Positions 1-64,000 of a stretch of 64,000 nucleotides of DNA are shown here, piece after piece. The position numbers and the translations under genes are program-made. The number at the start of each line of letters is the position of its first letter. Within the stretch, counting starts at the first letter, position 1. The stretch is from NCBI RefSeq assembly GCF_000315055.1, contig NZ_BAER01000017.1, positions 186,001 to 250,000 on the forward strand. Reading direction: 5' to 3'. The notes beneath the pieces were generated by a model. The model had not been told where the DNA came from. It searched no databases and worked only from the letters and a program-made list of their open reading frames with translations. This stretch comes from Paraglaciecola polaris LMG 21857. GTDB taxonomy: Bacteria; Pseudomonadota; Gammaproteobacteria; Enterobacterales; Alteromonadaceae.

Positions 1-124
1 AGAACAACAAATTTGCGGTTATACAACTGATCGCGATAGTCTTTAGTCGTAACCGTTGCAACGACACAATGGCCATAAAACGAACGACAACATAGTCGTC
101 ATTACACTGATATCAGGGATCCAT

Positions 125-2326
125 ATGAACAAAGCAATACTCAGCCCAATCGCACTGGCTGTCATGCTTGCTGCGTGTCAACCAGACACCAACAGCCAAG
201 TAAATGAAGCGCTAACTCAACAACAAAAACGTAATCAAGAAAAAACAAAATCAGTACAGCAAAACAATCCATTGTTAACCGAATCAAACGCGCCATTTGG
301 CGTACCGCAATTTGAAAAGATTAAGATCGAGCATTACGAACCGGCATTTGATTTCGCGATTGCGCAAAATAAACAACAAATTTCAGACATCGCCGCTAAT
401 AGCGAAATTGCCAGCTTCGAGAACACTATTGAGGCAATGGAAAAATCAGGTCAAACACTGAGTCATGTAACCACTATTTTCTATGCGCTAAATGGCACCG
501 ATACAACGCCTGAGATGCAAAAAATAGCTAAGAAAATGTCACCTCGTTTATCAGCATTGAACGATGATATTTACCTTAACGCTGCTCTTTTTGCTCGGGT
601 TAAAGCCGTATATGAACAGCAAGAGCAGTTAACGCTTCGTGCTGACCAGAAAACGCTGCTGGCAGATAGCTACCAGTCGTTTGTGCGTGGCGGTGCTAAT
701 TTAAATGACCCTGATAAAGTTAAACTGCGCGACTTAAACGGTCAGTTATCCAAATTATCTGTTCAATTCGGTGAAAATTTACTCGCTGAAACCAACGCAT
801 TCGAATTGGTTATCGACAATAAAGAAGATCTCGCTGGTCTACCAGAAGATATTATTGCAGCAGCAGCGGTTACTGCCACAGAGCGAGATCACGATGGGAA
901 ATGGGTCTTTACTACCCATCGCCCGAGCAAAAATCCATTTTTAACTTATGCACATAACCGTGAACTGCGTAAAGCCTTATATGAAGGCTACATTCAACGG
1001 GGCGATAATGACAACGCTAACGATAATAAGAAATTAGCCTCCGAAATTGCCTCCCTTCGTTATCAAAAAGCTCAACTACTTGGCTACAAAACCTACGCGG
1101 ATTTCGTGCTTGAAAAGGCTATGGCAAAAACCCCTGAGAATGTTTATGGCTTGCTTAACCAAGTCTGGCCTGCGGCACTAGCCCAAGCCAAAAACGAAGC
1201 CGCCGATATGCAAAAAATGATCAAAGCCGAAGGGGGTGATTTCACACTCGCAGGTTACGATTGGTGGTACTACGCCGAGAAAATTCGTAAAGCTCGCTAC
1301 GATCTAGATGCAGCGCAAACCAAGCCTTATTTTTCACTTGATGCTACTCGTGAGGGGGTATTTTACACCGCAGAAAAGCTATGGGGTGTAACGTTTCAAG
1401 AGCGTCAAGATATTCCAAAATATCACCCTGATGTACGCACTTTTGAGGTTTTTGATAAAGGCGGATCAAGTATAGGCATATACATGGCTGACTACTACGT
1501 GCGTGAGAGCAAACGTGGCGGCGCTTGGATGAACTCCTACCGTAAACAGCAAAAAATGTTTGGCGAGAACGTTAAACCGATTATTTTCAATGTACTCAAC
1601 TACCCTCGCCCCGTTGGTGATGCACCCGTTTTGCTTACATTTAATCAAGCATCTACTTTGTTCCATGAATTTGGTCATGCCATTCAAGGTTTACTATCAG
1701 ACGGTTATTATCAATCACAGACTGGTACTTCTTTGCCACGAGACTACGTAGAGTATCCATCCCAGGTAATGGAAAACTGGATGATGGAGCCTGAAGTGCT
1801 AGCGCAGTTTGCCAAGCATTACAAAACAGGAGAAGTGATCCCCCAAGCGTTAATCGAAAAAATTCAAGCTGCGGGTAAATTCAACCAAGGTTTTGCCACC
1901 ACAGAATACATGGCGGCTGCCTTACTGGATATGAAATGGCATACCCTTGAAACAGCCACTGAGCAAGATGCAGACGCATTTGAGAAAGCGGCAATGGATG
2001 AGATTGGATTAATTCCGCAAATCACTCCTAGATACCGTACAGGTTACTTCTCACATATATTCTCTGGTGGATATGCCTCTGGCTATTATGGATACATCTG
2101 GTCAAACATTTATGATGCCGATACGTGGCAAGTATTTAGTCAAAACGGTATTTTCGACCAAGATACCGCTAACGGTTATCGTAAACATGTGCTGGAAACC
2201 GGTGGCACTGAAGATCCAATGATAATGTACCGCCGTTTTAGAGGCCAGGATCCTCAAGTGTGGCCATTACTCGAGCGCCGCGGTTTATTGACTGAAGAGG
2301 AATTAAAAGCAGCAAAAAACCAGTAA
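125..2326 (+). CDS. M3 family oligopeptidase lipoprotein (Dcp-like)
   Basis: A 733-residue zinc metallopeptidase of family M3 (peptidyl-dipeptidase Dcp/oligopeptidase A group), predicted to trim short peptides in the periplasm. The zinc motif HEFGH lies at about residues 514-518, and the third ligand is probably Glu543 in VEYPSQ. The start at 125 is chosen because it gives a short lipoprotein signal ending LAAC (Cys at about 17), and AGGG sits 7 bases upstream. An in-frame ATG at 56 would put 23 residues before the signal. E. coli Dcp is about 680 residues and not a lipoprotein, so the membrane-anchored form is the notable point. The family is certain; the exact cleavage preference is inferred. 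Confidence 0.9.
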   Translation: MNKAILSPIALAVMLAACQPDTNSQVNEALTQQQKRNQEKTKSVQQNNPLLTESNAPFGVPQFEKIKIEHYEPAFDFAIAQNKQQISDIAANSEIASFENTIEAMEKSGQTLSHVTTIFYALNGTDTTPEMQKIAKKMSPRLSALNDDIYLNAALFARVKAVYEQQEQLTLRADQKTLLADSYQSFVRGGANLNDPDKVKLRDLNGQLSKLSVQFGENLLAETNAFELVIDNKEDLAGLPEDIIAAAAVTATERDHDGKWVFTTHRPSKNPFLTYAHNRELRKALYEGYIQRGDNDNANDNKKLASEIASLRYQKAQLLGYKTYADFVLEKAMAKTPENVYGLLNQVWPAALAQAKNEAADMQKMIKAEGGDFTLAGYDWWYYAEKIRKARYDLDAAQTKPYFSLDATREGVFYTAEKLWGVTFQERQDIPKYHPDVRTFEVFDKGGSSIGIYMADYYVRESKRGGAWMNSYRKQQKMFGENVKPIIFNVLNYPRPVGDAPVLLTFNQASTLFHEFGHAIQGLLSDGYYQSQTGTSLPRDYVEYPSQVMENWMMEPEVLAQFAKHYKTGEVIPQALIEKIQAAGKFNQGFATTEYMAAALLDMKWHTLETATEQDADAFEKAAMDEIGLIPQITPRYRTGYFSHIFSGGYASGYYGYIWSNIYDADTWQVFSQNGIFDQDTANGYRKHVLETGGTEDPMIMYRRFRGQDPQVWPLLERRGLLTEEELKAAKNQ

Positions 2327-2358
2327 AAATGGTATTGACTGCTCCGATTTTAACGTTC

Positions 2359-2384
2359 AAGCCCTGCTATGCAGGGCTTTTTTA
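2359..2384 (+). terminator. Rho-independent terminator after the M3 peptidase
   Basis: A 9-bp perfect stem (AAGCCCTGC / GCAGGGCTT) with loop TAT is followed by a T run. It ends the M3 peptidase transcript; the gene beyond it converges from the minus strand. Confidence 0.85.
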
Positions 2385-2440
2385 TACATGTCGCAAAACC
2401 CAAAAATGCTCTCGAGAAAATTTTTCGACTCAGAAATGCG

Positions 2441-3088
2441 TTATCCAAAACGGCGTATATAGGCATACGCCACTTGCACCTTTTGCGCATCACAGGTGTG
2501 GCCACCTTTATCAGGATGATATTGATGGAGCAATTTATGATATTGCTGCTTAACGTCAGCAAGACTGGCATTAACTGGAAGGTTTAACGCGGCGTAACTT
2601 AATAGCAGTTGCTCAGCTGTTTCGTTTGAACGCTGATGGCTCACGCCATTTTTATCTTTCGATAAACATTGCCAAAAGTCATCAAACAGATTGTCTACAT
2701 CCTCTGCTGTGGTCTGTAGCAAATTTTGCCAATCTAAGTAATACTCGGCTAATAAGTCGGCCGCTAGTAGCGTATTTTCATAAGCGGCAGGCGTATATGC
2801 AACGGCTTGGATCTTAAGGGTGTGAATAGTAAGATCTCCTAGGCCACAGGCGCGCCAATCTTGTTGTAACTTATACAGAACGTGAAATAGCACAAAATGA
2901 CTTTGAAACAGACGCAGGGGATCCTTTAGGGATAATTGGCTAAAAATCCTGTCGCTACCCTGATCATTTTGTAATTTCTTAAGTAAGTCATATTCACTTA
3001 TTCCTTCGGGGTATGTTAACAACAGGGATTCAAGAGTCGCCAACAAACGCTCAGCGAGTAACGGCCATTTTTTACTATGGGAATTCAT
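2441..3088 (-). CDS. DnaJ-related protein with C-terminal J domain
   Basis: A 215-residue protein. Its last ~65 residues form a J domain with the HPD tripeptide at 191-193, followed by KGG as in many J proteins. The first ~150 residues match the DNAJ-related N-terminal domain pattern of gammaproteobacterial proteins (early 'LLLTYPEGISEYDLLKKL'-type segment). J domains stimulate the Hsp70 ATPase, so this is a probable DnaK co-chaperone, but it lacks the Gly/Phe and zinc-finger regions of true DnaJ. The client is unknown. It converges with the M3 peptidase gene and lies 30 bases beyond the acetyltransferase gene on the same strand. Confidence 0.85.
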   Translation of the reverse strand: MNSHSKKWPLLAERLLATLESLLLTYPEGISEYDLLKKLQNDQGSDRIFSQLSLKDPLRLFQSHFVLFHVLYKLQQDWRACGLGDLTIHTLKIQAVAYTPAAYENTLLAADLLAEYYLDWQNLLQTTAEDVDNLFDDFWQCLSKDKNGVSHQRSNETAEQLLLSYAALNLPVNASLADVKQQYHKLLHQYHPDKGGHTCDAQKVQVAYAYIRRFG

Positions 3089-3117
3089 TTATCTTAGCTT
3101 CCCCTTTAGAACTCTGA

Positions 3118-3699
3118 TTATACAGATATCGTATCTTCGTTTTCGATTTGGCGGATCACGACAGCAGGTACCCCCGCCACCACAGTATTAGCAGGCACGT
3201 CTTTATTGACCAACGCACCGGCAGCAATCACTGCATTGTCACCAATCGTAACGCCATCAAGGATTTTTGCTCCCATGCCGATCCATACACTGTTGCCGAT
3301 GGTAATAGGCTTCGCTGTTTCTAGACCCTTGTTACGCCTTTTGGCATCCAGTGGATGAGATGCAGTCGAGATTAAAACCCCTGGGGCAAGCATGACATCA
3401 TCACCAAAAGTCACTGGCGCAGCGTCAAGGATAACCACATTATGATTTGCATAGAAATTTCTGCCCATGTGAATGTTGTAACCATAGTCGCAATAAAATG
3501 TTGGCTCTATCCAAGAATTAGGAGAGGCTGCGAATAAACCCTGTAGAGCCCTAAGCGCAGATTTATTGGCAGATTCCGGGGCCAAATTAAATTGCTGGCA
3601 TACTGCTTTCGCTTTAGCTCGGTCTTGCTGTAGGACCTTATTACTTGGGAAATAATACTCCCCGCTGAGCATTTTTTCTTTTTCGGTTAATGTTTGCAT
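3118..3699 (-). CDS. maa: Sugar O-acetyltransferase (maltose acetyltransferase type)
   Basis: A 193-residue left-handed beta-helix acetyltransferase of the Maa/LacA/NodL family, transferring acetyl from acetyl-CoA to a sugar hydroxyl. It has the N-terminal Mac domain (TEKEKMLSGEYY), hexapeptide repeats in the second half (VMLAPGVLI, VWIGMGAKIL, AVIAAGALV) and the catalytic His at 115 in ASHPLD. The start is supported by AAGGAG 6-7 bases upstream. The true acceptor sugar cannot be read from sequence. No sugar catabolic genes are adjacent. Confidence 0.88.
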   Translation of the reverse strand: MQTLTEKEKMLSGEYYFPSNKVLQQDRAKAKAVCQQFNLAPESANKSALRALQGLFAASPNSWIEPTFYCDYGYNIHMGRNFYANHNVVILDAAPVTFGDDVMLAPGVLISTASHPLDAKRRNKGLETAKPITIGNSVWIGMGAKILDGVTIGDNAVIAAGALVNKDVPANTVVAGVPAVVIRQIENEDTISV

Positions 3700-3728
3700 G
3701 TTTGCTCCTTAGGGGGATTGGTACATTT

Positions 3729-4682
3729 TTATGTGGCGACCGAGTCATTAAAGGTCCATGCGACAAAGCGACTTTGCTTCTGCCCTTGTCCCATATCAAC
3801 TTTTACGAACTTAGCGGCACCATAGTATTTAATACTTGTTTTAATGGCCTTCAAGTGGGCACTTTTAGACACCAAGCACGTAAACCATTTAACCTGCCTT
3901 TTATATTCAACACTCTGGCTGATCATACGTTGAATAAATGCCAATTCCCCTCCTTCACACCATAGTTCATTACCAGTGCCCGAGAAATTAAGTGGGGCTA
4001 ACGCAGAATGTGACTGATTTTTCGAGGTACGTTTTAAACGATTGTTTTTTAAACCTATGGTTTTGCGTTGGCTGCCAAGTGCAGCATCTTCTGGTGATTT
4101 ATGAAAAGGCGGATTACACATGCTAAAGGCGAAATATTCATTTTCTTTGATGATACCTTTAAAAATATACGCAGAATTATTTTGCTTACGTACCGAAAGC
4201 AACGGGGCTAATCTAGGATTCAGACGTGCTAACGTATTTGCTGACTTCACCGATGCGGCATCAATGTCACTGCCAACAAAAGACCAGCCATAGCTGTGGC
4301 TCCCTATGATGGGATAAATAACATTAGCGCCAATGCCGACGTCTAACCCCCTAACTTCTTTACCGGTCGGAATATTCCCTGCGTAATCGCTTGCGAGTAA
4401 ATCAGCTATACCATGAATATAGTCTGCTCGACCTGGCACAGGTGGGCAGAGGTATCCGTCAGGTATATCCCACACTGTCATACCGTAATAATAAATGAGC
4501 AAGGCTGCATTTAGTGCCTTAACGGCATCCGGATGTGCAAAGTTAATGCTTAACTTGCCGCTATTTGCATTAACTAGGTGGCGCTTTAACGCGGGATACG
4601 CTTGGCACAACTCAGTCATGGGGTAACCCTCTTTGTGGAGGTTACGGGGATGCATGCTGGTAGATAAATGTGTGACAGCCAA
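3729..4682 (-). CDS. rlmF: 23S rRNA (adenine(1618)-N6)-methyltransferase RlmF
   Basis: A 317-residue SAM-dependent methyltransferase that N6-methylates A1618 of 23S rRNA. Hallmarks seen: HPRN near the start (11-14), WDIPDGYLCPPVPGRADYIH (71-90), the SAM-binding GLDVGIGAN (112-120), the adenine N6-methylase motif NPPF (190-193), and a C-terminal GQGQKQSRFVAWTF. The start is probably TTG at 4682: an in-frame stop precedes it directly, and AAGGA lies 8 bases upstream. The ATG nine codons later has no ribosome binding site. Confidence 0.93.
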   Translation of the reverse strand: MAVTHLSTSMHPRNLHKEGYPMTELCQAYPALKRHLVNANSGKLSINFAHPDAVKALNAALLIYYYGMTVWDIPDGYLCPPVPGRADYIHGIADLLASDYAGNIPTGKEVRGLDVGIGANVIYPIIGSHSYGWSFVGSDIDAASVKSANTLARLNPRLAPLLSVRKQNNSAYIFKGIIKENEYFAFSMCNPPFHKSPEDAALGSQRKTIGLKNNRLKRTSKNQSHSALAPLNFSGTGNELWCEGGELAFIQRMISQSVEYKRQVKWFTCLVSKSAHLKAIKTSIKYYGAAKFVKVDMGQGQKQSRFVAWTFNDSVAT

Positions 4683-4791
4683 TTAGCCATTCCTTTTTAA
4701 ACATTAAGTGGATTAATCTTTTGTTTATCGCTGTAGCGATTTAAGTTTGCGTATCTACAAAACTATCGACCTTTCGTTCTAGCATAGTAAT

Positions 4792-5247
4792 TCAAAGAAC
4801 AGGACTATCGCCAAGTAAAAATCGCGCCCCGGACCCTTCTGATGCCATTTTATCTTCTTTGTTGTACAGGCGACACTTTTCTAGCGACAAACAACCACAA
4901 CCAATGCATCCCGCTAGCGAAGATTTAAGTTGATTTAGCTCCGCAATGCGTTGCTCAATATGCGCATTAAAAATCTCACTCAAGCGAGCCCAATCTTTTT
5001 TGTTGGGGGTACGATTATCCGGTAATGCTCTTAGCAAGAGTTGAATTTCCTCTAAGCTGTAACCCATATTTTGGGCGATCAAAATAAAAGAAACACGCCT
5101 TATCACTGAGCGAGGAAATACGCGATTTCCCCCTTCAGTACGAACAAAAGGAATGAGTTGCTGATTAGCATAATAGCGAATAAGAGACACCGCATTGCCA
5201 GTGCGCTTAGCAATAAATCCAATACTGACCAAAGGCTCCGGGGGCAT
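4792..5247 (-). CDS. soxR: Redox-sensitive MerR-family activator SoxR
   Basis: A 151-residue MerR-family regulator. The N-terminal winged helix starts at about residue 7 (SIGFIAKRTG...LIRYYANQQL), a dimerisation helix follows, and the [2Fe-2S] ligands are Cys114, Cys117, Cys119 and Cys125 (C-x2-C-x-C-x5-C, as in E. coli SoxR). Redox-cycling compounds or oxidants oxidise the cluster and switch on target promoters. No soxS gene is adjacent; the divergent neighbour is a VOC protein. In non-enteric bacteria SoxR usually drives target genes directly, which fits the SoxR-type promoter found between the two genes. Confidence 0.95.
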   Translation of the reverse strand: MPPEPLVSIGFIAKRTGNAVSLIRYYANQQLIPFVRTEGGNRVFPRSVIRRVSFILIAQNMGYSLEEIQLLLRALPDNRTPNKKDWARLSEIFNAHIEQRIAELNQLKSSLAGCIGCGCLSLEKCRLYNKEDKMASEGSGARFLLGDSPVL

Positions 5248-5269
5248 AAGAATTATCTCAACATTTTTC

Positions 5270-5300
5270 TTGATCTAAAGTTAGCTTTAGATATTAAACT
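5270..5300 (+). promoter_or_regulatory. SoxR box and MerR-type promoter for the VOC gene
   Basis: A perfect 8-bp inverted repeat, ATCTAAAG-TTAG-CTTTAGAT (5273-5292), sits between TTGATC (5270-5275) and TAAACT (5295-5300), which are separated by 19 bases. The known E. coli soxS operator CCTCAAGTTAACTTGAGG and its overlong 19-bp spacer match this arrangement closely. The promoter points at the VOC gene; soxR reads away from the other side, so autoregulation is also possible. Confidence 0.8.
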
Positions 5301-5339
5301 TCCTACATACAATAATCCAGCAATGAAAGAGGAATCATT

Positions 5340-5723
5340 ATGCGCCCAGCCATGTTTGAGCATGTTAATCTCACCGTCACCGATCCGGACAAAATAGCCA
5401 ATATAATCTGTCTGTTATTTAATTGGCATATTCGCTGGTCAGGTCCAGCCAAGGACGATGGCTATACTGTACATGTGGGCTCAGAGACTGCGTACTTAGC
5501 ACTTTATCAGCCAAAGCAATTTATCGATGCAGAAATCGATCACCGTCATGTTGGTAAAGTAAACCACTTAGGAATATTGGTGAATGACTTAGATGTTGTT
5601 GAAAAAAACGTCATGTCTCTAGGTTTTGAAACCTTTAACCATGGTAAATATGAACCAGGTAGACGTTTCTATTTTATGCTCAGTGATAGTATTGAAGCAG
5701 AAGTAGTCAGTTACACGTCCTAA
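5340..5723 (+). CDS. VOC superfamily protein (glyoxalase/bleomycin-resistance fold), predicted SoxR target
   Basis: A 127-residue single-domain vicinal-oxygen-chelate protein (FEHVNLTVTDPDK at the start, NHLGILVNDLDVV in the middle, YEPGRRFYFML and EAEVVSY at the end). Such proteins are metal-dependent lyases or dioxygenases, or bind and sequester antibiotics. The substrate here is unknown. The start at 5340 has AGAGG 7 bases upstream; an ATG four codons later is a weaker alternative. It is divergent from soxR with a SoxR-type promoter directly upstream, so a role in resisting redox-active compounds is likely but inferred. Confidence 0.85.
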   Translation: MRPAMFEHVNLTVTDPDKIANIICLLFNWHIRWSGPAKDDGYTVHVGSETAYLALYQPKQFIDAEIDHRHVGKVNHLGILVNDLDVVEKNVMSLGFETFNHGKYEPGRRFYFMLSDSIEAEVVSYTS

Positions 5724-5735
5724 AATCAAGTCAGT

Positions 5736-5762
5736 AAAAAGCCCGCAAAATGCGGGCTTTTT
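5736..5762. terminator. Bidirectional terminator between the VOC gene and rplS
   Basis: Stem AAAAAGCCCGCA / TGCGGGCTTTTT with loop AAA, T-rich on both strands. It can end both the VOC transcript (+) and the rpsP-rimM-trmD-rplS operon (-). Confidence 0.85.
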
Positions 5763-5791
5763 TATAAGTTAACGGTAACGCAAAATTAATA

Positions 5792-6151
5792 TTAGTTAAG
5801 CTTTTCTTTGATACGTGCAGAACGACCTGAACGGTCACGCAAGTAATAAAGCTTAGCACGACGAACATCGCCACGACGTTTCACAGCAATTGAACCAATT
5901 GCAGGGCTGTGGGTCTGGAACGTACGCTCAACACCTTCGCCGTTAGAAATCTTACGAACTGTAAAAGCAGAGTGTAGGCCACGGTTACGTTTAGCGATTA
6001 CAACGCCTTCGTATGCCTGAAGACGCTCTTTCTCGCCTTCTTTAACGCGTACTTGAACAACAACTGTATCACCAGGGCCAAATGCAGGAACATCAGTTTT
6101 TAACTGAGCTTCTTCAATGCGCTTGATGATATCTTGATTGACTTTACTCAT
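5792..6151 (-). CDS. rplS: 50S ribosomal protein L19
   Basis: A 119-residue L19 with the family core ([55 protein letters not shown]). L19 lies at the 30S-50S interface. The ATG at 6151 is preferred because AGAGG lies 5 bases upstream; the ATG one codon earlier would leave only 2 bases. The start overlaps the end of trmD by 8 bases, so the two are probably translationally coupled. It is the last gene of the operon. Confidence 0.97.
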
Positions 6152-6941
6152 CATATCCTCTCATCCCAGAATAACTGCCATTTTGCTGCAACAACTCTTG
6201 TTGATATTCATCTAACAAACGTTGCTGCTCCTCAGTCAGAGCTAGGTCGTTTAATAATTCAGGGCGTCGTTGCCAGGTTCTACCTAGCGACTGCTTTTCG
6301 CGCCACTGTTTGATTTTTTGATGATCACCACTCAACAATACAGAAGGAACTGATTGACCGTGCAAATTTTCTGGCCGTGTATAGTGCGGACAATCTAGCA
6401 AACCGTCGCTAAACGAGTCTTGCTCGGCAGATTGTGCATGCCCTAAAACGCCGGGTACCAGTCTTGCTACAGCATCCATTAACACCATCGCGGGTAACTC
6501 ACCACCGCTGAGAATGTAGTCACCGATAGACCATTCTTCGTCTATTTCGGCTTCTATCACTCTTTCGTCAATACCTTCGTAGCGACCAGCGACCAGAATT
6601 ACACTTTCATTTTCAGAAAGCTGTTTAACACCACGTTGAGTTAACGTTTTCCCCTGAGGTGAGAGATAAATCACCTTAGTTTTTTTCTCGGCCGCCTGTT
6701 TGGCTGCACGAATTGCGTCTAATAATGGCTGAACCATCATCAGCATCCCTGGGCCGCCACCATATGGTCGGTCGTCAACAGTACGATGTTTGTCGTGGGT
6801 AAAATCCCTTGGATTAAAGAAATCTACCTTTAACATACCGCTCTTAACGGCTCGTCCTGTCACGCCCTGTTCGGTAAAAGTCTGAAACATTTCGGGAAAC
6901 AGACTCACTACCCCAAACCAACGCTGCGTATCCAAACTCAT
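6144..6941 (-). CDS. trmD: tRNA (guanine(37)-N1)-methyltransferase TrmD
   Basis: A 265-residue SPOUT-class enzyme making m1G37 in tRNAs that read CNN codons, which prevents +1 frameshifting. The trefoil-knot SAM pocket motifs are visible: [17 protein letters not shown] and [26 protein letters not shown] is the conserved N-terminal loop. The start at 6941 ([10 protein letters not shown]) is chosen because its ATG overlaps the rimM stop as TAATG; a longer frame would run into rimM. Confidence 0.97.
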
Positions 6942-7471
6942 TAAAAGCTCGGATCCCAATCAACCTGAATGGTCTTCGCCTCACGGTCCACTTGTTTAAC
7001 GACTTGATCGATTAAATAAGGCACCATGCGTTCTTTTTGACCGAAAGCGTCCTTTAAATTGGCTTTGATTAACATGACGTCATTCGCACCCGTTTCAAAC
7101 AACTCTTTCACGACACCTAAGTTGTAACCCTGTTCGGTTACCACTTGCATGCCGACTAACTCTCTCCAATAAAATTCATCACCATCTAATTGAGGTAGCT
7201 GCTGTGCTTTAATTGAAATGTCGAGATTTTTGACACTTTCAGCATCATCTCTTGTTTCAACCCCAACCAGTTTGGCGACCAATCCCTTATTGTGGGTTCG
7301 CCATTGGTCAACGACAATTTCTTTAGTATTACCGTCTTGACCCACGAGCCAAGGAGAATAACCAAAAATACCGTCTAATTCATCGGTATATGATGTGATT
7401 TTGACCCAACCTTTAACACCGTAAGGTGCACCGATTTTGCCCATCACTAATGTGTCAGACGCGTGACTCAT
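6941..7471 (-). CDS. rimM: 16S rRNA processing protein RimM
   Basis: A 176-residue RimM with the N-terminal RimM barrel ([16 protein letters not shown]) and a C-terminal PRC-barrel ([13 protein letters not shown]...[12 protein letters not shown]). It binds S19 and helps mature the 30S head. It sits 30 bases after rpsP and overlaps trmD by one base, which is the conserved gammaproteobacterial order. Confidence 0.97.
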
Positions 7472-7501
7472 TTATACCTCAATTTTTCTTAACAATTGCA
7501 A

Positions 7502-7753
7502 TTAAGCAGCTGCTTTTTGTGCATCTTTAACCAAGCGAGCAACACGGTCGGATAAGCCTGCGCCATTTCCTACCCAATGCTCTACGCGGTCTAGATCAAG
7601 ACGCAAACGCTCTTCTTGACCTTGTGCTGTAGGATTAAAGAAACCAATGTTTTCAATAAAACGACCATCGCGTGAACGACGGCTGTCAGCAACCACTACT
7701 TGATAAAATGGACGCTTTTTCGCGCCACCACGCTGTAAACGAATAGTAACCAT
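7502..7753 (-). CDS. rpsP: 30S ribosomal protein S16
   Basis: An 83-residue S16 beginning [18 protein letters not shown], with the conserved [19 protein letters not shown] segment. It is the first gene of the rpsP-rimM-trmD-rplS operon, so the operon promoter should lie just upstream (7754-7880). Confidence 0.98.
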
Positions 7754-8064
7754 AAATGCCTCAAACTCGTTGTAGCGTTAACGTTAACTTATGTACCTTT
7801 TTAACTATCGAGCAGATTTACTACTCGATAAAAGGACGCCGTATTGTACGGATTTTGCGCTTGATTGCAAGCCTAGATAGTAATGAATAGCTTATTGATT
7901 TATTACAAGATTGGCATTCCCTCAGACCCATTAGCATGTACAGTATGCGAAGGGATTAAAGTTCTTCTGGGTAGCCCTCATTTAGCGATACTCAGGCACA
8001 GCATACGTATTAAGCTATTTCGTTTATCAAGCAACGACGTGTGGGTAATCGCTATTATCAATTT
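7754..8064. other. Non-coding stretch upstream of rpsP
   Basis: 311 bases without a credible gene. It holds the leader and promoter region of the rpsP operon (transcribed leftwards) and the 3' flank of the ABC ATPase gene. A small hairpin, TATCGAG / CTCGATA with an 11-base loop (7806-7830), lies about 50-77 bases upstream of the rpsP start and could be a leader element. The short open frame at 7883-8068 has no ribosome binding site or family resemblance. Confidence 0.5.
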
Positions 8065-9168
8065 CTAGATTGAAATACGCTGTTTATTCTCGTCAAACAG
8101 CAAGATATCAGCTAGTTCAAACGTTAAATAAACCCGTTGGTTTAACGCTACCGACATTTCATTTACCACAGCAATCACTTGGGCATCATCTATTGTTGCC
8201 TCGTCTACTCCACTATGGGGGTGTAGATACAGGTATTGCGTATCACCTAAGTACTCAATTCTTGCTACTAGCATGATAAAGCTATTGTTAACGGTACTGG
8301 TCGATAATTTGAATGCTCTAGGGCGCACAGCGATAGTCAATTTTGTATTAAACAATGATTCAGGCACATGACATTCTAGGCAGTAATTAACGTTGCCCTG
8401 CAGATGCAAGCCCTCACTATCTGCTCTACCCTCAAATAGATTTATTTTAGGATCACCAAAAAAACGAGCGACATAAAGATTATTAGGTTGCTGGTAAATA
8501 TTTTGCGGAGTGTCGAATTGCTCAATACCGTTTTCGCTCAACAATAAAATACGCTGGGCTAACGCCATCGCTTCATGTTGGTCGTGGGTCACAAATAAAG
8601 TGGTCGCTGATAAATGTTCATGCAAGTTTTTTAGTTGTTGGCGCATCTGTTTTCTAAGCTCAGGATCGAGATTAGAGAATGGCTCATCAAATAAAAACAG
8701 CTGTGGTTTGGACAACATCGCTCGCCCGATTGCTACTCTTTGTCGTTGCCCGCCTGACAACTGCCGGGGATAGCGATTTAATAATTCGCCAATAGCTAAA
8801 CGTTGAGCGACGTCTATGACCTGTTTACTAATCTGGGATGCAGTCGCGTGTTTGATGCTCAGCGCGTAGCCGAGATTTTGTGCGACAGTTAAATGCGGAA
8901 ACAAAGCATAGTTTTGAAATACCATGCCCACGTTACGCTTATGGCTTGGTAAATCATCAACTTTGACATCGTCGAAGTATATTTCCCCTTCGTCATGGGT
9001 CTCCAGTCCCGCAATGAGTCTGAGCAAGGTTGACTTGCCAACACCAGATGGCCCAACGATTGCGACAAATTCACCTCTTGCAAATTCAACAGTAATCGCC
9101 GGTAAACAATAACGATTTGTGCCACTGCCGAGGGTTTTAGTAACTTGCTTAAGACTAACTTGACTCAT
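8065..9168 (-). CDS. Orphan ABC transporter ATPase (CUT1/FbpC-PotA type)
   Basis: A 367-residue ABC ATPase: Walker A GPSGVGKST (39-47), Q-loop VFQNYALFPHLTV, signature LSGGQRQRVAIGRA, Walker B LFLFDEP, and switch His in VTHDQHEAM. About 130 C-terminal residues look like the TOBE regulatory region of MalK/UgpC/PotA/FbpC importers. Such ATPases energise uptake of sugars, polyamines, Fe3+ or similar solutes. No permease or binding protein is adjacent, so the substrate is unknown; it probably serves components encoded elsewhere. It stands where many relatives carry rimP-nusA-infB next to tRNA-Leu. Confidence 0.85.
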   Translation of the reverse strand: MSQVSLKQVTKTLGSGTNRYCLPAITVEFARGEFVAIVGPSGVGKSTLLRLIAGLETHDEGEIYFDDVKVDDLPSHKRNVGMVFQNYALFPHLTVAQNLGYALSIKHATASQISKQVIDVAQRLAIGELLNRYPRQLSGGQRQRVAIGRAMLSKPQLFLFDEPFSNLDPELRKQMRQQLKNLHEHLSATTLFVTHDQHEAMALAQRILLLSENGIEQFDTPQNIYQQPNNLYVARFFGDPKINLFEGRADSEGLHLQGNVNYCLECHVPESLFNTKLTIAVRPRAFKLSTSTVNNSFIMLVARIEYLGDTQYLYLHPHSGVDEATIDDAQVIAVVNEMSVALNQRVYLTFELADILLFDENKQRISI

Positions 9169-9222
9169 GATTACTCAAATTAAATGGCCTAATCTAGCTG
9201 GTAGTGCCAAAGGCACAACAAT

Positions 9223-9252
9223 AAAAAAGGGCCGTAACTCACGTTACGGCCC
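9223..9252 (-). terminator. Terminator after tRNA-Leu
   Basis: A 10-bp perfect stem GGGCCGTAAC / GTTACGGCCC with loop TCAC, followed on the minus strand by a T run. It lies 11 bases past the tRNA 3' end and ends the secG/tRNA-Leu transcript. Confidence 0.9.
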
Positions 9253-9263
9253 TTTTTTTAATA

Positions 9264-9348
9264 TGGTGCGGATGGGGAGACTCGAACTCCCACGGCCTAA
9301 GCCACAGCCCCCTCAAGGCTGCGTGTCTACCAATTCCACCACATCCGC
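9264..9348 (-). tRNA. tRNA-Leu(GAG)
   Basis: An 85-base tRNA with acceptor stem GCGGATG / CATCCGC, discriminator A and encoded CCA. The D-loop has the GGTAGA type sequence. The anticodon stem CAGCC / GGCTG encloses loop TTGAGGG, giving anticodon GAG (reads CUC/CUU). A class II long variable arm follows, then T-loop GTTCGAG. It lies 12 bases beyond secG on the same strand, a common gammaproteobacterial arrangement, and is probably processed from the secG transcript. Confidence 0.95.
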
Positions 9349-9360
9349 GTGGTAATACTT

Positions 9361-9732
9361 TTAACTTTGAGGTATATCGCTTGCAGGTACTTCTGATGTA
9401 GTAACGGGCACATCAGACTCTACCGGTGCCGTTGTAGATTGAGCTGGCTCATCTAAAACAGGCACTTCAATGTTCTGCCAATCGTCAACCGCTTTTTCTT
9501 TATCAGCTGTTTGATTGCCTAAAATTAAACTAATAACGAAGAATAATGTAGCTAATATTGCAGTAGTACGCGTTAGGAAATTACCTGAACCTGATGAACC
9601 AAAAACGGTGTTTGAACCGCCACTACCAAATGATGCGCCCATATCTGCGCCTTTGCCTTGTTGAACAAGTACAAAGCCGATCAACATAATCGCTACAATC
9701 AAATAAACTACAATTAATACTTCGTAAAACAT
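9361..9732 (-). CDS. secG: Preprotein translocase subunit SecG
   Basis: A 123-residue SecG. Two membrane helices (about 3-23 and 52-72) flank the conserved cytoplasmic loop [35 protein letters not shown]. The C-terminal tail is acidic and Thr/Ser/Pro-rich. SecG aids SecYE-SecA translocation. The gene is 9 bases after tpiA and upstream of tRNA-Leu. Confidence 0.96.
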
Positions 9733-9741
9733 GTGTCGCCT

Positions 9742-10491
9742 CTATCGCTTTGCCGCTAGGCAAATGCTTAAAAAATCTTCTGGGTTTAAACTGGCACCGC
9801 CAATCAAACCGCCATCTACATCAGGTTGAGAGAACAGCTCGACAGCATTGCTGCCTTTTACACTACCACCGTACAAAATCACACATTGCTTAGCGATATC
9901 ACTCTCTTGCTTTGCCAAATGTTGACGTATAAATGCATGCACTTCTTGTGCTTGCGCTGGACTTGCTGTTTTGCCTGTACCTATGGCCCAAACCGGCTCA
10001 TAAGCAATCACAATATCGTTAAATGCAGCAATGCCAACTTTACTTATTACCGCGTCTAATTGCGCAGCAATATAATCAAATAATTGCCCACTCTCGCGAA
10101 TGTCTTCTGGTTCACCAACGCAAAACAATGGTATAAGTCCGTGTTTTAACGCTACATCAACCTTTTCGGCAACAAGTTCATTCGACTCGTTGTTATCAGC
10201 ACGTCGCTCTGAATGGCCTAAAATAACATATTGGCAATTCATTTCTTGCAACATACTTGCAGCGGTTTCACCCGTATGTGCACCAGATTCAAAATGGCTA
10301 ATTGTTTGTCCACCTAAGGCGAACGCACTACCATTGAAACCACCTAGATAAGGAAAAGGTGGGCACACAACAACATCTACATGGGAAAGCTCTGCGTTAG
10401 AAAATAACGCTTCCATCTGTTTAATTAAAGCCAGATTTCCGTTCATCTTCCAGTTACCTGCCACTATCGGCCGACGGTTACTCATATGCAT
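9742..10491 (-). CDS. tpiA: Triosephosphate isomerase
   Basis: A 249-residue TIM barrel interconverting DHAP and glyceraldehyde-3-phosphate. Catalytic residues seen: Lys15 (AGNWKMNG), His93 (LGHSERR) and Glu165 (AYEPVWAIGTG); the phosphate-binding loop GGSV lies near the C terminus. Two ATGs two codons apart are both possible starts; AGGAG lies 5 bases before the first, TAGG 6 bases before the second. Confidence 0.97.
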   Translation of the reverse strand: MHMSNRRPIVAGNWKMNGNLALIKQMEALFSNAELSHVDVVVCPPFPYLGGFNGSAFALGGQTISHFESGAHTGETAASMLQEMNCQYVILGHSERRADNNESNELVAEKVDVALKHGLIPLFCVGEPEDIRESGQLFDYIAAQLDAVISKVGIAAFNDIVIAYEPVWAIGTGKTASPAQAQEVHAFIRQHLAKQESDIAKQCVILYGGSVKGSNAVELFSQPDVDGGLIGGASLNPEDFLSICLAAKR

Positions 10492-10620
10492 CCTAACTCC
10501 TGTAGTGCCAGTGAAAAGCGCGCGAGATATTAACTAACCTGTTACCATTATACAAGTAGCAGAATTGAATTTTAACGACTTTTATTCGCTAAATAAAGGA
10601 GCGCATTTAATATTGCTGAC

Positions 10621-11964
10621 TTATTGTCCAGTTGCCGTACGTACAGCATCTGCAATATGCTCTGCCCACTTCCTAGAATCCATAGCGTCATTCGCCTCAA
10701 CCATAACGCGGATCAAGGGTTCAGTACCGCTTTTTCGCAGTAATACTCGACCTCGATCGCCCAATGCATCCTCCGCTTCGACAACGCTACTTTTGACGTC
10801 TTCAGACTGTAAAGGTGTGTCCCCTTCATTGAAACGAACATTAATAAGCGTTTGTGGGAACTTTGTCATTCCACGACTGAGCTCGCTTAACGTCATATTG
10901 GCGTTTAACATAGCCGCTAGAACTTGTAAGCCTGCAACTATACCGTCACCGGTTGACGCAGCCTCTAAATTCAACACGTGCCCTGAACCTTCTCCGCCAA
11001 TCGACCAGCCTTTACGACGTAGTAATTCAAGAACGTAACGATCGCCAACTTTACTGCGTTCAAACGGCACACCTAAGGTACTCAGCGCCACCTCTAAGCC
11101 AAGGTTGCTCATCACAGTGCCCACGACGCCACCATTAAGTTTACCTGCCTTGAGCGCATCACGGGCAATGATATATACGATCTGGTCACCGTCGATTACA
11201 TTACCGTTATGATCAACCAACATAATGCGATCACCATCACCGTCTAAGGCAAAACCAAGATCTGCTTTGTTCTTGATGACACTATCAACAATCGCTTTCA
11301 TTGAAGTTGCGCCTACTTTACGATTGATGTTCAAACCATCAGGCTGCGTGCCGATTTCAATGACATCCGCGCCCAGCTCACTTAATACATTCGGTGCGAT
11401 GTGATAAGTGGCACCATGGGCACAATCCACCACGATCTTTAAACCTTTGAGGGACAGATTGGACGGGAAGTTGCCTTTACAAAACTCAATATAACGCCCT
11501 GCTGCATCGGAAATACGCACTGCTTTACCTAATTTATCAGAGGCAACACATTCCATAGGTTTGTCCATCTGGGCTTCAATGGCGAGCTCAATGTCATCAT
11601 CTAACTTAGTGCCGTCTGCAGAAAAGAATTTAATACCGTTATCATAATAAGGATTATGCGATGCACTAATGACGATGCCAGCCTCAGAACGGAAAGTCTT
11701 GGTAAGATAGGCAATTGCAGGCGTAGGCATAGGGCCAAGTAAACCAATATTGATCCCAGCAGCAGATAAGCCAGCCTCGAGTGCCGATTCCAACATGTAT
11801 CCTGATATTCGGGTGTCCTTACCGATTAAGACTTTATTGGTACCACTGCCCGCAAGCACTTTCCCTGCAGCCCAGCCAAGCTTCATCACGAATTCGGGGT
11901 TGATCATATTTTCCCCTACTTTGCCGCGAATGCCATCGGTACCAAAATATTTTCTGTCTCTCAT
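10621..11964 (-). CDS. glmM: Phosphoglucosamine mutase
   Basis: A 447-residue alpha-D-phosphohexomutase converting glucosamine-6-P to glucosamine-1-P for UDP-GlcNAc synthesis. The phosphoserine is Ser102 in [11 protein letters not shown], the Mg site is DGDGDR, the sugar-binding loop is GEGSGH, and the C-terminal phosphate loop is [12 protein letters not shown]. It follows folP by 2 bases, the conserved folP-glmM pair downstream of ftsH. Confidence 0.97.
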
Positions 11965-11966
11965 TA

Positions 11967-12791
11967 TTATTTTTCCTTTTGTAACATCGACACTATTTTT
12001 ACTGCATCAACGGTTTCTTTTACATCGTGTACACGAATAATCTGCGCGCCTTTCAGCGCGGCTATCGTCGCCAATGCCACACTCCCTGCTAAACGCTCTT
12101 CCACTGGTCGATTAAGAAGTTGTCCGATCATAGATTTACGCGACATACCGACTAACAATGGATAACCATGGCGGTGCATATCATCCAATTGCGCTAATAG
12201 CTGATAATTATGCTGCAAGCTTTTACCAAAGCCAAAACCCGGATCAAATATTATGTTTTCGCGTTGTATTCCCGCTTGCACACATACGTCCGCTCTGGTG
12301 AGTAAAAATTGCTCTATATCGCCCATCAAATCGTCATAGTGAGGGGCGTGCTGCATACTTCTGGGCTGGCCACGCATATGCATTAAACACACAGGTACAT
12401 TCGCTTGAGCAGCCGCTTGTAAAGCGCCCGACTCCTGTAATGCTCGCACATCGTTAATGAGTCCAGCTCCAGCTGCCACCCCCGCCTTCATTACCTCGGC
12501 TTTACTGGTATCGATGGAGATAAGGGTATCAAACCGAGCATTCAACGCTTCAATCACTGGAATCACTCTATCAAGCTCAGCTTGTAGGGTAACATCTGCC
12601 GCACCAGGACGAGTAGACTCTCCGCCGACATCGATAAATTCGGCGCCCGCTTCGATCATTTCACACGTATGAGCAATCGCCTTATCGATATGAGTAAAAG
12701 CACCACCATCAGAGAAAGAATCAGGCGTTACATTCAGTATTCCCATCACTTTTGGGCCATTGAGGCTCAAGCTTTTGTCATTAAAATTCAT
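11967..12791 (-). CDS. folP: Dihydropteroate synthase
   Basis: A 274-residue TIM-barrel enzyme condensing p-aminobenzoate with dihydropterin pyrophosphate. Family motifs: [27 protein letters not shown], and GMSRKSM near the C terminus. A longer frame opens at 12845, but its first codons lie inside the ftsH terminator hairpin, so the ATG at 12791 (MNFNDKSLS) is taken. No strong ribosome binding site precedes it. Transcription must restart between 12792 and 12822 or read through the terminator. Confidence 0.94.
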
Positions 12792-12822
12792 GGTTATAAT
12801 GCGTACACACCTAATTCGCGCT

Positions 12823-12857
12823 AAAAAAAACGCTTTGTTGATCACTCAACAAAGCGT
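12823..12857 (-). terminator. Strong terminator between ftsH and folP
   Basis: A 12-bp perfect stem (ACGCTTTGTTGA / TCAACAAAGCGT) with a 4-base loop, followed on the minus strand by eight T. It lies 21 bases after the ftsH stop and separates rlmE-ftsH from folP-glmM, which are often one transcript elsewhere. Confidence 0.9.
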
Positions 12858-12878
12858 CTGTCTCTCATACAAGTTTAA

Positions 12879-14846
12879 TTAGTTAGTCGCATCGCCCGGC
12901 TTACCAACCGTCGACTCAGACTTTTTCGGCTCTTTCGTTTCGCCAGAATCATCTTTCCCCTTAGGTTCATCACTTACAGATGCGCCACCAGTCGGAGGCG
13001 TACTGTCATTTTTCGAATCTTCAACCCAATCAGCAGGTAAGCGCACATCAGTACGTGCCATTAAATCATCAATCTGTTTTGCATCAATGGTTTCGTATTT
13101 CATTAAACAGTCTTTCATGGAATGCAAAATATCGATGTTATCAGTCAGTATCTGCTGTGCACGAGCATAGTTTCTATCGATCAATGCTTTCACCTCTGCA
13201 TCAATAGCTCGAGCGGTATCATCCGACATATGCTTCGATTTAGCCATACTGCGCCCAAGGAATACTTCCCCTTCTTCTTCAGCATAAAGCATAGGTCCCA
13301 TTTTGGTTGATAACCCCCACTGGGTAACCATTTTACGCGCGATGTCAGTGGCACGTTCGATATCATTCGATGCCCCTGTGGTAACGCGATCTTCACCTAA
13401 AGTTAACGCTTCGGCAATTCGACCGCCAAACAAGCTCGAAATCATGCTTTCAAGATGTTGCTTGCTATGACTGTATCGATCCTGTTCAGGTAAGTACATC
13501 GTTACGCCCAACGCGCGACCACGAGGAATAATCGATACTTTATAAACGGGATCATGCTCAGGCACCAATCGGCCCACAATAGCGTGACCAGCTTCGTGAT
13601 AAGCAGTATTGGTTTTTTCTTCTTCTGACATCACCATGTTTTTGCGCTCAGAGCCCATCATGATTTTGTCTTTGGCTTTATCAAACTCTTCCATTGAAAC
13701 AGTACGTTTACCGCTTCTGGCTGCAAACAATGCCGCTTCGTTAACTAGGTTAGCTAAGTCTGCACCTGAGAAACCAGGCGTACCACGCGCAATGTAAGAA
13801 GGCTCTACGTTGTCGCCTAATGGCACTTTACGCATATGTACTTTCAATATTTGTTCACGTCCGCGAATATCCGGTAAACCTACGTGTACTTGACGGTCAA
13901 AACGACCTGGGCGCAATAATGCGGGGTCAAGTACGTCTGGACGGTTAGTCGCCGCAATAACAATAATGCCTTCGTTACCGCCGAAACCATCCATTTCAAC
14001 TAACATTTGGTTTAAGGTTTGCTCACGTTCATCATGACCGCCTCCCATACCGGCGCCACGTTGGCGACCCACTGCGTCGATTTCATCGATGAAGATGATA
14101 CACGGTGCGGCCTTTTTAGCTTGTTCGAACATATCACGCACACGAGAAGCGCCGACACCTACAAACATTTCTACAAAGTCAGAACCTGATATTGAGAAGA
14201 ACGGCACTTTCGCTTCACCAGCAATGGCTTTTGCCAATAGTGTTTTGCCCGTCCCAGGAGGACCAACTAACAACACTCCGGTAGGAATGCGTCCGCCTAA
14301 CTTCTGGAATTTGCTAGGGTCACGTAAGAAGTCAACTAATTCGGAAACGTCTTCTTTGGCTTCATCACAACCGGCAACATCTGCAAACGTTGTTTTGATT
14401 TGGTCTTCACCCATCAGCTTAGCTTTACTTTTACCGAATGACATGGCTCCTCGACCACCGCCGCCGCCTTGCATTTGACGCATGAAAAATATCCATACCC
14501 CAATCAGCAATAACATTGGGAACCATGAGATAAAAATAGAGGTAAGCAATGAAGGCTCTTCAGGTGGTTCGCCAAGAATTTTTACATCTTGTTTTACCAA
14601 ATCTGAAATAAGCTGATCATCAAAGTAAGGGATATAGGTAGAGAAGCTCTCCCCTGACCGTTTAGTGCCTTTAATTTCTCGTGATTCACTATCAATACGC
14701 ACTTCACGGATTTGTCCTTGATTTGCTTCTTTAAGAAACGTTGTATAATCCGTTTGTACCTTTGATGACTCCCCCGGAGAAAAACTCTGGAAGACTGACA
14801 TCAAAACGACAGCTATGACCAACCATAAGATTAAATTTTTTGCCAT
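12879..14846 (-). CDS. ftsH: ATP-dependent zinc metalloprotease FtsH
   Basis: A 655-residue membrane AAA+ protease. The first helix ([12 protein letters not shown], about 5-20) and a second (about 100-120) flank the periplasmic domain. Then come Walker A GPPGTGKT, Walker [12 protein letters not shown], the SRH with [18 protein letters not shown], the zinc motif HEAGH (about residue 415), and a Gly/Lys/Ser-rich tail. It degrades LpxC, RpoH and misassembled membrane proteins. MAKNLILW is the conserved N terminus; a TTG three codons earlier is in frame, but the ATG has GAG just upstream. Confidence 0.97.
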
Positions 14847-14907
14847 GTCGCTCAAGTTGTTGACCTCTGTTATTTCAATTCTGTTGCGTATCTCACGCCT
14901 GAGAGTA

Positions 14908-15537
14908 CTATAATTTAAAGCCCGTCGCTACCAGATAAACCTCTCTGGAGCGCGCTCGGGATGAATCAGGTTTACGGGTTTTAACCACTTTAAAGGCACT
15001 TTTTACCTCATTAAAGAATTGGTCAAAACCTTCACCCATAAAAACTTTAACGGTGTAGTTGCCGTTTTTCTTTAGTACCTGTCGACACATATCCAGTGAA
15101 AGTTCGACTAAGTACATCGATTTCGCTTGATCTGCTGTATCGTTGCCCGTCATGTTCGGCGCCATATCGGACATAACAACATCTACGTTCTTTCCGCCGA
15201 TTTTGTTCAATAATGTATCGAGTACGGCTTCCTCGCGAAAATCGCCCATTAAGAAATCAACGCCAGGTAAGGGATCCATCGATAAAATATCACAGGCGAT
15301 TACCTGTCCTTTATCCCCGACTTGTTTAACCGCATATTGCGACCAACCGCCAGGAGCAGCACCCAAATCGACTACCGTCATTCCTTCTTTAATCAGGCCG
15401 TCTTTCACCTGAATTTCTTCTAGCTTAAAAACAGCCCTAGAACGCAGACCTTGTTTTTGTGCCTGAATGACATATTTATCGTCAAAGTGCTCTTTTAACC
15501 AGCGTTTACTGCTTTCAGATTGCTTATTTTTACCCAT
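14908..15537 (-). CDS. rlmE: 23S rRNA (uridine(2552)-2'-O)-methyltransferase RlmE
   Basis: A 209-residue Rossmann methyltransferase (RrmJ/FtsJ) making Um2552 in the ribosomal A loop, a late 50S assembly step. Seen: [18 protein letters not shown] near the start, SAM motif [13 protein letters not shown], catalytic Asp in DMAPNMTGN, Lys in [11 protein letters not shown], and a C-terminal [15 protein letters not shown]. Upstream of ftsH on the same strand, the standard rlmE-ftsH pair. It is divergent from yhbY, also a standard arrangement. Confidence 0.97.
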
Positions 15538-15632
15538 TGGCTTCGTTTGTCATTAGGAATACTTGCAAGATGGCGCTAGAATACTGGTTTTCAACTGTTC
15601 ACATTCAATATAATTGTAAGAAATATTACTCA

Positions 15633-15929
15633 ATGACTCTATCAAACAAGCAAAAACAACACCTTAAGGGCCTCGCCCATTCACTTAAACCTGTGGTACA
15701 ACTAGGGGCAAATGGATTGACCGAAGGCGTATTGGCTGAAATTGAAGGCGCACTTAGCCATCATGAACTCATTAAAGTTAAAGTACCCACTGAAGACAGA
15801 GAAGAGAAAAGCTTGATCATGGATGCCATCATTCGTGAAACAAAAGCAGAAAAACTACAATCTATCGGACATACCTTGGTATTATTTCGTCAAAGTGACG
15901 AGAAAAAAATCGAACTACCGAGAAAATAA
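15633..15929 (+). CDS. yhbY: CRM-domain RNA-binding protein YhbY
   Basis: A 98-residue single CRM domain protein with LKPVVQLGANGLTEGVLAEI, the GxxG-type loop region, and HELIKVKV. E. coli YhbY associates with pre-50S particles. The start at 15633 (MTLSNKQKQ) fits the family length; an upstream extension in the same frame would begin at the rlmE start and is not plausible. It is divergent from rlmE with a 95-base shared promoter region. Confidence 0.93.
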   Translation: MTLSNKQKQHLKGLAHSLKPVVQLGANGLTEGVLAEIEGALSHHELIKVKVPTEDREEKSLIMDAIIRETKAEKLQSIGHTLVLFRQSDEKKIELPRK

Positions 15930-15941
15930 TAGTTACATTGC

Positions 15942-15993
15942 AAAATATCCCGTATTAAGAGGTTAATTTAGCCGCCTTAATACGGGATATTTT
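15942..15993. terminator. Long perfect inverted repeat between yhbY and slyD
   Basis: Two 18-base arms, AAAATATCCCGTATTAAG (15942-15959) and its exact complement (15976-15993), separated by 16 bases. It lies between two convergent genes and has T runs at the outer end of both strands, so it is most likely a bidirectional terminator. The stem is unusually long. Confidence 0.7.
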
Positions 15994-16061
15994 GTCCAAT
16001 GAGGTTCAACTTTCTAATCGCTAACCCGCTTATACTTGCTGTATCGTGCGCAATTTTACGA

Positions 16062-16553
16062 TTAGTGGTGGTGACCACCCACGCCGTGAGCATGCCCATG
16101 CTGAATTTCTTCTGACGTAGCTTGACGCACGTCTACCACCTCTAAATCAAAACTCAGTGTTTTACCGGCCATTGGATGATTCAAATCCACAGTCACCATA
16201 AATTTACCGACTTTTATCACAGTAACTTCGCGCTGACCTTTTTCGGTATTTACGACTGCCGTCATACCCGCCTTCCACTTTTTGGTACCTTGGGCATCTT
16301 GCAAATGTTTCATAGGTATACGCTGTTCTGCGTCGGTTTGAATTTCACCATAAGTTTGAGCAGGCTCAAGTTCAACGGTAAAACGATCCCCGACAGCCTT
16401 ACCTTCAAGTGCTGATTCTACCCCCGGCATCATGTTGTCATGCCCATGAAGATAGGCAACCGCCTCGGCATCACGATTGTTTTCAAGTTCAGTACCGTCT
16501 AATTCGGTGATGATATACCTGAACTGTACTACTGTGTCTTTTACGATTTGCAT
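16062..16553 (-). CDS. slyD: FKBP-type peptidyl-prolyl isomerase SlyD
   Basis: A 163-residue SlyD-type FKBP: VQFRYIITELDG, the IF chaperone insert in the middle (QRIPMKHLQDAQGT...), DLNHPMAGKTLSFDLEVV, and a His-rich tail with HGHAHG and a terminal HHH. The tail suggests nickel/zinc binding as in E. coli SlyD, although it is much shorter and lacks cysteines. The role is folding help and possibly metal delivery to hydrogenase-like enzymes. Confidence 0.92.
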   Translation of the reverse strand: MQIVKDTVVQFRYIITELDGTELENNRDAEAVAYLHGHDNMMPGVESALEGKAVGDRFTVELEPAQTYGEIQTDAEQRIPMKHLQDAQGTKKWKAGMTAVVNTEKGQREVTVIKVGKFMVTVDLNHPMAGKTLSFDLEVVDVRQATSEEIQHGHAHGVGGHHH

Positions 16554-16647
16554 GGATATTTTCTCGTCATAAATAAAGTGCGCCGCAGTCTAGCAAAAAC
16601 ACAGAATTGTGAAATCATATTTGACTGGGATCTATTATCGGTAATGT

Positions 16648-19035
16648 CTATTCGTCGTCGCTACCGTTCACCACATTTGCAATATTCAGTAAACTGCTTA
16701 CGGCCATGTAATTGATTGTCCCTTTGGGGTAGCGACCTTTAGTGTTCATTGTGCCTACGTCTTTATCCATCAAAAGTTCAAGGGCTTGATCGACCGTTTC
16801 TACAACACAAATGTGAAATTTTCCTAATTTAACGGCTGCGATGACATCCTTATCTAGCATCAAATTAATTTGATTAGATTTAGGGATAATCGCCCCTTGA
16901 TGACCCGTTAAACCACGATGTTGACAGAGTTTGAAAAAACCCTCTATTTTCTCATTAACCCCGCCTACAGACTGCACCTGACCATACTGATTGATCGAAC
17001 CCGTAATGGCCAAATCTTGGCGAGTGGGGATATTCGTCAAGGCCGAAATCAGCGCAACTAACTCAGCCAATGAAGCACTGTCACCGTCTATGTGACCATA
17101 GGACTGCTCGATTGCAATATTCGCTGACAACGTCAGCGGAAACAACTGTGCGTATTTATGCCCAAGGTAACCCGTTAACAACATCACGCCTTTTGAATGT
17201 ATTGGTTGCCCCAACTCTACTTCTCGCTCGATGTCCACCACACCGTTAGCACCGGCATACACAGTTGATGTGATACGCGCAGGGGTGCCAAATAAACAAT
17301 CACCTACCTCGAGCACAGTAAGTCCGTTGACCTTACCAACATCAACGCCTTCGGTGGCAATCAATATTTGTCCCTGTTTGATGTCATCTAACACCGCTTC
17401 ACTTACGCGCCCAGTTCGGCGAGTTTTTGCACTTAACGCGGCCTCTATATGTGTAACGTCTAAATCCAGATCCTGGCTTTTCCGACAAAAATACAAACTC
17501 TCATTGAGCAGCTCTATCACATCAGAAAAACGTGCTGACAATCGTTGCTGATGTTCGGCCATGCGCAAACTGTATTCCACTAACCGGTACATAGCTTTGG
17601 GCGAAATACTGTTTAAACCTAATTGCGTCACTTGGTGACGCACACGACCAACAAAATCATATAAGGTTTGCTTATCGAGCTGAATTTCATGATCAAAATC
17701 GACCAACACCCGAAATAACTCGTAGAATTCATCATCGTAATCTTGCAAGTTGTAATACAGTTCACGGGAACCAAGTAATACGACCTTGACGTTAATAGGA
17801 ATTTGTTGCGGATTCAGCGTAATCGAGTTGACCATGCCTACATCGGCCTGAGGTAAGTCCATTTTTAAATGGCCCGATTTCAGAACCAGTTTTAGCGTCT
17901 CCCAAGCGAAAGGTTGGGTAATCAACTTATCTACATCAAGCAACAAATACCCACCATTGGCTCTATGTAATGCACCAGGGCGGATCATACGATAATTGGT
18001 AAATACCGAACCAGAAACGTTGGTATATTCAACACGACCAAACAGGTTCTGATGAGTAGGGTTCGGTTCATAAATAACCGGTGCGCCACTGTTTAATTCG
18101 TGACTAACCAGAATATTAGGTAGGTATTGCTCTTCCAATACAGAACGCCTGTCGTACTCATCATGTTTTTCGTCTTTTTTATCATCCGCCAGTATTTCTA
18201 CTATGGTTTCGACTAAATGGGGTTTAAGTTGGCGTAAGAATTTCAATATACCTAAATCAGCAGCATATTGATGTTCAAGCTCTTTCAGCAAGGGTTTAAT
18301 ACCTTGCTCTGCCGTATCTTTTTTGAGATGGCGAAGTTGCTCTGAGGAGGCTCGCTTCCATTTGGGTAACTCAATCAAGGCTTCACTTAATCGATTCTCA
18401 AGTTCATCGATTAAGTGATAGTACTGCTGGCGATCATCATCACTTAATTTAGCAAAGTCAGCGTCTGTGATCGGTTTCCCATCCACTATCGGTGAAAAAC
18501 TAATGTTGCCATTTTCTTCGTACAAAGCCACATTTTGCGCTTGAGCGAGCTGCTCAACAGTATCAATGGCCTGCTCATAACGTTGATCAAATTCCCGAGT
18601 AATCGCCACCTTTTTACGTTGATAACCAGGGTTATCAAATGCTGCGGGAAAGGTGTCAAGCAGCTCGTCGACTAATTGCTCCATATTTTTAACTAAGCGC
18701 TTACTTTCCCCAGGAGGCAAACGTAGGGCAAAAGGTTCGCGCTCATCATCAAAATTGTTAATGTAGCACCAATCATCTGGCGTCAGCACTTTGCGTACAT
18801 ACTTGGCAATGTATTCGTGCACTAAGGTAAAGCGACCCGTTGCTTGCTCACCCATCACATATAAATTATACCCCTTGGCATCTATGCCTAAACCGAAATC
18901 GAGGGCTTCTCTAGCACGTGCTTGACCGATAAACGTTGCCTGAGTGGCTTGCTCATCTTTCAAAGCGTGATTAATCAAGCGCCGACTCGGTTTCGCGGTA
19001 ATATCTTTCAAACTCAGGGCGTATTTAAGATGCAT
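16648..19035 (-). CDS. Lon-family ATP-dependent protease (YcbZ/LonB-like)
   Basis: A 795-residue protein of the AAA_32 plus Lon_C type. The N-terminal P-loop-like segment is GEQATGRFT (Arg in place of the usual Lys). A second ATPase part follows (GGYLLLDVDKLI, sensor region), and a C-terminal protease domain carries Ser in GDSASLAEL and Lys in VNEKIEGFF, the Lon Ser-Lys dyad. It lacks the Lon substrate-binding N domain. The family is certain; targets of the E. coli homologue YcbZ are poorly known. It stands alone, divergent from leuS across 429 bases. Confidence 0.9.
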   Translation of the reverse strand: MHLKYALSLKDITAKPSRRLINHALKDEQATQATFIGQARAREALDFGLGIDAKGYNLYVMGEQATGRFTLVHEYIAKYVRKVLTPDDWCYINNFDDEREPFALRLPPGESKRLVKNMEQLVDELLDTFPAAFDNPGYQRKKVAITREFDQRYEQAIDTVEQLAQAQNVALYEENGNISFSPIVDGKPITDADFAKLSDDDRQQYYHLIDELENRLSEALIELPKWKRASSEQLRHLKKDTAEQGIKPLLKELEHQYAADLGILKFLRQLKPHLVETIVEILADDKKDEKHDEYDRRSVLEEQYLPNILVSHELNSGAPVIYEPNPTHQNLFGRVEYTNVSGSVFTNYRMIRPGALHRANGGYLLLDVDKLITQPFAWETLKLVLKSGHLKMDLPQADVGMVNSITLNPQQIPINVKVVLLGSRELYYNLQDYDDEFYELFRVLVDFDHEIQLDKQTLYDFVGRVRHQVTQLGLNSISPKAMYRLVEYSLRMAEHQQRLSARFSDVIELLNESLYFCRKSQDLDLDVTHIEAALSAKTRRTGRVSEAVLDDIKQGQILIATEGVDVGKVNGLTVLEVGDCLFGTPARITSTVYAGANGVVDIEREVELGQPIHSKGVMLLTGYLGHKYAQLFPLTLSANIAIEQSYGHIDGDSASLAELVALISALTNIPTRQDLAITGSINQYGQVQSVGGVNEKIEGFFKLCQHRGLTGHQGAIIPKSNQINLMLDKDVIAAVKLGKFHICVVETVDQALELLMDKDVGTMNTKGRYPKGTINYMAVSSLLNIANVVNGSDDE

Positions 19036-22068
<3,033 letters not shown>

Positions 22069-22083
22069 CGAGTAGAAAACGCA

Positions 22084-22605
22084 ATGCGAAACCTAATCAC
22101 CTGTTTATTATGCAGTTTTATCATCAGTGGATGTGGTTTTTCATTGCGTGGTAATTATGAATTGCCGGACAGTATCTCTCAATTACGCTTGGCCTCTGCT
22201 GAAACTCATTCAGCCCTTGAACGAGCCCTGCGTAATGAGCTGAAGCCTTATAATGTGGATATTATTGAGTCTGGCGTTGCAGGCGACTCAAATCTACTCA
22301 ATGTGTATCTTCTCAGCGATACATTAGATCGACGTCTACTGTCATTGTTTACCACAGGGCAAGTTGCAGAATATGAATTAATCTATACGGTACGTTATGA
22401 ACTACAGTTTTCGCAACGCGACGCACAACTTGTGGAATTTGACATAAAACGCGAGTATCAAGACGATCCTGACGCTGTATTAGCGAAATCTCGAGAACTT
22501 GAACTGGTGTTATCTGAGATGCGCAAACAAGCTGCTAATCAGATCATTCATCAGATTTCTATCGCCCAACGATCTTCAGCAAATACTGCGATCCCTAAGA
22601 TTTAA
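22084..22605 (+). CDS. lptE: LPS-assembly lipoprotein LptE
   Basis: A 173-residue outer-membrane lipoprotein (lipobox ISGC, Cys17, then GFSLRGNYELP). It plugs LptD and helps insert LPS into the outer leaflet. It is sequence-variable apart from the CGFxLRG start, which is clear here. The stop overlaps the holA start by one base (TAATG), indicating coupling. Confidence 0.94.
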   Translation: MRNLITCLLCSFIISGCGFSLRGNYELPDSISQLRLASAETHSALERALRNELKPYNVDIIESGVAGDSNLLNVYLLSDTLDRRLLSLFTTGQVAEYELIYTVRYELQFSQRDAQLVEFDIKREYQDDPDAVLAKSRELELVLSEMRKQAANQIIHQISIAQRSSANTAIPKI

Positions 22606-23627
22606 TGCAAGTTTATCCTAACCGTTTTAACGCCTCGTTAAACAAGGGGCTACAGCCCTTCTATCTAATATTTGGCGATGAGCCACAACAAAAGTTAACG
22701 GCTATTCATCAAGTTAGAAAAGTAGCATTAGCAAACGGTTTCGACGAACGTCAAACCTTGGTTGCTGACGCCCAATTTGACTGGCAGAAATTACTTGAGG
22801 CAACACAAACCTTATCGTTATTTTCGTCTAAGCAGTATATTGAACTTGAACTACCTACCGGCAAACCAGGCACCCAAGGTAGTAAAATATTGATTGAGCT
22901 ATGCGCGCAAAATAATCCAGATATATTACTGGTTATCCACGGGGCCAAAATAGCCAAAGACGTGCAAAATAGTAAATGGTTTAAAAGCCTAGATAAACTA
23001 GGTGTGTATGTGCCTTGTTATCCGTTAGAAGGTAACGCACTGCAACAATGGTTAATGGAGCAAATGCGCACTCAAGGTTTGCAGGCCTCAGGGGACGTTA
23101 CACAGTTATTAGCAGAGTACTGTGAAGGTAATTTACTGGCTGCCAGTCAAGAGATTGAGAAACTATGTTTACTTTATCCTAAAGGCAACCCCACCTTAGA
23201 GCAGGTTGAGCAAGCGGTGGTGGATCAGTCCCGATATAACGTATTCCAGCTAATTGATGTTTTGCTCACTGGTGACAGCCAAAAGGCGGTTAAGATGCTT
23301 TATCGCTTAGAAAGTGAAGGGATCGAACCCAATATCATCATGTGGGCATTGACCCGAGAATGGCAAACTTTACGGGCATTGCAAGCAAGTAAGCAAGCGG
23401 GCCAAGCAATTAACTGGAATCAACACCGTATATGGAAAAACCGTCAAGGTCTGTACCTGTCTGCGTTACAGCGTTTAACCCCTTCGCATCTGCAACAACT
23501 GCAGTACAAACTCAATATCATGGACAATGCACTAAAGCAGTCTCAAGTTCAGCGTCCTTATGTTGAACTGTGTCATCTGTGTTTGCTGTTTGTACCTGTC
23601 TCTCTTGAAAATTATGCTTTAAATTGA
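22605..23627 (+). CDS. holA: DNA polymerase III subunit delta
   Basis: A 340-residue clamp-loader subunit that opens the beta clamp. Seen: PFYLIFGDEPQQKLTAI (degenerate P-loop region at the N terminus), and QSRYNVFQLIDVLLTGD in the lid/collar part. Overlaps lptE by one base and nadD by four. Confidence 0.95.
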   Translation: MQVYPNRFNASLNKGLQPFYLIFGDEPQQKLTAIHQVRKVALANGFDERQTLVADAQFDWQKLLEATQTLSLFSSKQYIELELPTGKPGTQGSKILIELCAQNNPDILLVIHGAKIAKDVQNSKWFKSLDKLGVYVPCYPLEGNALQQWLMEQMRTQGLQASGDVTQLLAEYCEGNLLAASQEIEKLCLLYPKGNPTLEQVEQAVVDQSRYNVFQLIDVLLTGDSQKAVKMLYRLESEGIEPNIIMWALTREWQTLRALQASKQAGQAINWNQHRIWKNRQGLYLSALQRLTPSHLQQLQYKLNIMDNALKQSQVQRPYVELCHLCLLFVPVSLENYALN

Positions 23628-24283
23628 ATAAGTTACGACCAGCATTAGGCATATTCGGCGGTACGTTTGATCCGGTCCACTATGGTCACATCAAACCGGT
23701 TATTGACGCGGCACAACAAGCAGGGGTGCAATCAGTCGCTATGTTACCCTGCCATATTCCAGTGCATAAAGACCTCGCCCCCAGTGCAGCAAAACATCGT
23801 TTAGCCATGCTTAAATTAGCCATTGAGTGTTATCCTCAATTGTATATCGATGACCGTGAAATACACACCTCTGCCCCGTCGTATACCATACATACATTGC
23901 AAGCGCTGCGCGCTGAATACCCAAGACACCCCTTGTGTTTTTTCATCGGCATGGACTCGCTGCACTCACTCGCTACTTGGCATGAGTGGCAAGCGTTATT
24001 CGATTACTGTCATTTTGTCGTCTGTTGTCGCCCAGGCTCACAAACAACGCTATCCAAAGAGCTCCAGCAGCTGTTAAACGAGCGTCAAGTCATGACAAAT
24101 AATGCTTTACACAATGCCTTGTACGGTAAAATATTTTTGGCGGACACACCCCTACTGGCAATTTCATCTACGGATATTCGTCAACATATTCAACAGGGGT
24201 TATCTACCAATAATATGGTTGACCCCAAGGTACGGGCATACATACAGACACATAAGTTATATCAGCCAAGTACCACTTTCTGA
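23624..24283 (+). CDS. nadD: Nicotinate-nucleotide adenylyltransferase
   Basis: A 219-residue nucleotidyltransferase converting NaMN to deamido-NAD. Nucleotide-binding GIFGGTFDPVHYGH near the start, FIGMDSLHSLATWHEW in the middle, and the ISSTDIR motif near the end. The start is TTG at 23624, overlapping the holA TGA as TTGA; no ATG lies near enough to the conserved core. Coupled translation is likely. Confidence 0.94.
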   Translation: MNKLRPALGIFGGTFDPVHYGHIKPVIDAAQQAGVQSVAMLPCHIPVHKDLAPSAAKHRLAMLKLAIECYPQLYIDDREIHTSAPSYTIHTLQALRAEYPRHPLCFFIGMDSLHSLATWHEWQALFDYCHFVVCCRPGSQTTLSKELQQLLNERQVMTNNALHNALYGKIFLADTPLLAISSTDIRQHIQQGLSTNNMVDPKVRAYIQTHKLYQPSTTF

Positions 24284-24331
24284 TAAACTAACGATAATTC
24301 ATTTAATACACATTTTATAAAAGGAATCCCT

Positions 24332-24649
24332 TTGGATCACGAACAATTAAAAGCCTTTGTGGTAGAAAAAATTGAAGACCTAAAAGGTCGAGATATCATA
24401 GATTTAGATGTATCAGAGAAATCAAGCATCACTGAAACCATGTTGATATGTTCAGGTAACTCAAAACGTCACGTGGTATCGATTGCCGAAAATGTTGTGG
24501 TTGAAGCAAAGCAAGCGGGCAACCCTCCATTAAGTATTGAAGGACGTGAACTTGGTGATTGGGTATTAGTTGACCTGGGTGACGTGGTTTTACATGTGAT
24601 GCAAGATGATGCCAGAGATTTTTATCAATTAGAGAAACTTTGGGGCTAA
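24332..24649 (+). CDS. rsfS: Ribosome silencing factor RsfS
   Basis: A 105-residue protein that binds L14 and blocks subunit joining in starved cells. Conserved SSITETMLICSGNSKRHV, GDWVLVDLGDVVLHVM and RDFYQLEKLWG. The start is TTG at 24332, with AAGGA 7 bases upstream; no better in-frame start is present. Confidence 0.96.
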   Translation: MDHEQLKAFVVEKIEDLKGRDIIDLDVSEKSSITETMLICSGNSKRHVVSIAENVVVEAKQAGNPPLSIEGRELGDWVLVDLGDVVLHVMQDDARDFYQLEKLWG

Positions 24650-24694
24650 TAAGCCCTCAAACCCCTAGCTTTACATTACCAAGTAGATAACGCC

Positions 24695-25165
24695 ATGCGA
24701 ATTCAACTAATAGCCGTTGGCAGTAAAATGCCAGGTTGGGTCGAACAAGGTTACCAACAGTACGTTAAACGCTTCCCTGCTGATATGCCACTTAGCTTGA
24801 CAGAAATCCCTGCCGGTAAACGTGGTAAAAATGCCGATATAAAACGCATTTTGCACAAGGAAGGTGAGTTAACCATGGCGGCTATCCCAAAAGGAAATCG
24901 TATTGTGACCCTTGAAGTCACAGGTAAGCCTTGGGATACCCCTTTACTTGCTAGTAATATGCAAAAATGGCAAATGGATGGCCGGGACGTCAGCCTGCTG
25001 ATCGGTGGACCAGAAGGATTGGCCCCCGAATGTATTGCTGCATCTGAACAAAAGTGGTCTTTATCACCGTTAACTCTCCCCCACCCTTTGGTGCGAATTA
25101 TCGTGGCAGAAAGCTTATATCGCGCTTGGTCCGTTAACACCAATCACCCTTATCACAGAGAGTAA
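24695..25165 (+). CDS. rlmH: 23S rRNA (pseudouridine(1915)-N3)-methyltransferase RlmH
   Basis: A 156-residue SPOUT methyltransferase acting on helix 69 of assembled 70S ribosomes. SAM-knot motif [17 protein letters not shown] and the C-terminal [20 protein letters not shown]...HPYHRE are textbook. It sits 2 bases before mrdA. Confidence 0.97.
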
Positions 25166-25167
25166 CA

Positions 25168-27099
25168 ATGGCCCGCCCACGTGTGACGATAAAGGATCAT
25201 ACTGCTGAAGCAAACCTGTTTGCTCGGCGCACTGTGATAGCGATGTTAGTTATTTTTACCATGATCGCCATGGTATTGAGTAATCTATACTATCTACAAA
25301 TAACCCGTTTTGAGGATTATCAGACTCGCTCAAATGGAAACCGTATAAAAATACTCCCCGTCGCACCTAATCGAGGCTTAATTTACGACCGAAATGGTAT
25401 TTTATTGGCCGAAAACCGTCCCGTTTTCAATCTTGAAGTCATTCCTGAGAAAGTCGAAAATTTGGAAAAAACACTCGGTTTGCTAAGTGTTTTATTGGAT
25501 ATTGATGAAGACGAAGTAACTGATTTTTATCGTGAAATAAAACGCAATCGACGCTTTAAGCCTGTTTCATTGCGAAAACGTTTAACCCCAGAAGAAGTCG
25601 CACTGTTTTCAGCCAATCAACATAAATTCCCCGGCGTCAGTGTTGAAGCACGTCTAACACGTCACTACCCCTATGGTAAAACCCTTACGCATGTGTTGGG
25701 TTACGTGTCAAAAATTAACAAAAGAGACTTACAGAAACTCAGCGAAGCTGGGCTGGAAGCGAACTATGCTGCCACCCATGATATCGGCAAACTCGGGGTC
25801 GAGAAGTATCATGAAGATATTCTCCACGGTCAGGTGGGTTATCAAGAGGTCGAAGTCAATAACCAAGGGCGAATTATCCGCACCTTGAATTTCAATCCCC
25901 CGGTGCCTGGGCAAGATATAGTGCTCAATATCGATCTTGCATTACAGCAAGAAGCTGAGAAAATTATGGACGGCGATAAGGGTACTGTGGTTATGCTCGA
26001 TTCCAACAATGGCGGTGTTCTCGCCATGTTTAGCAGCCCAAGTTATGATCCTAATTTATTTGTGCACGGTATCAGCAGCAAAAACTACAATCGGTTATTG
26101 AATTCAAAAGGACGCCCACTTATTAACCGTGCGACCCAAGGCCAGTACCCTCCGGCGTCCACGATTAAACCCCATTTAGCCTTAGTCGGATTAGAGCAAA
26201 AAATTGTTACCCCCGAAACACGCATTTTTGATAATGGTAAATACCGCTTAAAGAATGTCGAGCACGTATGGCGAGATTGGAAAACCTGGGGACACGGATG
26301 GGTCGATTTAACCTCCGCTATTGAGCAATCCTGCGATATTTATTTTTATGACCTTGCTTACCGATTAGGCATAGATAAAATCAGCGACAACATGTTTGAG
26401 TTTGGTTTTGGTGATTACACCGGCATCGATTTACACGAAGAATCAGATGCCAATATGCCCAGTCGCGGATGGAAGCGGGCACGATTTAATCAGCCTTGGT
26501 ACATTGGCGATACCATTCCGGTAGGGATTGGCCAGAGCTATTGGACAGTTACCCCAATTCAATTAGTACAATCCGTTACCACGTTAATGAATCACGGGCG
26601 GCGATTCATCCCACAAATCATGCGCGGCAAATATCAGGACAAAGAAGTGGTATTAGAAGGCAGCAAAGAGCGTAGACCCTTGGATGTAAAAAATATTAAA
26701 AATTGGGATATTGTTCTCGATGCTATGTATGGTGTCGTCAACCGCAAGACAGGAACGGCACGCAAAGCATTTATTGATACCCCCTATGTATCTGCGGGTA
26801 AATCAGGTACTGCGCAATTGGTCGCCATCGCTCAGGATGCAAAATATGATGCTGATAGCCTCGCGGAAAACTTACGTGACAATGCTATGTATGTGGGTTT
26901 TGCCCCTTACGAAAAACCTGAAGTTGCGGTGACCGTAGTCCTTGAAAACGCCGGAGGCGGCAGTTCACAAGCAGCACCTTTGGCAAGAAAAATGATGGAT
27001 AAATATTTTGCGGGGCGTGAATTTACCCCTCGGCCCGAAATACAAGAACCCAGCAAGTCCCAAGATGTCGCCCTTCACTCATCTGCTCACAACCATTAA
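25168..27099 (+). CDS. mrdA: Penicillin-binding protein 2
   Basis: A 643-residue class B PBP, the elongasome transpeptidase. One membrane helix (about 22-43), the dimerisation/pedestal domain, then the transpeptidase: SxxK with Ser331 (ASTIKPH), the second motif SCD in QSCDIYF, and KSGTAQ. The gene is followed 15 bases on by rodA, its glycosyltransferase partner. Confidence 0.97.
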   Translation: MARPRVTIKDHTAEANLFARRTVIAMLVIFTMIAMVLSNLYYLQITRFEDYQTRSNGNRIKILPVAPNRGLIYDRNGILLAENRPVFNLEVIPEKVENLEKTLGLLSVLLDIDEDEVTDFYREIKRNRRFKPVSLRKRLTPEEVALFSANQHKFPGVSVEARLTRHYPYGKTLTHVLGYVSKINKRDLQKLSEAGLEANYAATHDIGKLGVEKYHEDILHGQVGYQEVEVNNQGRIIRTLNFNPPVPGQDIVLNIDLALQQEAEKIMDGDKGTVVMLDSNNGGVLAMFSSPSYDPNLFVHGISSKNYNRLLNSKGRPLINRATQGQYPPASTIKPHLALVGLEQKIVTPETRIFDNGKYRLKNVEHVWRDWKTWGHGWVDLTSAIEQSCDIYFYDLAYRLGIDKISDNMFEFGFGDYTGIDLHEESDANMPSRGWKRARFNQPWYIGDTIPVGIGQSYWTVTPIQLVQSVTTLMNHGRRFIPQIMRGKYQDKEVVLEGSKERRPLDVKNIKNWDIVLDAMYGVVNRKTGTARKAFIDTPYVSAGKSGTAQLVAIAQDAKYDADSLAENLRDNAMYVGFAPYEKPEVAVTVVLENAGGGSSQAAPLARKMMDKYFAGREFTPRPEIQEPSKSQDVALHSSAHNH

Positions 27100-27114
27100 T
27101 CCTTGGCTATCGCT

Positions 27115-28239
27115 ATGAATATGATGTTACGTACAAAACTTGACCCCAATAAACGTTCGTTGCTCAATCGCATACATTGTGACGGGCCGTTATTGCTTGG
27201 GCTATTGGTGCTAATGGCCGTAGGGTTGGTGACAATATATTCTGCCGGAGGCCAAGACTGGCAGTTGATTGACCGCCAATTGGTGCGTTTAGGTTTAGCT
27301 ATGGGTGTTATGTTGGTTGTGGCACAGATCCCAACCTTGGCCTATCAAAAACTATCCATTTATTTTTATGTTGTTGGGGTGGCTATGTTAGTAGCCGTGA
27401 TCATTTTTGGTGATATAGGTAAAGGCGCACAACGTTGGCTAGACTTAGGCGTACTGCGCTTTCAACCGTCCGAAATAATGAAGCTTGCCGTCCCTATGGT
27501 AGTTGCTTGGTACATCAGTCAATTCAATTTGCCGCCTAAATTACGTCATATATTGATAGGTTTTATATTGGTAGGGATCCCGACTTTGTTGATTGCCCAA
27601 CAACCTGATCTAGGTACCTCGTTGTTGATTGCCAGTTCCGGGGTTTTCGCGCTTTTCCTCGCGGGTATGAGTTGGCGCTTTATTGGCGCAATTGCGCTAT
27701 CAGTCTCTGTTTTCAGCCCTATTATGTGGCACTTTTTGATGAAGGACTACCAGAAACAACGGGTACTGACATTCCTTAATCCCGAAAGTGATCCTCTCGG
27801 TTCAGGTTACCATATAATCCAATCGCAAATTGCCATCGGCTCCGGCGGAGCGGAAGGAAAAGGCTGGTTACAAGGCACCCAATCTCAATTGGAATTTCTG
27901 CCGGAACGCCATACAGATTTTATCTTCGCTGTATTCAGTGAAGAATTCGGCTTTTGGGGCGTGGTCGGTTTATTGGCCATTTATACCTTTATCGTCATTC
28001 GCGGCATGATCATCGCCAATCGAGCCCAAGACGCCTTTAGTAAAATTTTAGCTGGCAGTATTACCCTGACATTTTTTGTTTATGTTTTCGTCAACATGGG
28101 CATGGTATCTGGCATATTGCCCGTGGTTGGCGTTCCGCTTCCATTGGTCAGTTATGGCGGTACATCAATGGTGACCTTATTGGCGGGTTTTGGCATGCTA
28201 ATGGCGATTGCGACGCAAAAACGTTTATTGTCCCGTTAG
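27115..28239 (+). CDS. mrdB: Peptidoglycan glycosyltransferase RodA
   Basis: A 374-residue SEDS-family polytopic protein, about ten membrane helices, that polymerises lipid II with PBP2. Signature stretches: GKGAQRWLDLG, LQPSEI-type FQPSEIMKLAVP, QQPDLGTSL, and the C-terminal PLPLVSYGGTSM. The ATG at 27115 is preferred to a TTG four codons upstream; no clear ribosome binding site is visible, so coupling to mrdA is possible. Confidence 0.96.
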   Translation: MNMMLRTKLDPNKRSLLNRIHCDGPLLLGLLVLMAVGLVTIYSAGGQDWQLIDRQLVRLGLAMGVMLVVAQIPTLAYQKLSIYFYVVGVAMLVAVIIFGDIGKGAQRWLDLGVLRFQPSEIMKLAVPMVVAWYISQFNLPPKLRHILIGFILVGIPTLLIAQQPDLGTSLLIASSGVFALFLAGMSWRFIGAIALSVSVFSPIMWHFLMKDYQKQRVLTFLNPESDPLGSGYHIIQSQIAIGSGGAEGKGWLQGTQSQLEFLPERHTDFIFAVFSEEFGFWGVVGLLAIYTFIVIRGMIIANRAQDAFSKILAGSITLTFFVYVFVNMGMVSGILPVVGVPLPLVSYGGTSMVTLLAGFGMLMAIATQKRLLSR

Positions 28240-28296
28240 CCTAAGCTGGTTATTCTTCCGGTTATTGTTTTTTAGTTTGTTTTAGATGGAGAGAAA

Positions 28297-29391
28297 GTGC
28301 AGATCGTAACCTCACCCAGTATGCTATTAAGTCGTTTTTTATGGATAGTTTTTACTCTTCAATGTGCCATATTTTCTACACTAAGTTGGTCAAAATCAGA
28401 AAACGACCAAGAATCTGCCTTTATCAGCATGATGGTAAATGAGCACAAGTTTAATGCCGAACAACTTGCTCAGCTAATGAATAGTGCCGCCAAAGAGCAA
28501 GCGGTAATCGATGCCATTAAGCGACCTTGGGAGGCGAAACCCTGGTATCAGTATTACCCGATATTTTTAACCGAAAAACGTTTACAAAAAGGCCTCAGCT
28601 TTTACCAAACACACCGTGAGACCCTCGCGCGGGCTGAGAAAGCCTATGGTGTACCTAGCGAAATCATTGTTGCGATTTTAGGCATAGAATCTTTTTACGG
28701 CACCTACAAAGGTAACTATTCCGCTTTTAATGCATTGTACACTCTTGGTTTTCATTATCCGCCTCGCGCTTCGTTCTTTAAAAAAGAATTTGCACAACTG
28801 TTACTGCTTGCTAAAGAAGAGCAGTTCAATCCCTCCGAACTACAAAGCTCCTATGCTGGAGCCCTAGGCTGGGGACAATTTATCCCGTCAAGCTATCGCC
28901 ATTACGCAGTAGATTTCGACAACGACGGCGTGCGTGATTTACTTAACAATCCCATGGACGCAATAGGCAGTATTGCTAACTATTTTAACAAAAATGGTTG
29001 GCGTAATGGTGAGCCAGTAGCTTATCCCGTGAATGTTTCAACAGAACACGCCAAACCTTGGTTGAGGAAATCACTTAAATATCGAGAAACTCTGCGTCAA
29101 TTGAAAGACAGTGGCGTTAGCATGAATGTCGAATTAGCCCAGACATATGCTCTCGACGAAGCGCAGGAACAATGGGATAATATCGCCGATGACAGTAGCG
29201 CAAAATTACTCGATTTTGTTCAAAGCGAAGGCAAAATTTATTGGCTTGGGTTGAGAAATTTTTATGTTATCACCCGTTACAATCACAGCAAATTGTACGC
29301 TATGGTTGCATTTCAATTTAGTCGTCAGTTAGCCCAAGAGATGCAAAAAATAGACAAAAAAGCTGCAGAGGCAAGCCTAGATGATGCATAA
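28297..29391 (+). CDS. mltB: Lytic murein transglycosylase B
   Basis: A 364-residue Slt35-type enzyme that cleaves the MurNAc-GlcNAc bond to give 1,6-anhydromuropeptides. Catalytic Glu131 in ILGIESFYGTYKGNY; the SYAGALGWGQFIPSSYRHYAVDFDNDG segment includes the EF-hand-like calcium loop. The start is GTG at 28297 with GGAGAG immediately upstream. The N terminus looks like a plain signal sequence with no convincing lipobox. It overlaps rlpA by 11 bases. Confidence 0.94.
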   Translation: MQIVTSPSMLLSRFLWIVFTLQCAIFSTLSWSKSENDQESAFISMMVNEHKFNAEQLAQLMNSAAKEQAVIDAIKRPWEAKPWYQYYPIFLTEKRLQKGLSFYQTHRETLARAEKAYGVPSEIIVAILGIESFYGTYKGNYSAFNALYTLGFHYPPRASFFKKEFAQLLLLAKEEQFNPSELQSSYAGALGWGQFIPSSYRHYAVDFDNDGVRDLLNNPMDAIGSIANYFNKNGWRNGEPVAYPVNVSTEHAKPWLRKSLKYRETLRQLKDSGVSMNVELAQTYALDEAQEQWDNIADDSSAKLLDFVQSEGKIYWLGLRNFYVITRYNHSKLYAMVAFQFSRQLAQEMQKIDKKAAEASLDDA

Positions 29392-30340
29392 GTTAGCCGT
29401 TTATGCCTGCACTTTATGCCTAATATCAGGCTGTTCCCAGACACCAGAATCCGGCAGCAGTCGCTACACGCAATATAAAGACTCTGCCCCAAGTGCCATT
29501 AAAGACGGTATGACATTCGACGATGCTGAGCCAGAATATGAACCTTACGCTTTAGCTAACTTACGCAGTTATTCAGTGCTTGGCAGACATTACACTCCTC
29601 TAAAAACGGGGAAAGGTTATTCTGCAACAGGCGGTGCATCCTGGTATGGCCAGAAGTTTCATGGCCATTTAACATCAAATGGTGAAATCTATGACATGTA
29701 CGCCATGTCTGCAGCTCATAAGACTTTGCCACTGCCCTCTTACGTGCGGGTAACCAACTTAAAAAATGGTCGAGAAGCCATTGTTAGAGTGAATGATCGC
29801 GGGCCATTTCATGATAATAGGATCATCGACTTGTCATATGCGGCAGCGATGAAACTTGGCATGCTAAGCACAGGTACGACACAAGTTAAATTAGATGTTA
29901 TTCATGTTGATGAGCAGGGTATGCAAACCGTGGGAAATGGGCTTTCTCTTCCTCCTGCACCATTAAAAAGTCAAACGACAGCAAATACTCAGGTGCAAAT
30001 AGCTCAGGTACCTAGAATACCGGCTATGGCGCCGGCAAGTAATGCAGTCACTCCCGGCCCATTACCCGCTGTGGATTCAACACCCTCTCCAGCAGCCAAG
30101 AATACAATCCAAGATAATGTTTTTATTCAGATCGCGGCTCTGTCTAACAATCAACGTATTGAAAAAATCGGTTCCGCACTGGCCAATCTTTATCAAGTAC
30201 CTTATGTCGCTCCATTTGAAGCGGGTCTATATCGCTTACGTTTGGGGCCCTTTACCACGGAAACACAAGCCCGTGATATATTGGATCAATTACGCAACAC
30301 AGGATACAGGGACGCATATAAGTTTTATCCGACAAAATAA
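29381..30340 (+). CDS. rlpA: Septal ring lytic transglycosylase RlpA
   Basis: A 319-residue lipoprotein (lipobox ISGC, Cys18). A double-psi beta-barrel domain (about 85-175, GASWYGQKFHGHLTSNGEIYD and RVNDRGPFHDNRIIDLSYAAA) is followed by a Pro/Thr/Ala-rich linker and a C-terminal SPOR domain (about 245-319) that binds denuded glycan at the septum. It overlaps mltB. In Pseudomonas RlpA cleaves denuded glycan strands; in E. coli its activity is unclear. Confidence 0.95.
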   Translation: MMHKLAVYACTLCLISGCSQTPESGSSRYTQYKDSAPSAIKDGMTFDDAEPEYEPYALANLRSYSVLGRHYTPLKTGKGYSATGGASWYGQKFHGHLTSNGEIYDMYAMSAAHKTLPLPSYVRVTNLKNGREAIVRVNDRGPFHDNRIIDLSYAAAMKLGMLSTGTTQVKLDVIHVDEQGMQTVGNGLSLPPAPLKSQTTANTQVQIAQVPRIPAMAPASNAVTPGPLPAVDSTPSPAAKNTIQDNVFIQIAALSNNQRIEKIGSALANLYQVPYVAPFEAGLYRLRLGPFTTETQARDILDQLRNTGYRDAYKFYPTK

Positions 30341-30520
30341 CCAAGTGGTCAAACTTTTTCTGATAAAACCTGTCCTAAAGGAGACTTTCGGAATTGCTTT
30401 TATGTAACAATTTTTGTTGCTAGCGCAGTAAAGCACTTGGAAAACTGATATATTAGCCGTCGTTTTAAGCACGACACGTCATTTCTACATTCTTAACAAA
30501 AATCACATTACGGTAGGTCC

Positions 30521-31693
30521 ATGCGAAACACCAAGACATTAATTTTAGCGATATTTAGCTGCTTATCCCTTTCCTTTTTTACTCATGCGGCTAACGCGGC
30601 GGTTGTTATACCAGACGCCCCGTCAGTCTCAGCTAAAGGCTTTATCTTAATTGATTATCAAACGGGCAAAGTCATTGCAGAGCAGAACGCGGATATTCAA
30701 ATTCCGCCTGCCAGTTTAACCAAAATGATGACCAGTTATGTCATTGGCAAAGAAATTGAGAATGGCAATATCAAAGGCACCGATATGGTCACGATTTCTG
30801 AAAATGCTTGGGCCAAGAATTTCCCAGATTCTTCTAAGATGTTTATTGAAGTTGGCACTCAGATCTCAGTGAGTGATTTGAACCGAGGCATTATCGTGCA
30901 ATCGGGTAACGATGCCTGTGTGGCGATGGCCGAACATATTGCCGGTAGTGAGGATGCCTTCGCAAGCATGATGAACTTGCATGCTGAAAAATTAGGCATG
31001 ACATCGACTCACTTTGTTAACAGCCATGGTTTGCAAGACGCAGACCATTACACCTCACCGCGGGACATGGCTACTTTAGCCCGAGCATTGATAAATGACG
31101 TACCAAATGAGTACAAGGTTTACAGTCAGAAAGAATTCACTTACAACAACATCAAGCAATACAATCGTAACGGTTTGTTATGGGATAAAAGTCTAAACGT
31201 AGATGGGATCAAAACCGGCCATACATCAGACGCAGGTTACAGCTTAGTATCATCTGCAACTCAGGGTGACATGCGTCTGATTGCTGTTGTCATGGGTGCT
31301 GATAGCGAACGTGCGCGAAAAGTAGAAAATAAAAAGCTACTTAAATATGGTTTTAGATTTTATGAAACTATTACCCCTTATAAAGCAGGCGAAAGTTTTG
31401 TATCGCACCGTATATTCATGGGTGACAAAGAGACGGTTGACCTTGGTATTTCACAAGACACCCCCATTACCATTCCCCGTGGTCAAAGCAAAAACTTAGA
31501 AGCTAATTTCGAGCTAGACAAAAAGCTTGAAGCGCCCTTAGCCAAAGGCGAAGTAGTAGGTAAGTTATTCTTGCAACTAGACGGTGAAGACGTAGCTGAA
31601 TACCCTTTAGTTACATTACAAGAAGTGAAAGAAGGCGGTATGATTGACCGCCTTATTGACTTCGTAAAACTGCAACTTGGCTTTGATAGCTAA
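30521..31693 (+). CDS. dacA: D-alanyl-D-alanine carboxypeptidase (PBP5/6)
   Basis: A 390-residue low-molecular-weight PBP with a signal peptide ending near ANAA (27). Active site SLTK (Ser65-Lys68), SGN in QSGNDAC, KTG in IKTGHTSDAGY. The C-terminal beta domain and a terminal amphipathic helix (DRLIDFVKLQLGF) peripherally anchor it. It trims terminal D-Ala from pentapeptides. A 180-base gap after rlpA suggests its own promoter. Confidence 0.96.
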   Translation: MRNTKTLILAIFSCLSLSFFTHAANAAVVIPDAPSVSAKGFILIDYQTGKVIAEQNADIQIPPASLTKMMTSYVIGKEIENGNIKGTDMVTISENAWAKNFPDSSKMFIEVGTQISVSDLNRGIIVQSGNDACVAMAEHIAGSEDAFASMMNLHAEKLGMTSTHFVNSHGLQDADHYTSPRDMATLARALINDVPNEYKVYSQKEFTYNNIKQYNRNGLLWDKSLNVDGIKTGHTSDAGYSLVSSATQGDMRLIAVVMGADSERARKVENKKLLKYGFRFYETITPYKAGESFVSHRIFMGDKETVDLGISQDTPITIPRGQSKNLEANFELDKKLEAPLAKGEVVGKLFLQLDGEDVAEYPLVTLQEVKEGGMIDRLIDFVKLQLGFDS

Positions 31694-31713
31694 GGCATAT
31701 TGAACAGATTATT

Positions 31714-31977
31714 ATGCAAACTCAATTTGATAAATTACTCGATTTCCCCTGCCACCAAACATTTAAAGTATTGGGCGTGGCAGATGAGGCTTTACCTGAT
31801 CATGTGATTAACTGCTTGCAAAACCACGCTCCTGGCGATTATTCGCCTAGCGTTAAGCCAAGCTCTAAAGGCAAATACCATTCATTGTCTATTAGTGTAC
31901 GCGTGACGAGTAAAGAACATATGGAAACCATCTATACTGAGTTATCCAAACTTGAATTAGTGCGTATGGTGCTTTAA
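31714..31977 (+). CDS. ybeD: DUF493 protein YbeD
   Basis: An 87-residue small alpha/beta protein of the DUF493 family ([37 protein letters not shown]). It is invariably found between dacA and lipB in gammaproteobacteria. An ACT-like regulatory fold has been noted for the family; the function is not established. Confidence 0.93.
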
Positions 31978-32014
31978 GCACCATTCTTTTTCGAAAAAAG
32001 GACACCTTGAAGGT

Positions 32015-32668
32015 TTGAACAACATCGCCCCGGTCATTATTCGCCAACTCGGACGTCAGGCATATTTGCCCATTTGGCAAAAAATGCAAGATTTCACCGA
32101 TACACGTGATGTGCATAGCCAAGATGAAATTTGGTTAGTTGAACACGACCCGGTATTTACCCAGGGTCAAGCAGGCAAAGAAGAACACCTACTTGCTCCA
32201 GGTGATATTCCTGTGGTTAAAGTTGACCGTGGTGGCCAAGTTACTTATCACGGTCCTGGCCAACAAATGATGTATGTGTTGCTTAATTTAAAGCGCCACA
32301 ATTTAGGGGTTCGCACGCTAGTGACCGCTCTTGAGAGCTGCATTGTTGATACGCTTAACGGCTATTCTATTGAAGCCTATCCTCGTGCAGATGCCCCTGG
32401 TGTTTACGTAGACAGCAAAAAAGTCTGCTCCATTGGCTTACGTATTCGCAGAGGATGTTCGTTTCATGGCTTGGCCCTTAACGTCAATATGGATCTCAGT
32501 CCGTTCCAGCGCATCAATCCTTGTGGTTATGCTGGCTTAGAAATGATAGATTGCACCCAATTAGGTGGGCCCGACACCCTTGCGGTTGCCGGTCCTGCTA
32601 TCGCCGAAAAATTATGTTCATTGCTTGGTATTGCAAGCGTCGAAAACAAAGAAGGTTTTGATGAGTAA
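32015..32668 (+). CDS. lipB: Octanoyltransferase LipB
   Basis: A 217-residue enzyme moving octanoyl from ACP to lipoyl domains. Catalytic Cys170 (NPCGYAG) and Lys136 ([10 protein letters not shown]), with [12 protein letters not shown]. The start is TTG at 32015, as no ATG precedes the conserved RQLGRQAY region; AAGGA lies about 12 bases upstream, so initiation may be weak. It overlaps lipA by 8 bases. Confidence 0.95.
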
Positions 32669-33623
32669 CGCACGTCCACAAGCCGGAGTGAAACTCCGGG
32701 ATGATGAAAAAGTTAAACATATCCCTATCACCATCATGCCGACCGAAAAAGCGGAGATGTTACGTAAACCTGAGTGGATTAAAATCAGGCTGCCACGCAC
32801 CACTGACCGCATCGATCATATTAAAAAAACATTGCGCAAAAATAACTTGCACTCAGTATGTGAAGAAGCGAGCTGCCCTAACCTTGCGGAATGTTTCAAT
32901 CATGGCACCGCAACCTTCATGATCCTAGGTGACATATGTACTCGTCGCTGCCCATTTTGTGATGTGGCCCACGGTAAACCTTTACCGCCGAGTGCTGAAG
33001 AGCCCATCAAATTGGCGAAAACCATCGCTGAAATGGGATTAAAGTATGTGGTTATTACTTCGGTAGATCGTGATGATTTACGCGATGGTGGCGCACAGCA
33101 TTTTGTTGATTGCATCAATGCAATCCGCGAGCACAGCCCTAGTACTAAAATTGAAGTATTAGTGCCTGATTTTCGTGGGCGCATGGATACTGCACTAGAG
33201 ATTTTAAAAAATGGTGTGCCTGATGTATTCAACCATAATTTAGAAACCATTCCTCGTTTGTATCGTGAATGTCGTCCCGGTGCAAACTACCAATGGTCTC
33301 TCGATTTACTGAAAAAGTTCAAAGAACAGCATCCAGACATTCCAACCAAGTCAGGTTTAATGATGGGTATGGGTGAGAACAAAGAAGAAATCGCCGAAGT
33401 GCTTAAAGATTTACGGGCGCATAATGTGGAAATGCTTACTTTAGGGCAATATTTGCAACCAAGTAAACACCACTTCCCGTTAAAACGTTATGTACACCCA
33501 ACAGAATTTGATGAATTAGGCGAGATTGCTAAAGACATAGGTTTTACCCATGCAGCCTGCGGTCCTATGGTACGTTCAAGCTACCATGCAGATAAACAAG
33601 CGGCTGGTGTCGAGGTTAAATAA
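32661..33623 (+). CDS. lipA: Lipoyl synthase LipA
   Basis: A 320-residue radical SAM enzyme inserting sulfur into octanoyl groups. The auxiliary cluster motif is [12 protein letters not shown], the radical SAM motif is CTRRCPFC, and the C-terminal RSSYHA supplies the serine ligand. The ATG at 32661 (MSNARPQAG) overlaps the end of lipB; a longer frame from 32565 lies wholly inside lipB and is rejected. Confidence 0.97.
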
Positions 33624-33655
33624 CCGATTATAAAGCCTGTATATACGAATAAACA

Positions 33656-33680
33656 AAACTCGCCAATCGGCGAGTTTTTT
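33656..33680 (+). terminator. Terminator after lipA
   Basis: A 9-bp perfect stem AAACTCGCC / GGCGAGTTT with loop AATC and a T run. It closes the leuS-to-lipA gene run. Confidence 0.9.
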
Positions 33681-33723
33681 GTTTCTATAGGAACGTCATA
33701 CTGCTAACCGAAAAATATTCACT

Positions 33724-34635
33724 ATGCTTTTATCACGTATCATTTTTCAATCCCTATTCATACTCAGTCTGCTCTTGGGTATATCCGCATCCAACGCTCA
33801 AACAAAGAAAATCCAAGACGCCCAAGGACTCCTAGGGGGAATAGAGGAATGGCGCACTCCCAAGCCGGATGCTCTGATTTACCTGCAGCTCGAAACAGGC
33901 CTAGTGATTATTGAACTCGCGCCATTTATGTCTCCTGTTAACGTGGCCCAATTTAAAGCCTTAGTCAAAGCTGGCTTCTACGATGGACTCGATTTTTATC
34001 GCGTTATTGATGGTTTTGTAGCCCAAGGCGGTGATGTCAGCGGAAACAAGCAGCATAAATATACTAAGCAGCTACCCGCAGAATTAAGCCGTTCAATAAA
34101 CGAGTCCAGTTCCCCAGACGAATTTATGTTGGTGCAGTCCCCTGATTTTATTGCCTCACAAACCGGTTTTCTCCATGGTTTTGCCGCTGGTCGTGACCCC
34201 AACACTAAACAGGAATGGTTGCTGCACTGTCCCGGTGTCGTGGCTATGGGCCGTAACAATGAGCTCAATAGCGCCAGCTCTGAATTTTATATAACAATTG
34301 GTCAGGCGCCCCGCCATCTGGATAGAAATATGAGTGTGTTAGGTAAAGTGATTTACGGTATGGATAACGTTCAGCAAATTAAACGTGCTTCGGTGAATAA
34401 TGCGAGCGGAGTTATTGACGAACCGAGTAAACGCACTGGCATTCGCTGGGCCAAATTAGCAAACGACATCCCAGACGAAGCACGCATTCAGGTACAAGTT
34501 CAAAACGAACGCTCCGAGGCGGTCATCAATAGACTGGCGAGTGGAAGATCACTCAGCAACCCGTTTTTCCACTTTAAAGGTAATGGTAACCTAGACGTGT
34601 GTTACTACAATTTGAAGACACGGGTCGTAAATTAG
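33724..34635 (+). CDS. Secreted cyclophilin-type peptidyl-prolyl isomerase
   Basis: A 303-residue protein with a signal peptide (about 1-25, ending SNAQ). The cyclophilin fold is clear: FYDGLDFYRVIDGFVAQGGDVSG, CPGVVAMGRNNELNSASSEFYITIG and LDRNMSVLGKVIYGMD. Insertions make it longer than PpiA (about 190), and a ~60-residue C-terminal extension follows. It is predicted to act on proline bonds in periplasmic proteins. It stands alone after the lipA terminator. Confidence 0.88.
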   Translation: MLLSRIIFQSLFILSLLLGISASNAQTKKIQDAQGLLGGIEEWRTPKPDALIYLQLETGLVIIELAPFMSPVNVAQFKALVKAGFYDGLDFYRVIDGFVAQGGDVSGNKQHKYTKQLPAELSRSINESSSPDEFMLVQSPDFIASQTGFLHGFAAGRDPNTKQEWLLHCPGVVAMGRNNELNSASSEFYITIGQAPRHLDRNMSVLGKVIYGMDNVQQIKRASVNNASGVIDEPSKRTGIRWAKLANDIPDEARIQVQVQNERSEAVINRLASGRSLSNPFFHFKGNGNLDVCYYNLKTRVVN

Positions 34636-34723
34636 TTCGTCTAATGACTGAAAACCTTATATTTAATGTAGTATGGGTTACTTAACCTCTAGCCCTTCAA
34701 AAAGTACAATGAGTAAAAAATAA

Positions 34724-35011
34724 ATGAATGTAGATAAAGCACAAAAACGTATCGAAAAACGTGTAAAACGCGGATTCCATGGTTACCCTATGATTAGCAT
34801 TCGCTATTTTGGACCCACTGCAGAGCTGGCGACCAAGGTAGAAGTGGCATTTATAGAACAAGAAGCCGCTGAGCCTATGGTTGAGAACTTCAGTAGCACT
34901 GGCGATATTCGTAAAGACGAGACAGTACAAACCACCATCATAAAAATTATCGACAGAGTCGACGCTAAAACAGTGACCTTAGATGAGAAAATCACCTTAC
35001 AGCTAAAATAA
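34724..35011 (+). CDS. Small conserved protein of unknown function
   Basis: A 95-residue protein, basic at the N terminus (KAQKRIEKRVKRGFHGYPMISIRYFGP) and acidic after that. There is no signal peptide or membrane segment. The HGYPMISIRYFG segment followed by an alternating beta/alpha pattern looks like a folded domain, but I do not recognise the family. The start has no strong ribosome binding site. Flanked by cyclophilin and cupin genes, neither obviously related. Confidence 0.65.
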   Translation: MNVDKAQKRIEKRVKRGFHGYPMISIRYFGPTAELATKVEVAFIEQEAAEPMVENFSSTGDIRKDETVQTTIIKIIDRVDAKTVTLDEKITLQLK

Positions 35012-35094
35012 GAACAATACACAAATTTACCCTCTTATGCTTATGTAGTGCCACCGAAATTTTTCCAGAAACTCAATCCAGGATAATAACAACG

Positions 35095-35727
35095 ATGCAA
35101 CCTGCCGCTTCCTCCTACATTTATCATCTGGTTATTAAGGCCTTTCGTCCTAGCTTACTCAATGCAAGCCTACTCGCTGCCTCTCTCTATGTAGGCAGCC
35201 TTGCTGCTCAAACTAACATGCAAACTCAAGAATTGACTAAAGAACAAGTTATCAAGCTATTACAGTTAGAACATCACTTCGAAGGGGGATATTTTCGCCA
35301 GTCATTTAAAGCAAATCACAGAGACAAAATTGCCACACCTAGAGGCGATCGCAACACCATGACCGCCATTTATTACATGTTGAGCGAAGATAACAAGATC
35401 GATCACTTTCACACCAAGTACTCAGATGGGATCGAGTTTTATCATATGGGCTACCCCATCACGTATCACATGATTTACCCAGATGGACATTATGAAAAAG
35501 TGGTGGTTGGCCCAGATATAGCAAATGGTCAGCAACTTCAATTAGCTGTGCCTGGTGGTACATATAAAGCCGCTGAACTCACTGAGGGAGCGTATGGATT
35601 AGTCAGTGAGGCCGTCGCCCCTGGGTGGGAGAAAGAAGATATGATAGATGTTAGTCAAGCTGAATTACTTGAAAAATACCCACAACATAAAGCTCTTATT
35701 GAACGCTTAGCAAATAAAAAGGATTAG
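35095..35727 (+). CDS. Exported cupin of the DUF985 family
   Basis: A 210-residue protein. Residues from about 47 match the DUF985 (Cupin_5) pattern: VIKLLQLEHHFEGGYFRQSFK, TAIYYMLSEDNKIDHFHTKYSDGIEFYHMGYP, AVPGGTYKAAEL and GLVSEAVAPGWEKEDM. The first ~42 residues look like a signal peptide (hydrophobic NASLLAASLYVGSLAAQ), unusual because most DUF985 proteins are cytoplasmic. A start at 35218 would remove it, but AGGA lies before 35095 and nothing lies before 35218. The substrate is unknown. Confidence 0.8.
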   Translation: MQPAASSYIYHLVIKAFRPSLLNASLLAASLYVGSLAAQTNMQTQELTKEQVIKLLQLEHHFEGGYFRQSFKANHRDKIATPRGDRNTMTAIYYMLSEDNKIDHFHTKYSDGIEFYHMGYPITYHMIYPDGHYEKVVVGPDIANGQQLQLAVPGGTYKAAELTEGAYGLVSEAVAPGWEKEDMIDVSQAELLEKYPQHKALIERLANKKD

Positions 35728-35757
35728 CGATTAAGACACCTTTCATTCTGCCAACTT

Positions 35758-36171
35758 TTATCTACGTTTGAATGAAAACGTTAGTTGGCAATCTATGTGT
35801 TTGAGTAGCTTGTTGACGATGGAAGGCGTTGACACCTCAACGCAAAAAACATCTGCCGCCTCAATATGAATATCACAATCACTTAAACTGATCTGCTGAC
35901 GCACAAAAAAGATATTTAGCTCGTCTAACCGATCCTCTTGCAAACTCACCCGGCCCTCGTATCGCCCTGCTTTATCCAGCTCACGATAGCTTGCACCTTC
36001 GACTTCCTTGGTTAACGTATATGCTTGCATTTTATCTAAGCTTAGAAAGCGAAATGTCACACTTGGTATTGTATTATGTTGAGTCACACGGGTTCCTGAA
36101 TCTATATTAACGTGGCGTAAATTGGTTGAATTGTCTTGGATTCTGAACTGGTGAATTTGGCCTATGGACAT
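35758..36171 (-). CDS. Hypothetical protein coupled to a diguanylate cyclase
   Basis: A 137-residue soluble protein with no recognised family; predicted mostly beta, with basic ends (terminal FSFKRR). Its ATG overlaps the stop of the GGDEF gene by one base (TGATG), so the two are co-translated and probably work together, for example as a regulator or receptor partner. That role is only inferred from the overlap. Confidence 0.6.
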   Translation of the reverse strand: MSIGQIHQFRIQDNSTNLRHVNIDSGTRVTQHNTIPSVTFRFLSLDKMQAYTLTKEVEGASYRELDKAGRYEGRVSLQEDRLDELNIFFVRQQISLSDCDIHIEAADVFCVEVSTPSIVNKLLKHIDCQLTFSFKRR

Positions 36172-37223
36172 CAGGCCGTAAAAACTTGATTACGCCCTTC
36201 TCGCTTCGCTCGATATAGCGCATTGTCAGCACGATCTAACAATGATTCGGCACTATCACCAACACAGTTCTCAGCCACCCCTATACTAATAGTCAACGAC
36301 TTTTTGGCAGTCGCGTGTTTCGCAATACCCTTGCGAAGACGTTGCGCAAGTTCCATTGCTTCACCTAAAGGCGTATTCGCACATACAACAACAAACTCTT
36401 CTCCTCCCCAACGTGCGATAATGTCGCTATCACGTATCACCTGCTTCAATTGCACAGCGAGGGCGCTTAACACCCGATCCCCCTCTAAGTGACCATACTG
36501 ATCATTAATACTTTTAAAGTGATCAATGTCTATAATCATCACACTTAGGGCACTGTCATCTGTCAATGATTGCATGCATTCGGCTAGCACTGTATCTAAT
36601 TTATCTCTGTTAAACAGGCCGGTTAACTTATCAATTTCAGCCATTTTAATAATCTCAGCATTTCGAATGGCCAACTGCTGATATGCCGACGAACGAGTGC
36701 GCTCGTAAAATCGAAACAATAATATGTGTGCAATACACACTTCGATGACGTTTAGCAGCGACCCAGTATTAAAAGTGACTGATTGCTGGGCTTCTACTTG
36801 TAAAAAAACTAACACCGCACAGACAACAAAAGCACAAACACTTATCACCGTTCCCCATGTGCGTCCGATAAGGAAGAATGCAAAAGGCGGAATAAGGCTT
36901 GCCCAGAATAACGAATGGGAATAACCACCTGCGGTAACGACAAACAAAAGTATTAAAGCTGTGACTAATATCGTTAGCGCCCAGGATGCACTATCAACCT
37001 TACCTGTTCCACGAAACCAAACGAAAATGCCCAGTGAAACGAGTAACCCAACACCATCAAGTAAAGCTAAGTGATGATCATTGAAAGTCACAATATTGAT
37101 AACGGTGAGGATCAAAAAATAACATGTGGTGATAAGTAAAGCATGGGCAATCAAACGAGTGCGCCAATAGTCGATATGATCCGCTGGATATTGCGGGAAT
37201 TCTTTAAACCAAAATTTCAGCAT
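36171..37223 (-). CDS. Membrane-bound diguanylate cyclase (GGDEF)
   Basis: A 350-residue protein: about six membrane helices (28-175, no large periplasmic loop), a short coiled linker, then a GGDEF domain from about 185. Active-site motif GGEEF (273-277), with an intact inhibitory RxxD site RDSD (264-267) five residues upstream, so it should make c-di-GMP and be product-inhibited. The membrane part resembles multi-helix sensor domains with unknown ligand. It overlaps the following unknown gene. Confidence 0.9.
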   Translation of the reverse strand: MLKFWFKEFPQYPADHIDYWRTRLIAHALLITTCYFLILTVINIVTFNDHHLALLDGVGLLVSLGIFVWFRGTGKVDSASWALTILVTALILLFVVTAGGYSHSLFWASLIPPFAFFLIGRTWGTVISVCAFVVCAVLVFLQVEAQQSVTFNTGSLLNVIEVCIAHILLFRFYERTRSSAYQQLAIRNAEIIKMAEIDKLTGLFNRDKLDTVLAECMQSLTDDSALSVMIIDIDHFKSINDQYGHLEGDRVLSALAVQLKQVIRDSDIIARWGGEEFVVVCANTPLGEAMELAQRLRKGIAKHATAKKSLTISIGVAENCVGDSAESLLDRADNALYRAKREGRNQVFTA

Positions 37224-37249
37224 AAATTCTACGTTTTAGCTTAGGCGCA

Positions 37250-37597
37250 TCAGTGCGTTTTTAAGCGTAATTGCCAGTTGCCGTTATTTTGCGCTGCACA
37301 TGCCTGCTCACTATCAAAGCGCACATGATGCCGAGCATCCTTTAACTTAACCCCTACTTTCAATAATTGAGCTTGGATCTGGCGACGTAAAAAGACATCT
37401 TGCTCTTCCAATTTAGCGCGCGCTAGCGACGCGTCAGTATCAAACACGCAAATCACCGCTAAGCTGCTAGGAAAACGCGCATAACTTGCAGTATGCGTTA
37501 TCCACTCAAACCCCAAGACTTGCTGTTTAGCTAGTTCGCAGACGTTTGTCAGTGCTTTAATCACATTTTGATCAAGCTTCTTAACGGTTTTTTGCAT
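37250..37597 (-). CDS. Conserved hypothetical protein
   Basis: A 115-residue soluble protein (LDQNVIKALTNVCELAKQQVLGFEWITH; ...LAVICVFDT; ...LLKVGVKLKDARHHVRFDSEQAC). Proteins of this look occur in Alteromonadales and Shewanella, sometimes labelled 'Fis family regulator' without good reason; no helix-turn-helix is visible to me. It sits 28 bases after ppnP and 27 before the GGDEF gene on one strand, a possible operon. Confidence 0.6.
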   Translation of the reverse strand: MQKTVKKLDQNVIKALTNVCELAKQQVLGFEWITHTASYARFPSSLAVICVFDTDASLARAKLEEQDVFLRRQIQAQLLKVGVKLKDARHHVRFDSEQACAAQNNGNWQLRLKTH

Positions 37598-37624
37598 ACC
37601 TTAAATCAACTCAAAAATGTATGC

Positions 37625-37906
37625 TTAAACATAGTCACAAAGATAAGCAGTGTTAACTGACACTTGAGCTTGAAATTTTACGTTCGCCTCAACTTTGAAA
37701 ACTTGACCCGCAACAAAGGTTTCCCATTCGTTTGCGCCTGGTAACTTAACGGTCATTGCACCGCTAACAACACTCATGGTCTCGTGCTGAGAGGTACCGA
37801 ACTCATACTCGCCTGGAGCCATCACGCCTAACGTCGAATTACCCACTGCAGTATCAAATGCGATAGACTTTACGTTACCTTCAAAATATTCATTTACGTT
37901 AAACAT
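37625..37906 (-). CDS. ppnP: Pyrimidine/purine nucleoside phosphorylase PpnP
   Basis: A 93-residue small cupin (DUF1255) phosphorolysing several nucleosides. Family features: [15 protein letters not shown] at the start, [32 protein letters not shown], and CDYV at the end. The start at 37906 has AGGAG 7 bases upstream; the same frame opens 21 codons earlier but without support. Confidence 0.93.
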
Positions 37907-38111
37907 ATAATTACTCCTATTGATGAATTTGTGCGGCGCTAATGTAGCAGCTTTGGCCACTAAGTTCATTGGTAGATAGTGACTTTAATCAAAAGCCAAT
38001 ATCGCCATCGACGGCGGCGCTAGAAATAACGGTATATGATGTTTTCCTTCAAACCATTTACCGCATGCATTATTCTACCTGCATTCACTCTAAACTCAGT
38101 AATTATCCTTC

Positions 38112-38849
38112 ATGATCATTCAATCTCACCAAACACTTATCTCGACCCCCACTGGCAATATGCAAACCTCCGTTTATCGTCCGCTGGAAAGTGGTACCTA
38201 TCCCACTATTATCTTCTACTCGGAGATATTTCAAGAGACTGCCCCTATCACGCGCAGCGCTAAACTAATGGCTGGTCACGGTTTTGTCGTGTTAGTACCT
38301 GAAGTATTTCATGAACTAAATCCGGTCGGTACGGTTCTGGCCTATGACGATGCGGGCAAAGATAAAGGCAATGCCGACAAATTTTCTAAACCATTAGAGC
38401 AGCATGACAGTGACACGCAAAGTATGATTCGTTTTATAGACGAGCAAATCTATTGCAGCGGGCGGGTGGGTGCCATGGGGGTATGTATTGGTGGCCATTT
38501 AGCATTTCGTGCCGCACTAAATTCGCGAATTGAGGGTGCATTTTGTCTTTACCCCACAGATATTCACTCAAATACATTGCCCTGCGAGCTAGGTAACGAC
38601 TCGTTGAGCCAATGCCACATTATTAATGCTGAATTATGCATGATATTTGGCAAACAAGATCCCCATGTTTCCCGGAAAGGGCGAGAGCTTATCAACACCA
38701 CAATGCAAGATCACAACCTGCTATATTCCTGGCACGAGTTAAATGCTCAACATGCTTTTATGCGCGACGAAGGGGACAGATACGACCCAGCTATTGCACT
38801 TAGCTGCTATCAAATGGCAATCCAGCTATTCAACAGGCGACTGAGTTAA
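38112..38849 (+). CDS. Dienelactone hydrolase family protein
   Basis: A 245-residue alpha/beta hydrolase with nucleophile Cys125 in GAMGVCIGGHLA (GxCxGG, as in carboxymethylenebutenolidase), Asp in FGKQDPHVS, and His in NAQHAFMRDEG. DLH-type enzymes open dienelactones, but many relatives act on unknown esters; no aromatic degradation genes are nearby. It is followed 5 bases on by a secreted putative metallopeptidase. Confidence 0.88.
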   Translation: MIIQSHQTLISTPTGNMQTSVYRPLESGTYPTIIFYSEIFQETAPITRSAKLMAGHGFVVLVPEVFHELNPVGTVLAYDDAGKDKGNADKFSKPLEQHDSDTQSMIRFIDEQIYCSGRVGAMGVCIGGHLAFRAALNSRIEGAFCLYPTDIHSNTLPCELGNDSLSQCHIINAELCMIFGKQDPHVSRKGRELINTTMQDHNLLYSWHELNAQHAFMRDEGDRYDPAIALSCYQMAIQLFNRRLS

Positions 38850-38854
38850 GCCCT

Positions 38855-39754
38855 ATGAGTCGTTCAACTAGCAAGTCGGCATATCTTTCATGTGGGATTA
38901 TATCCCTCGTTTGGCTTGCGTTCTTAGGGAAGGTGTACGCCCAGCAAGGTTTTCACGACAGTGTTGAGAGCAGAAGCCTGCATGTTGCCAATACCATCGA
39001 ACAGATTAATCAAGGAAAGTTCGACAAATTTGAAATTCATGGTTTATCTCGATTTGACGATGAAAAAAAAGTAGTTCTAAAACAATGGGTTAAAACAGGA
39101 GTTAACGCCACAAGAAATGCTTTAGGCGTATACCCTTCACGCTTAATATTTCACTTAGTGCCTAAAAAATCGAATCAACCTGTACCTTGGGCATATACTC
39201 GGCGAGATAATCCGCAACGTATTTATTTACATGTAGATAGTCGATTCCCGTTACAAAAATTCATCGACGATTGGACGATATATCATGAAATTAGTCACCT
39301 TGCGATCCCATATTTAGGTGAAAAATATGCGTGGCTAGCCGAGGGATTTGCCAGTTTCATGCAATATCAAGTCATGGGCAAAGCAGGCATATTAGACGGT
39401 ACTCCTGAGCAGCATTACCGTAAAAAAATAGCACCTCATTTAAAATGGTTTAAAAGTGACTTACCCCCTGCTGCTATCGCTCGTCGTCTAATGAATCAAA
39501 AGCAATATCCTGCTGCATATTGGGGTAGCGCTTATTTTTTTATTCTGGCCGATAACGCATTTTCCAGCCAACATAACACGTCACTCGCTAGGCTGATCAG
39601 TCAGTACCAGCTTTGCTGTCATGCACGCCACGGTGATGTAAACCAGCTAATGAATGATTTAGATACATTGTTAGGTGGGTCAGTGATGACAAAGCTACTA
39701 AGTGAATTTGAACATCAACCCGCCCGTGAGATTTACCCCATCGAATTTGAATAG
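38855..39754 (+). CDS. Secreted gluzincin-like putative metallopeptidase
   Basis: A 299-residue protein with a signal peptide (about 1-29, ending VYAQ). It holds HEISH (144-148) and, 15 residues on, Glu163 in WLAEGFASF, a zinc-peptidase arrangement as in M1/M61-like proteins. The rest is not assignable to a named family. WAYTRRDNPQRIYLHVDSRFPL precedes the motif. It may be co-transcribed with the dienelactone hydrolase gene. Confidence 0.7.
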   Translation: MSRSTSKSAYLSCGIISLVWLAFLGKVYAQQGFHDSVESRSLHVANTIEQINQGKFDKFEIHGLSRFDDEKKVVLKQWVKTGVNATRNALGVYPSRLIFHLVPKKSNQPVPWAYTRRDNPQRIYLHVDSRFPLQKFIDDWTIYHEISHLAIPYLGEKYAWLAEGFASFMQYQVMGKAGILDGTPEQHYRKKIAPHLKWFKSDLPPAAIARRLMNQKQYPAAYWGSAYFFILADNAFSSQHNTSLARLISQYQLCCHARHGDVNQLMNDLDTLLGGSVMTKLLSEFEHQPAREIYPIEFE

Positions 39755-39837
39755 GCATGAACGAATATATTCATAGGGGATCTTAGCCGGCGACTTACGT
39801 TACAATTCTAATAATTTATTTAATGAGAGTTCCCGCC

Positions 39838-40845
39838 TTGAAAAAGCAAATTTACGTCGCCTACACAGGCGGTACCATAGGTATGCGTCCATCGTCGAAA
39901 GGATATGTACCGGCTGCCGGTTTCCTATCAGATACCATAGCTAAAATGCCTGAATTTCATCGCCAAGAAATGCCTGACTTTACCATCAACGAATATGAAA
40001 GCTTGATTGACTCTGCCGATATGAGTCCCAGAGACTGGCAACAAATCGCCAACGATATCCAGCAGAATTACCAAAAATATGATGGCTTTATTATTCTTCA
40101 CGGTACCGACACTATGGCATATACCGCATCCGTATTATCCTTTATGTTAGAAAACCTCGGAAAACCGGTCATAGTCACAGGCTCGCAAATCCCCTTGGCT
40201 CAACTGCGCTCAGATGGCCAAGAGAACCTATTAAACGCGCTATATCTAGCCGCTAACTACCCTATAGCTGAAGTCAGTTTGTACTTCAATAACAAACTAT
40301 TTCGCGGTAATCGTAGCCGTAAATTAGACGCCGATGGTTTTGACGCGTTCGGCTCGCCAAACTTCCCTATGCTGCTTAAAGCAGGCATCAACATAGAAGT
40401 AAAAGCAGGTAAAGTTACCCCCATCAGTCAGCAACCACTTGTTGTAAGTAAGGTAACCCCTCAACCTGTGGGTGTGGTGAGCTTGTATCCTGGGATCAGT
40501 GCTGAGGTGATAAGAAACATTTTACAGCAGCCCGTTAAAGCCCTAATTTTACTCAGTTACGGGGTTGGTAATGCACCACAGAATCCCGCCTTGTTAAATG
40601 AACTAAGGCGCGCCAACGAAGACGGTATATTAATCGTAAACTGCACTCAATGCCTGCGAGGAAAAGTCAATATGTCAGGCTATGCCAACGGTAATGTACT
40701 GCAAGATGTAGGCGTTTTATCCGGTGGTGATATGACACCTGAAGCCGCATTAGCAAAGCTACATTATCTGTTAAGTAAAGAACTCAGTGTTGATGAAATG
40801 AAAAAAAGGTTGACCAGTAACCTTAAGGGAGAGCTAACCATTTAG
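39838..40845 (+). CDS. ansA: Cytoplasmic L-asparaginase I
   Basis: A 335-residue type I asparaginase. First catalytic Thr in VAYTGGTIGM, second in LHGTDTMAYTASVLSFMLENLGKPVIVTGSQIPLAQLRSDGQ. Closely similar throughout to the E. coli enzyme. The start is either TTG at 39838 (GAG about 10 bases upstream, matching the E. coli N terminus) or ATG at 39823 (no ribosome binding site); I prefer the TTG. Confidence 0.94.
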   Translation: MKKQIYVAYTGGTIGMRPSSKGYVPAAGFLSDTIAKMPEFHRQEMPDFTINEYESLIDSADMSPRDWQQIANDIQQNYQKYDGFIILHGTDTMAYTASVLSFMLENLGKPVIVTGSQIPLAQLRSDGQENLLNALYLAANYPIAEVSLYFNNKLFRGNRSRKLDADGFDAFGSPNFPMLLKAGINIEVKAGKVTPISQQPLVVSKVTPQPVGVVSLYPGISAEVIRNILQQPVKALILLSYGVGNAPQNPALLNELRRANEDGILIVNCTQCLRGKVNMSGYANGNVLQDVGVLSGGDMTPEAALAKLHYLLSKELSVDEMKKRLTSNLKGELTI

Positions 40846-40948
40846 CTAAGCGATGGGAGGCATTCCAATAAGGGGACGCGCTCTGCCTAGTTTTGTAGCA
40901 AAGAGCAACAGACATTGTATTAGAGGTAAATTGTTGAATTTCAGGTAT

Positions 40949-40980
40949 AAAAAAAGGCAAACTAAAGTTTACCTTTTTTT
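40949..40980. terminator. Terminator between ansA and cold-shock gene
   Basis: Imperfect stem AAAAAAAGGCAAACT / AGTTTACCTTTTTTT (one mismatch) between two convergent genes, with T runs on both strands; probably bidirectional. Confidence 0.75.
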
Positions 40981-41010
40981 GGAATTCGTATTTAAACAAG
41001 CAAGCTTGAA

Positions 41011-41217
41011 TTAAAGTACTACGATATTCTCTGCTTGAGGACCTTTTTGGCCTTGAGTTACAGTGAACTCAACTTTTTGGCCTTCAGCTAGTGTTTTGAA
41101 GCCAGTACCAGTAATTGCACGGAAGTGAGCAAATACGTCAGGACCATTTTCTTGCTGAATGAAACCAAAACCTTTAGATTCGTTGAACCATTTAACTGTA
41201 CCAGTAGTAGTAGACAT
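41011..41217 (-). CDS. Cold-shock protein (CspA family)
   Basis: A 68-residue single cold-shock domain: [18 protein letters not shown] (RNP1 KGFGFI) and DVFAHFRAI (RNP2 VFAHF). It binds single-stranded nucleic acid and acts as an RNA chaperone or antiterminator. AGGAAAG precedes the ATG. The 320 untranslated bases upstream leave room for the long 5' leader typical of cold-induced csp mRNAs. Which paralogue it is cannot be told. Confidence 0.95.
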
Positions 41218-41538
41218 AGTCTTTCCTATATTTTCAAGAGTAATAAAAAAACCTTTTTCAAGGCGAGATGTGCTGAAGCGTGTTGCTATTACTTATGATA
41301 TACAAGACGAGGTACTACAATGGAACATCGAAACAGTGTGCATAAATATCAAACGTACTTTCAAGCGCGGTTAGGATACCACCCTGCACAGTGACGTCAA
41401 CCTTTATTATCCATTCCACTGGTCTAACGAGCCCTTCTTTATCAATATTAAATCAACCACATACAGAGAAAAATCCAGGTAAAAACTAAGTTAAAAAATG
41501 CAAAAAAACCATTTTTTCCGTCAACCTAACGAAGGTAA
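41218..41538 (-). other. Leader and promoter region of the cold-shock gene
   Basis: 321 bases with no gene. On the minus strand it would hold the csp promoter and a long 5' leader (T-run and A-run segments near 41240-41260). An AT-only hairpin near 41494-41520 beside the MFS stop may be a weak terminator. No clear -35/-10 pair could be fixed. Confidence 0.4.
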
Positions 41539-42714
41539 TTATTTGGCCATATGCCGACTAGGGATACAGGCAACCAGTGCCGCTCCCAATAGTGCGAATC
41601 CTGTGGCCAAGGTAAACGCTAACTCAGCCCCCTGCCCTTGATGCCAAATTAAACCGGCACCGTAATTGCCAGCGGCCCCACCAATCCCAAACCCGATACT
41701 GATATACAGAGCTTGCCCCTGACTTCGAAATTGCCCACCAAAATAATGATGTATAAAATTAATAGAGGCAGCGTGTATTAAACCGAAACTAAGAGCATGT
41801 AACAACTGACTGACCACTAATGCCGGCCAATACTGGGCAGCAATGGCCAATAAGTACCAGCGCACAGCGGTAAACAACATACTAACCAATAGCGTGCGCT
41901 TAACTCCGAACCGACTAATGAGCTTTCCAGCCATTAAGAAGATAATCACTTCCGCCGCGACACCTAACGCAATTAAGCCACCCGTTTCTTGTCCGCTATA
42001 ATCTAAATCCCGGGCATATAGCGCAAAAAAACCGTAATAGGGTCCAAAGCTAATTTGAATCAATGTTGAAGACAAAATAAAAGCAATAAACACCTTACTG
42101 CGTACTTTTCGCCAGATAGACTGACCCGCCACTTGGGTATTATCTGTTGCTGGAGCTTCTTTTAATTTCAGTGTGATTAAAAATAAACTCAGTAGAACGA
42201 CACCGCTGATGTAAATGGGGGCGTCACTGGAGAACACATCTATCAACTTACCCGCCACAACAGTCAACACAATAAAACCTATGCTTCCCCACACACGTAT
42301 GCGGCTGTACTTGGTTGCATCTCCATGCACACAGCCGAGGGTGATGACTTCCGTTTGAGGTGCAATGGCGGTAAAAAACAGCATCATCAAACCAAATGCT
42401 AGGGTTAACCCCCAAAAGCTATCCAACCAAAAGATTGAGCAAAATGTGACAAAGGTGAGAAAAGCGCCAAACTGCAGTATGCGTAGGGACTTACCGGACT
42501 TATCGGCAACAGATGCAAACAAATTTGGCCCGATAATACGCATAAGCGTTATCAGTGCGAACAATTCACCAATATCTTGTGAGCTAAAACCTCGACCATC
42601 AAGAAAGACCCCTAAATAAGGGACCAGCACACCGAATTGGCCGAAATATAAAAAGAAGGTCAGCGACAGCATAACCAAATTACCTTTGGAATATGCTGCC
42701 TGGGAAGATACCAC
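41539..42714 (-). CDS. MFS transporter of the HcaT/MFS_1-like family
   Basis: A 391-residue major facilitator with 12 predicted helices. The N terminus (FLYFGQFGVLVPYLGVFLDGRGFSSQDIGELFAL) and the loop SVADKSGKSLRIL match the PPP (3-phenylpropionate) permease group. The start is GTG at 42714, 8 bases after the aroC stop; an ATG 14 codons in (MLSLTFF) with AAAGG upstream is the alternative. The substrate is unknown. Confidence 0.85.
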   Translation of the reverse strand: MVSSQAAYSKGNLVMLSLTFFLYFGQFGVLVPYLGVFLDGRGFSSQDIGELFALITLMRIIGPNLFASVADKSGKSLRILQFGAFLTFVTFCSIFWLDSFWGLTLAFGLMMLFFTAIAPQTEVITLGCVHGDATKYSRIRVWGSIGFIVLTVVAGKLIDVFSSDAPIYISGVVLLSLFLITLKLKEAPATDNTQVAGQSIWRKVRSKVFIAFILSSTLIQISFGPYYGFFALYARDLDYSGQETGGLIALGVAAEVIIFLMAGKLISRFGVKRTLLVSMLFTAVRWYLLAIAAQYWPALVVSQLLHALSFGLIHAASINFIHHYFGGQFRSQGQALYISIGFGIGGAAGNYGAGLIWHQGQGAELAFTLATGFALLGAALVACIPSRHMAK

Positions 42715-42722
42715 CTGGCCGC

Positions 42723-43823
42723 TTATTTAGTTTGCGCAGGAATAACTGGGGTAATGGACTTCACATCAGCGTTTTGACCGCGATGACGCAGATAATGATC
42801 CATCAATACCAATGCCATCATGGCTTCAGCAATAGGCACAGCCCGTATACCCACACAAGGGTCGTGTCTCCCTTTGGTCACCACTTCAGCTGCTTGCCCG
42901 TGAATATCGATACTCTCACCGGGTACACTAATACTGGATGTGGGCTTAAGCGCCATGTGTACCACTAAATCTTGGCCGCTTGAGATCCCTCCCAATACAC
43001 CGCCAGAGCGGTTTGATTTGAATCCATCGCTGGACATCAAATCTCGGTGCTCGCTTCCTTTTTGCTCCACAGTGGCAAAGCCGTCTCCGACTTCAACACC
43101 CTTAACGGCATTAATGCCCATCATTGCATGGGCTAAATCCGCATCTAAACGGTCAAAAATGGGCTCGCCTAAGCCAACCGGCATATTCGTCGCCACCACT
43201 GAAACTTTAGCGCCAATGGAGTCACCTTGTTTTTTCAGCTCGCGCATGTAGTCGTCTAGCGCTTCCAATTTACTTTCGTCGGGACAGAAAAAAGCATTAG
43301 TATTGGTCACACTATGATCAATCTTGTCCATTTTAATGGGTCCAAGCTGGGACAAATATCCTCGGACCTCGATACCTAAATGGGTTTTTAAAAACTTTTT
43401 GGCTACCCCGCCGGCCGCTACTCGGATCGCAGTTTCTCTAGCTGAAGAACGCCCGCCACCTCGGTAATCTCGTAGGCCGTATTTTTGCTGATAGGTATAA
43501 TCAGCATGCCCTGGACGAAACGTATCTTTTATTTTGGAGTAATCATTACTACGCTGATCAGTGTTTTTAATCAGTAAACCAATACTGGTACCTGTGGTTT
43601 TGCCTTCAAACACACCAGATAAAATCTGCACTTCATCTTCTTCTCGGCGCGCAGTGGTGTAGCGTGATGTGCCCGGCTTACGTCGATCCAAGTCGACTTG
43701 CAAATCAGCTTCACTGATTTCCAATCCAGGGGGGCAACCGTCGATCACGCCGCCAATTGCAATGCCATGACTCTCGCCAAAAGTACTTAAAGTAAAAAGC
43801 TTGCCGAAGGTATTGCCAGCCAT
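42723..43823 (-). CDS. aroC: Chorismate synthase
   Basis: A 366-residue FMN-dependent enzyme for the last shikimate step. Signature [30 protein letters not shown] and [17 protein letters not shown]. The ATG has GAGGAAATC upstream. It lies after prmB on the same strand, the usual prmB-aroC pair. Confidence 0.97.
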
Positions 43824-43894
43824 AGTAATGATTTCCTCGTATTCGAATTATGTCTAATGCTTAGTTAATGTTATCAAGGCGCTGCTACAAACAT

Positions 43895-44824
43895 TTACTG
43901 GTCGAAGTACGCCACTAAATCGGCTCTACTGATGGCAAAAACGCCGTGACCACCACGTGTAAACTCAACCCATTGTAGCGCTAAATCAGGATAAATATGC
44001 TCCATATGAATTTGGCTATTGCCTACTTCAACAAACAACCAACCATCATCAGTTAGATGCTCAGGCGCTTGGCGCAGCATTTTATGAACCAAGTCCAAAC
44101 CATCATCTCCAGCCGCCAATGCCAGCTCGGGTTCATGATGAAATTCATCTGGTAAATCTGCCATGTCTTCAGCATCAACATAAGGCGGGTTACTGATAAT
44201 CAAGTCGTATTTTTGACCTGTTAAAGCGTCCATTAAATCGGATTTAATCGGGTATACCCGTTCGCTTAGCTGATGTTCAATAATATTTAACTCTGCGACT
44301 TCAAGCGCTTCTGGGCTGATATCGACAGCATCCACTATTGCATCTTCAAACGCATAAGCGAGTGCGATTGCAATGCAGCCTCCGCCCGTGCACAAATCAA
44401 GAATTTGCGTAGGGGTTCTAGACAACCATTGAGCAAATTTATCGTCAATTAGCTCTGCAAATGGCGAGCGTGGTATTAGCACACGTTCGTCAACATAAAA
44501 TGGTAAACCACAGAACCAAGCTTGATTCATCAAGTATGCTAATGGAATACGTTCCTCGACTCGGCGCTTAACTAAAACCGCTACTGCGCGCTTTTCAGTT
44601 TCGGTTAAGCGAGCTTGAAAAAGTTGTTCACCGGTTTGCTGCAGCATATCTTGGGGTAAATTAAGTGTGTGTAGCGTCAAGCAAACCGCCTCATCCCAAG
44701 GATTGTCAGTACCGTGACCATAAAACAAACCTGCTTGATTAAATTGACTGACCGCCCAACGCACCATATCCAACATTGAATGCATGTCACTTACGGCTTG
44801 TTCAATATCCACACTATTATTCAT
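43895..44824 (-). CDS. prmB: L3 glutamine N5-methyltransferase PrmB
   Basis: A 309-residue methyltransferase that modifies the Gln of ribosomal protein L3. SAM motif ILDLCTGGGCIAIALA and the amide-methylase motif NPPYVD. The N-terminal helical bundle is present. GGTAGAG precedes the ATG. Divergent from smrB, conserved in the group. Confidence 0.95.
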   Translation of the reverse strand: MNNSVDIEQAVSDMHSMLDMVRWAVSQFNQAGLFYGHGTDNPWDEAVCLTLHTLNLPQDMLQQTGEQLFQARLTETEKRAVAVLVKRRVEERIPLAYLMNQAWFCGLPFYVDERVLIPRSPFAELIDDKFAQWLSRTPTQILDLCTGGGCIAIALAYAFEDAIVDAVDISPEALEVAELNIIEHQLSERVYPIKSDLMDALTGQKYDLIISNPPYVDAEDMADLPDEFHHEPELALAAGDDGLDLVHKMLRQAPEHLTDDGWLFVEVGNSQIHMEHIYPDLALQWVEFTRGGHGVFAISRADLVAYFDQ

Positions 44825-44935
44825 TCTCTACCTAAATTTGTTTAGTCTAAACAAGCGCCTTACATAGTTTCAACCGCCAGACTTTGTTAAACTTGCCGTC
44901 TTGACTGCCTTATATTCGATACCTTGTTTACCACT

Positions 44936-45496
44936 ATGAAAAAAAATTCTGCACCTGAATCATTCGATACAGCACTATTTCGTAGTGAGTTTACCGATGT
45001 AAAGCCCATAAAGCAGGACAAAATACCGCCTCAACGCTTTTCCAGCAAGCATAAATCAGCCCATCTGGGTAAAAAGCCTGTATCGCAAAGCGACCTCAAG
45101 CAACAGAATGCCACTTTTCAGTTTTCTGACGGCTTCGAGGGGCATTTCGATTGCGATCAACCACTAAAGTATGTACAACCTGGGGCAGATACCTTTGAGG
45201 TAAAACGTTTACGACGAGGGGAATACCCACCAGATTTGATCCTTGATTTACACGGATTAAATAAAGAGCAGGCTAAATTAGAAATTGCCGCCCTAATTTA
45301 TGCTGCTCAAAAACGGCATTATCATTGTGTGTGCATAGTACATGGGATAGGCAGCTACGTGCTGAAAAAAAACGTGCCGAATTGGCTAATTCAGCACCCC
45401 GCAGTCAAAGGTTTTCATCAAGCCCCTCTCGAATGGGGCGGTCAGGGAGCAGTCTTAGTTTTAATTGATCTACCCCAGATAAACAGTAAGTACTAG
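44936..45496 (+). CDS. smrB: Smr-domain ribosome rescue nuclease SmrB
   Basis: A 186-residue protein with a C-terminal Smr domain (LDLHGLNKEQAKLEI and CIVHGIGSYVLKKNVPNWL). E. coli SmrB cleaves mRNA upstream of collided ribosomes. The ATG at 44936 (MKKNSAPES) is preferred over a TTG four codons earlier. Confidence 0.93.
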   Translation: MKKNSAPESFDTALFRSEFTDVKPIKQDKIPPQRFSSKHKSAHLGKKPVSQSDLKQQNATFQFSDGFEGHFDCDQPLKYVQPGADTFEVKRLRRGEYPPDLILDLHGLNKEQAKLEIAALIYAAQKRHYHCVCIVHGIGSYVLKKNVPNWLIQHPAVKGFHQAPLEWGGQGAVLVLIDLPQINSKY

Positions 45497-45532
45497 TTAA
45501 TAAAAGGTTGTTGTAAAAGTCGCTTTTTAAAC

Positions 45533-45847
45533 TCATTTAGGTAGCGCATGATTAAAATAATAACCTTGAATATAATCGCACTGATAAGGCTTTAACAGGT
45601 CAACCTGCCCTGCTAGTTCTACGCCTTCTGCCACCACTGAAATGCCAAACTCGCGGCACATGGTGATCAATCTCGCAATCGTACTTTGAATTTCTTTATG
45701 GTCCTCAATACCATCCACTAGCACTTTTGTCGCGATTCAATACATCTATGGGTAACTTAGCTAGGTATGCAAATGCTGAATAACCTTGACCTTTCCCCAT
45801 AACTCATCAACAAATTCATTTAGCGTTACAAAAAGCATACCTTTCAA
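45533..45847 (-). pseudogene. Decayed H-NOX-like start fused to EAL-domain remnant
   Basis: Read on the minus strand, AAGGAGATC precedes a TTG at 45847 opening MKGMLFVTLNEFVDELWG, which resembles the N terminus of heme NO-binding (H-NOX) proteins; that frame stops at 45761 after 28 codons. In another frame EAL-type sequence begins near 45795 (GYSAFAYLAKLPIDVL). A one-base shift in a run of four A near 45724 leads into VLVDGIEDHKEI...SVVAEGVEL...CDYIQGYYFNHALPK, the normal C-terminal end of a c-di-GMP phosphodiesterase. The catalytic EAL part is missing. A deletion plus a frameshift is the simplest reading. The EAL identity is firm, the H-NOX identity moderate. Confidence 0.75.
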
Positions 45848-46148
45848 CAAAAGATCTCCTTACTGATGCTCCCCTGCTATAACAGTTAAAGCGGAATACG
45901 GGTAAAAAAACATCTCATATTCGACGATTTATTAGCCACAACTCAGCGTAAATTAGTCTACCTAGGCGTGTAAACTTGTCTTAATTTTGCAACATTTCAA
46001 TATGTGAAAAGGCATCAAATATAGCTTAACCATATGTTTTTAATAATTAAATTAATTATGGAACAGGATCTGCTAAATACAAAGTAACAAGAATGTTGAC
46101 CCTGACACCTCGCTTAGGATCAACATTAAAATTTACAAGGAAAATTAA
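45848..46148. other. Non-coding AT-rich region upstream of the AlgD-like gene
   Basis: 301 AT-rich bases with no gene. The left end holds the ribosome binding site of the decayed H-NOX/EAL relic. The right end holds a leader hairpin (separate entry). The middle (46000-46080) is rich in TTAATTA-type sequence and is a likely promoter area, but no clear -35/-10 pair was fixed. Confidence 0.4.
46092..46127 (+). promoter_or_regulatory. Leader hairpin before the AlgD-like gene
   Basis: Inverted repeat AATGTTGA (46092-46099) / TCAACATT (46120-46127), extended by CC/GG with a bulged A, spaced by 20 bases. It ends 9 bases before the AAGGA ribosome binding site, so it could be an operator or an RNA hairpin affecting translation. 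There is no T run after it, so it is not a terminator. Confidence 0.5.
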
Positions 46149-46922
46149 ATGTTTGATTCTCAGCAGCTAGATTCTACCCAAGCCTACAGCGGCTACTCTC
46201 ATCAAACGCAGCCACAGCTCGCGGTCGATAACACCCGAGGATTCAGTCGTATAGTGGCATTCAGTGATGGCAGCGAACAGCACTATCAGCTCCCGAAGTG
46301 TCGAAATAGCAAGCAAATTAGTGTGTTTGGATTAGGCCATAATGGGGCACTGTCAGCCATATGCATGGCCGCTCTTGGACACAAAGTGATCGGCGTTGAC
46401 TTAGACCAACGCAGAATCAATGCCCTCAACCAAGGCCGCACATTTTCTGAAGAAGAAGGGTTGCCTGAGTTACTTTCACAAATTAGTTCATTCCATAATC
46501 TCGTTGCGACTGATGATGCATTTAATGCATTAAAACGTACGGACTTTTCGCTAATTTGTGTAAACGATGACACAAATGATGACTCTGACGCCAGCGTTGA
46601 AAAACTTAAAGCCTTGTGTGAACAGATTGGATTGAGTTTGCGATACAAAGAGCATTTTCACAATATTGTATTTTATCAACACATAAACGCTGATCTGTTG
46701 AAAAACGTATTGCTGCCAATATTAGAAACACAGAGTGGGAAAAAAGCATCACAAGCATTCGGTGTGGCGTCGGTACAAAGTGGTAAAGATAATGAGCGAA
46801 CCATTAAACGCTTTTACCAGCCGACGCAATTAACGATTCAATTTTTAGACAAGCAGAGTTGTCAGCTAACGGAACAATTATTCAGTGGCTTCAAGACAAG
46901 TATTAGACGGATAAGTTGGTAG
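46149..46922 (+). CDS. Half-length GDP-mannose dehydrogenase-like protein, probable pseudoenzyme
   Basis: A 257-residue protein. After ~55 unrelated residues, 56-257 follow the N-terminal NAD domain of AlgD/UDP-glucose dehydrogenases: ISVFGLGHNGALSAICMAALGHKVIGVDLD (GxGxxG 61-66, Asp84), LINQG-like NALNQGR, EEEGLPELL, ICVND, SGKKA, and LDKQSCQLTEQLF. The conserved NPEFLREG region with the catalytic Glu is replaced by unrelated residues (about 208-218), and the central helix and C-terminal domain with the catalytic Cys are absent. AAGGA precedes the ATG. It has a clean stop and its own terminator, so it looks like a finished short gene, perhaps regulatory, rather than a fresh truncation. Confidence 0.7.
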   Translation: MFDSQQLDSTQAYSGYSHQTQPQLAVDNTRGFSRIVAFSDGSEQHYQLPKCRNSKQISVFGLGHNGALSAICMAALGHKVIGVDLDQRRINALNQGRTFSEEEGLPELLSQISSFHNLVATDDAFNALKRTDFSLICVNDDTNDDSDASVEKLKALCEQIGLSLRYKEHFHNIVFYQHINADLLKNVLLPILETQSGKKASQAFGVASVQSGKDNERTIKRFYQPTQLTIQFLDKQSCQLTEQLFSGFKTSIRRISW

Positions 46923-46931
46923 GCAAAAAAT

Positions 46932-46976
46932 AAAGCCTAAGTAATCAGTATAATTCTGTTTCTTAGGCTTTAGGAT
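46932..46976 (+). terminator. Terminator after the AlgD-like gene
   Basis: A 10-bp stem AAAGCCTAAG (46932-46941) / CTTAGGCTTT (46962-46971) with a 20-base loop, and a T run shortly after. It separates the AlgD-like gene from the convergent small gene. Confidence 0.7.
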
Positions 46977-47006
46977 TTTTCATTGCATGAACAAAGTGAG
47001 TCCCAA

Positions 47007-47348
47007 TTACGCAAACGTATCCACTTGATTCAAAGACGCCGGCTCAGACTGACCGGCACTCAATGTTGACAAGATGTCTTTAAATGCCGTTCCCATTTCT
47101 TCTTGAGACAAATTAGCCGCACCATCTCGTAAACTATCTAACTGAGACTTCAGCGAAGATTGCTGATCTTTGCTTAGGCTGGCTAACATGTCAGTTACCG
47201 CGCTTTGCTCTTCGCTAGACAGAGTAGAAACAGCCGTCTCTAACCCTGTAGGCACACCACCTTCACGGGGAGGCGGTGGTGGACCTTTAGGCTTACTCAC
47301 ATCTGACGAAAGCGCATTAATCGAACCGCTTGAGGAATTTATCTGCAT
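47007..47348 (-). CDS. Small Pro-rich protein of unknown function
   Basis: A 113-residue soluble protein without signal peptide. A Ser-rich N terminus and a run KGPPPPPREGGVP (about 21-33) are followed by helical SEEQSAVTDMLASLSKDQQSSLKSQLDSL and SQEEMGTAFKDIL segments of low hydrophobicity. No family recognised. It lies 57 bases after the small secreted gene on the same strand, next to the BaeSR-like pair, and shares the Pro-run/Arg-Glu theme with its neighbours. Confidence 0.6.
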   Translation of the reverse strand: MQINSSSGSINALSSDVSKPKGPPPPPREGGVPTGLETAVSTLSSEEQSAVTDMLASLSKDQQSSLKSQLDSLRDGAANLSQEEMGTAFKDILSTLSAGQSEPASLNQVDTFA

Positions 47349-47405
47349 ACTACTTATCCTTATTAGTTGATAAAATTAGGCTAGAGAATGAGTAAAAATC
47401 ACAAA

Positions 47406-47657
47406 TTAGTCTCGCTTGGCATTGTCAGGAACAGCAACTAACGCATCGTCCTTCATCTGGCACGTTCCACTGAGTGAATCACCGCGTCTGGTTTCGAACG
47501 TCACGCTATCCCCTTCAGCTTTATCAGCGCACGCCTCAAACGCTTCCGGTGGTGGACGACGCTCGCCGCTCCCTTGCCCACGACCTTCTTGGGCTTGAAC
47601 ACCAACACTGCTTATTACTAACATACTGACCACGAAAAATATTTTTGATAACTGCAT
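47406..47657 (-). CDS. Small secreted two-cysteine protein
   Basis: An 83-residue protein with a clear signal peptide (1-22, ending VQAQ). The mature part starts with Gly/Arg-rich EGRGQGSGERRPPPEAFEAC and has Cys43 and Cys66, likely a disulfide, around EGDSVTFETRRGDSLSGTC. I know similar RPPPEAFxxC proteins only as unnamed periplasmic proteins. It is divergent from the BaeS-like sensor across 137 bases, so it is a good candidate target or ligand partner of that system. Confidence 0.65.
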   Translation of the reverse strand: MQLSKIFFVVSMLVISSVGVQAQEGRGQGSGERRPPPEAFEACADKAEGDSVTFETRRGDSLSGTCQMKDDALVAVPDNAKRD

Positions 47658-47794
47658 AATTTTTTACTCCGGATTGATTCTACTGCAAATACTAACAAGC
47701 AAATGTGCAGAAACGATGGAGATTGCATGGAGAACTCGGCTATTCTGCATTCTGACACTGGCATCAGCAGCTTTTGCGCAGGTATACTGGGCAC

Positions 47795-49225
47795 ATGAAT
47801 ATATTCCGCAAAGTCTTTTTATCCTTTCTTGGGCTAACCGCTCTGACGTTACTGATCACATTAGGCTTAGCGCGCTGGAGTTTTGACCAAGGTTTTCTTA
47901 ATTTCGTGGCTGGCCTTGAGCAGCAACGACTCAGTTTACTCGGCGAAAAACTATCTGGGATATATGCACGTGACCACAATTGGCAACGAGTAGTGGATTC
48001 AGGTTTAGAGCGCTATCTTACGGCGGATCCACTTAGGCAAGGGGGGCGACCACCCAACTTGTCTCAACCCTCCCCACTGATGCCCCCAGGACCTAGACAA
48101 GGTGGTCGCCCGCCTCACCTTAGAGACCGTCAAAGTGACGCTCCTCCAACTGCGCTATTTGATGCCCACGACAATTGGATATCTGGCGTCAAGCCAAAAC
48201 CGGATGCAAAAGAGGTACTTAATCACGCTATTTATCTAAGAGGTGAGAAAGTCGGTGAATTGCGCAGCTGGTTAGACGCCATACCTGAGCGTTCTTTGGC
48301 TTCGTCGTTTTCTATGCAGCAACGCTATGCCAGTCTTGCCATTGGCTTGTTGTGTCTACTGCTTGCTAGTGTGGCATCATTTCTACTCGCTAGGCGTTTA
48401 ACTGCCCCGGTAAATGACGTACTTCAAGGCGTGGAGCGATTAAGCCGAGGTAACTATGATGTCAAGCTCGATACCCTAAGTAACGACGAGCTGGGCACAT
48501 TAATGCGCAACCTTAATGGTTTAAGTCATATATTGAATGCAAACCGCAGTGCAAAAAACCGCTGGTTTGCCGATATCTCTCACGAGCTGCGCACGCCACT
48601 GACTATTTTAATTGGCGAACTTGATGCATTAGAAGCTGGCATACGCCCCTTTGGCGCCGAACAAGTTGCCTCATTAAAACATGAAGCTATGTTGTTACAT
48701 CGTTTAGTGGACGATCTTTATCAACTCTCTATGTCTGACGTCGGTGGGTTGAAATACCACTTTAACCAAGTGGATATTAGCGAGAGTGTTGATAATATAT
48801 GCGCGGCAATGAACGCAAAGGCACAGCAGAAAGACTTACGAATATCGACAAACATCCCAACAAAACCAATATATTGTTTGGCGGATCCTCAACGCCTTGA
48901 GCAGCTTTTTATCAACTTACTCAACAACGCCATCTTGTATACCGATGCAGGAGGCGAAATCGTTTTATCCCTAACTTACCGTGCCGATAAAGTGATATTT
49001 GAAATCAACGATACTTTACCCGGTGTCCCACTGGGTGACTGTGACAAATTATTCGACCCTTTATATCGTCAGAACCCGTCACGAAACCGGGCGGCTCCAG
49101 GTGCTGGGCTAGGTTTAACAATCTGTAAAAACATCGTCACCGCACATCAGGGTAAAATCAACGCATCTCCTTCGTCGTTGGGAGGACTATGTATCAGAGT
49201 CGAGTTGGAGACAGCTAAAAAATGA
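47795..49225 (+). CDS. BaeS-like sensor histidine kinase with Pro-rich periplasmic loop
   Basis: A 476-residue kinase: membrane helix 1 (about 8-26), periplasmic domain (30-177), helix 2 (178-199), HAMP (200-250), HisKA with His263 in DISHELRTPL, and HATPase with NLLNNAI and GAGLGLTICKNIV. The order and many residues match E. coli BaeS (envelope stress sensor). The periplasmic loop carries RQGGRPPNL (81-89) and RQGGRPPHL (101-109), a 20-residue repeat not in E. coli BaeS. The ATG at 47795 has no good ribosome binding site; a TTG seven codons earlier is possible. It overlaps the regulator gene by 4 bases. Confidence 0.9.
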   Translation: MNIFRKVFLSFLGLTALTLLITLGLARWSFDQGFLNFVAGLEQQRLSLLGEKLSGIYARDHNWQRVVDSGLERYLTADPLRQGGRPPNLSQPSPLMPPGPRQGGRPPHLRDRQSDAPPTALFDAHDNWISGVKPKPDAKEVLNHAIYLRGEKVGELRSWLDAIPERSLASSFSMQQRYASLAIGLLCLLLASVASFLLARRLTAPVNDVLQGVERLSRGNYDVKLDTLSNDELGTLMRNLNGLSHILNANRSAKNRWFADISHELRTPLTILIGELDALEAGIRPFGAEQVASLKHEAMLLHRLVDDLYQLSMSDVGGLKYHFNQVDISESVDNICAAMNAKAQQKDLRISTNIPTKPIYCLADPQRLEQLFINLLNNAILYTDAGGEIVLSLTYRADKVIFEINDTLPGVPLGDCDKLFDPLYRQNPSRNRAAPGAGLGLTICKNIVTAHQGKINASPSSLGGLCIRVELETAKK

Positions 49226-49917
49226 ATACGAACAGCAAACAACAAATCTTAATTGTTGAAGACGAGCCTAAAATTGCACAAATTCTAGTCGACTTCCTTA
49301 CATTAGAAGGTTATTCAACACGTGTAGTCCATCAGGGAGATGAAGCCGAAGCGGTGATAAAATCTGACCAGCCCAACTGTGTAATATTAGATTTAATGTT
49401 ACCCGGTAAAGATGGTTTAACCATCTGTAAAGACGTGCGCAAATTTTCTCAAGTCCCCATCATTATGTTAACAGCCCGAGTTGATGAAATAGACAGGTTG
49501 ATGGGTTTAGGTTTTGGCGCAGATGACTATGTGTGTAAACCCTTTTCGCCTCGAGAAGTCGTTGCCAGAGTACAAGCTGTGCTGCGTAGGTCCTCGGTTA
49601 TAGCCCCAACACCAGAATCAAATACATTGAGTTTTAAACATATCAGCATAAATACGGAAAGATTTGAGTGCACCGTAAATGGCACCGGTGTTGAGCTCAC
49701 ACCGGTAGAGTTTCGTTTACTTAAAACCCTACTTGTCCGCCCCGGCGCGGTATTTTCTAGAGAGAGTTTAATGCATAGCTGTTATGACGATTCACGTATC
49801 GTGAGTAACCGAACGATAGACAGTCATATGAAAAATCTCAGAAATAAAGTGACCTTAGCAAATGACCCTCAATCTATCCTGCAATCTGTATACGGGATCG
49901 GCTATAAATTAATGTAA
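49222..49917 (+). CDS. BaeR-like response regulator (OmpR family)
   Basis: A 231-residue regulator: receiver domain with acidic ED at 13-14, phospho-acceptor Asp57 (VILDLMLPGKDG), Thr/Lys switch residues in MLTARVDEIDR and CKPFSPRE; then a winged-helix domain (ELTPVEFRLLKTLL, SNRTIDSHMKNLR). Close to E. coli BaeR in layout. It overlaps the kinase gene (ATGA) and is its evident partner. Confidence 0.92.
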   Translation: MNTNSKQQILIVEDEPKIAQILVDFLTLEGYSTRVVHQGDEAEAVIKSDQPNCVILDLMLPGKDGLTICKDVRKFSQVPIIMLTARVDEIDRLMGLGFGADDYVCKPFSPREVVARVQAVLRRSSVIAPTPESNTLSFKHISINTERFECTVNGTGVELTPVEFRLLKTLLVRPGAVFSRESLMHSCYDDSRIVSNRTIDSHMKNLRNKVTLANDPQSILQSVYGIGYKLM

Positions 49918-49924
49918 TACCTCT

Positions 49925-49956
49925 TGAGGAGTTTGGTTATACGCTGTAACTCCTCA
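49925..49956 (+). terminator. Hairpin after the BaeR-like gene
   Basis: A 9-bp perfect stem TGAGGAGTT / AACTCCTCA with a 14-base loop, starting 8 bases past the stop. No T run follows, so it may be a weak or processed terminator, allowing some readthrough into the YHYH gene. Confidence 0.45.
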
Positions 49957-50023
49957 TTGACTGCACAGTTTCTGCGTTTTATTGACCTAAAGTGTTAACA
50001 AGCTCATAAACAAAGATAAACTC

Positions 50024-51043
50024 ATGAAACCTATTTCTCTCTATGCCCAAACTTTAACCATTTATTGCCTCGTATTATCACTGTTTGCTTGTGGTGGCAG
50101 TACAACCGATACCACCAGCACAGATACATCTGCAGAGCAAACCACTGACGACACAGTAACAGAGCCTGAGACAGACACCCTGGTAGAAAGCCTACAGTCC
50201 CCGTATTTTTTTGATGATGCGGTGATCGAAACCATCACCACCGAAAGTTGCACCTTATCAGGCGGCACACAAACCAATTGTTATCGCATTACAGTAGCAG
50301 GCGAACCAGTAGTTGATGAAATAGGTCCATTTTGCCCTTCTACGATTGATTCCGATGCGTCACAGGGCGGAATTTGGTTCGATGGTTCAGGTGAGGTATA
50401 TGACATAGACGGTGCATTCATCGCTAACCTAGACTCGTTATATGGTGATGGCTGGTTGCTGTACGATCCGAGCACAGGTAAAGTTAACATCACTGACAGC
50501 CAAGAGTCATGTGAAGCAGCGGCACGACCAAACGTTGATGTGGCCTATCAAAACTATTGCGTACAATGTGACTTAGACTATTACGGCGGTGGAATAAGCG
50601 AAACAGTGCTGATCCCTGTCACGCCCGTACCGCTGAGCAACCCCAATTACGTAAACGACAATATGGGTATTTCCCTCAACGGGGTGATTTTAGCTGCACA
50701 AGCGCCAGTTGACGCCATATTGAGTAATTACACCATTGCCGCATTTGACGATTGTGGTGGGCATATAAACCCATTTGACGGCTATCACTATCATGCCGCC
50801 ACGGGTTGCTCAACGGGCCCTGACGAAGAAGATGGTCACGCAAGTTTAATTGGCTACGCCCTAGACGGATACGATATCTACGCTATGTTAGATACATCGG
50901 GATATGAAGAAACAGATCTTGATGAATGTAGAGGACACAGCGATGACACCAGAGGCTATCACTACCATGTTGCCAGCCCAGGCGAAAACATGTTTATCGG
51001 TTGCTTCCACGGGGAGCAAGGTGAATGGTTGGGCACTGAATAA
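50024..51043 (+). CDS. YHYH-domain lipoprotein
   Basis: A 339-residue lipoprotein (lipobox LFAC, Cys23) with a Thr/Asp/Ser-rich linker (about 25-55). The rest is a YHYH domain: His-rich HINPFDGYHYHAATGC and RGYHYHVASPGENMFIGCFHGEQG, with paired Cys. Such proteins are predicted to be secreted, and the HxYHYH clusters suggest metal binding (copper, zinc or similar), but no function is established. It is followed 12 bases on by a small four-Cys secreted protein. Confidence 0.8.
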   Translation: MKPISLYAQTLTIYCLVLSLFACGGSTTDTTSTDTSAEQTTDDTVTEPETDTLVESLQSPYFFDDAVIETITTESCTLSGGTQTNCYRITVAGEPVVDEIGPFCPSTIDSDASQGGIWFDGSGEVYDIDGAFIANLDSLYGDGWLLYDPSTGKVNITDSQESCEAAARPNVDVAYQNYCVQCDLDYYGGGISETVLIPVTPVPLSNPNYVNDNMGISLNGVILAAQAPVDAILSNYTIAAFDDCGGHINPFDGYHYHAATGCSTGPDEEDGHASLIGYALDGYDIYAMLDTSGYEETDLDECRGHSDDTRGYHYHVASPGENMFIGCFHGEQGEWLGTE

Positions 51044-51055
51044 GGAAAATAAAAG

Positions 51056-51349
51056 ATGAATAGCACGCCATTGATTAACGACAAAAAGTACCTAATTCCA
51101 ATATTACTGGGCACGATCGCCAGCGCGTTTTTAAGTGTGAACGCAATAGCCCATGAGGGCCATGTAGATAAAGATGCGCAACTAGCATGTGAAAAAAAGG
51201 TGCTACGAGCATCGTGTCAATACATGAAAGAAACTGACCAGAACATAGCTAAAGTGTACAGCGGCTATTGTCAAAAAATATCTCACAATAAGATCTGCGT
51301 GCGCAATCAACCCATCAAAACGATTGTGCTTGAACCCCTAAGCAATTAA
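51056..51349 (+). CDS. Small secreted four-cysteine protein
   Basis: A 97-residue protein with a signal peptide (about 1-32, ending IAHE) and mature HEGHVDKD. Four Cys at 45, 54, 72 and 81, with the end motif CVRNQPI. AAGGAAAAT precedes the ATG. Very close behind the YHYH gene, so co-expressed; the HEGH start and the Cys pattern suggest a metal- or disulfide-stabilised exported partner. Function unknown. Confidence 0.75.
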   Translation: MNSTPLINDKKYLIPILLGTIASAFLSVNAIAHEGHVDKDAQLACEKKVLRASCQYMKETDQNIAKVYSGYCQKISHNKICVRNQPIKTIVLEPLSN

Positions 51350-51371
51350 CGATGCTTGTTTAGAGGAAAGT

Positions 51372-51402
51372 CAAAATGCCTCATCATAGACGAGGCATTT
51401 TG
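51372..51402. terminator. Bidirectional terminator between the YHYH operon and tpm
   Basis: An 11-bp perfect stem CAAAATGCCTC / GAGGCATTTTG with a 9-base loop, between convergent genes and T-rich at both outer ends. Confidence 0.8.
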
Positions 51403-51417
51403 CTGGACAGCCCGCTC

Positions 51418-52077
51418 TTATGTATTTTTTTGCAGCAGCCACACTTCCTCATTTGCCGCTATCTTACCTTTCAGCCCACCTTTGACGTCTTCGCTAGCCA
51501 GTAATGAAATGCGGTAGTTATCACCATAATGCTGAACAATTTCATCCCTGTTAACGCAATAAGGTGGCCCAGGTAAAAGATCTTGCTGATAGTCAAAACT
51601 GATCAGCAATTGAGGCGCGTTATCAGTCAAGTTGCGTATATGTCCGGTGTACTTTTCGCGCATCATCAACGGCAAAGCAACGAGGGCAGCCCTGTCGTAT
51701 ACGGCATCAATTTTTCCGATTAATGTTTCAGTTAAACGAAAAATATCACCCACATAAATATCAATCCTCAGCCCATTGGGATTGGCCTGATAATGGATTA
51801 AATCTGGCTCAACAAGGTGCATTACCTTAGGTTCGATTTCCATATCTGCAAATAACTGCACCACAGCGGCCTCGTGCAACTCTGCCGCCACCACATGATG
51901 ACCATTTGCCACCAACCAAGCTATATCACGGGTTTTCCCACAAAGGGGAACCAAAACTCGGCTTTGCACGGGTAATTGCAGCGCTGAAAAATGCGCTTTT
52001 AACAATGGACTGCCCTTAAATTGGTGAAACGCAATATCCCCTTGTTTCCATTTCTCATGCCAATAACTTGCTTGCAT
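51418..52077 (-). CDS. tpm: Thiopurine S-methyltransferase
   Basis: A 219-residue TPMT-family enzyme: YWHEKWKQGDIAFHQ near the start, LVPLCGKTRDIAWLVANGHHVVAAEL (SAM motif), VYDRAALVALPLMMREKY. Bacterial members methylate thiopurines, selenite or tellurite. The ATG at 52077 has GGAG upstream and gives the family's usual length; a frame opening 44 codons earlier is not used. Confidence 0.93.
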   Translation of the reverse strand: MQASYWHEKWKQGDIAFHQFKGSPLLKAHFSALQLPVQSRVLVPLCGKTRDIAWLVANGHHVVAAELHEAAVVQLFADMEIEPKVMHLVEPDLIHYQANPNGLRIDIYVGDIFRLTETLIGKIDAVYDRAALVALPLMMREKYTGHIRNLTDNAPQLLISFDYQQDLLPGPPYCVNRDEIVQHYGDNYRISLLASEDVKGGLKGKIAANEEVWLLQKNT

Positions 52078-52220
52078 ATCCACTCCATCATAAATGCTGG
52101 TCATTACACCATATGCCGATAATAAATTTTTATTCTGCCCTTTACCCTTGTTACGTCTACGCAATGTGACTAAACACCCACGGCCGAACAAAAGACCGTA
52201 CTGGTACATAATAACAAGAT

Positions 52221-52763
52221 TTACAGCATACCTTTTAACTTGGCGATACCATAAGCGTTCACAGTGGACGCATCTTGAATTTCACCCGATATAATCATGT
52301 TTTCAAAACTAGCCAGAGAGATTTTTTGGGTAATTAATCCCTCTTCCTCAGGATCGAGACTCATTTCGGTAAACGTCAGTTGTGTCGCAAAATAGATATG
52401 GTATTTCTGATTGCAAAACCCGTATGCCAAATACTGCTGTCCCAAATAGTGCATTTTATTCGCCACTAAACCCGTTTCTTCTTTTAATTCACCTGCCGCT
52501 AATAAAGCATGGTCTGCATCTGGATTTTGTTCCCATGCGCCTTGGGGTAACTCCCAACAACGTTTTTTGATGGGATAACGATACTGCTCAACCAAATGTA
52601 TATAGCCATCTTGCACGGGTAGAATCACCACAAAATCGGGTTTTTCCACTACCCCATAGATACCTTCACTACCACTGCTGCGACGGATTTTGTCTTCCTT
52701 TAGGCGCATCCACTTATTTTCATAAATGACGGTACTGGTTAATGTTTGTATTTCGTCACGCAT
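52221..52763 (-). CDS. NUDIX hydrolase (ADP-ribose pyrophosphatase-like)
   Basis: A 180-residue NUDIX protein. The box reads GAWEQNPDADHALLAAGELKEETGL; EExxG is intact, while the Arg of the consensus REUxEE is Gly, as in related ELPQG(S/A)WE...GELREETG proteins. The preceding KPDFVVILPVQDGYIHLVEQYRYP fits the NudF/ADP-ribose group. Hydrolyses a nucleoside-diphosphate derivative; exact substrate unknown. Upstream of tpm with a 143-base gap. Confidence 0.85.
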   Translation of the reverse strand: MRDEIQTLTSTVIYENKWMRLKEDKIRRSSGSEGIYGVVEKPDFVVILPVQDGYIHLVEQYRYPIKKRCWELPQGAWEQNPDADHALLAAGELKEETGLVANKMHYLGQQYLAYGFCNQKYHIYFATQLTFTEMSLDPEEEGLITQKISLASFENMIISGEIQDASTVNAYGIAKLKGML

Positions 52764-52911
52764 CTACTCACCTTAGCATTTGCTCATTCTCATGTTCACT
52801 CATAACGTGCGAGCTATATGCGCACCCATAGTTTTTATCTTATCGTAAACGCCTGCGTTTTTGTGTTGATGGCTAAAATTTGTTGAGGATTTATTGAGGG
52901 ATCTCATATTC

Positions 52912-52927
52912 ACTGCGTATACGTAGT
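52912..52927. promoter_or_regulatory. Near-palindrome upstream of the ECF sigma gene
   Basis: ACTGCGTATACGTAGT, an 8+8 palindrome with one mismatch, lies 28 bases before the sigma gene start. Two TTGAGG copies occur just before it (about 52880-52899). Either could be a regulator site; no metal-box consensus was matched. Confidence 0.35.
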
Positions 52928-52954
52928 AATATAAGGTAATTTAACGGATAAGGC

Positions 52955-53524
52955 GTGAAAGTAATTCACCTCAATCGGGCAAAAAAACAGACCTTGGCAG
53001 GTAATAAAAAATGTCAATTAGTCGAACAGTTATATGCTGAATACGGCAGTGCTCTGCGCCGTTTTATTCGCGTGCGCTCGCGATTAAATGAAGGGGATTG
53101 CGATGATGTTATGCAGGAAGTGTACGAACGCTTACTAAAGTTAGAAGGTTTACAGCAAAAACTAGCGGGTCGAATGGATACCGTCCGCAACTATCTCTTT
53201 CAGATTGCCAGCCATATTTTAATTGACCGGGATCGCAGAGCAAAAGTGCGCTGCAAAGACAACCATATCAGTGACCATGACACAGCGATTTTTTCTTCCA
53301 TCTTCTCGCCAGAACGCGCGTTGCAAAACCGCAAACAGTTAAGACAAATCGAGATGGCACTAGCAGAGATTAAAACCAGCCACAAACAGGCATTTATGTT
53401 AAACAGAATTGAAGGCATGAGTTACCGAGAAATCAGTGACTCATTAGGTGTATCAGTCAGTACAGTAGAAAAATACATATCTGCTGCTCTGGTTGTGATC
53501 AGAAGTAAGGTATCGCCAGAATGA
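52955..53524 (+). CDS. FecI-like ECF sigma factor
   Basis: A 189-residue sigma-70 ECF protein: region 2 (EQLYAEYGSALRRFIRVRSRL, DCDDVMQEVYERLLKLEG, VRNYLFQIASHILIDRDRR) and region 4 (FMLNRIEGMSYREISDSLGVSVSTVEKYISAAL). The start is GTG at 52955 with AAGG upstream. It overlaps the FecR gene by 4 bases. With FecR and the STN-type receptor it forms a cell-surface signalling cascade that should induce the TonB receptor when substrate is bound. Confidence 0.92.
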   Translation: MKVIHLNRAKKQTLAGNKKCQLVEQLYAEYGSALRRFIRVRSRLNEGDCDDVMQEVYERLLKLEGLQQKLAGRMDTVRNYLFQIASHILIDRDRRAKVRCKDNHISDHDTAIFSSIFSPERALQNRKQLRQIEMALAEIKTSHKQAFMLNRIEGMSYREISDSLGVSVSTVEKYISAALVVIRSKVSPE

Positions 53525-54513
53525 ATAATGAAGTGAACCAAGAATTGATTAGCCAGCAAGCTGCGAAATTCGTAGCTCGTTTATATTCAGGTGAATTAAG
53601 CCCAGAAGAAGAAAAGCAAATTTATGCCTGGTGTGAGCGACGCCCTGAACATCAACACGAATTTGATACCATGCTCGCTCTTTGGGACACTAGCGGTCAA
53701 TTGTATCAAACACCAAAATCGCCGCACAAATCCCCTCGCGGTTATTGGTTTATGGGAATGGCAGCAAGTTTTGTTTGTGCCCTGTTAGCAGTATGGTTTT
53801 TAGCCGTCCCTCAGCCAAATGCACTATATCAGCTAGCAAATGAACGACAGACTCAATATGAAACGGCCATCGGTGAAATCAGCACAGTTGGTTTGCCAGA
53901 TGGCAGTGCCGTCACCCTCAATACAGACAGCGCGATCAACATTGACTTTTCTGGTGTACAACGTCGTATTTGGTTAATCAGAGGCGAAGCTTTTTTTGAT
54001 GTGGCAAAAGATCCAACTCGTGTGTTCAGTATTAATACTGGCGAAAAAACCATTCGCGTCATAGGCACAAAGTTTAATGTACGTAAATCGGAGCAGACTC
54101 TAAAAGTATCGGTAACAGAAGGCTTGGTTGCGGTGCAGCCCTCAGCACGTCCCTCAGATGATCAAATTGAATTTGATAAAGCTGAAACCTTATTGGCAGC
54201 AGGCTCAATTGGTGCATTTAACGGCACCAGTGAAGTGATAGCAAAAGTCACTTCCAAAGAAGTGCTCGCTCATCAACAGTGGCGTCAGGGCGTTTTTCGT
54301 TTCGACAATGAACCCTTATCCAAAGTAATAACTGAGTTTAATCGCTATCGCCTGAAAAAAATCACCCTTCGCAACACAGATTTAGGCAAACTAAAAATAA
54401 GCGGCGTATTTAAATTAAAAGACGGTGATAGCATTTTATCTGCACTTGAAGCCGCACTGCCAGTAGAGGTCGAGCGCTATCCTAACTACATAGAATTGAC
54501 TGCTAAAAACTAA
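53521..54513 (+). CDS. FecR-family anti-sigma/sigma regulator
   Basis: A 330-residue protein: N-terminal cytoplasmic DUF4880 part (AAKFVARLYSGELSPEEEKQIYAWCERRPEHQHEF), one membrane helix (about 78-98), periplasmic FecR domain (VGLPDGSAVTLNTDSAINIDF; VAKDPTRVFSINTGEKTIRVIGTKFNVR) and a C-terminal STN-contacting part (PLSKVITEFNRYRLKKITL). It relays the receptor signal to the ECF sigma. Overlaps the sigma gene. Confidence 0.93.
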   Translation: MNNEVNQELISQQAAKFVARLYSGELSPEEEKQIYAWCERRPEHQHEFDTMLALWDTSGQLYQTPKSPHKSPRGYWFMGMAASFVCALLAVWFLAVPQPNALYQLANERQTQYETAIGEISTVGLPDGSAVTLNTDSAINIDFSGVQRRIWLIRGEAFFDVAKDPTRVFSINTGEKTIRVIGTKFNVRKSEQTLKVSVTEGLVAVQPSARPSDDQIEFDKAETLLAAGSIGAFNGTSEVIAKVTSKEVLAHQQWRQGVFRFDNEPLSKVITEFNRYRLKKITLRNTDLGKLKISGVFKLKDGDSILSALEAALPVEVERYPNYIELTAKN

Positions 54514-54598
54514 TTTCAATTTTTATGGAGGATCATTTTGTGCCTTGCGTATACCTCTAATAGGAACAGTCATTTCTAATAATAATAGAGGCACACAT

Positions 54599-57500
54599 AT
54601 GAAATCACGTCAGTCATTTACACTCAGCACGCTTGCGTGCAGCGTCATGTTAATGATGCACACAGGCCACAGTTTTGCCGCCCAAGACCGACCGCAAAAC
54701 ATTGATATTCCAGCGCAGAACATTGATTCCGCATTACTGGAACTGGCTGAAGAAAGCCAAACACAGATTTTGTTTTCTTCAGCTATTACGCCTGCCATAA
54801 CCACGCGTGAAATATCTGCCACGTTGACAGTGGAAGAAGCCTTGAACATTCTGCTAGAAAATACCTCGTTAGAATATATCAAGCGCTCCGCAAGCACCTT
54901 TGTCATACGTGAAAAGAACAGCGTATCTCAGGAGGTACCACAGGCAAAAGCAACAAATACCAGCAATGGTGCTGATGCTACGATAACTGCGACATCGGGC
55001 ACACAAACAAAAAAGGCTGACGGCGAAGCCAGTGTTGAGCGCATCCGCGTGGTTGGCTCAAATATCCGCGTCAACCAAGATTCTGGCGCATTACCCATTA
55101 CCACTTTCAGCGCCGAAGATTTTGAAGATTTGGGAATATCCAGCGGTGCTGATTTATTGGCTGAATTGCCCCAGCAAGGCGAAGTAAGCTTTAACAGCGA
55201 ACGTGTTGTCGGCGGTGTAAATGACGCACGAGGAGACGTTTCCTCAATCAATTTACGCGGTATCGGCACGGGCTATAGTTTAACCCTATTAAACGGTCGT
55301 CGCTTAGTACTTCATCCGGGGACCCAAGCTGAAGATCTTGTGCCCGTTACCACAGTTAACTCTAACGCTTTGCCCGTTCGCGGCCTGAAGCGGGTTGAAG
55401 TATTGCGCGACGGTGCTGCGGCGATTTACGGTACGGACGCCATTGCCGGTGTTATTAATTATGTCTTAAAAGATAAAAATACCGGTGGCGATTTACAGTT
55501 ACAATACGGCAAAAATGATGGCACTGATAAAGACACCATTAGCTTATCAGGCTCTGGCGGCTGGTTTTTTAACAACGAGCAAACCCATTTAACTTTAAGT
55601 GCCAGCCTTTACGAGCAAGATATGCTGATGGCATCTGAACGCGATTATGCCGCAAGCTCTGATACCCGTAATTTTCCGGGCCTGGAACCAGAATTTGTTG
55701 GCAATACGTCACTCGATGGACGCACCACATCTAGCCCTTGGGCTGAGCTTAGCTCTGACAGCTTAGGCACGTTTCATATTCAGCCTGACACGTTTGCCGG
55801 CTGCGAGGTGGCACTGGGTAATAACATTTGTGCCGATGGTGGCAGCTTAGATCGCGAGTTAAGATTTGATTCCAACTCAGAGCGCTCCCTAAGCTCCGAG
55901 GTGAGCCGAGTTAATCTATACGCACTGCTCACTCACAACCTAACCGATGAAGTCGAGTTATACGGTGAAGCGCTTTATTACCAAGCGGAAGCTGACCGTT
56001 TACGCGAACAAAGTGGAAATCTGACCGCGCAACGTTTTACCATATCCAGTGATGCATTTTATAATCCTTTTGGTGAAGACGTTACATTGCGCCGGTACCG
56101 CCCCATCGATACTGGGCCACGCAAAATTAACGTTGAAGATTATTCCTACCGATTCTTAACCGGCCTACGGGGTTACTTTCAAGACTGGGATTGGGATACC
56201 GCCCTGTTGTACTCAAAAGCCCACACCCTAGATTCCGCCAATCGCGTTAACAGCACGTTATTCCAGCAAGCGGTCAATAGCACAGATCAAAGTAGCGCTT
56301 ATGATATTTTTAACGGCGGTAGCTTAGACAATCCAAACATAGGTGATGCCACTGGCAATCCTCAAGATGTGATTGATAGCTTCATGTTCAATATTGAGCG
56401 TGAATCTGAAACCGAACTTGCGTTATATGACTTCAAAATATCCCGTCCTGATCTTTTCGCTCTACCAGCGGGCGATGTAGGCATGGCGGTGGGAATAGAA
56501 TACCGCTACGAAAGTTTTTCCGATGCCCGCAGCGATGCACTAAACGGCACCGACAATTTTATTGATGTTGTAACCGGACAGGAGTCAACGCTTGCCAGTA
56601 CCGTACTAGGCAGTAGCCCAACACCTGACTCATCAGGTAGTCGCAATGTATTTTCTACTTACCTAGAATTTGCTGTGCCACTGCTAGCCGATTTACCCGG
56701 TGTGCAAAGTCTGAATATGCAACTTGCTGCACGTTATGAGCGCTTCTCTGATGTCGGAGATATAACCAAACCAAAAATCTCATTGGCTTGGCAAGTAAAC
56801 GATATGGTTCAGCTACGGGCAGCCTATGCTGAAGGCTTTAAAGCGCCGGGGTTACCGCAAACTACCGCGGTCGATGTCTCACGCTCCAACACACGTTCAG
56901 ATCCAATTTCAGGGATTCGCCAAGGCACCCTAGAAATACGCAATGGCAGTGACGATTTAAAACCAGAAACCAGTACCAATACTTTCACCGGTATTGTATT
57001 CACACCTACGGCTAACTTAACGTTAACCGCGGACTGGTGGCACATTAAGCAAAAAGATGTGGTAGGTATTTTAAGTAGCCAGACCCAGATATTGTACGAT
57101 GCCCTACTTCGCGTCGATGGCAGTAGCAACGCCAACGTGATACGCGATGACAACAACGAAATATTGTATGTTACTAACGACTATACAAACTTATTGCCCC
57201 GTGAAATCAAAGGTATCGATTACAGCATTTTTTATAAACTAGATACTGAACTGGGTAAATTTACCTTTACCGCTAATGCAGCCAATCTGAAGCAATTTGA
57301 TCAAGGATTAGACACAGTCACTCAACGCGTGGTTGATGCCCAGGCAGCGGGCAATGAAGCGGTACTATTTAACGGTGAAGCAGTGGGTATTCCAGGTGCT
57401 GCCGGTGATTTATTGACTAAAAATGGTCGCCCAGAATGGCGCAGTAATATTGGCCTAAAATGGCAAAAAGACAATTGGGGAGCAGGTGTAAAATACAAAT

Positions 57501-57775
57501 ATATCAGTGAACTGGAAAACATCTTTTTGTCTTACTTTGATGAGAGTGACGATTTGGTTTATCAAAAAATTGATAACTGGTCGACCGTTGATGCCTACGT
57601 AAATTATTCATTTACCCAACAAAACAGCTGGTTGAATAAGACTAAAGTAACACTAGGAGCGCGAAATATTGGTGACAAAGAACCACCTTTCACCTCTGGT
57701 ACTTTTGGTTATGAAAGCAGCGTTCATTCTTCATCAGGACGTTATTTATACATGACGTTAAACAAAAAATTCTAG
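54599..57775 (+). CDS. TonB-dependent receptor with STN signalling domain
   Basis: A 1058-residue outer-membrane receptor. Signal peptide (about 1-28, SFAA), STN domain (about 32-105, IDIPAQNIDSALLELAEESQ) for contact with FecR, a Ser/Thr/Ala-rich linker, a plug domain (VERIRVVGSNIRVNQDSGALPITTF; INLRGIGTGYSLTLLNGRRL; GAAAIYGTDAIAGVINYVLK) and a barrel ending YLYMTLNKKF with a C-terminal Phe. The ATG at 54599 has GAGG upstream; an earlier in-frame start is not used. The plug style is that of large peptide/carbohydrate-type receptors rather than classic siderophore ones; the substrate is unknown. Confidence 0.93.
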   Translation: MKSRQSFTLSTLACSVMLMMHTGHSFAAQDRPQNIDIPAQNIDSALLELAEESQTQILFSSAITPAITTREISATLTVEEALNILLENTSLEYIKRSASTFVIREKNSVSQEVPQAKATNTSNGADATITATSGTQTKKADGEASVERIRVVGSNIRVNQDSGALPITTFSAEDFEDLGISSGADLLAELPQQGEVSFNSERVVGGVNDARGDVSSINLRGIGTGYSLTLLNGRRLVLHPGTQAEDLVPVTTVNSNALPVRGLKRVEVLRDGAAAIYGTDAIAGVINYVLKDKNTGGDLQLQYGKNDGTDKDTISLSGSGGWFFNNEQTHLTLSASLYEQDMLMASERDYAASSDTRNFPGLEPEFVGNTSLDGRTTSSPWAELSSDSLGTFHIQPDTFAGCEVALGNNICADGGSLDRELRFDSNSERSLSSEVSRVNLYALLTHNLTDEVELYGEALYYQAEADRLREQSGNLTAQRFTISSDAFYNPFGEDVTLRRYRPIDTGPRKINVEDYSYRFLTGLRGYFQDWDWDTALLYSKAHTLDSANRVNSTLFQQAVNSTDQSSAYDIFNGGSLDNPNIGDATGNPQDVIDSFMFNIERESETELALYDFKISRPDLFALPAGDVGMAVGIEYRYESFSDARSDALNGTDNFIDVVTGQESTLASTVLGSSPTPDSSGSRNVFSTYLEFAVPLLADLPGVQSLNMQLAARYERFSDVGDITKPKISLAWQVNDMVQLRAAYAEGFKAPGLPQTTAVDVSRSNTRSDPISGIRQGTLEIRNGSDDLKPETSTNTFTGIVFTPTANLTLTADWWHIKQKDVVGILSSQTQILYDALLRVDGSSNANVIRDDNNEILYVTNDYTNLLPREIKGIDYSIFYKLDTELGKFTFTANAANLKQFDQGLDTVTQRVVDAQAAGNEAVLFNGEAVGIPGAAGDLLTKNGRPEWRSNIGLKWQKDNWGAGVKYKYISELENIFLSYFDESDDLVYQKIDNWSTVDAYVNYSFTQQNSWLNKTKVTLGARNIGDKEPPFTSGTFGYESSVHSSSGRYLYMTLNKKF

Positions 57776-57781
57776 TCACCC

Positions 57782-57817
57782 AGCCAATCAGATCAACACG
57801 CTGATTGGCTTTTTTTC
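57782..57817 (+). terminator. Strong terminator between the receptor and the M14 peptidase
   Basis: A 10-bp perfect stem AGCCAATCAG / CTGATTGGCT with a 9-base loop and eight T. The next gene starts only 33 bases on, so the downstream enzymes depend on readthrough or on a promoter overlapping this hairpin. Confidence 0.9.
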
Positions 57818-57849
57818 TCGCAGACAAAAATAAACGGATCGCCTAACCT

Positions 57850-59016
57850 ATGCTTCGATATTTTATTCCCATACTATTTTTATTAACCGTTTCGCCCCTT
57901 AGCCATGCACAAGCCTGTAAATTTGACGATGTCACCTTCGACAGTGATTTCAGTGGCGCACGGTTGGATAGCTGTGAAAAACTAGCCAAACATCAATACC
58001 ATATCGGTATATTGCCGGAAAACGAGCCGGTAAACCCCAGTCCTTGGTTTAGTTTTAAGCTGCACTCTGAAGATGCAGCCAAGGTACAAATCAAATTAAC
58101 ATTCAACGGTAACAACCCGCGTTATTTACCCAAGCTCAGCACGGACGGGATACATTGGCAAAACATTGCCTTCGATACCAAAGGCCAAGCAATGTGGCTC
58201 AGTGTTAATACCAACACTAAACCCGTGTGGATATCCGCCCAGGAAATTATCGATAATCAAGAATACGATACTTGGTTAAATGCGTTACAAGCCCAACGTC
58301 CTGGAATATCTGTGGAAACATTGGGTCAGTCAGAAAAAGGCCGGCCGATTAAAGCGCTGGTTAAACAATCGGCACAAAATAAAGAATGGTTAGTGATCAT
58401 AGGCCGCCAACATCCACCGGAAGTAACCGGAGCCATGGCACTTTTCGCTTTTAGTGAATCGTTACTGCTAGATGACACACTAGGCGACCGATTTTTTAAC
58501 CGTTTCAATTTATTGTTAGTGCCTGATGTCAACCCTGACGGTGTCGAAACGGGCAACTGGCGACACAACGCCAATGGCGTGGATTTAAATCGTGACTGGA
58601 AAAACTTCGCTCAAGTGGAAACGCGTTTAGTAAGAGACAAAATGGCCAGCATAGTGGAAAACGGCGGCAAGATTGTATTTGCCATTGATTTTCATTCTAC
58701 TTTTCATGATGTATTTTACACCATGCCGCAGGAGCATGATTTAGCGCCAACTCCCCTGATGACAGATTGGTTAGCTGATCTAGAAGCTGAAACAAAATGG
58801 GTGTTCAAAACCGTTAATAAGTCCGCCTCATCGCCAGACAGAGGTATTTTCAAGCAATACATTGCAGATCATTACAAAGTACACGGCGTGACCTATGAAG
58901 TCGGCGATAACACCAATCGCCAGCTTATTCCTTATGTGGCCAAACAAGCCGCGAAGGCGCTAGTGGATAATCTATTAAAGGTAGAACCCGCGGCATTTTA
59001 TGTTACGCAAAAATAA
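57850..59016 (+). CDS. Secreted M14 zinc carboxypeptidase of the cytosolic-carboxypeptidase (CCP) type
   Basis: A 388-residue protein: signal peptide (1-20, LSHAQ), an N-terminal beta domain (about 25-130, FDSDFSGARLD...NPSPWFSFKL...RYLPKLSTDG) like the M14_N domain of CCP enzymes, then the M14 catalytic domain. Zinc ligands His188 and Glu191 (RQHPPE) and His282 (DFHSTFHD); substrate-binding Asn247-Arg248 (VDLNRDW); catalytic Glu350 (TYEVGDNTN). Eukaryotic CCPs remove glutamate from polyglutamylated proteins; the substrate of this bacterial form is unknown. Coupled to the M20 gene 13 bases downstream. Confidence 0.9.
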   Translation: MLRYFIPILFLLTVSPLSHAQACKFDDVTFDSDFSGARLDSCEKLAKHQYHIGILPENEPVNPSPWFSFKLHSEDAAKVQIKLTFNGNNPRYLPKLSTDGIHWQNIAFDTKGQAMWLSVNTNTKPVWISAQEIIDNQEYDTWLNALQAQRPGISVETLGQSEKGRPIKALVKQSAQNKEWLVIIGRQHPPEVTGAMALFAFSESLLLDDTLGDRFFNRFNLLLVPDVNPDGVETGNWRHNANGVDLNRDWKNFAQVETRLVRDKMASIVENGGKIVFAIDFHSTFHDVFYTMPQEHDLAPTPLMTDWLADLEAETKWVFKTVNKSASSPDRGIFKQYIADHYKVHGVTYEVGDNTNRQLIPYVAKQAAKALVDNLLKVEPAAFYVTQK

Positions 59017-59029
59017 CCGCATAGCAGCA

Positions 59030-60475
59030 ATGAAAACAACACTTTCATACACTTTGTTGGCGTTACTGGCGACGCTTTTCCTGCATTCAGGGGTCGCTAT
59101 CGCTGCGAAGCAGACCAGTGGGAGTTATGTTGCACAAGACGTAACACGCCATCAAGCCTTGAGTAATGAACTGGCGCAAAACTTGTGGGACTGGGCAGAA
59201 ACACGTTTTCATGAAAAGAAAAGCAGCCATGCTATGCAGGTGATACTGGCAGAGCAAGGCTTCAAGGTTGACGTGGGCGTTGCAGACATGCCCACTGCAT
59301 TTGTCGCTAGTTACGGCTCAAAGGACGGCCCCGTCATCGCCATACTGGCAGAAATGGATGCCCTACCCGGTTTATCGCAACAAGCACAGCCTTATAAACA
59401 ATCCATTGATGGCAAAGAAGCAGGGCACGCTTGTGGTCATCATTTGTTTGGCGCGGGCTCGTTAGCAGCGGCATTAACCGTCAAAAACTGGTTACAACAA
59501 AACAACATACAAGGTCAAATTCGACTCTATGGGACGCCTGCAGAAGAAGGCGGTTCAGGCAAGGTATACATGGTTCGCGAAGGACTCTTTAGTGACGTAG
59601 ACACGGTATTACATTGGCACCCTGGTGGACAAAACACCACCCAACCCATGTCAACCCTAGCCAATAAAACCGCTAAATTTCGTTTTCATGGCATTGCTTC
59701 TCATGCAGCCGCAGCCCCAGAGCAAGGTCGGTCAGCGTTAGATGCGGTTGAAGCAATGAATTACATGGTAAATATGATGCGCGAACACGTACCGGCTGAT
59801 ACACGTATTCATTATATTATTACCCATGGAGGCGATGCGCCAAACATAGTGCCTGAATTTGCCGAGGTCTATTATTATCTACGTACTCCTTCAGCGGCCG
59901 ATCTACCGGCATTATGGTCGAGACTAGAAAAAACGGCACAGGCCGCCGCTATGGGTACAGAAACCCAAGTAGACTGGGAGATAATGTCAGGCGTATGGAG
60001 CACCCTACCCAACGCCACCTTAGCGAAAGTCGCCCACGACGCAATGGACACATTTGGTGGTATTAAATATTCGCCCCAAGAGCAAGCGTTTGCAGATGTC
60101 TTGCGCACAACACTCAGTAAGAGAGCGGTAAAGCAAATCGGTAATGAACAAAACATTATGCCCTACACTGACGATATTTATCACTCCACGGCGTCAACCG
60201 ATGTAGGTGATATTAGTTGGAACGTGCCTACCGCAGGTTTTGTTACAGCAACTTGGGTGCCCGGTACAGCTCCTCACAGTTGGCAAGCTGTGGCTGCTGG
60301 CGGTATGAGTATTGGTTATAAAGGCATGCATTTGGCCAGTAAAACGTTAGCATTGAGCGCCATTCGTTTGTTTGAACAACCAGATTTAATCCAACAAGCA
60401 AAAACGGAATGGCGTGGGCGTGTGGGTGACGTGCAATACCAATCACAGATTGGTGATCGCTCTCCTATTTTGTAA
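59030..60475 (+). CDS. Secreted M20 amidohydrolase, AbgB-like
   Basis: A 481-residue M20 peptidase with a signal peptide (about 1-27, VAIAA). Metal ligands in GHACGHHLFGAG and the EEGGSGK stretch; RFHGIASHAAAAPEQGRSALDAVEAMNYMVNMM begins the dimerisation domain; late motifs STDVGDISWNVPTAGF and PHSWQ. It matches p-aminobenzoyl-glutamate hydrolase subunit B of E. coli almost throughout, but that enzyme is cytoplasmic and this one is exported. The ATG at 59030 follows the M14 stop; an ATG at 59000 overlapping that gene is an alternative, and neither has a good ribosome binding site. Confidence 0.9.
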   Translation: MKTTLSYTLLALLATLFLHSGVAIAAKQTSGSYVAQDVTRHQALSNELAQNLWDWAETRFHEKKSSHAMQVILAEQGFKVDVGVADMPTAFVASYGSKDGPVIAILAEMDALPGLSQQAQPYKQSIDGKEAGHACGHHLFGAGSLAAALTVKNWLQQNNIQGQIRLYGTPAEEGGSGKVYMVREGLFSDVDTVLHWHPGGQNTTQPMSTLANKTAKFRFHGIASHAAAAPEQGRSALDAVEAMNYMVNMMREHVPADTRIHYIITHGGDAPNIVPEFAEVYYYLRTPSAADLPALWSRLEKTAQAAAMGTETQVDWEIMSGVWSTLPNATLAKVAHDAMDTFGGIKYSPQEQAFADVLRTTLSKRAVKQIGNEQNIMPYTDDIYHSTASTDVGDISWNVPTAGFVTATWVPGTAPHSWQAVAAGGMSIGYKGMHLASKTLALSAIRLFEQPDLIQQAKTEWRGRVGDVQYQSQIGDRSPIL

Positions 60476-60665
60476 ATAGCAAAAACCTGTGCCTTATATT
60501 TGATTTAATAAGGTGCATAGGGTTTATCAAATGACAAAAGCCTTACCCTTTTGGCTTTAAGGTCAATAACGTTATGGATAACTATAGTTAACCTTATCCT
60601 GCACAATAAACTAAAACCGTGTTTAAACTGCGTTTTATTGCGCAACATAATCCTCCGGGGGAAGT

Positions 60666-61269
60666 ATGGAATTAGTTTATCCGACCTATGCCCATATCGA
60701 CCAGCTCATGACGTGGTTCAAAGATGAGGCCCAAGTGACTATCTGGTCTGGGCCTAATTTTAGATACCCGTTTGATTTCGCGTCGTTTAAATATGATCTT
60801 AAATTGCCCCCTTCACTCTTACTCATTGATAGCCGGAGCAAATACAGTATTAGCATTTGCTCAATATTACTTGCGCGAGGGGAAATGCCACTTAGGCCGT
60901 TTAGTCGTTAATCCAGCATTTCGCAGGCAAGGCCTTATCACAGAATTAATATGCCGGCTCTGCGAATTAGGTAAAGCTGAATTCGCGGTAGATACCTGCT
61001 CTTTGTTTGTCTTTACGTACAATACTTGGGCATTAAATGCCTACCAAAAGCTAGGATTTAAGGTTGCAGACTATCCTGAAGATATACCACTGGAAAACTG
61101 CGTATACATTATACATGGTGCAGTCAAGCGAGCGACGTCACAGCCATTAATAAGCGATAACAAAAATCTCAAAATAAAGACCACTCACCCGTCTGTGTAT
61201 GGCACTGACCATGTCATTATTCTTCATTCTATTGCTTGGTTTAAAGCCCAGCTCAACCATATAGCTTGA
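60666..61269 (+). pseudogene. GNAT acetyltransferase gene broken by a one-base frameshift
   Basis: The start at 60666 has GGGGGAAG upstream and reads MELVYPTYAHIDQLMTWF...FKYDLKLP. The frame then fails, but the next frame continues the fold (LHSYSLIAGANTVLAFAQYYLREGKCHLGRLVVNP, RRQGLITELI acetyl-CoA loop, ALNAYQKLGF). Dropping one C from the five-C run at 60807-60811 joins the frames smoothly. So this is an N-acetyltransferase with an extra base, either a real recent inactivation, a phase-variable run, or a sequencing error. After the GNAT domain ~50 residues of unrelated tail follow to 61269. Confidence 0.8.
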
Positions 61270-61293
61270 TGAATAAAGAAAATAACAGACCAT

Positions 61294-61315
61294 AAAAAGC
61301 CCTCCGTGGAGGGCT
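61294..61315 (-). terminator. Terminator after the GDSL hydrolase
   Basis: An 8-bp perfect stem AGCCCTCC / GGAGGGCT with loop GT, followed on the minus strand by five T. It ends the GDSL gene transcript. Confidence 0.8.
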
Positions 61316-61335
61316 AAACGCTAAGTCATACGCCT

Positions 61336-62244
61336 TCAGGCTAGGGTCTTACGTCTGACTCGCACCAATCCAGCTAATCCAATAGCAAATATGGCGAGAA
61401 CAGCGGGCTCTGATACATTTAGAGCTGCAAGTGCTGTCGCGGCTATAATTTCATGGCCGACTGCTGTTGGGTGAACGGCGTCCCACAATAAGTAATCATC
61501 AGGATTAGTACAGACGACGCCGCCACTAATACACGGCTGCGATACATTACTGAGTGCGTAATCACTTGGGTTAAGCGTTATGTCGAGAAACGTACTGAAC
61601 ATGTCAAGTTGGGTAATATTGAGTCCGTTGCCCAGTCCGTTTAAACCACTTGCCAAGGCCGAGTTAAAAGCCAATGCCCAAGGATCGGCAAGAGGAAGGT
61701 TAGGAATTAAAAAGTCCACGGCCCCTAAGGCTGATAGGTTTAAAATACTATCAATGATGTTATTCACCGCGTTCATTGGACTGTATGTGCCAAGGGGATT
61801 GTTCTGCAGAAAATCGTTACCTCCAGCCCAAATCACGTAAAGTCCATCGGCGTCAGCCATACCTCCGGTATTGTTCATGAAGAGAGGTATTTGTCCATCG
61901 AGAACCTGATCGCTTCTTTGCCCACCAATGGCATAGTTCGTGCCGCCTGCGAAAGCAGACGTTGCTGACAACCCTAAATCATCAGCCAACAACTCAACCC
62001 ACACTGGGCCATTAGAAAATCGGCAATCGAAATAAGGTGCAGGAGGGCAATTTGTCGGGGAAATATAGCTGAGTGCCCCAGGGTCTGAGAGTGAATCACC
62101 AAATATGTATAGGTTGCTGATGGGTGAAGCTGAGGCTGTCGCGCTGACAAGCAGCAGGAACGCCAAGGTTACAGAAAATGTCTGTTTGACTTTCTTGCAA
62201 AAAAGATTGGTTACGCTAGACACCGGAAGGGTTAGTGTTTTCAT
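61336..62244 (-). CDS. PEP-CTERM-anchored SGNH/GDSL hydrolase
   Basis: A 302-residue exported esterase/lipase-like protein. Signal peptide (about 1-40), block I FGDSLSD, the GGTNYAIGG region, block III GGNDF, and catalytic DAVHPT near the end. The C terminus is a PEP-CTERM sorting signal: VSEP, a hydrophobic helix (AVLAIFAIGLAGLVRV) and a basic RRK end, so it should be processed by an exosortase/EpsH system, usually in strains making exopolysaccharide. The ATG at 62244 has AAGGTGA 5 bases upstream. Confidence 0.9.
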   Translation of the reverse strand: MKTLTLPVSSVTNLFCKKVKQTFSVTLAFLLLVSATASASPISNLYIFGDSLSDPGALSYISPTNCPPAPYFDCRFSNGPVWVELLADDLGLSATSAFAGGTNYAIGGQRSDQVLDGQIPLFMNNTGGMADADGLYVIWAGGNDFLQNNPLGTYSPMNAVNNIIDSILNLSALGAVDFLIPNLPLADPWALAFNSALASGLNGLGNGLNITQLDMFSTFLDITLNPSDYALSNVSQPCISGGVVCTNPDDYLLWDAVHPTAVGHEIIAATALAALNVSEPAVLAIFAIGLAGLVRVRRKTLA

Positions 62245-62581
62245 TAAATCACCTTTGGACGATCGTAAACTCAACGACGCCATATAGAATGTATTATTGT
62301 CAGTATCCGGTTAAGGACACGCTTCAGCCAAGAATCCCCCAACAGCGAATAGACGGTTTCCATGCTAAAGAGGCTCTATGCATAATTCGATCCTCACCAA
62401 TAAAATCAATAATTTAGCTATCTTTTGGTTGAAATAAAGACGATGAGTGCAAAAAAAACTGACACACCTTATCCACTTTCACTGTGCGCATATCAGGCGT
62501 ATCGATCCCCCTATGTATTTTACGCTTAAATATGCCCAAGGTAGAGCCAATTAGGCTGTTGCAATCAATACAAATTCCACG
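62245..62581 (-). other. Non-coding region upstream of the GDSL gene
   Basis: About 337 bases between two minus-strand genes; it should hold the GDSL promoter. No clear -24/-12 (sigma-54) or -35/-10 pair, terminator, or known riboswitch core was found. Confidence 0.4.
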
Positions 62582-64000
62582 TTAATTTGCTTCAAGTGTT
62601 AACGCAACGCCGCTACTATCCGTTTGTAAGTGATGGCGGCTGTTGAGTAAAAACAAGCGATTAACCTCAACGTCTTGCACATTGGCCAAATAGGTTTTAA
62701 CGACTTTAGCTCGGTTATCAGCAAGTTTTGCCAACGCGCTAGGAGATATCTTAATAGCATTTCGGGTTTGGTTGTACATGGCGATAAGCAGTGCTTGATG
62801 AAGGTGATCGGGAGCAATGATCGTCTCAACATCCCCATGCTGAAGTTTGGCTTTGACTAACTGCCGCTCTTCATCAACCGTTTTATTAGTCGTGTTAGTA
62901 AACAGCAGGCCTAACGCTTCGCTTATTGGCCCGGCTAAAGGGACCGTACTGGCCGATAATTTCTCAGGGAGTGAATCTTGTCCCGTCAGTTCCCGTAATT
63001 GACTTTGTAGTTTTTGCTCAGCAAGTTCATAGGCATCCGCTACCTCGTTTACGGTTCCTTCAATATTAACCCGTAGGCCTGGGCGCTGTGCTAAGGCACC
63101 AGCTAATGTTGCTAATTTCTGCGACATGTCGTCGCTTAACTGAAACGAACCTGCAGCAAAGGTTATTTCATTGAGTTCATCATCGCTTCCTACCAAATTC
63201 GCCAGCAACGAAAAGGGAGCGCTAACCGCTTTGATAATTAAATTCTTAAGTGTTTGCAGTACGATTGAAGCAAAACCAAAACTGGGATTATCCAAATCCC
63301 CTGATACTTGCAAACCGAGGTCAATCACCCCATTTGAATCTTGTAATAGCGCGATAGCTAATCCTAAAGGCAAGCTTAAGGCTTGGTCTGAGTCTGTTTT
63401 TTTGCCCAGTGTAAGTTGATCAATAATAACGTGATTATCACCCGTCAATTGATTGTTTTCCAAGGTGTATTTAACATCTAATGAAAGCAAACCTTTGTCT
63501 ATAAAATGCCCCATATAGGTGCCTGAATAAGGGTTAACAGAGGTGAGCTCTGCACCACTAACCGAAAAGTTAAGATCCAGGAACATATCGTCAATAAGTG
63601 GATTTAACGAACCTTGCAGCGCCACAGGCGCATAGCCGTCTATTTTACCGTTTAAATCGACATTTGCTGCACTATCGGCGCGAGAAGATAGTGCCGTAAT
63701 GCTGCCGTTTAATGCTTCTATGCCTGAGGCAAAACGCGGTCGCAACGAGTTGTCGGCAAAATACGCACTGCCATCTACGACGCTCACCTCTTCAATTCGG
63801 ATAGCCATAGGCTCAGGGGTTGACTGAGCTGGCTGGATATTTTTGCCAGACGACGGATCATTTGCAGCAACAGCACTGTCGGCCGCTGGTTTGAGCAAAA
63901 TACTGTCGATATTAGTTTGCTTATTTTCATCAATAACAAGCTTCGCATAAGGCTTCTCTAATTCGACTTTTTGCACTGCCAGTGCGTTCTCATTCGAGTT
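62582..64000 (-). CDS. DUF748 (AsmA-like) protein, 5' end outside the window
   Basis: The C-terminal ~470 residues of a larger protein; the frame is open to the window edge. The edge part (VQKVELEKPYAKLVIDENKQTNIDSIL) and the middle (NGSITALSSRADSAANVDLNGKIDGYAPVALQGSLNPL; VNPYSGTYMGHFIDKGLLSLDVKYTLENNQLTG; GVIDLGLQVSGDLDNPSFGFASIV) are typical of DUF748, a repeat-rich family of envelope proteins related to AsmA. These are thought to bridge the periplasm in lipid transport; the role here is not proven. The C terminus has an OmpA-like feel (LSPSALAKLADNRAKVV), helping place it near the envelope. Confidence 0.88.
   Translation of the reverse strand, partial: NSNENALAVQKVELEKPYAKLVIDENKQTNIDSILLKPAADSAVAANDPSSGKNIQPAQSTPEPMAIRIEEVSVVDGSAYFADNSLRPRFASGIEALNGSITALSSRADSAANVDLNGKIDGYAPVALQGSLNPLIDDMFLDLNFSVSGAELTSVNPYSGTYMGHFIDKGLLSLDVKYTLENNQLTGDNHVIIDQLTLGKKTDSDQALSLPLGLAIALLQDSNGVIDLGLQVSGDLDNPSFGFASIVLQTLKNLIIKAVSAPFSLLANLVGSDDELNEITFAAGSFQLSDDMSQKLATLAGALAQRPGLRVNIEGTVNEVADAYELAEQKLQSQLRELTGQDSLPEKLSASTVPLAGPISEALGLLFTNTTNKTVDEERQLVKAKLQHGDVETIIAPDHLHQALLIAMYNQTRNAIKISPSALAKLADNRAKVVKTYLANVQDVEVNRLFLLNSRHHLQTDSSGVALTLEAN

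Follow-up and report, generated by a model that had tools for sequence, protein, structure and literature searches.

Within the 64,000 nt window analysed here (contig NZ_BAER01000017.1 of Paraglaciecola polaris LMG 21857), five open reading frames (ORFs) lie on the + strand at positions 52955–60475 and encode a sigma factor, a FecR-type protein, a TonB-dependent receptor, an M14 peptidase and an M20 hydrolase, which confirmed the gene set, common direction and short gaps described in an earlier sequence-only reading of this DNA. The first ORF (52955..53524, GTG start) encodes a FecI-like ECF sigma factor, which scored 76.4 bits against the sigma70-ECF model TIGR02937 (cut-off 42.9) and also matched Sigma70_r4_2. 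It shares 4 bases (gap of −4) with the gene for a FecR-type anti-sigma/regulator (53521..54513), which scored 83.4 bits against PF04773, has DUF4880 and FecR_C domains above cut-off, and contains one hydrophobic segment as judged by eye; an ECF sigma factor followed by a FecR-domain protein is the order found in FecIR-type cell-surface signalling. The receptor gene (54599..57775, ATG start, with an alternative TTG start at 54545) follows after 85 bases, and the M14 gene (57850..59016) after a further 74 bases, with 13 bases between it and the ATG of the M20 gene (59030..60475), for which an alternative ATG at position 59000 overlaps the M14 gene. No RNA element reached the Rfam gathering score in the region 50000–64000. 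A scan for promoter-like sites (9 versus 14.8 expected) and terminator-like sites (15 versus 9.0 expected, sd 3.0; the three on the + strand all within genes) carried no weight in any of our conclusions.

The receptor has a barrel (PF00593, 108.8 bits) and a plug domain (PF07715, 53.3 bits), both above cut-off, preceded by an STN-like extension in which the N-terminal STN match (approximately residues 56–105) is in the expected place, but its 21.6 bits are below the Pfam cut-off of 28.4. In the signalling cascade previously proposed for the first three genes, the sigma factor and FecR are thus well supported, while the STN domain is a putative one. The arrangement resembles the FecI-FecR-FecA system for ferric citrate in combining an ECF sigma factor, FecR and an STN-like-extended receptor in one operon, but all proteins score below the Fec equivalog cut-offs, exported peptidases come after the receptor, and relatives of the operon have a homologous receptor without the extension, adjoining a LysR gene.

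Exported M14 and M20 enzymes

The M14 metallocarboxypeptidase is predicted to be exported and scored 73.9 bits against Peptidase_M14 (PF00246). Its best solved relatives are the bacterial chains 4a37, 3l2n, 4b6z and 3k2k, followed by entries named cytosolic carboxypeptidase-like protein 5, with the sequence alignment to 4a37 and 3l2n starting at profile positions 24 and 18, respectively, and these relatives bear out its assignment as a CCP-type enzyme, related at the sequence level to solved CCPs that have an N-terminal beta domain. Enzymes of the CCP type trim glutamates in eukaryotes. From M14 motifs we take H188, E191 and H282 to be the zinc ligands, E350 the catalytic residue and R238/N247/R248 the carboxylate site; the zinc ligands, catalytic Glu and carboxylate-binding N-R are unchanged in 101/101 homologues, and C23 and C42 are invariant in an alignment of 31 M14 sequences (alignment A1). 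The putative P1′ specificity position, K335, is Lys in 97 of the 101 sequences, Thr in the canonical CCP of P. polaris and Gly in E. coli MpaA, which argues for acidic side chains at P1′ as far as the sequence can indicate. Cleavage next to a D residue would be unusual for an M14 enzyme. With 24.6 bits against the NCBIfam MpaA model (cut-off 157), and the Gly/Lys difference, the M14 enzyme is not assigned to the MpaA murein tripeptide amidases.

The M20 amidohydrolase, also predicted to be exported, scored 258.4 bits against TIGR01891 (cut-off 154), and its description as AbgB-like holds, as it is 42% identical to E. coli AbgB over 451 residues, and 29–30% identical to E. coli AbgA over 244 residues. 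AbgB in E. coli splits p-aminobenzoyl-glutamate (pABA-glutamate) from folate breakdown, and by analogy the M20 enzyme may be an N-acyl-glutamate amidase. Apart from this AbgB likeness, the system differs from E. coli abgABT in having one exported M20, as the operon contains neither a second M20 (AbgA partner) nor an inner-membrane transporter (AbgT). An AbgT homologue is encoded on another contig of the P. polaris genome, which keeps pABA-glutamate among the possible substrates of the M20 enzyme.

Conservation of the operon and its parts

The five genes were found in the same order in 5 of the 22 genomes of the genus (including that of P. polaris), indicating that the arrangement is more than chance, but they do not form one fixed unit. 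The M20 gene was present in 6/8 genus members carrying the close M14 and absent from two species (G007 and G008), and outside the genus its place is taken by a D-aminoacylase-type amidohydrolase (DAH), a gamma-glutamyltransferase (GGT) or no third enzyme, although one genome of another genus (G022) has a 55–57% identical M20 in the same neighbourhood, together with GGT. An M14/M20 pair without the receptor, an arrangement which the sequence-only reading counted against itself, does literally occur in one species (G012), after a 4.46 kb deletion that removed the sigma factor, FecR and receptor genes, but this looks like a secondary loss. The core is the receptor-M14 pair, with M20 mostly a local addition: among the 118 genomes searched (own included), receptor and M14 occur together in 26 of the 28 M14-bearing genomes, whereas the receptor is present in 3/90 genomes without M14 (G025, where M14 is split over two matches, was counted as negative). 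A 69% identical M20 accompanies unrelated receptors in G035, without M14. M14 without a recognised receptor was seen in 10/10 loci from Planctomycetota and Verrucomicrobiota. The neighbours of receptor-less M14 genes, inspected by eye, gave no clue.

Modular composition of related loci

We collected 110 receptor/M14 loci (30 from relatives and 80 from a wider contig search), which gave 100 distinct loci after removal of nine duplicates with identical M14 and of L054, which overlaps L051. As the 80 were the best of at least 520 candidates, the locus percentages do not estimate frequencies in a population. To label third genes, regulators and catabolic genes, a single reference for each was compared by BLAST with mechanically called ORFs of at least 90 aa within approximately 10 kb, some named contigs being shorter than this.

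Homologous receptor-M14 pairs in other marine Proteobacteria occur in LysR-linked loci, many of their neighbours being related to glutamate. The D-glutamate genes dgcN-dgcA (scored by dgcN) were found in 22/100 listed loci and a LysA-like PLP enzyme in 11/100, never together; likewise the glutamate symporter GltS (18/100) and an NhaC-like antiporter (11/100) never co-occur. DAH was found in 47/100 loci, and twice as a fusion with M14 (L107 and L117), GGT in five (four of them without DAH), and a linked PGA_cap protein (PF09587) in 24; a glutamate-dehydrogenase-like protein was also among the linked neighbours. Of these associations, those with dgcN-dgcA, the glutamate symporters, GGT and the glutamate-dehydrogenase-like protein support the earlier suggestion of a glutamate-bearing compound. 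The LysA-like enzyme lacks the glutamate of the CE(T)GD motif of LysA, and a LysA above cut-off is encoded elsewhere in all eight genomes searched, seven of which have the LysA-like cassette.

The receptor is 51–63% identical, from approximately residue 110–140 onward, to the receptors of loci that carry LysR and dgcN in eight relatives, and 33–58% identical to those of named dgcN loci; the receptors of both groups lack the STN-like extension. This extension accompanies full-length FecR and is absent from LysR loci, with 152–206 residues ahead of the plug in 14 full-length-FecR loci versus 41–88 in 30 LysR loci (omitting L118, where the receptor ORF is incomplete). The control label, ECF/FecR or LysR, switches at least five times on the M14 tree. 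Sigma factors 51–59% identical to that of P. polaris precede the receptor-M14 pair in Pseudidiomarina, Rheinheimera and G030, and neither dgcN nor LysR nor PGA_cap was found in any of the 14 sigma-FecR loci within approximately 10 kb at the scores used. In one bridging locus (L166), sigma-FecR-receptor-M14-DAH is accompanied by a DctA-like carrier and by a 221-aa ORF that resembles D-amino-acid dehydrogenases.

In P. polaris itself, DgcN (492 bits, cut-off 480) and DgcA (435 bits, cut-off 400) are encoded with a LysR gene on the same contig, 27 kb from M14, and DgcN is present in 7/8 genus members with the close M14, the exception being G019, which has the operon. DgcN and the operon can be far apart (1.56 Mb in G006), and over the 118 genomes DgcN occurs without M14 in eight and M14 without DgcN in 11. 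PF09587 was matched in 20 genomes, 11 of them with a form of approximately 700 aa, which coincides with M14 in 10/11 genomes and lies within 16 kb of it in seven; as seven control genomes, E. coli among them, also matched, the PGA_cap name is no proof of gamma-PGA. Fisher tests, which ignore shared ancestry, gave p = 1e-20 for receptor/M14, 7e-8 for M14/DgcN and 1e-6 for M14/PGA_cap, the last counting the ~700 aa form only and thus leaving out 9 of the 20 PF09587 genomes. The P. polaris genome lacks the PGA_cap protein, a DAH at E 1e-60 and GltS, and the known gamma-PGA hydrolase family PF05908 exceeded its cut-off in 0/118 genomes.

A proposed role in scavenging of glutamate oligomers

The operon seems to serve the sensing, import and cutting of an external compound. 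In related genomes the receptor and M14 enzyme are linked to D-glutamate breakdown, so that chains containing D-glutamate are a more probable food than folates. Our best explanation, which we put a little short of an even chance, is that oligomers containing D-glutamate, with poly-gamma-glutamate the likeliest, are taken up through the TonB-dependent receptor and broken down in the periplasm. Gene content, linkage, domains, conservation and the swapping of modules are observed, whereas the substrate, the direction of flow, the signalling and every enzyme activity are inferred. The receptor would bind an external, gamma-linked oligomer composed of D residues or of both D and L residues and would use energy from TonB to move it inward to the periplasm. 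Ligand binding would be relayed by the STN domain to FecR, which would release the ECF sigma factor and so turn on expression of the receptor operon. M14 would then take acidic residues off the C-terminal end, and M20 may cut the remaining N-acyl- or gamma-glutamyl-glutamate amide, as DAH or GGT would do in relatives. The D-glutamate released would cross the inner membrane, be acetylated by DgcN and be converted by DgcA to N-acetyl-L-glutamate, for use as L-glutamate. A marine source of D/L gamma-glutamate is given by cnidarian nematocysts (PMC7070617). Evidence against this reading comes from the genes missing in P. polaris (PGA_cap, DAH and GltS), the lack of dgcN, LysR and PGA_cap near the sigma-FecR genes, the genomes that have DgcN or M14 alone, the absence of PF05908 hydrolases, the receptor-less M14 loci and the unusual D residues at the cleavage site.

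The main rival is scavenging of murein peptides, which we consider unlikely: the receptor would import stem peptides (L-Ala-gamma-D-Glu-mDAP), M14 would act like MpaA in separating gamma-D-Glu from mDAP, and L-Ala would be split from D-Glu by DAH or M20 to feed DgcN-DgcA. D-Glu is available in abundance from peptidoglycan. Pseudoalteromonas CF6-2 grows on peptidoglycan with no other source of carbon or nitrogen, and can use D-Glu as nitrogen source (PMC6962226). The E. coli murein tripeptide locus (mpaA, ycjG, mppA) likewise joins an M14 enzyme to a relative of enolase-type D-Glu epimerases, with mpaA adjoining the L-Ala-D/L-Glu epimerase gene ycjG, and P. polaris DgcA is 49% identical to YcjG and narrowly passes the YcjG model (345.9 versus 343). 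However, the present M14 is exported, of CCP type and distinct from MpaA in both score and K335, GGT suits gamma-glutamyl chains better, and the LysA-like enzyme lacks the CE(T)GD glutamate, with a LysA above cut-off encoded elsewhere. Among neighbours without a label, 18 clusters recurred in at least 3 of the 81 receptor loci; judged by eye, with one checked by profile, none resembled mDAP, alanine or amino-sugar genes.

Slightly less probable is that the D-glutamate genes mislead for this genus, and that the operon takes up peptides rich in glutamate or N-acyl- or aroyl-L-glutamate conjugates, including those from folate, the AbgB-like M20 being the key enzyme. The similarity to AbgB, the AbgT homologue, and the M20 found with unrelated receptors in G035 would fit this, but the receptor and M14 are closely homologous to those of D-Glu loci, DgcN is present in 7/8 genus members with the close M14, and M20 is absent in 2/8. 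For folate in particular, we found no support beyond the AbgB similarity: the linked catabolic genes are those for D-glutamate, and no folate gene was among the neighbour families identified. The earlier proposal of an import system for a glutamylated or folate-derived compound is partly supported: the evidence favours a receptor whose accompanying exported enzymes would act on some compound that carries glutamate, and gives no support to a folate origin. Receptor-peptidase pairs are common and the M14 and M20 families broad, so general peptide scavenging without a special role for glutamate could also be considered, but this is improbable given the recurrent glutamate-related neighbours (DgcN, DgcA, GltS, GGT and the glutamate-dehydrogenase-like protein) and a K335 that argues for acidic side chains.

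Extending poly-gamma-glutamate feeding to the relatives, we tentatively propose, at somewhat less than even confidence, that marine Alteromonadales and some Alphaproteobacteria share a dedicated TonB-dependent system, built from interchangeable modules, for taking up poly-gamma-glutamate or oligomers of D-glutamate of another kind. Control may be by ECF/FecR with STN or by LysR, the amide step by DAH, GGT or an AbgB-like M20, import by GltS or an NhaC-like protein, and D-glutamate may be converted by DgcN-DgcA or the LysA-like PLP enzyme.

The intracellular D-glutamate catabolic pathway DgcN-DgcA was described in 2023 (doi 10.1038/s41396-023-01364-6, as cited in PMC12363236 and PMC10845958), and the P. 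polaris genes resemble it in scoring above the curated cut-offs with a LysR gene alongside, but here the pathway is linked to a receptor of the outer membrane and to exported enzymes that would cut amides; TonB is mentioned in neither main text of the two citing papers. We found no description of the receptor-M14-dgcN link in the literature searched by title and start of abstract, although the original dgcN study may mention it, and no outer-membrane route for bound D-glutamate in the same literature. D-amino acids are components of recalcitrant organic matter in the deep sea (PMC12363236). The operon and its relatives would provide the missing outer-membrane step for bound D-glutamate. They also offer a natural case in which homologous receptors are controlled in two ways, by ECF/FecR where the STN extension is present and by LysR where it is absent, and the LysA-like protein is a candidate new D-glutamate-converting PLP enzyme.

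Organisation of the operon and predicted export of its enzymes

Five rightward genes at 52955–60475 of the window encode an ECF sigma factor, a FecR protein, a TonB-dependent receptor extended N-terminally by an STN-like region, a CCP-type M14 carboxypeptidase and an M20 amidohydrolase, separated in gene order by −4, 85 and 74 bases, with a further 13 bases up to the M20 ATG at 59030. The operon is real and conserved, and the sequence-only reading described it correctly. The NUDIX- and TPMT-like genes upstream (names by eye, minus strand) and the GNAT-domain gene downstream are not part of the cassette, and have the same position in 6/7 other genus members with a close M14, the exception being G019 (locus L038). 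The M14, the M20 and the D-aminoacylase-type amidohydrolase (DAH) found in relatives are probably exported, since both operon enzymes have a hydrophobic N-terminus, as do 95/97 M14, 48/49 DAH and 8/10 M20 homologues, and a simple rule recognised lipobox-like motifs in 36/97 M14 and 42/49 DAH. On the same contig outside the window, about 11 kb past M20, a RimK gene (over the cut-off of the 30S S6 glutamate ligase model) adjoins an AstE/AspA-type zinc enzyme (L068:13036–14987, minus strand).

The receptor and M14 form the core of the cassette

Within the genus, M14 was present at 79–100% identity in 8/22 genomes (own included), and all five genes are kept in G000, G002, G006, G015 and G019. Genome-wide searches (E 1e-60) found no M20 in G007 and G008, and blastn showed that G012 keeps M14-M20 but has lost ~4.46 kb: the sequences matching window positions 53160 and 57617 are contiguous there, so that the sigma gene is cut short at its end and FecR and almost all of the receptor are gone. 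Other versions are found in G021 (LysR type) and in G016, G017 and G018 (DASS type). Outside the operon, a 69% identical M20 lies in G035 near an unrelated sigma/FecR pair and two other receptors, without M14, while in G022 a 55–57% identical M20 lies ~9 kb from M14, past a second receptor and a gamma-glutamyltransferase (GGT). Across 118 genomes (M14 ≥218 bits, receptor E ≤1e-100), both were detected in 26, M14 alone in 2, receptor alone in 3 and neither in 87. Taken together, these patterns show that the core is receptor plus M14, and that M20 is a travelling third enzyme.

Receptor-M14 loci in relatives are linked to D-glutamate genes

We inspected ~20 kb around the loci of 30 relatives and up to ~21 kb around 80 named loci (the best 80 of 520 candidates), giving 100 distinct loci after removal of duplicates. 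In the typical locus (Colwellia, Thalassotalea, Pseudoalteromonas and others), receptor-M14-DAH occupy one strand, and the opposite strand carries LysR, DgcN and DgcA together with GltS or an NhaC-like antiporter; the L044 DgcN scored 491.5 against the curated cut-off of 480 (NF041892). DAH is an Amidohydro_3 protein, with as best NCBIfam model PRK09061 (below cut-off), which we take to be the 'D-glutamate deacylase' model. M14 and DAH are fused in one ORF in two Psychrobiaceae MAGs (L107:10004–12643, 880 aa; L117:1–2481), which suggests that they act together. GGT is present in L059, L061, L119, L121 and L148 (L119 also has DAH), and both GGT tested were over the TIGR00066 cut-off. In L167, a D-amino-acid-dehydrogenase-like gene (346 bits, not reaching the cut-off of 383) lies between receptor and M14. 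A glutamate-dehydrogenase-like protein, named by eye and without NCBIfam match at 1e-20, has homologues in 8 loci. The commonest unlabelled non-regulatory family is a ~700-aa protein with a PGA_cap domain (176 bits), within 9 kb in 11/81 receptor loci; direct search found it in 24/100 loci, 22 of these among the 33 with dgcN or a LysA-like gene. One example, L115:15271–17448 (~700 aa), has an N-terminal signal-like stretch by eye.

The window's genome itself carries LysR-DgcN-DgcA outside the window (contig C130, ~268.4–273.2 kb), with DgcA over the NF042940 cut-off and DgcN 27 kb away from M14, as measured between gene starts. Four genus members with a close M14 have the two genes 20–27 kb apart; in G006 the interval is 1.56 Mb, and in two more the genes are on different contigs; no DgcN was found in the genome of G019, which has the operon. 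A second exported M20 adjoins DgcN-DgcA on the opposite strand (L077:6443–7762, minus strand), in the same place in seven genus members. Genome-wide searches of the window's genome found no DAH (at E 1e-60), GltS or PGA_cap.

Two further arrangements were observed. In L195 and L196 (genomes G012 and G015), a paralogous cassette has LysR-NhaC divergent from receptor (40%)-DAH (47%)-883-aa protein, the last being an M14 of another type. A second receptor-M14 type (L047, L056, L057, L064–L066, L099, L111 and L113) holds sigma, a short FecR-like ORF, a receptor (mostly 33–34%) lacking an STN-like extension where measured, a DASS symporter and a DUF4886 protein.

Exchange of regulators and catabolic enzymes

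At the scores used, FecR was found in 14 and LysR in 33 of the 100 loci, never both. Receptors have 152–206 residues before the plug in 14 full-length-FecR loci, versus 41–88 in 30 LysR loci, and the extension is missing in L065 and L066, where the FecR-like ORF is short. A quick M14 tree, with SH-aLRT support only, needs at least five starred switches from one of the two labels, sigma or LysR, to the other.

DgcN (22 loci) and a LysA-like fold-III PLP enzyme (11 loci) likewise never shared one of the 100 loci. The latter is encoded at L118:1032–2306 (minus strand) and in L048, L060, L107, L112, L115, L117, L119, L124, L125 and L129; the close M14 relatives L118, L122 and L129 differ over DgcN or LysA-like. 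DgcN was missing from 9/9 named LysA-like genomes searched (completeness not stated) and, among relatives, from G024, with the exception of G073, where it is on another contig. The LysA-like proteins tested score under the LysA cut-off and have Phe at the Glu of the LysA C-E-(T)-G-D motif (7 versus 8 sequences), and LysA itself was over cut-off in 8/8 genomes searched, 7 of which also have the LysA-like gene. The enzyme may racemise or decarboxylate D-glutamate, and is a candidate new D-glutamate-converting enzyme.

The probable substrate

The catalytic residues of M14 are invariant (101/101), and K335 is present in 97/101, 15 residues before E350. In carboxypeptidase A the same spacing separates Glu270 from residue 255, which sets the P1' preference. 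The K335 position is Thr in the genome's own canonical CCP and Gly in E. coli MpaA. This pattern suggests that M14 prefers an acidic residue and speaks against mDAP as its target, without settling the matter because mDAP too carries a distal carboxylate.

Of the glutamylated or folate-derived compound proposed earlier, the glutamate-bearing part is supported and the folate-derived part is not: the substrate is most likely D-glutamate-bearing. Bound D-glutamate is found mainly in peptidoglycan and poly-gamma-glutamate. Murein peptides are an unlikely though credible source, as no mDAP, alanine or amino-sugar genes were seen by eye among 18 recurrent unlabelled clusters, one of them checked by profile. 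L-glutamate conjugates are slightly less likely again. General peptide scavenging, the other earlier suggestion, appears improbable, the recurrent linked genes with a nameable function being ones that handle glutamate. The linked GGT and PGA_cap genes are an indication of gamma-glutamyl chains, but the window's own locus has neither, the PGA_cap model PF09587 is unspecific (matching 7/14 control genomes) and none of the 118 genomes searched has a member of the known PGA hydrolase family (PF05908) over cut-off. Weighing these points together against the rivals, we tentatively favour poly-gamma-glutamate or similar oligomers, at somewhat short of an even chance. Passages of one study describe poly-gamma-glutamates of 10–50 residues and cyclic D/L forms in cnidarian nematocysts (PMC7070617), and soil bacteria using poly-gamma-D-glutamate were reported in Genome Announc 2013 (PMC3569354).

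The titles and abstract openings returned by literature searches do not describe a receptor-M14 link to D-glutamate; TonB is mentioned 0 times in the main texts of an mSystems 2025 and a Microbiology Spectrum 2024 paper, and passages of a Nat Commun 2020 paper deal with Pseudoalteromonas CF6-2. The operon would extend the range of TonB-dependent scavenging systems and fill an interesting role as a missing link.
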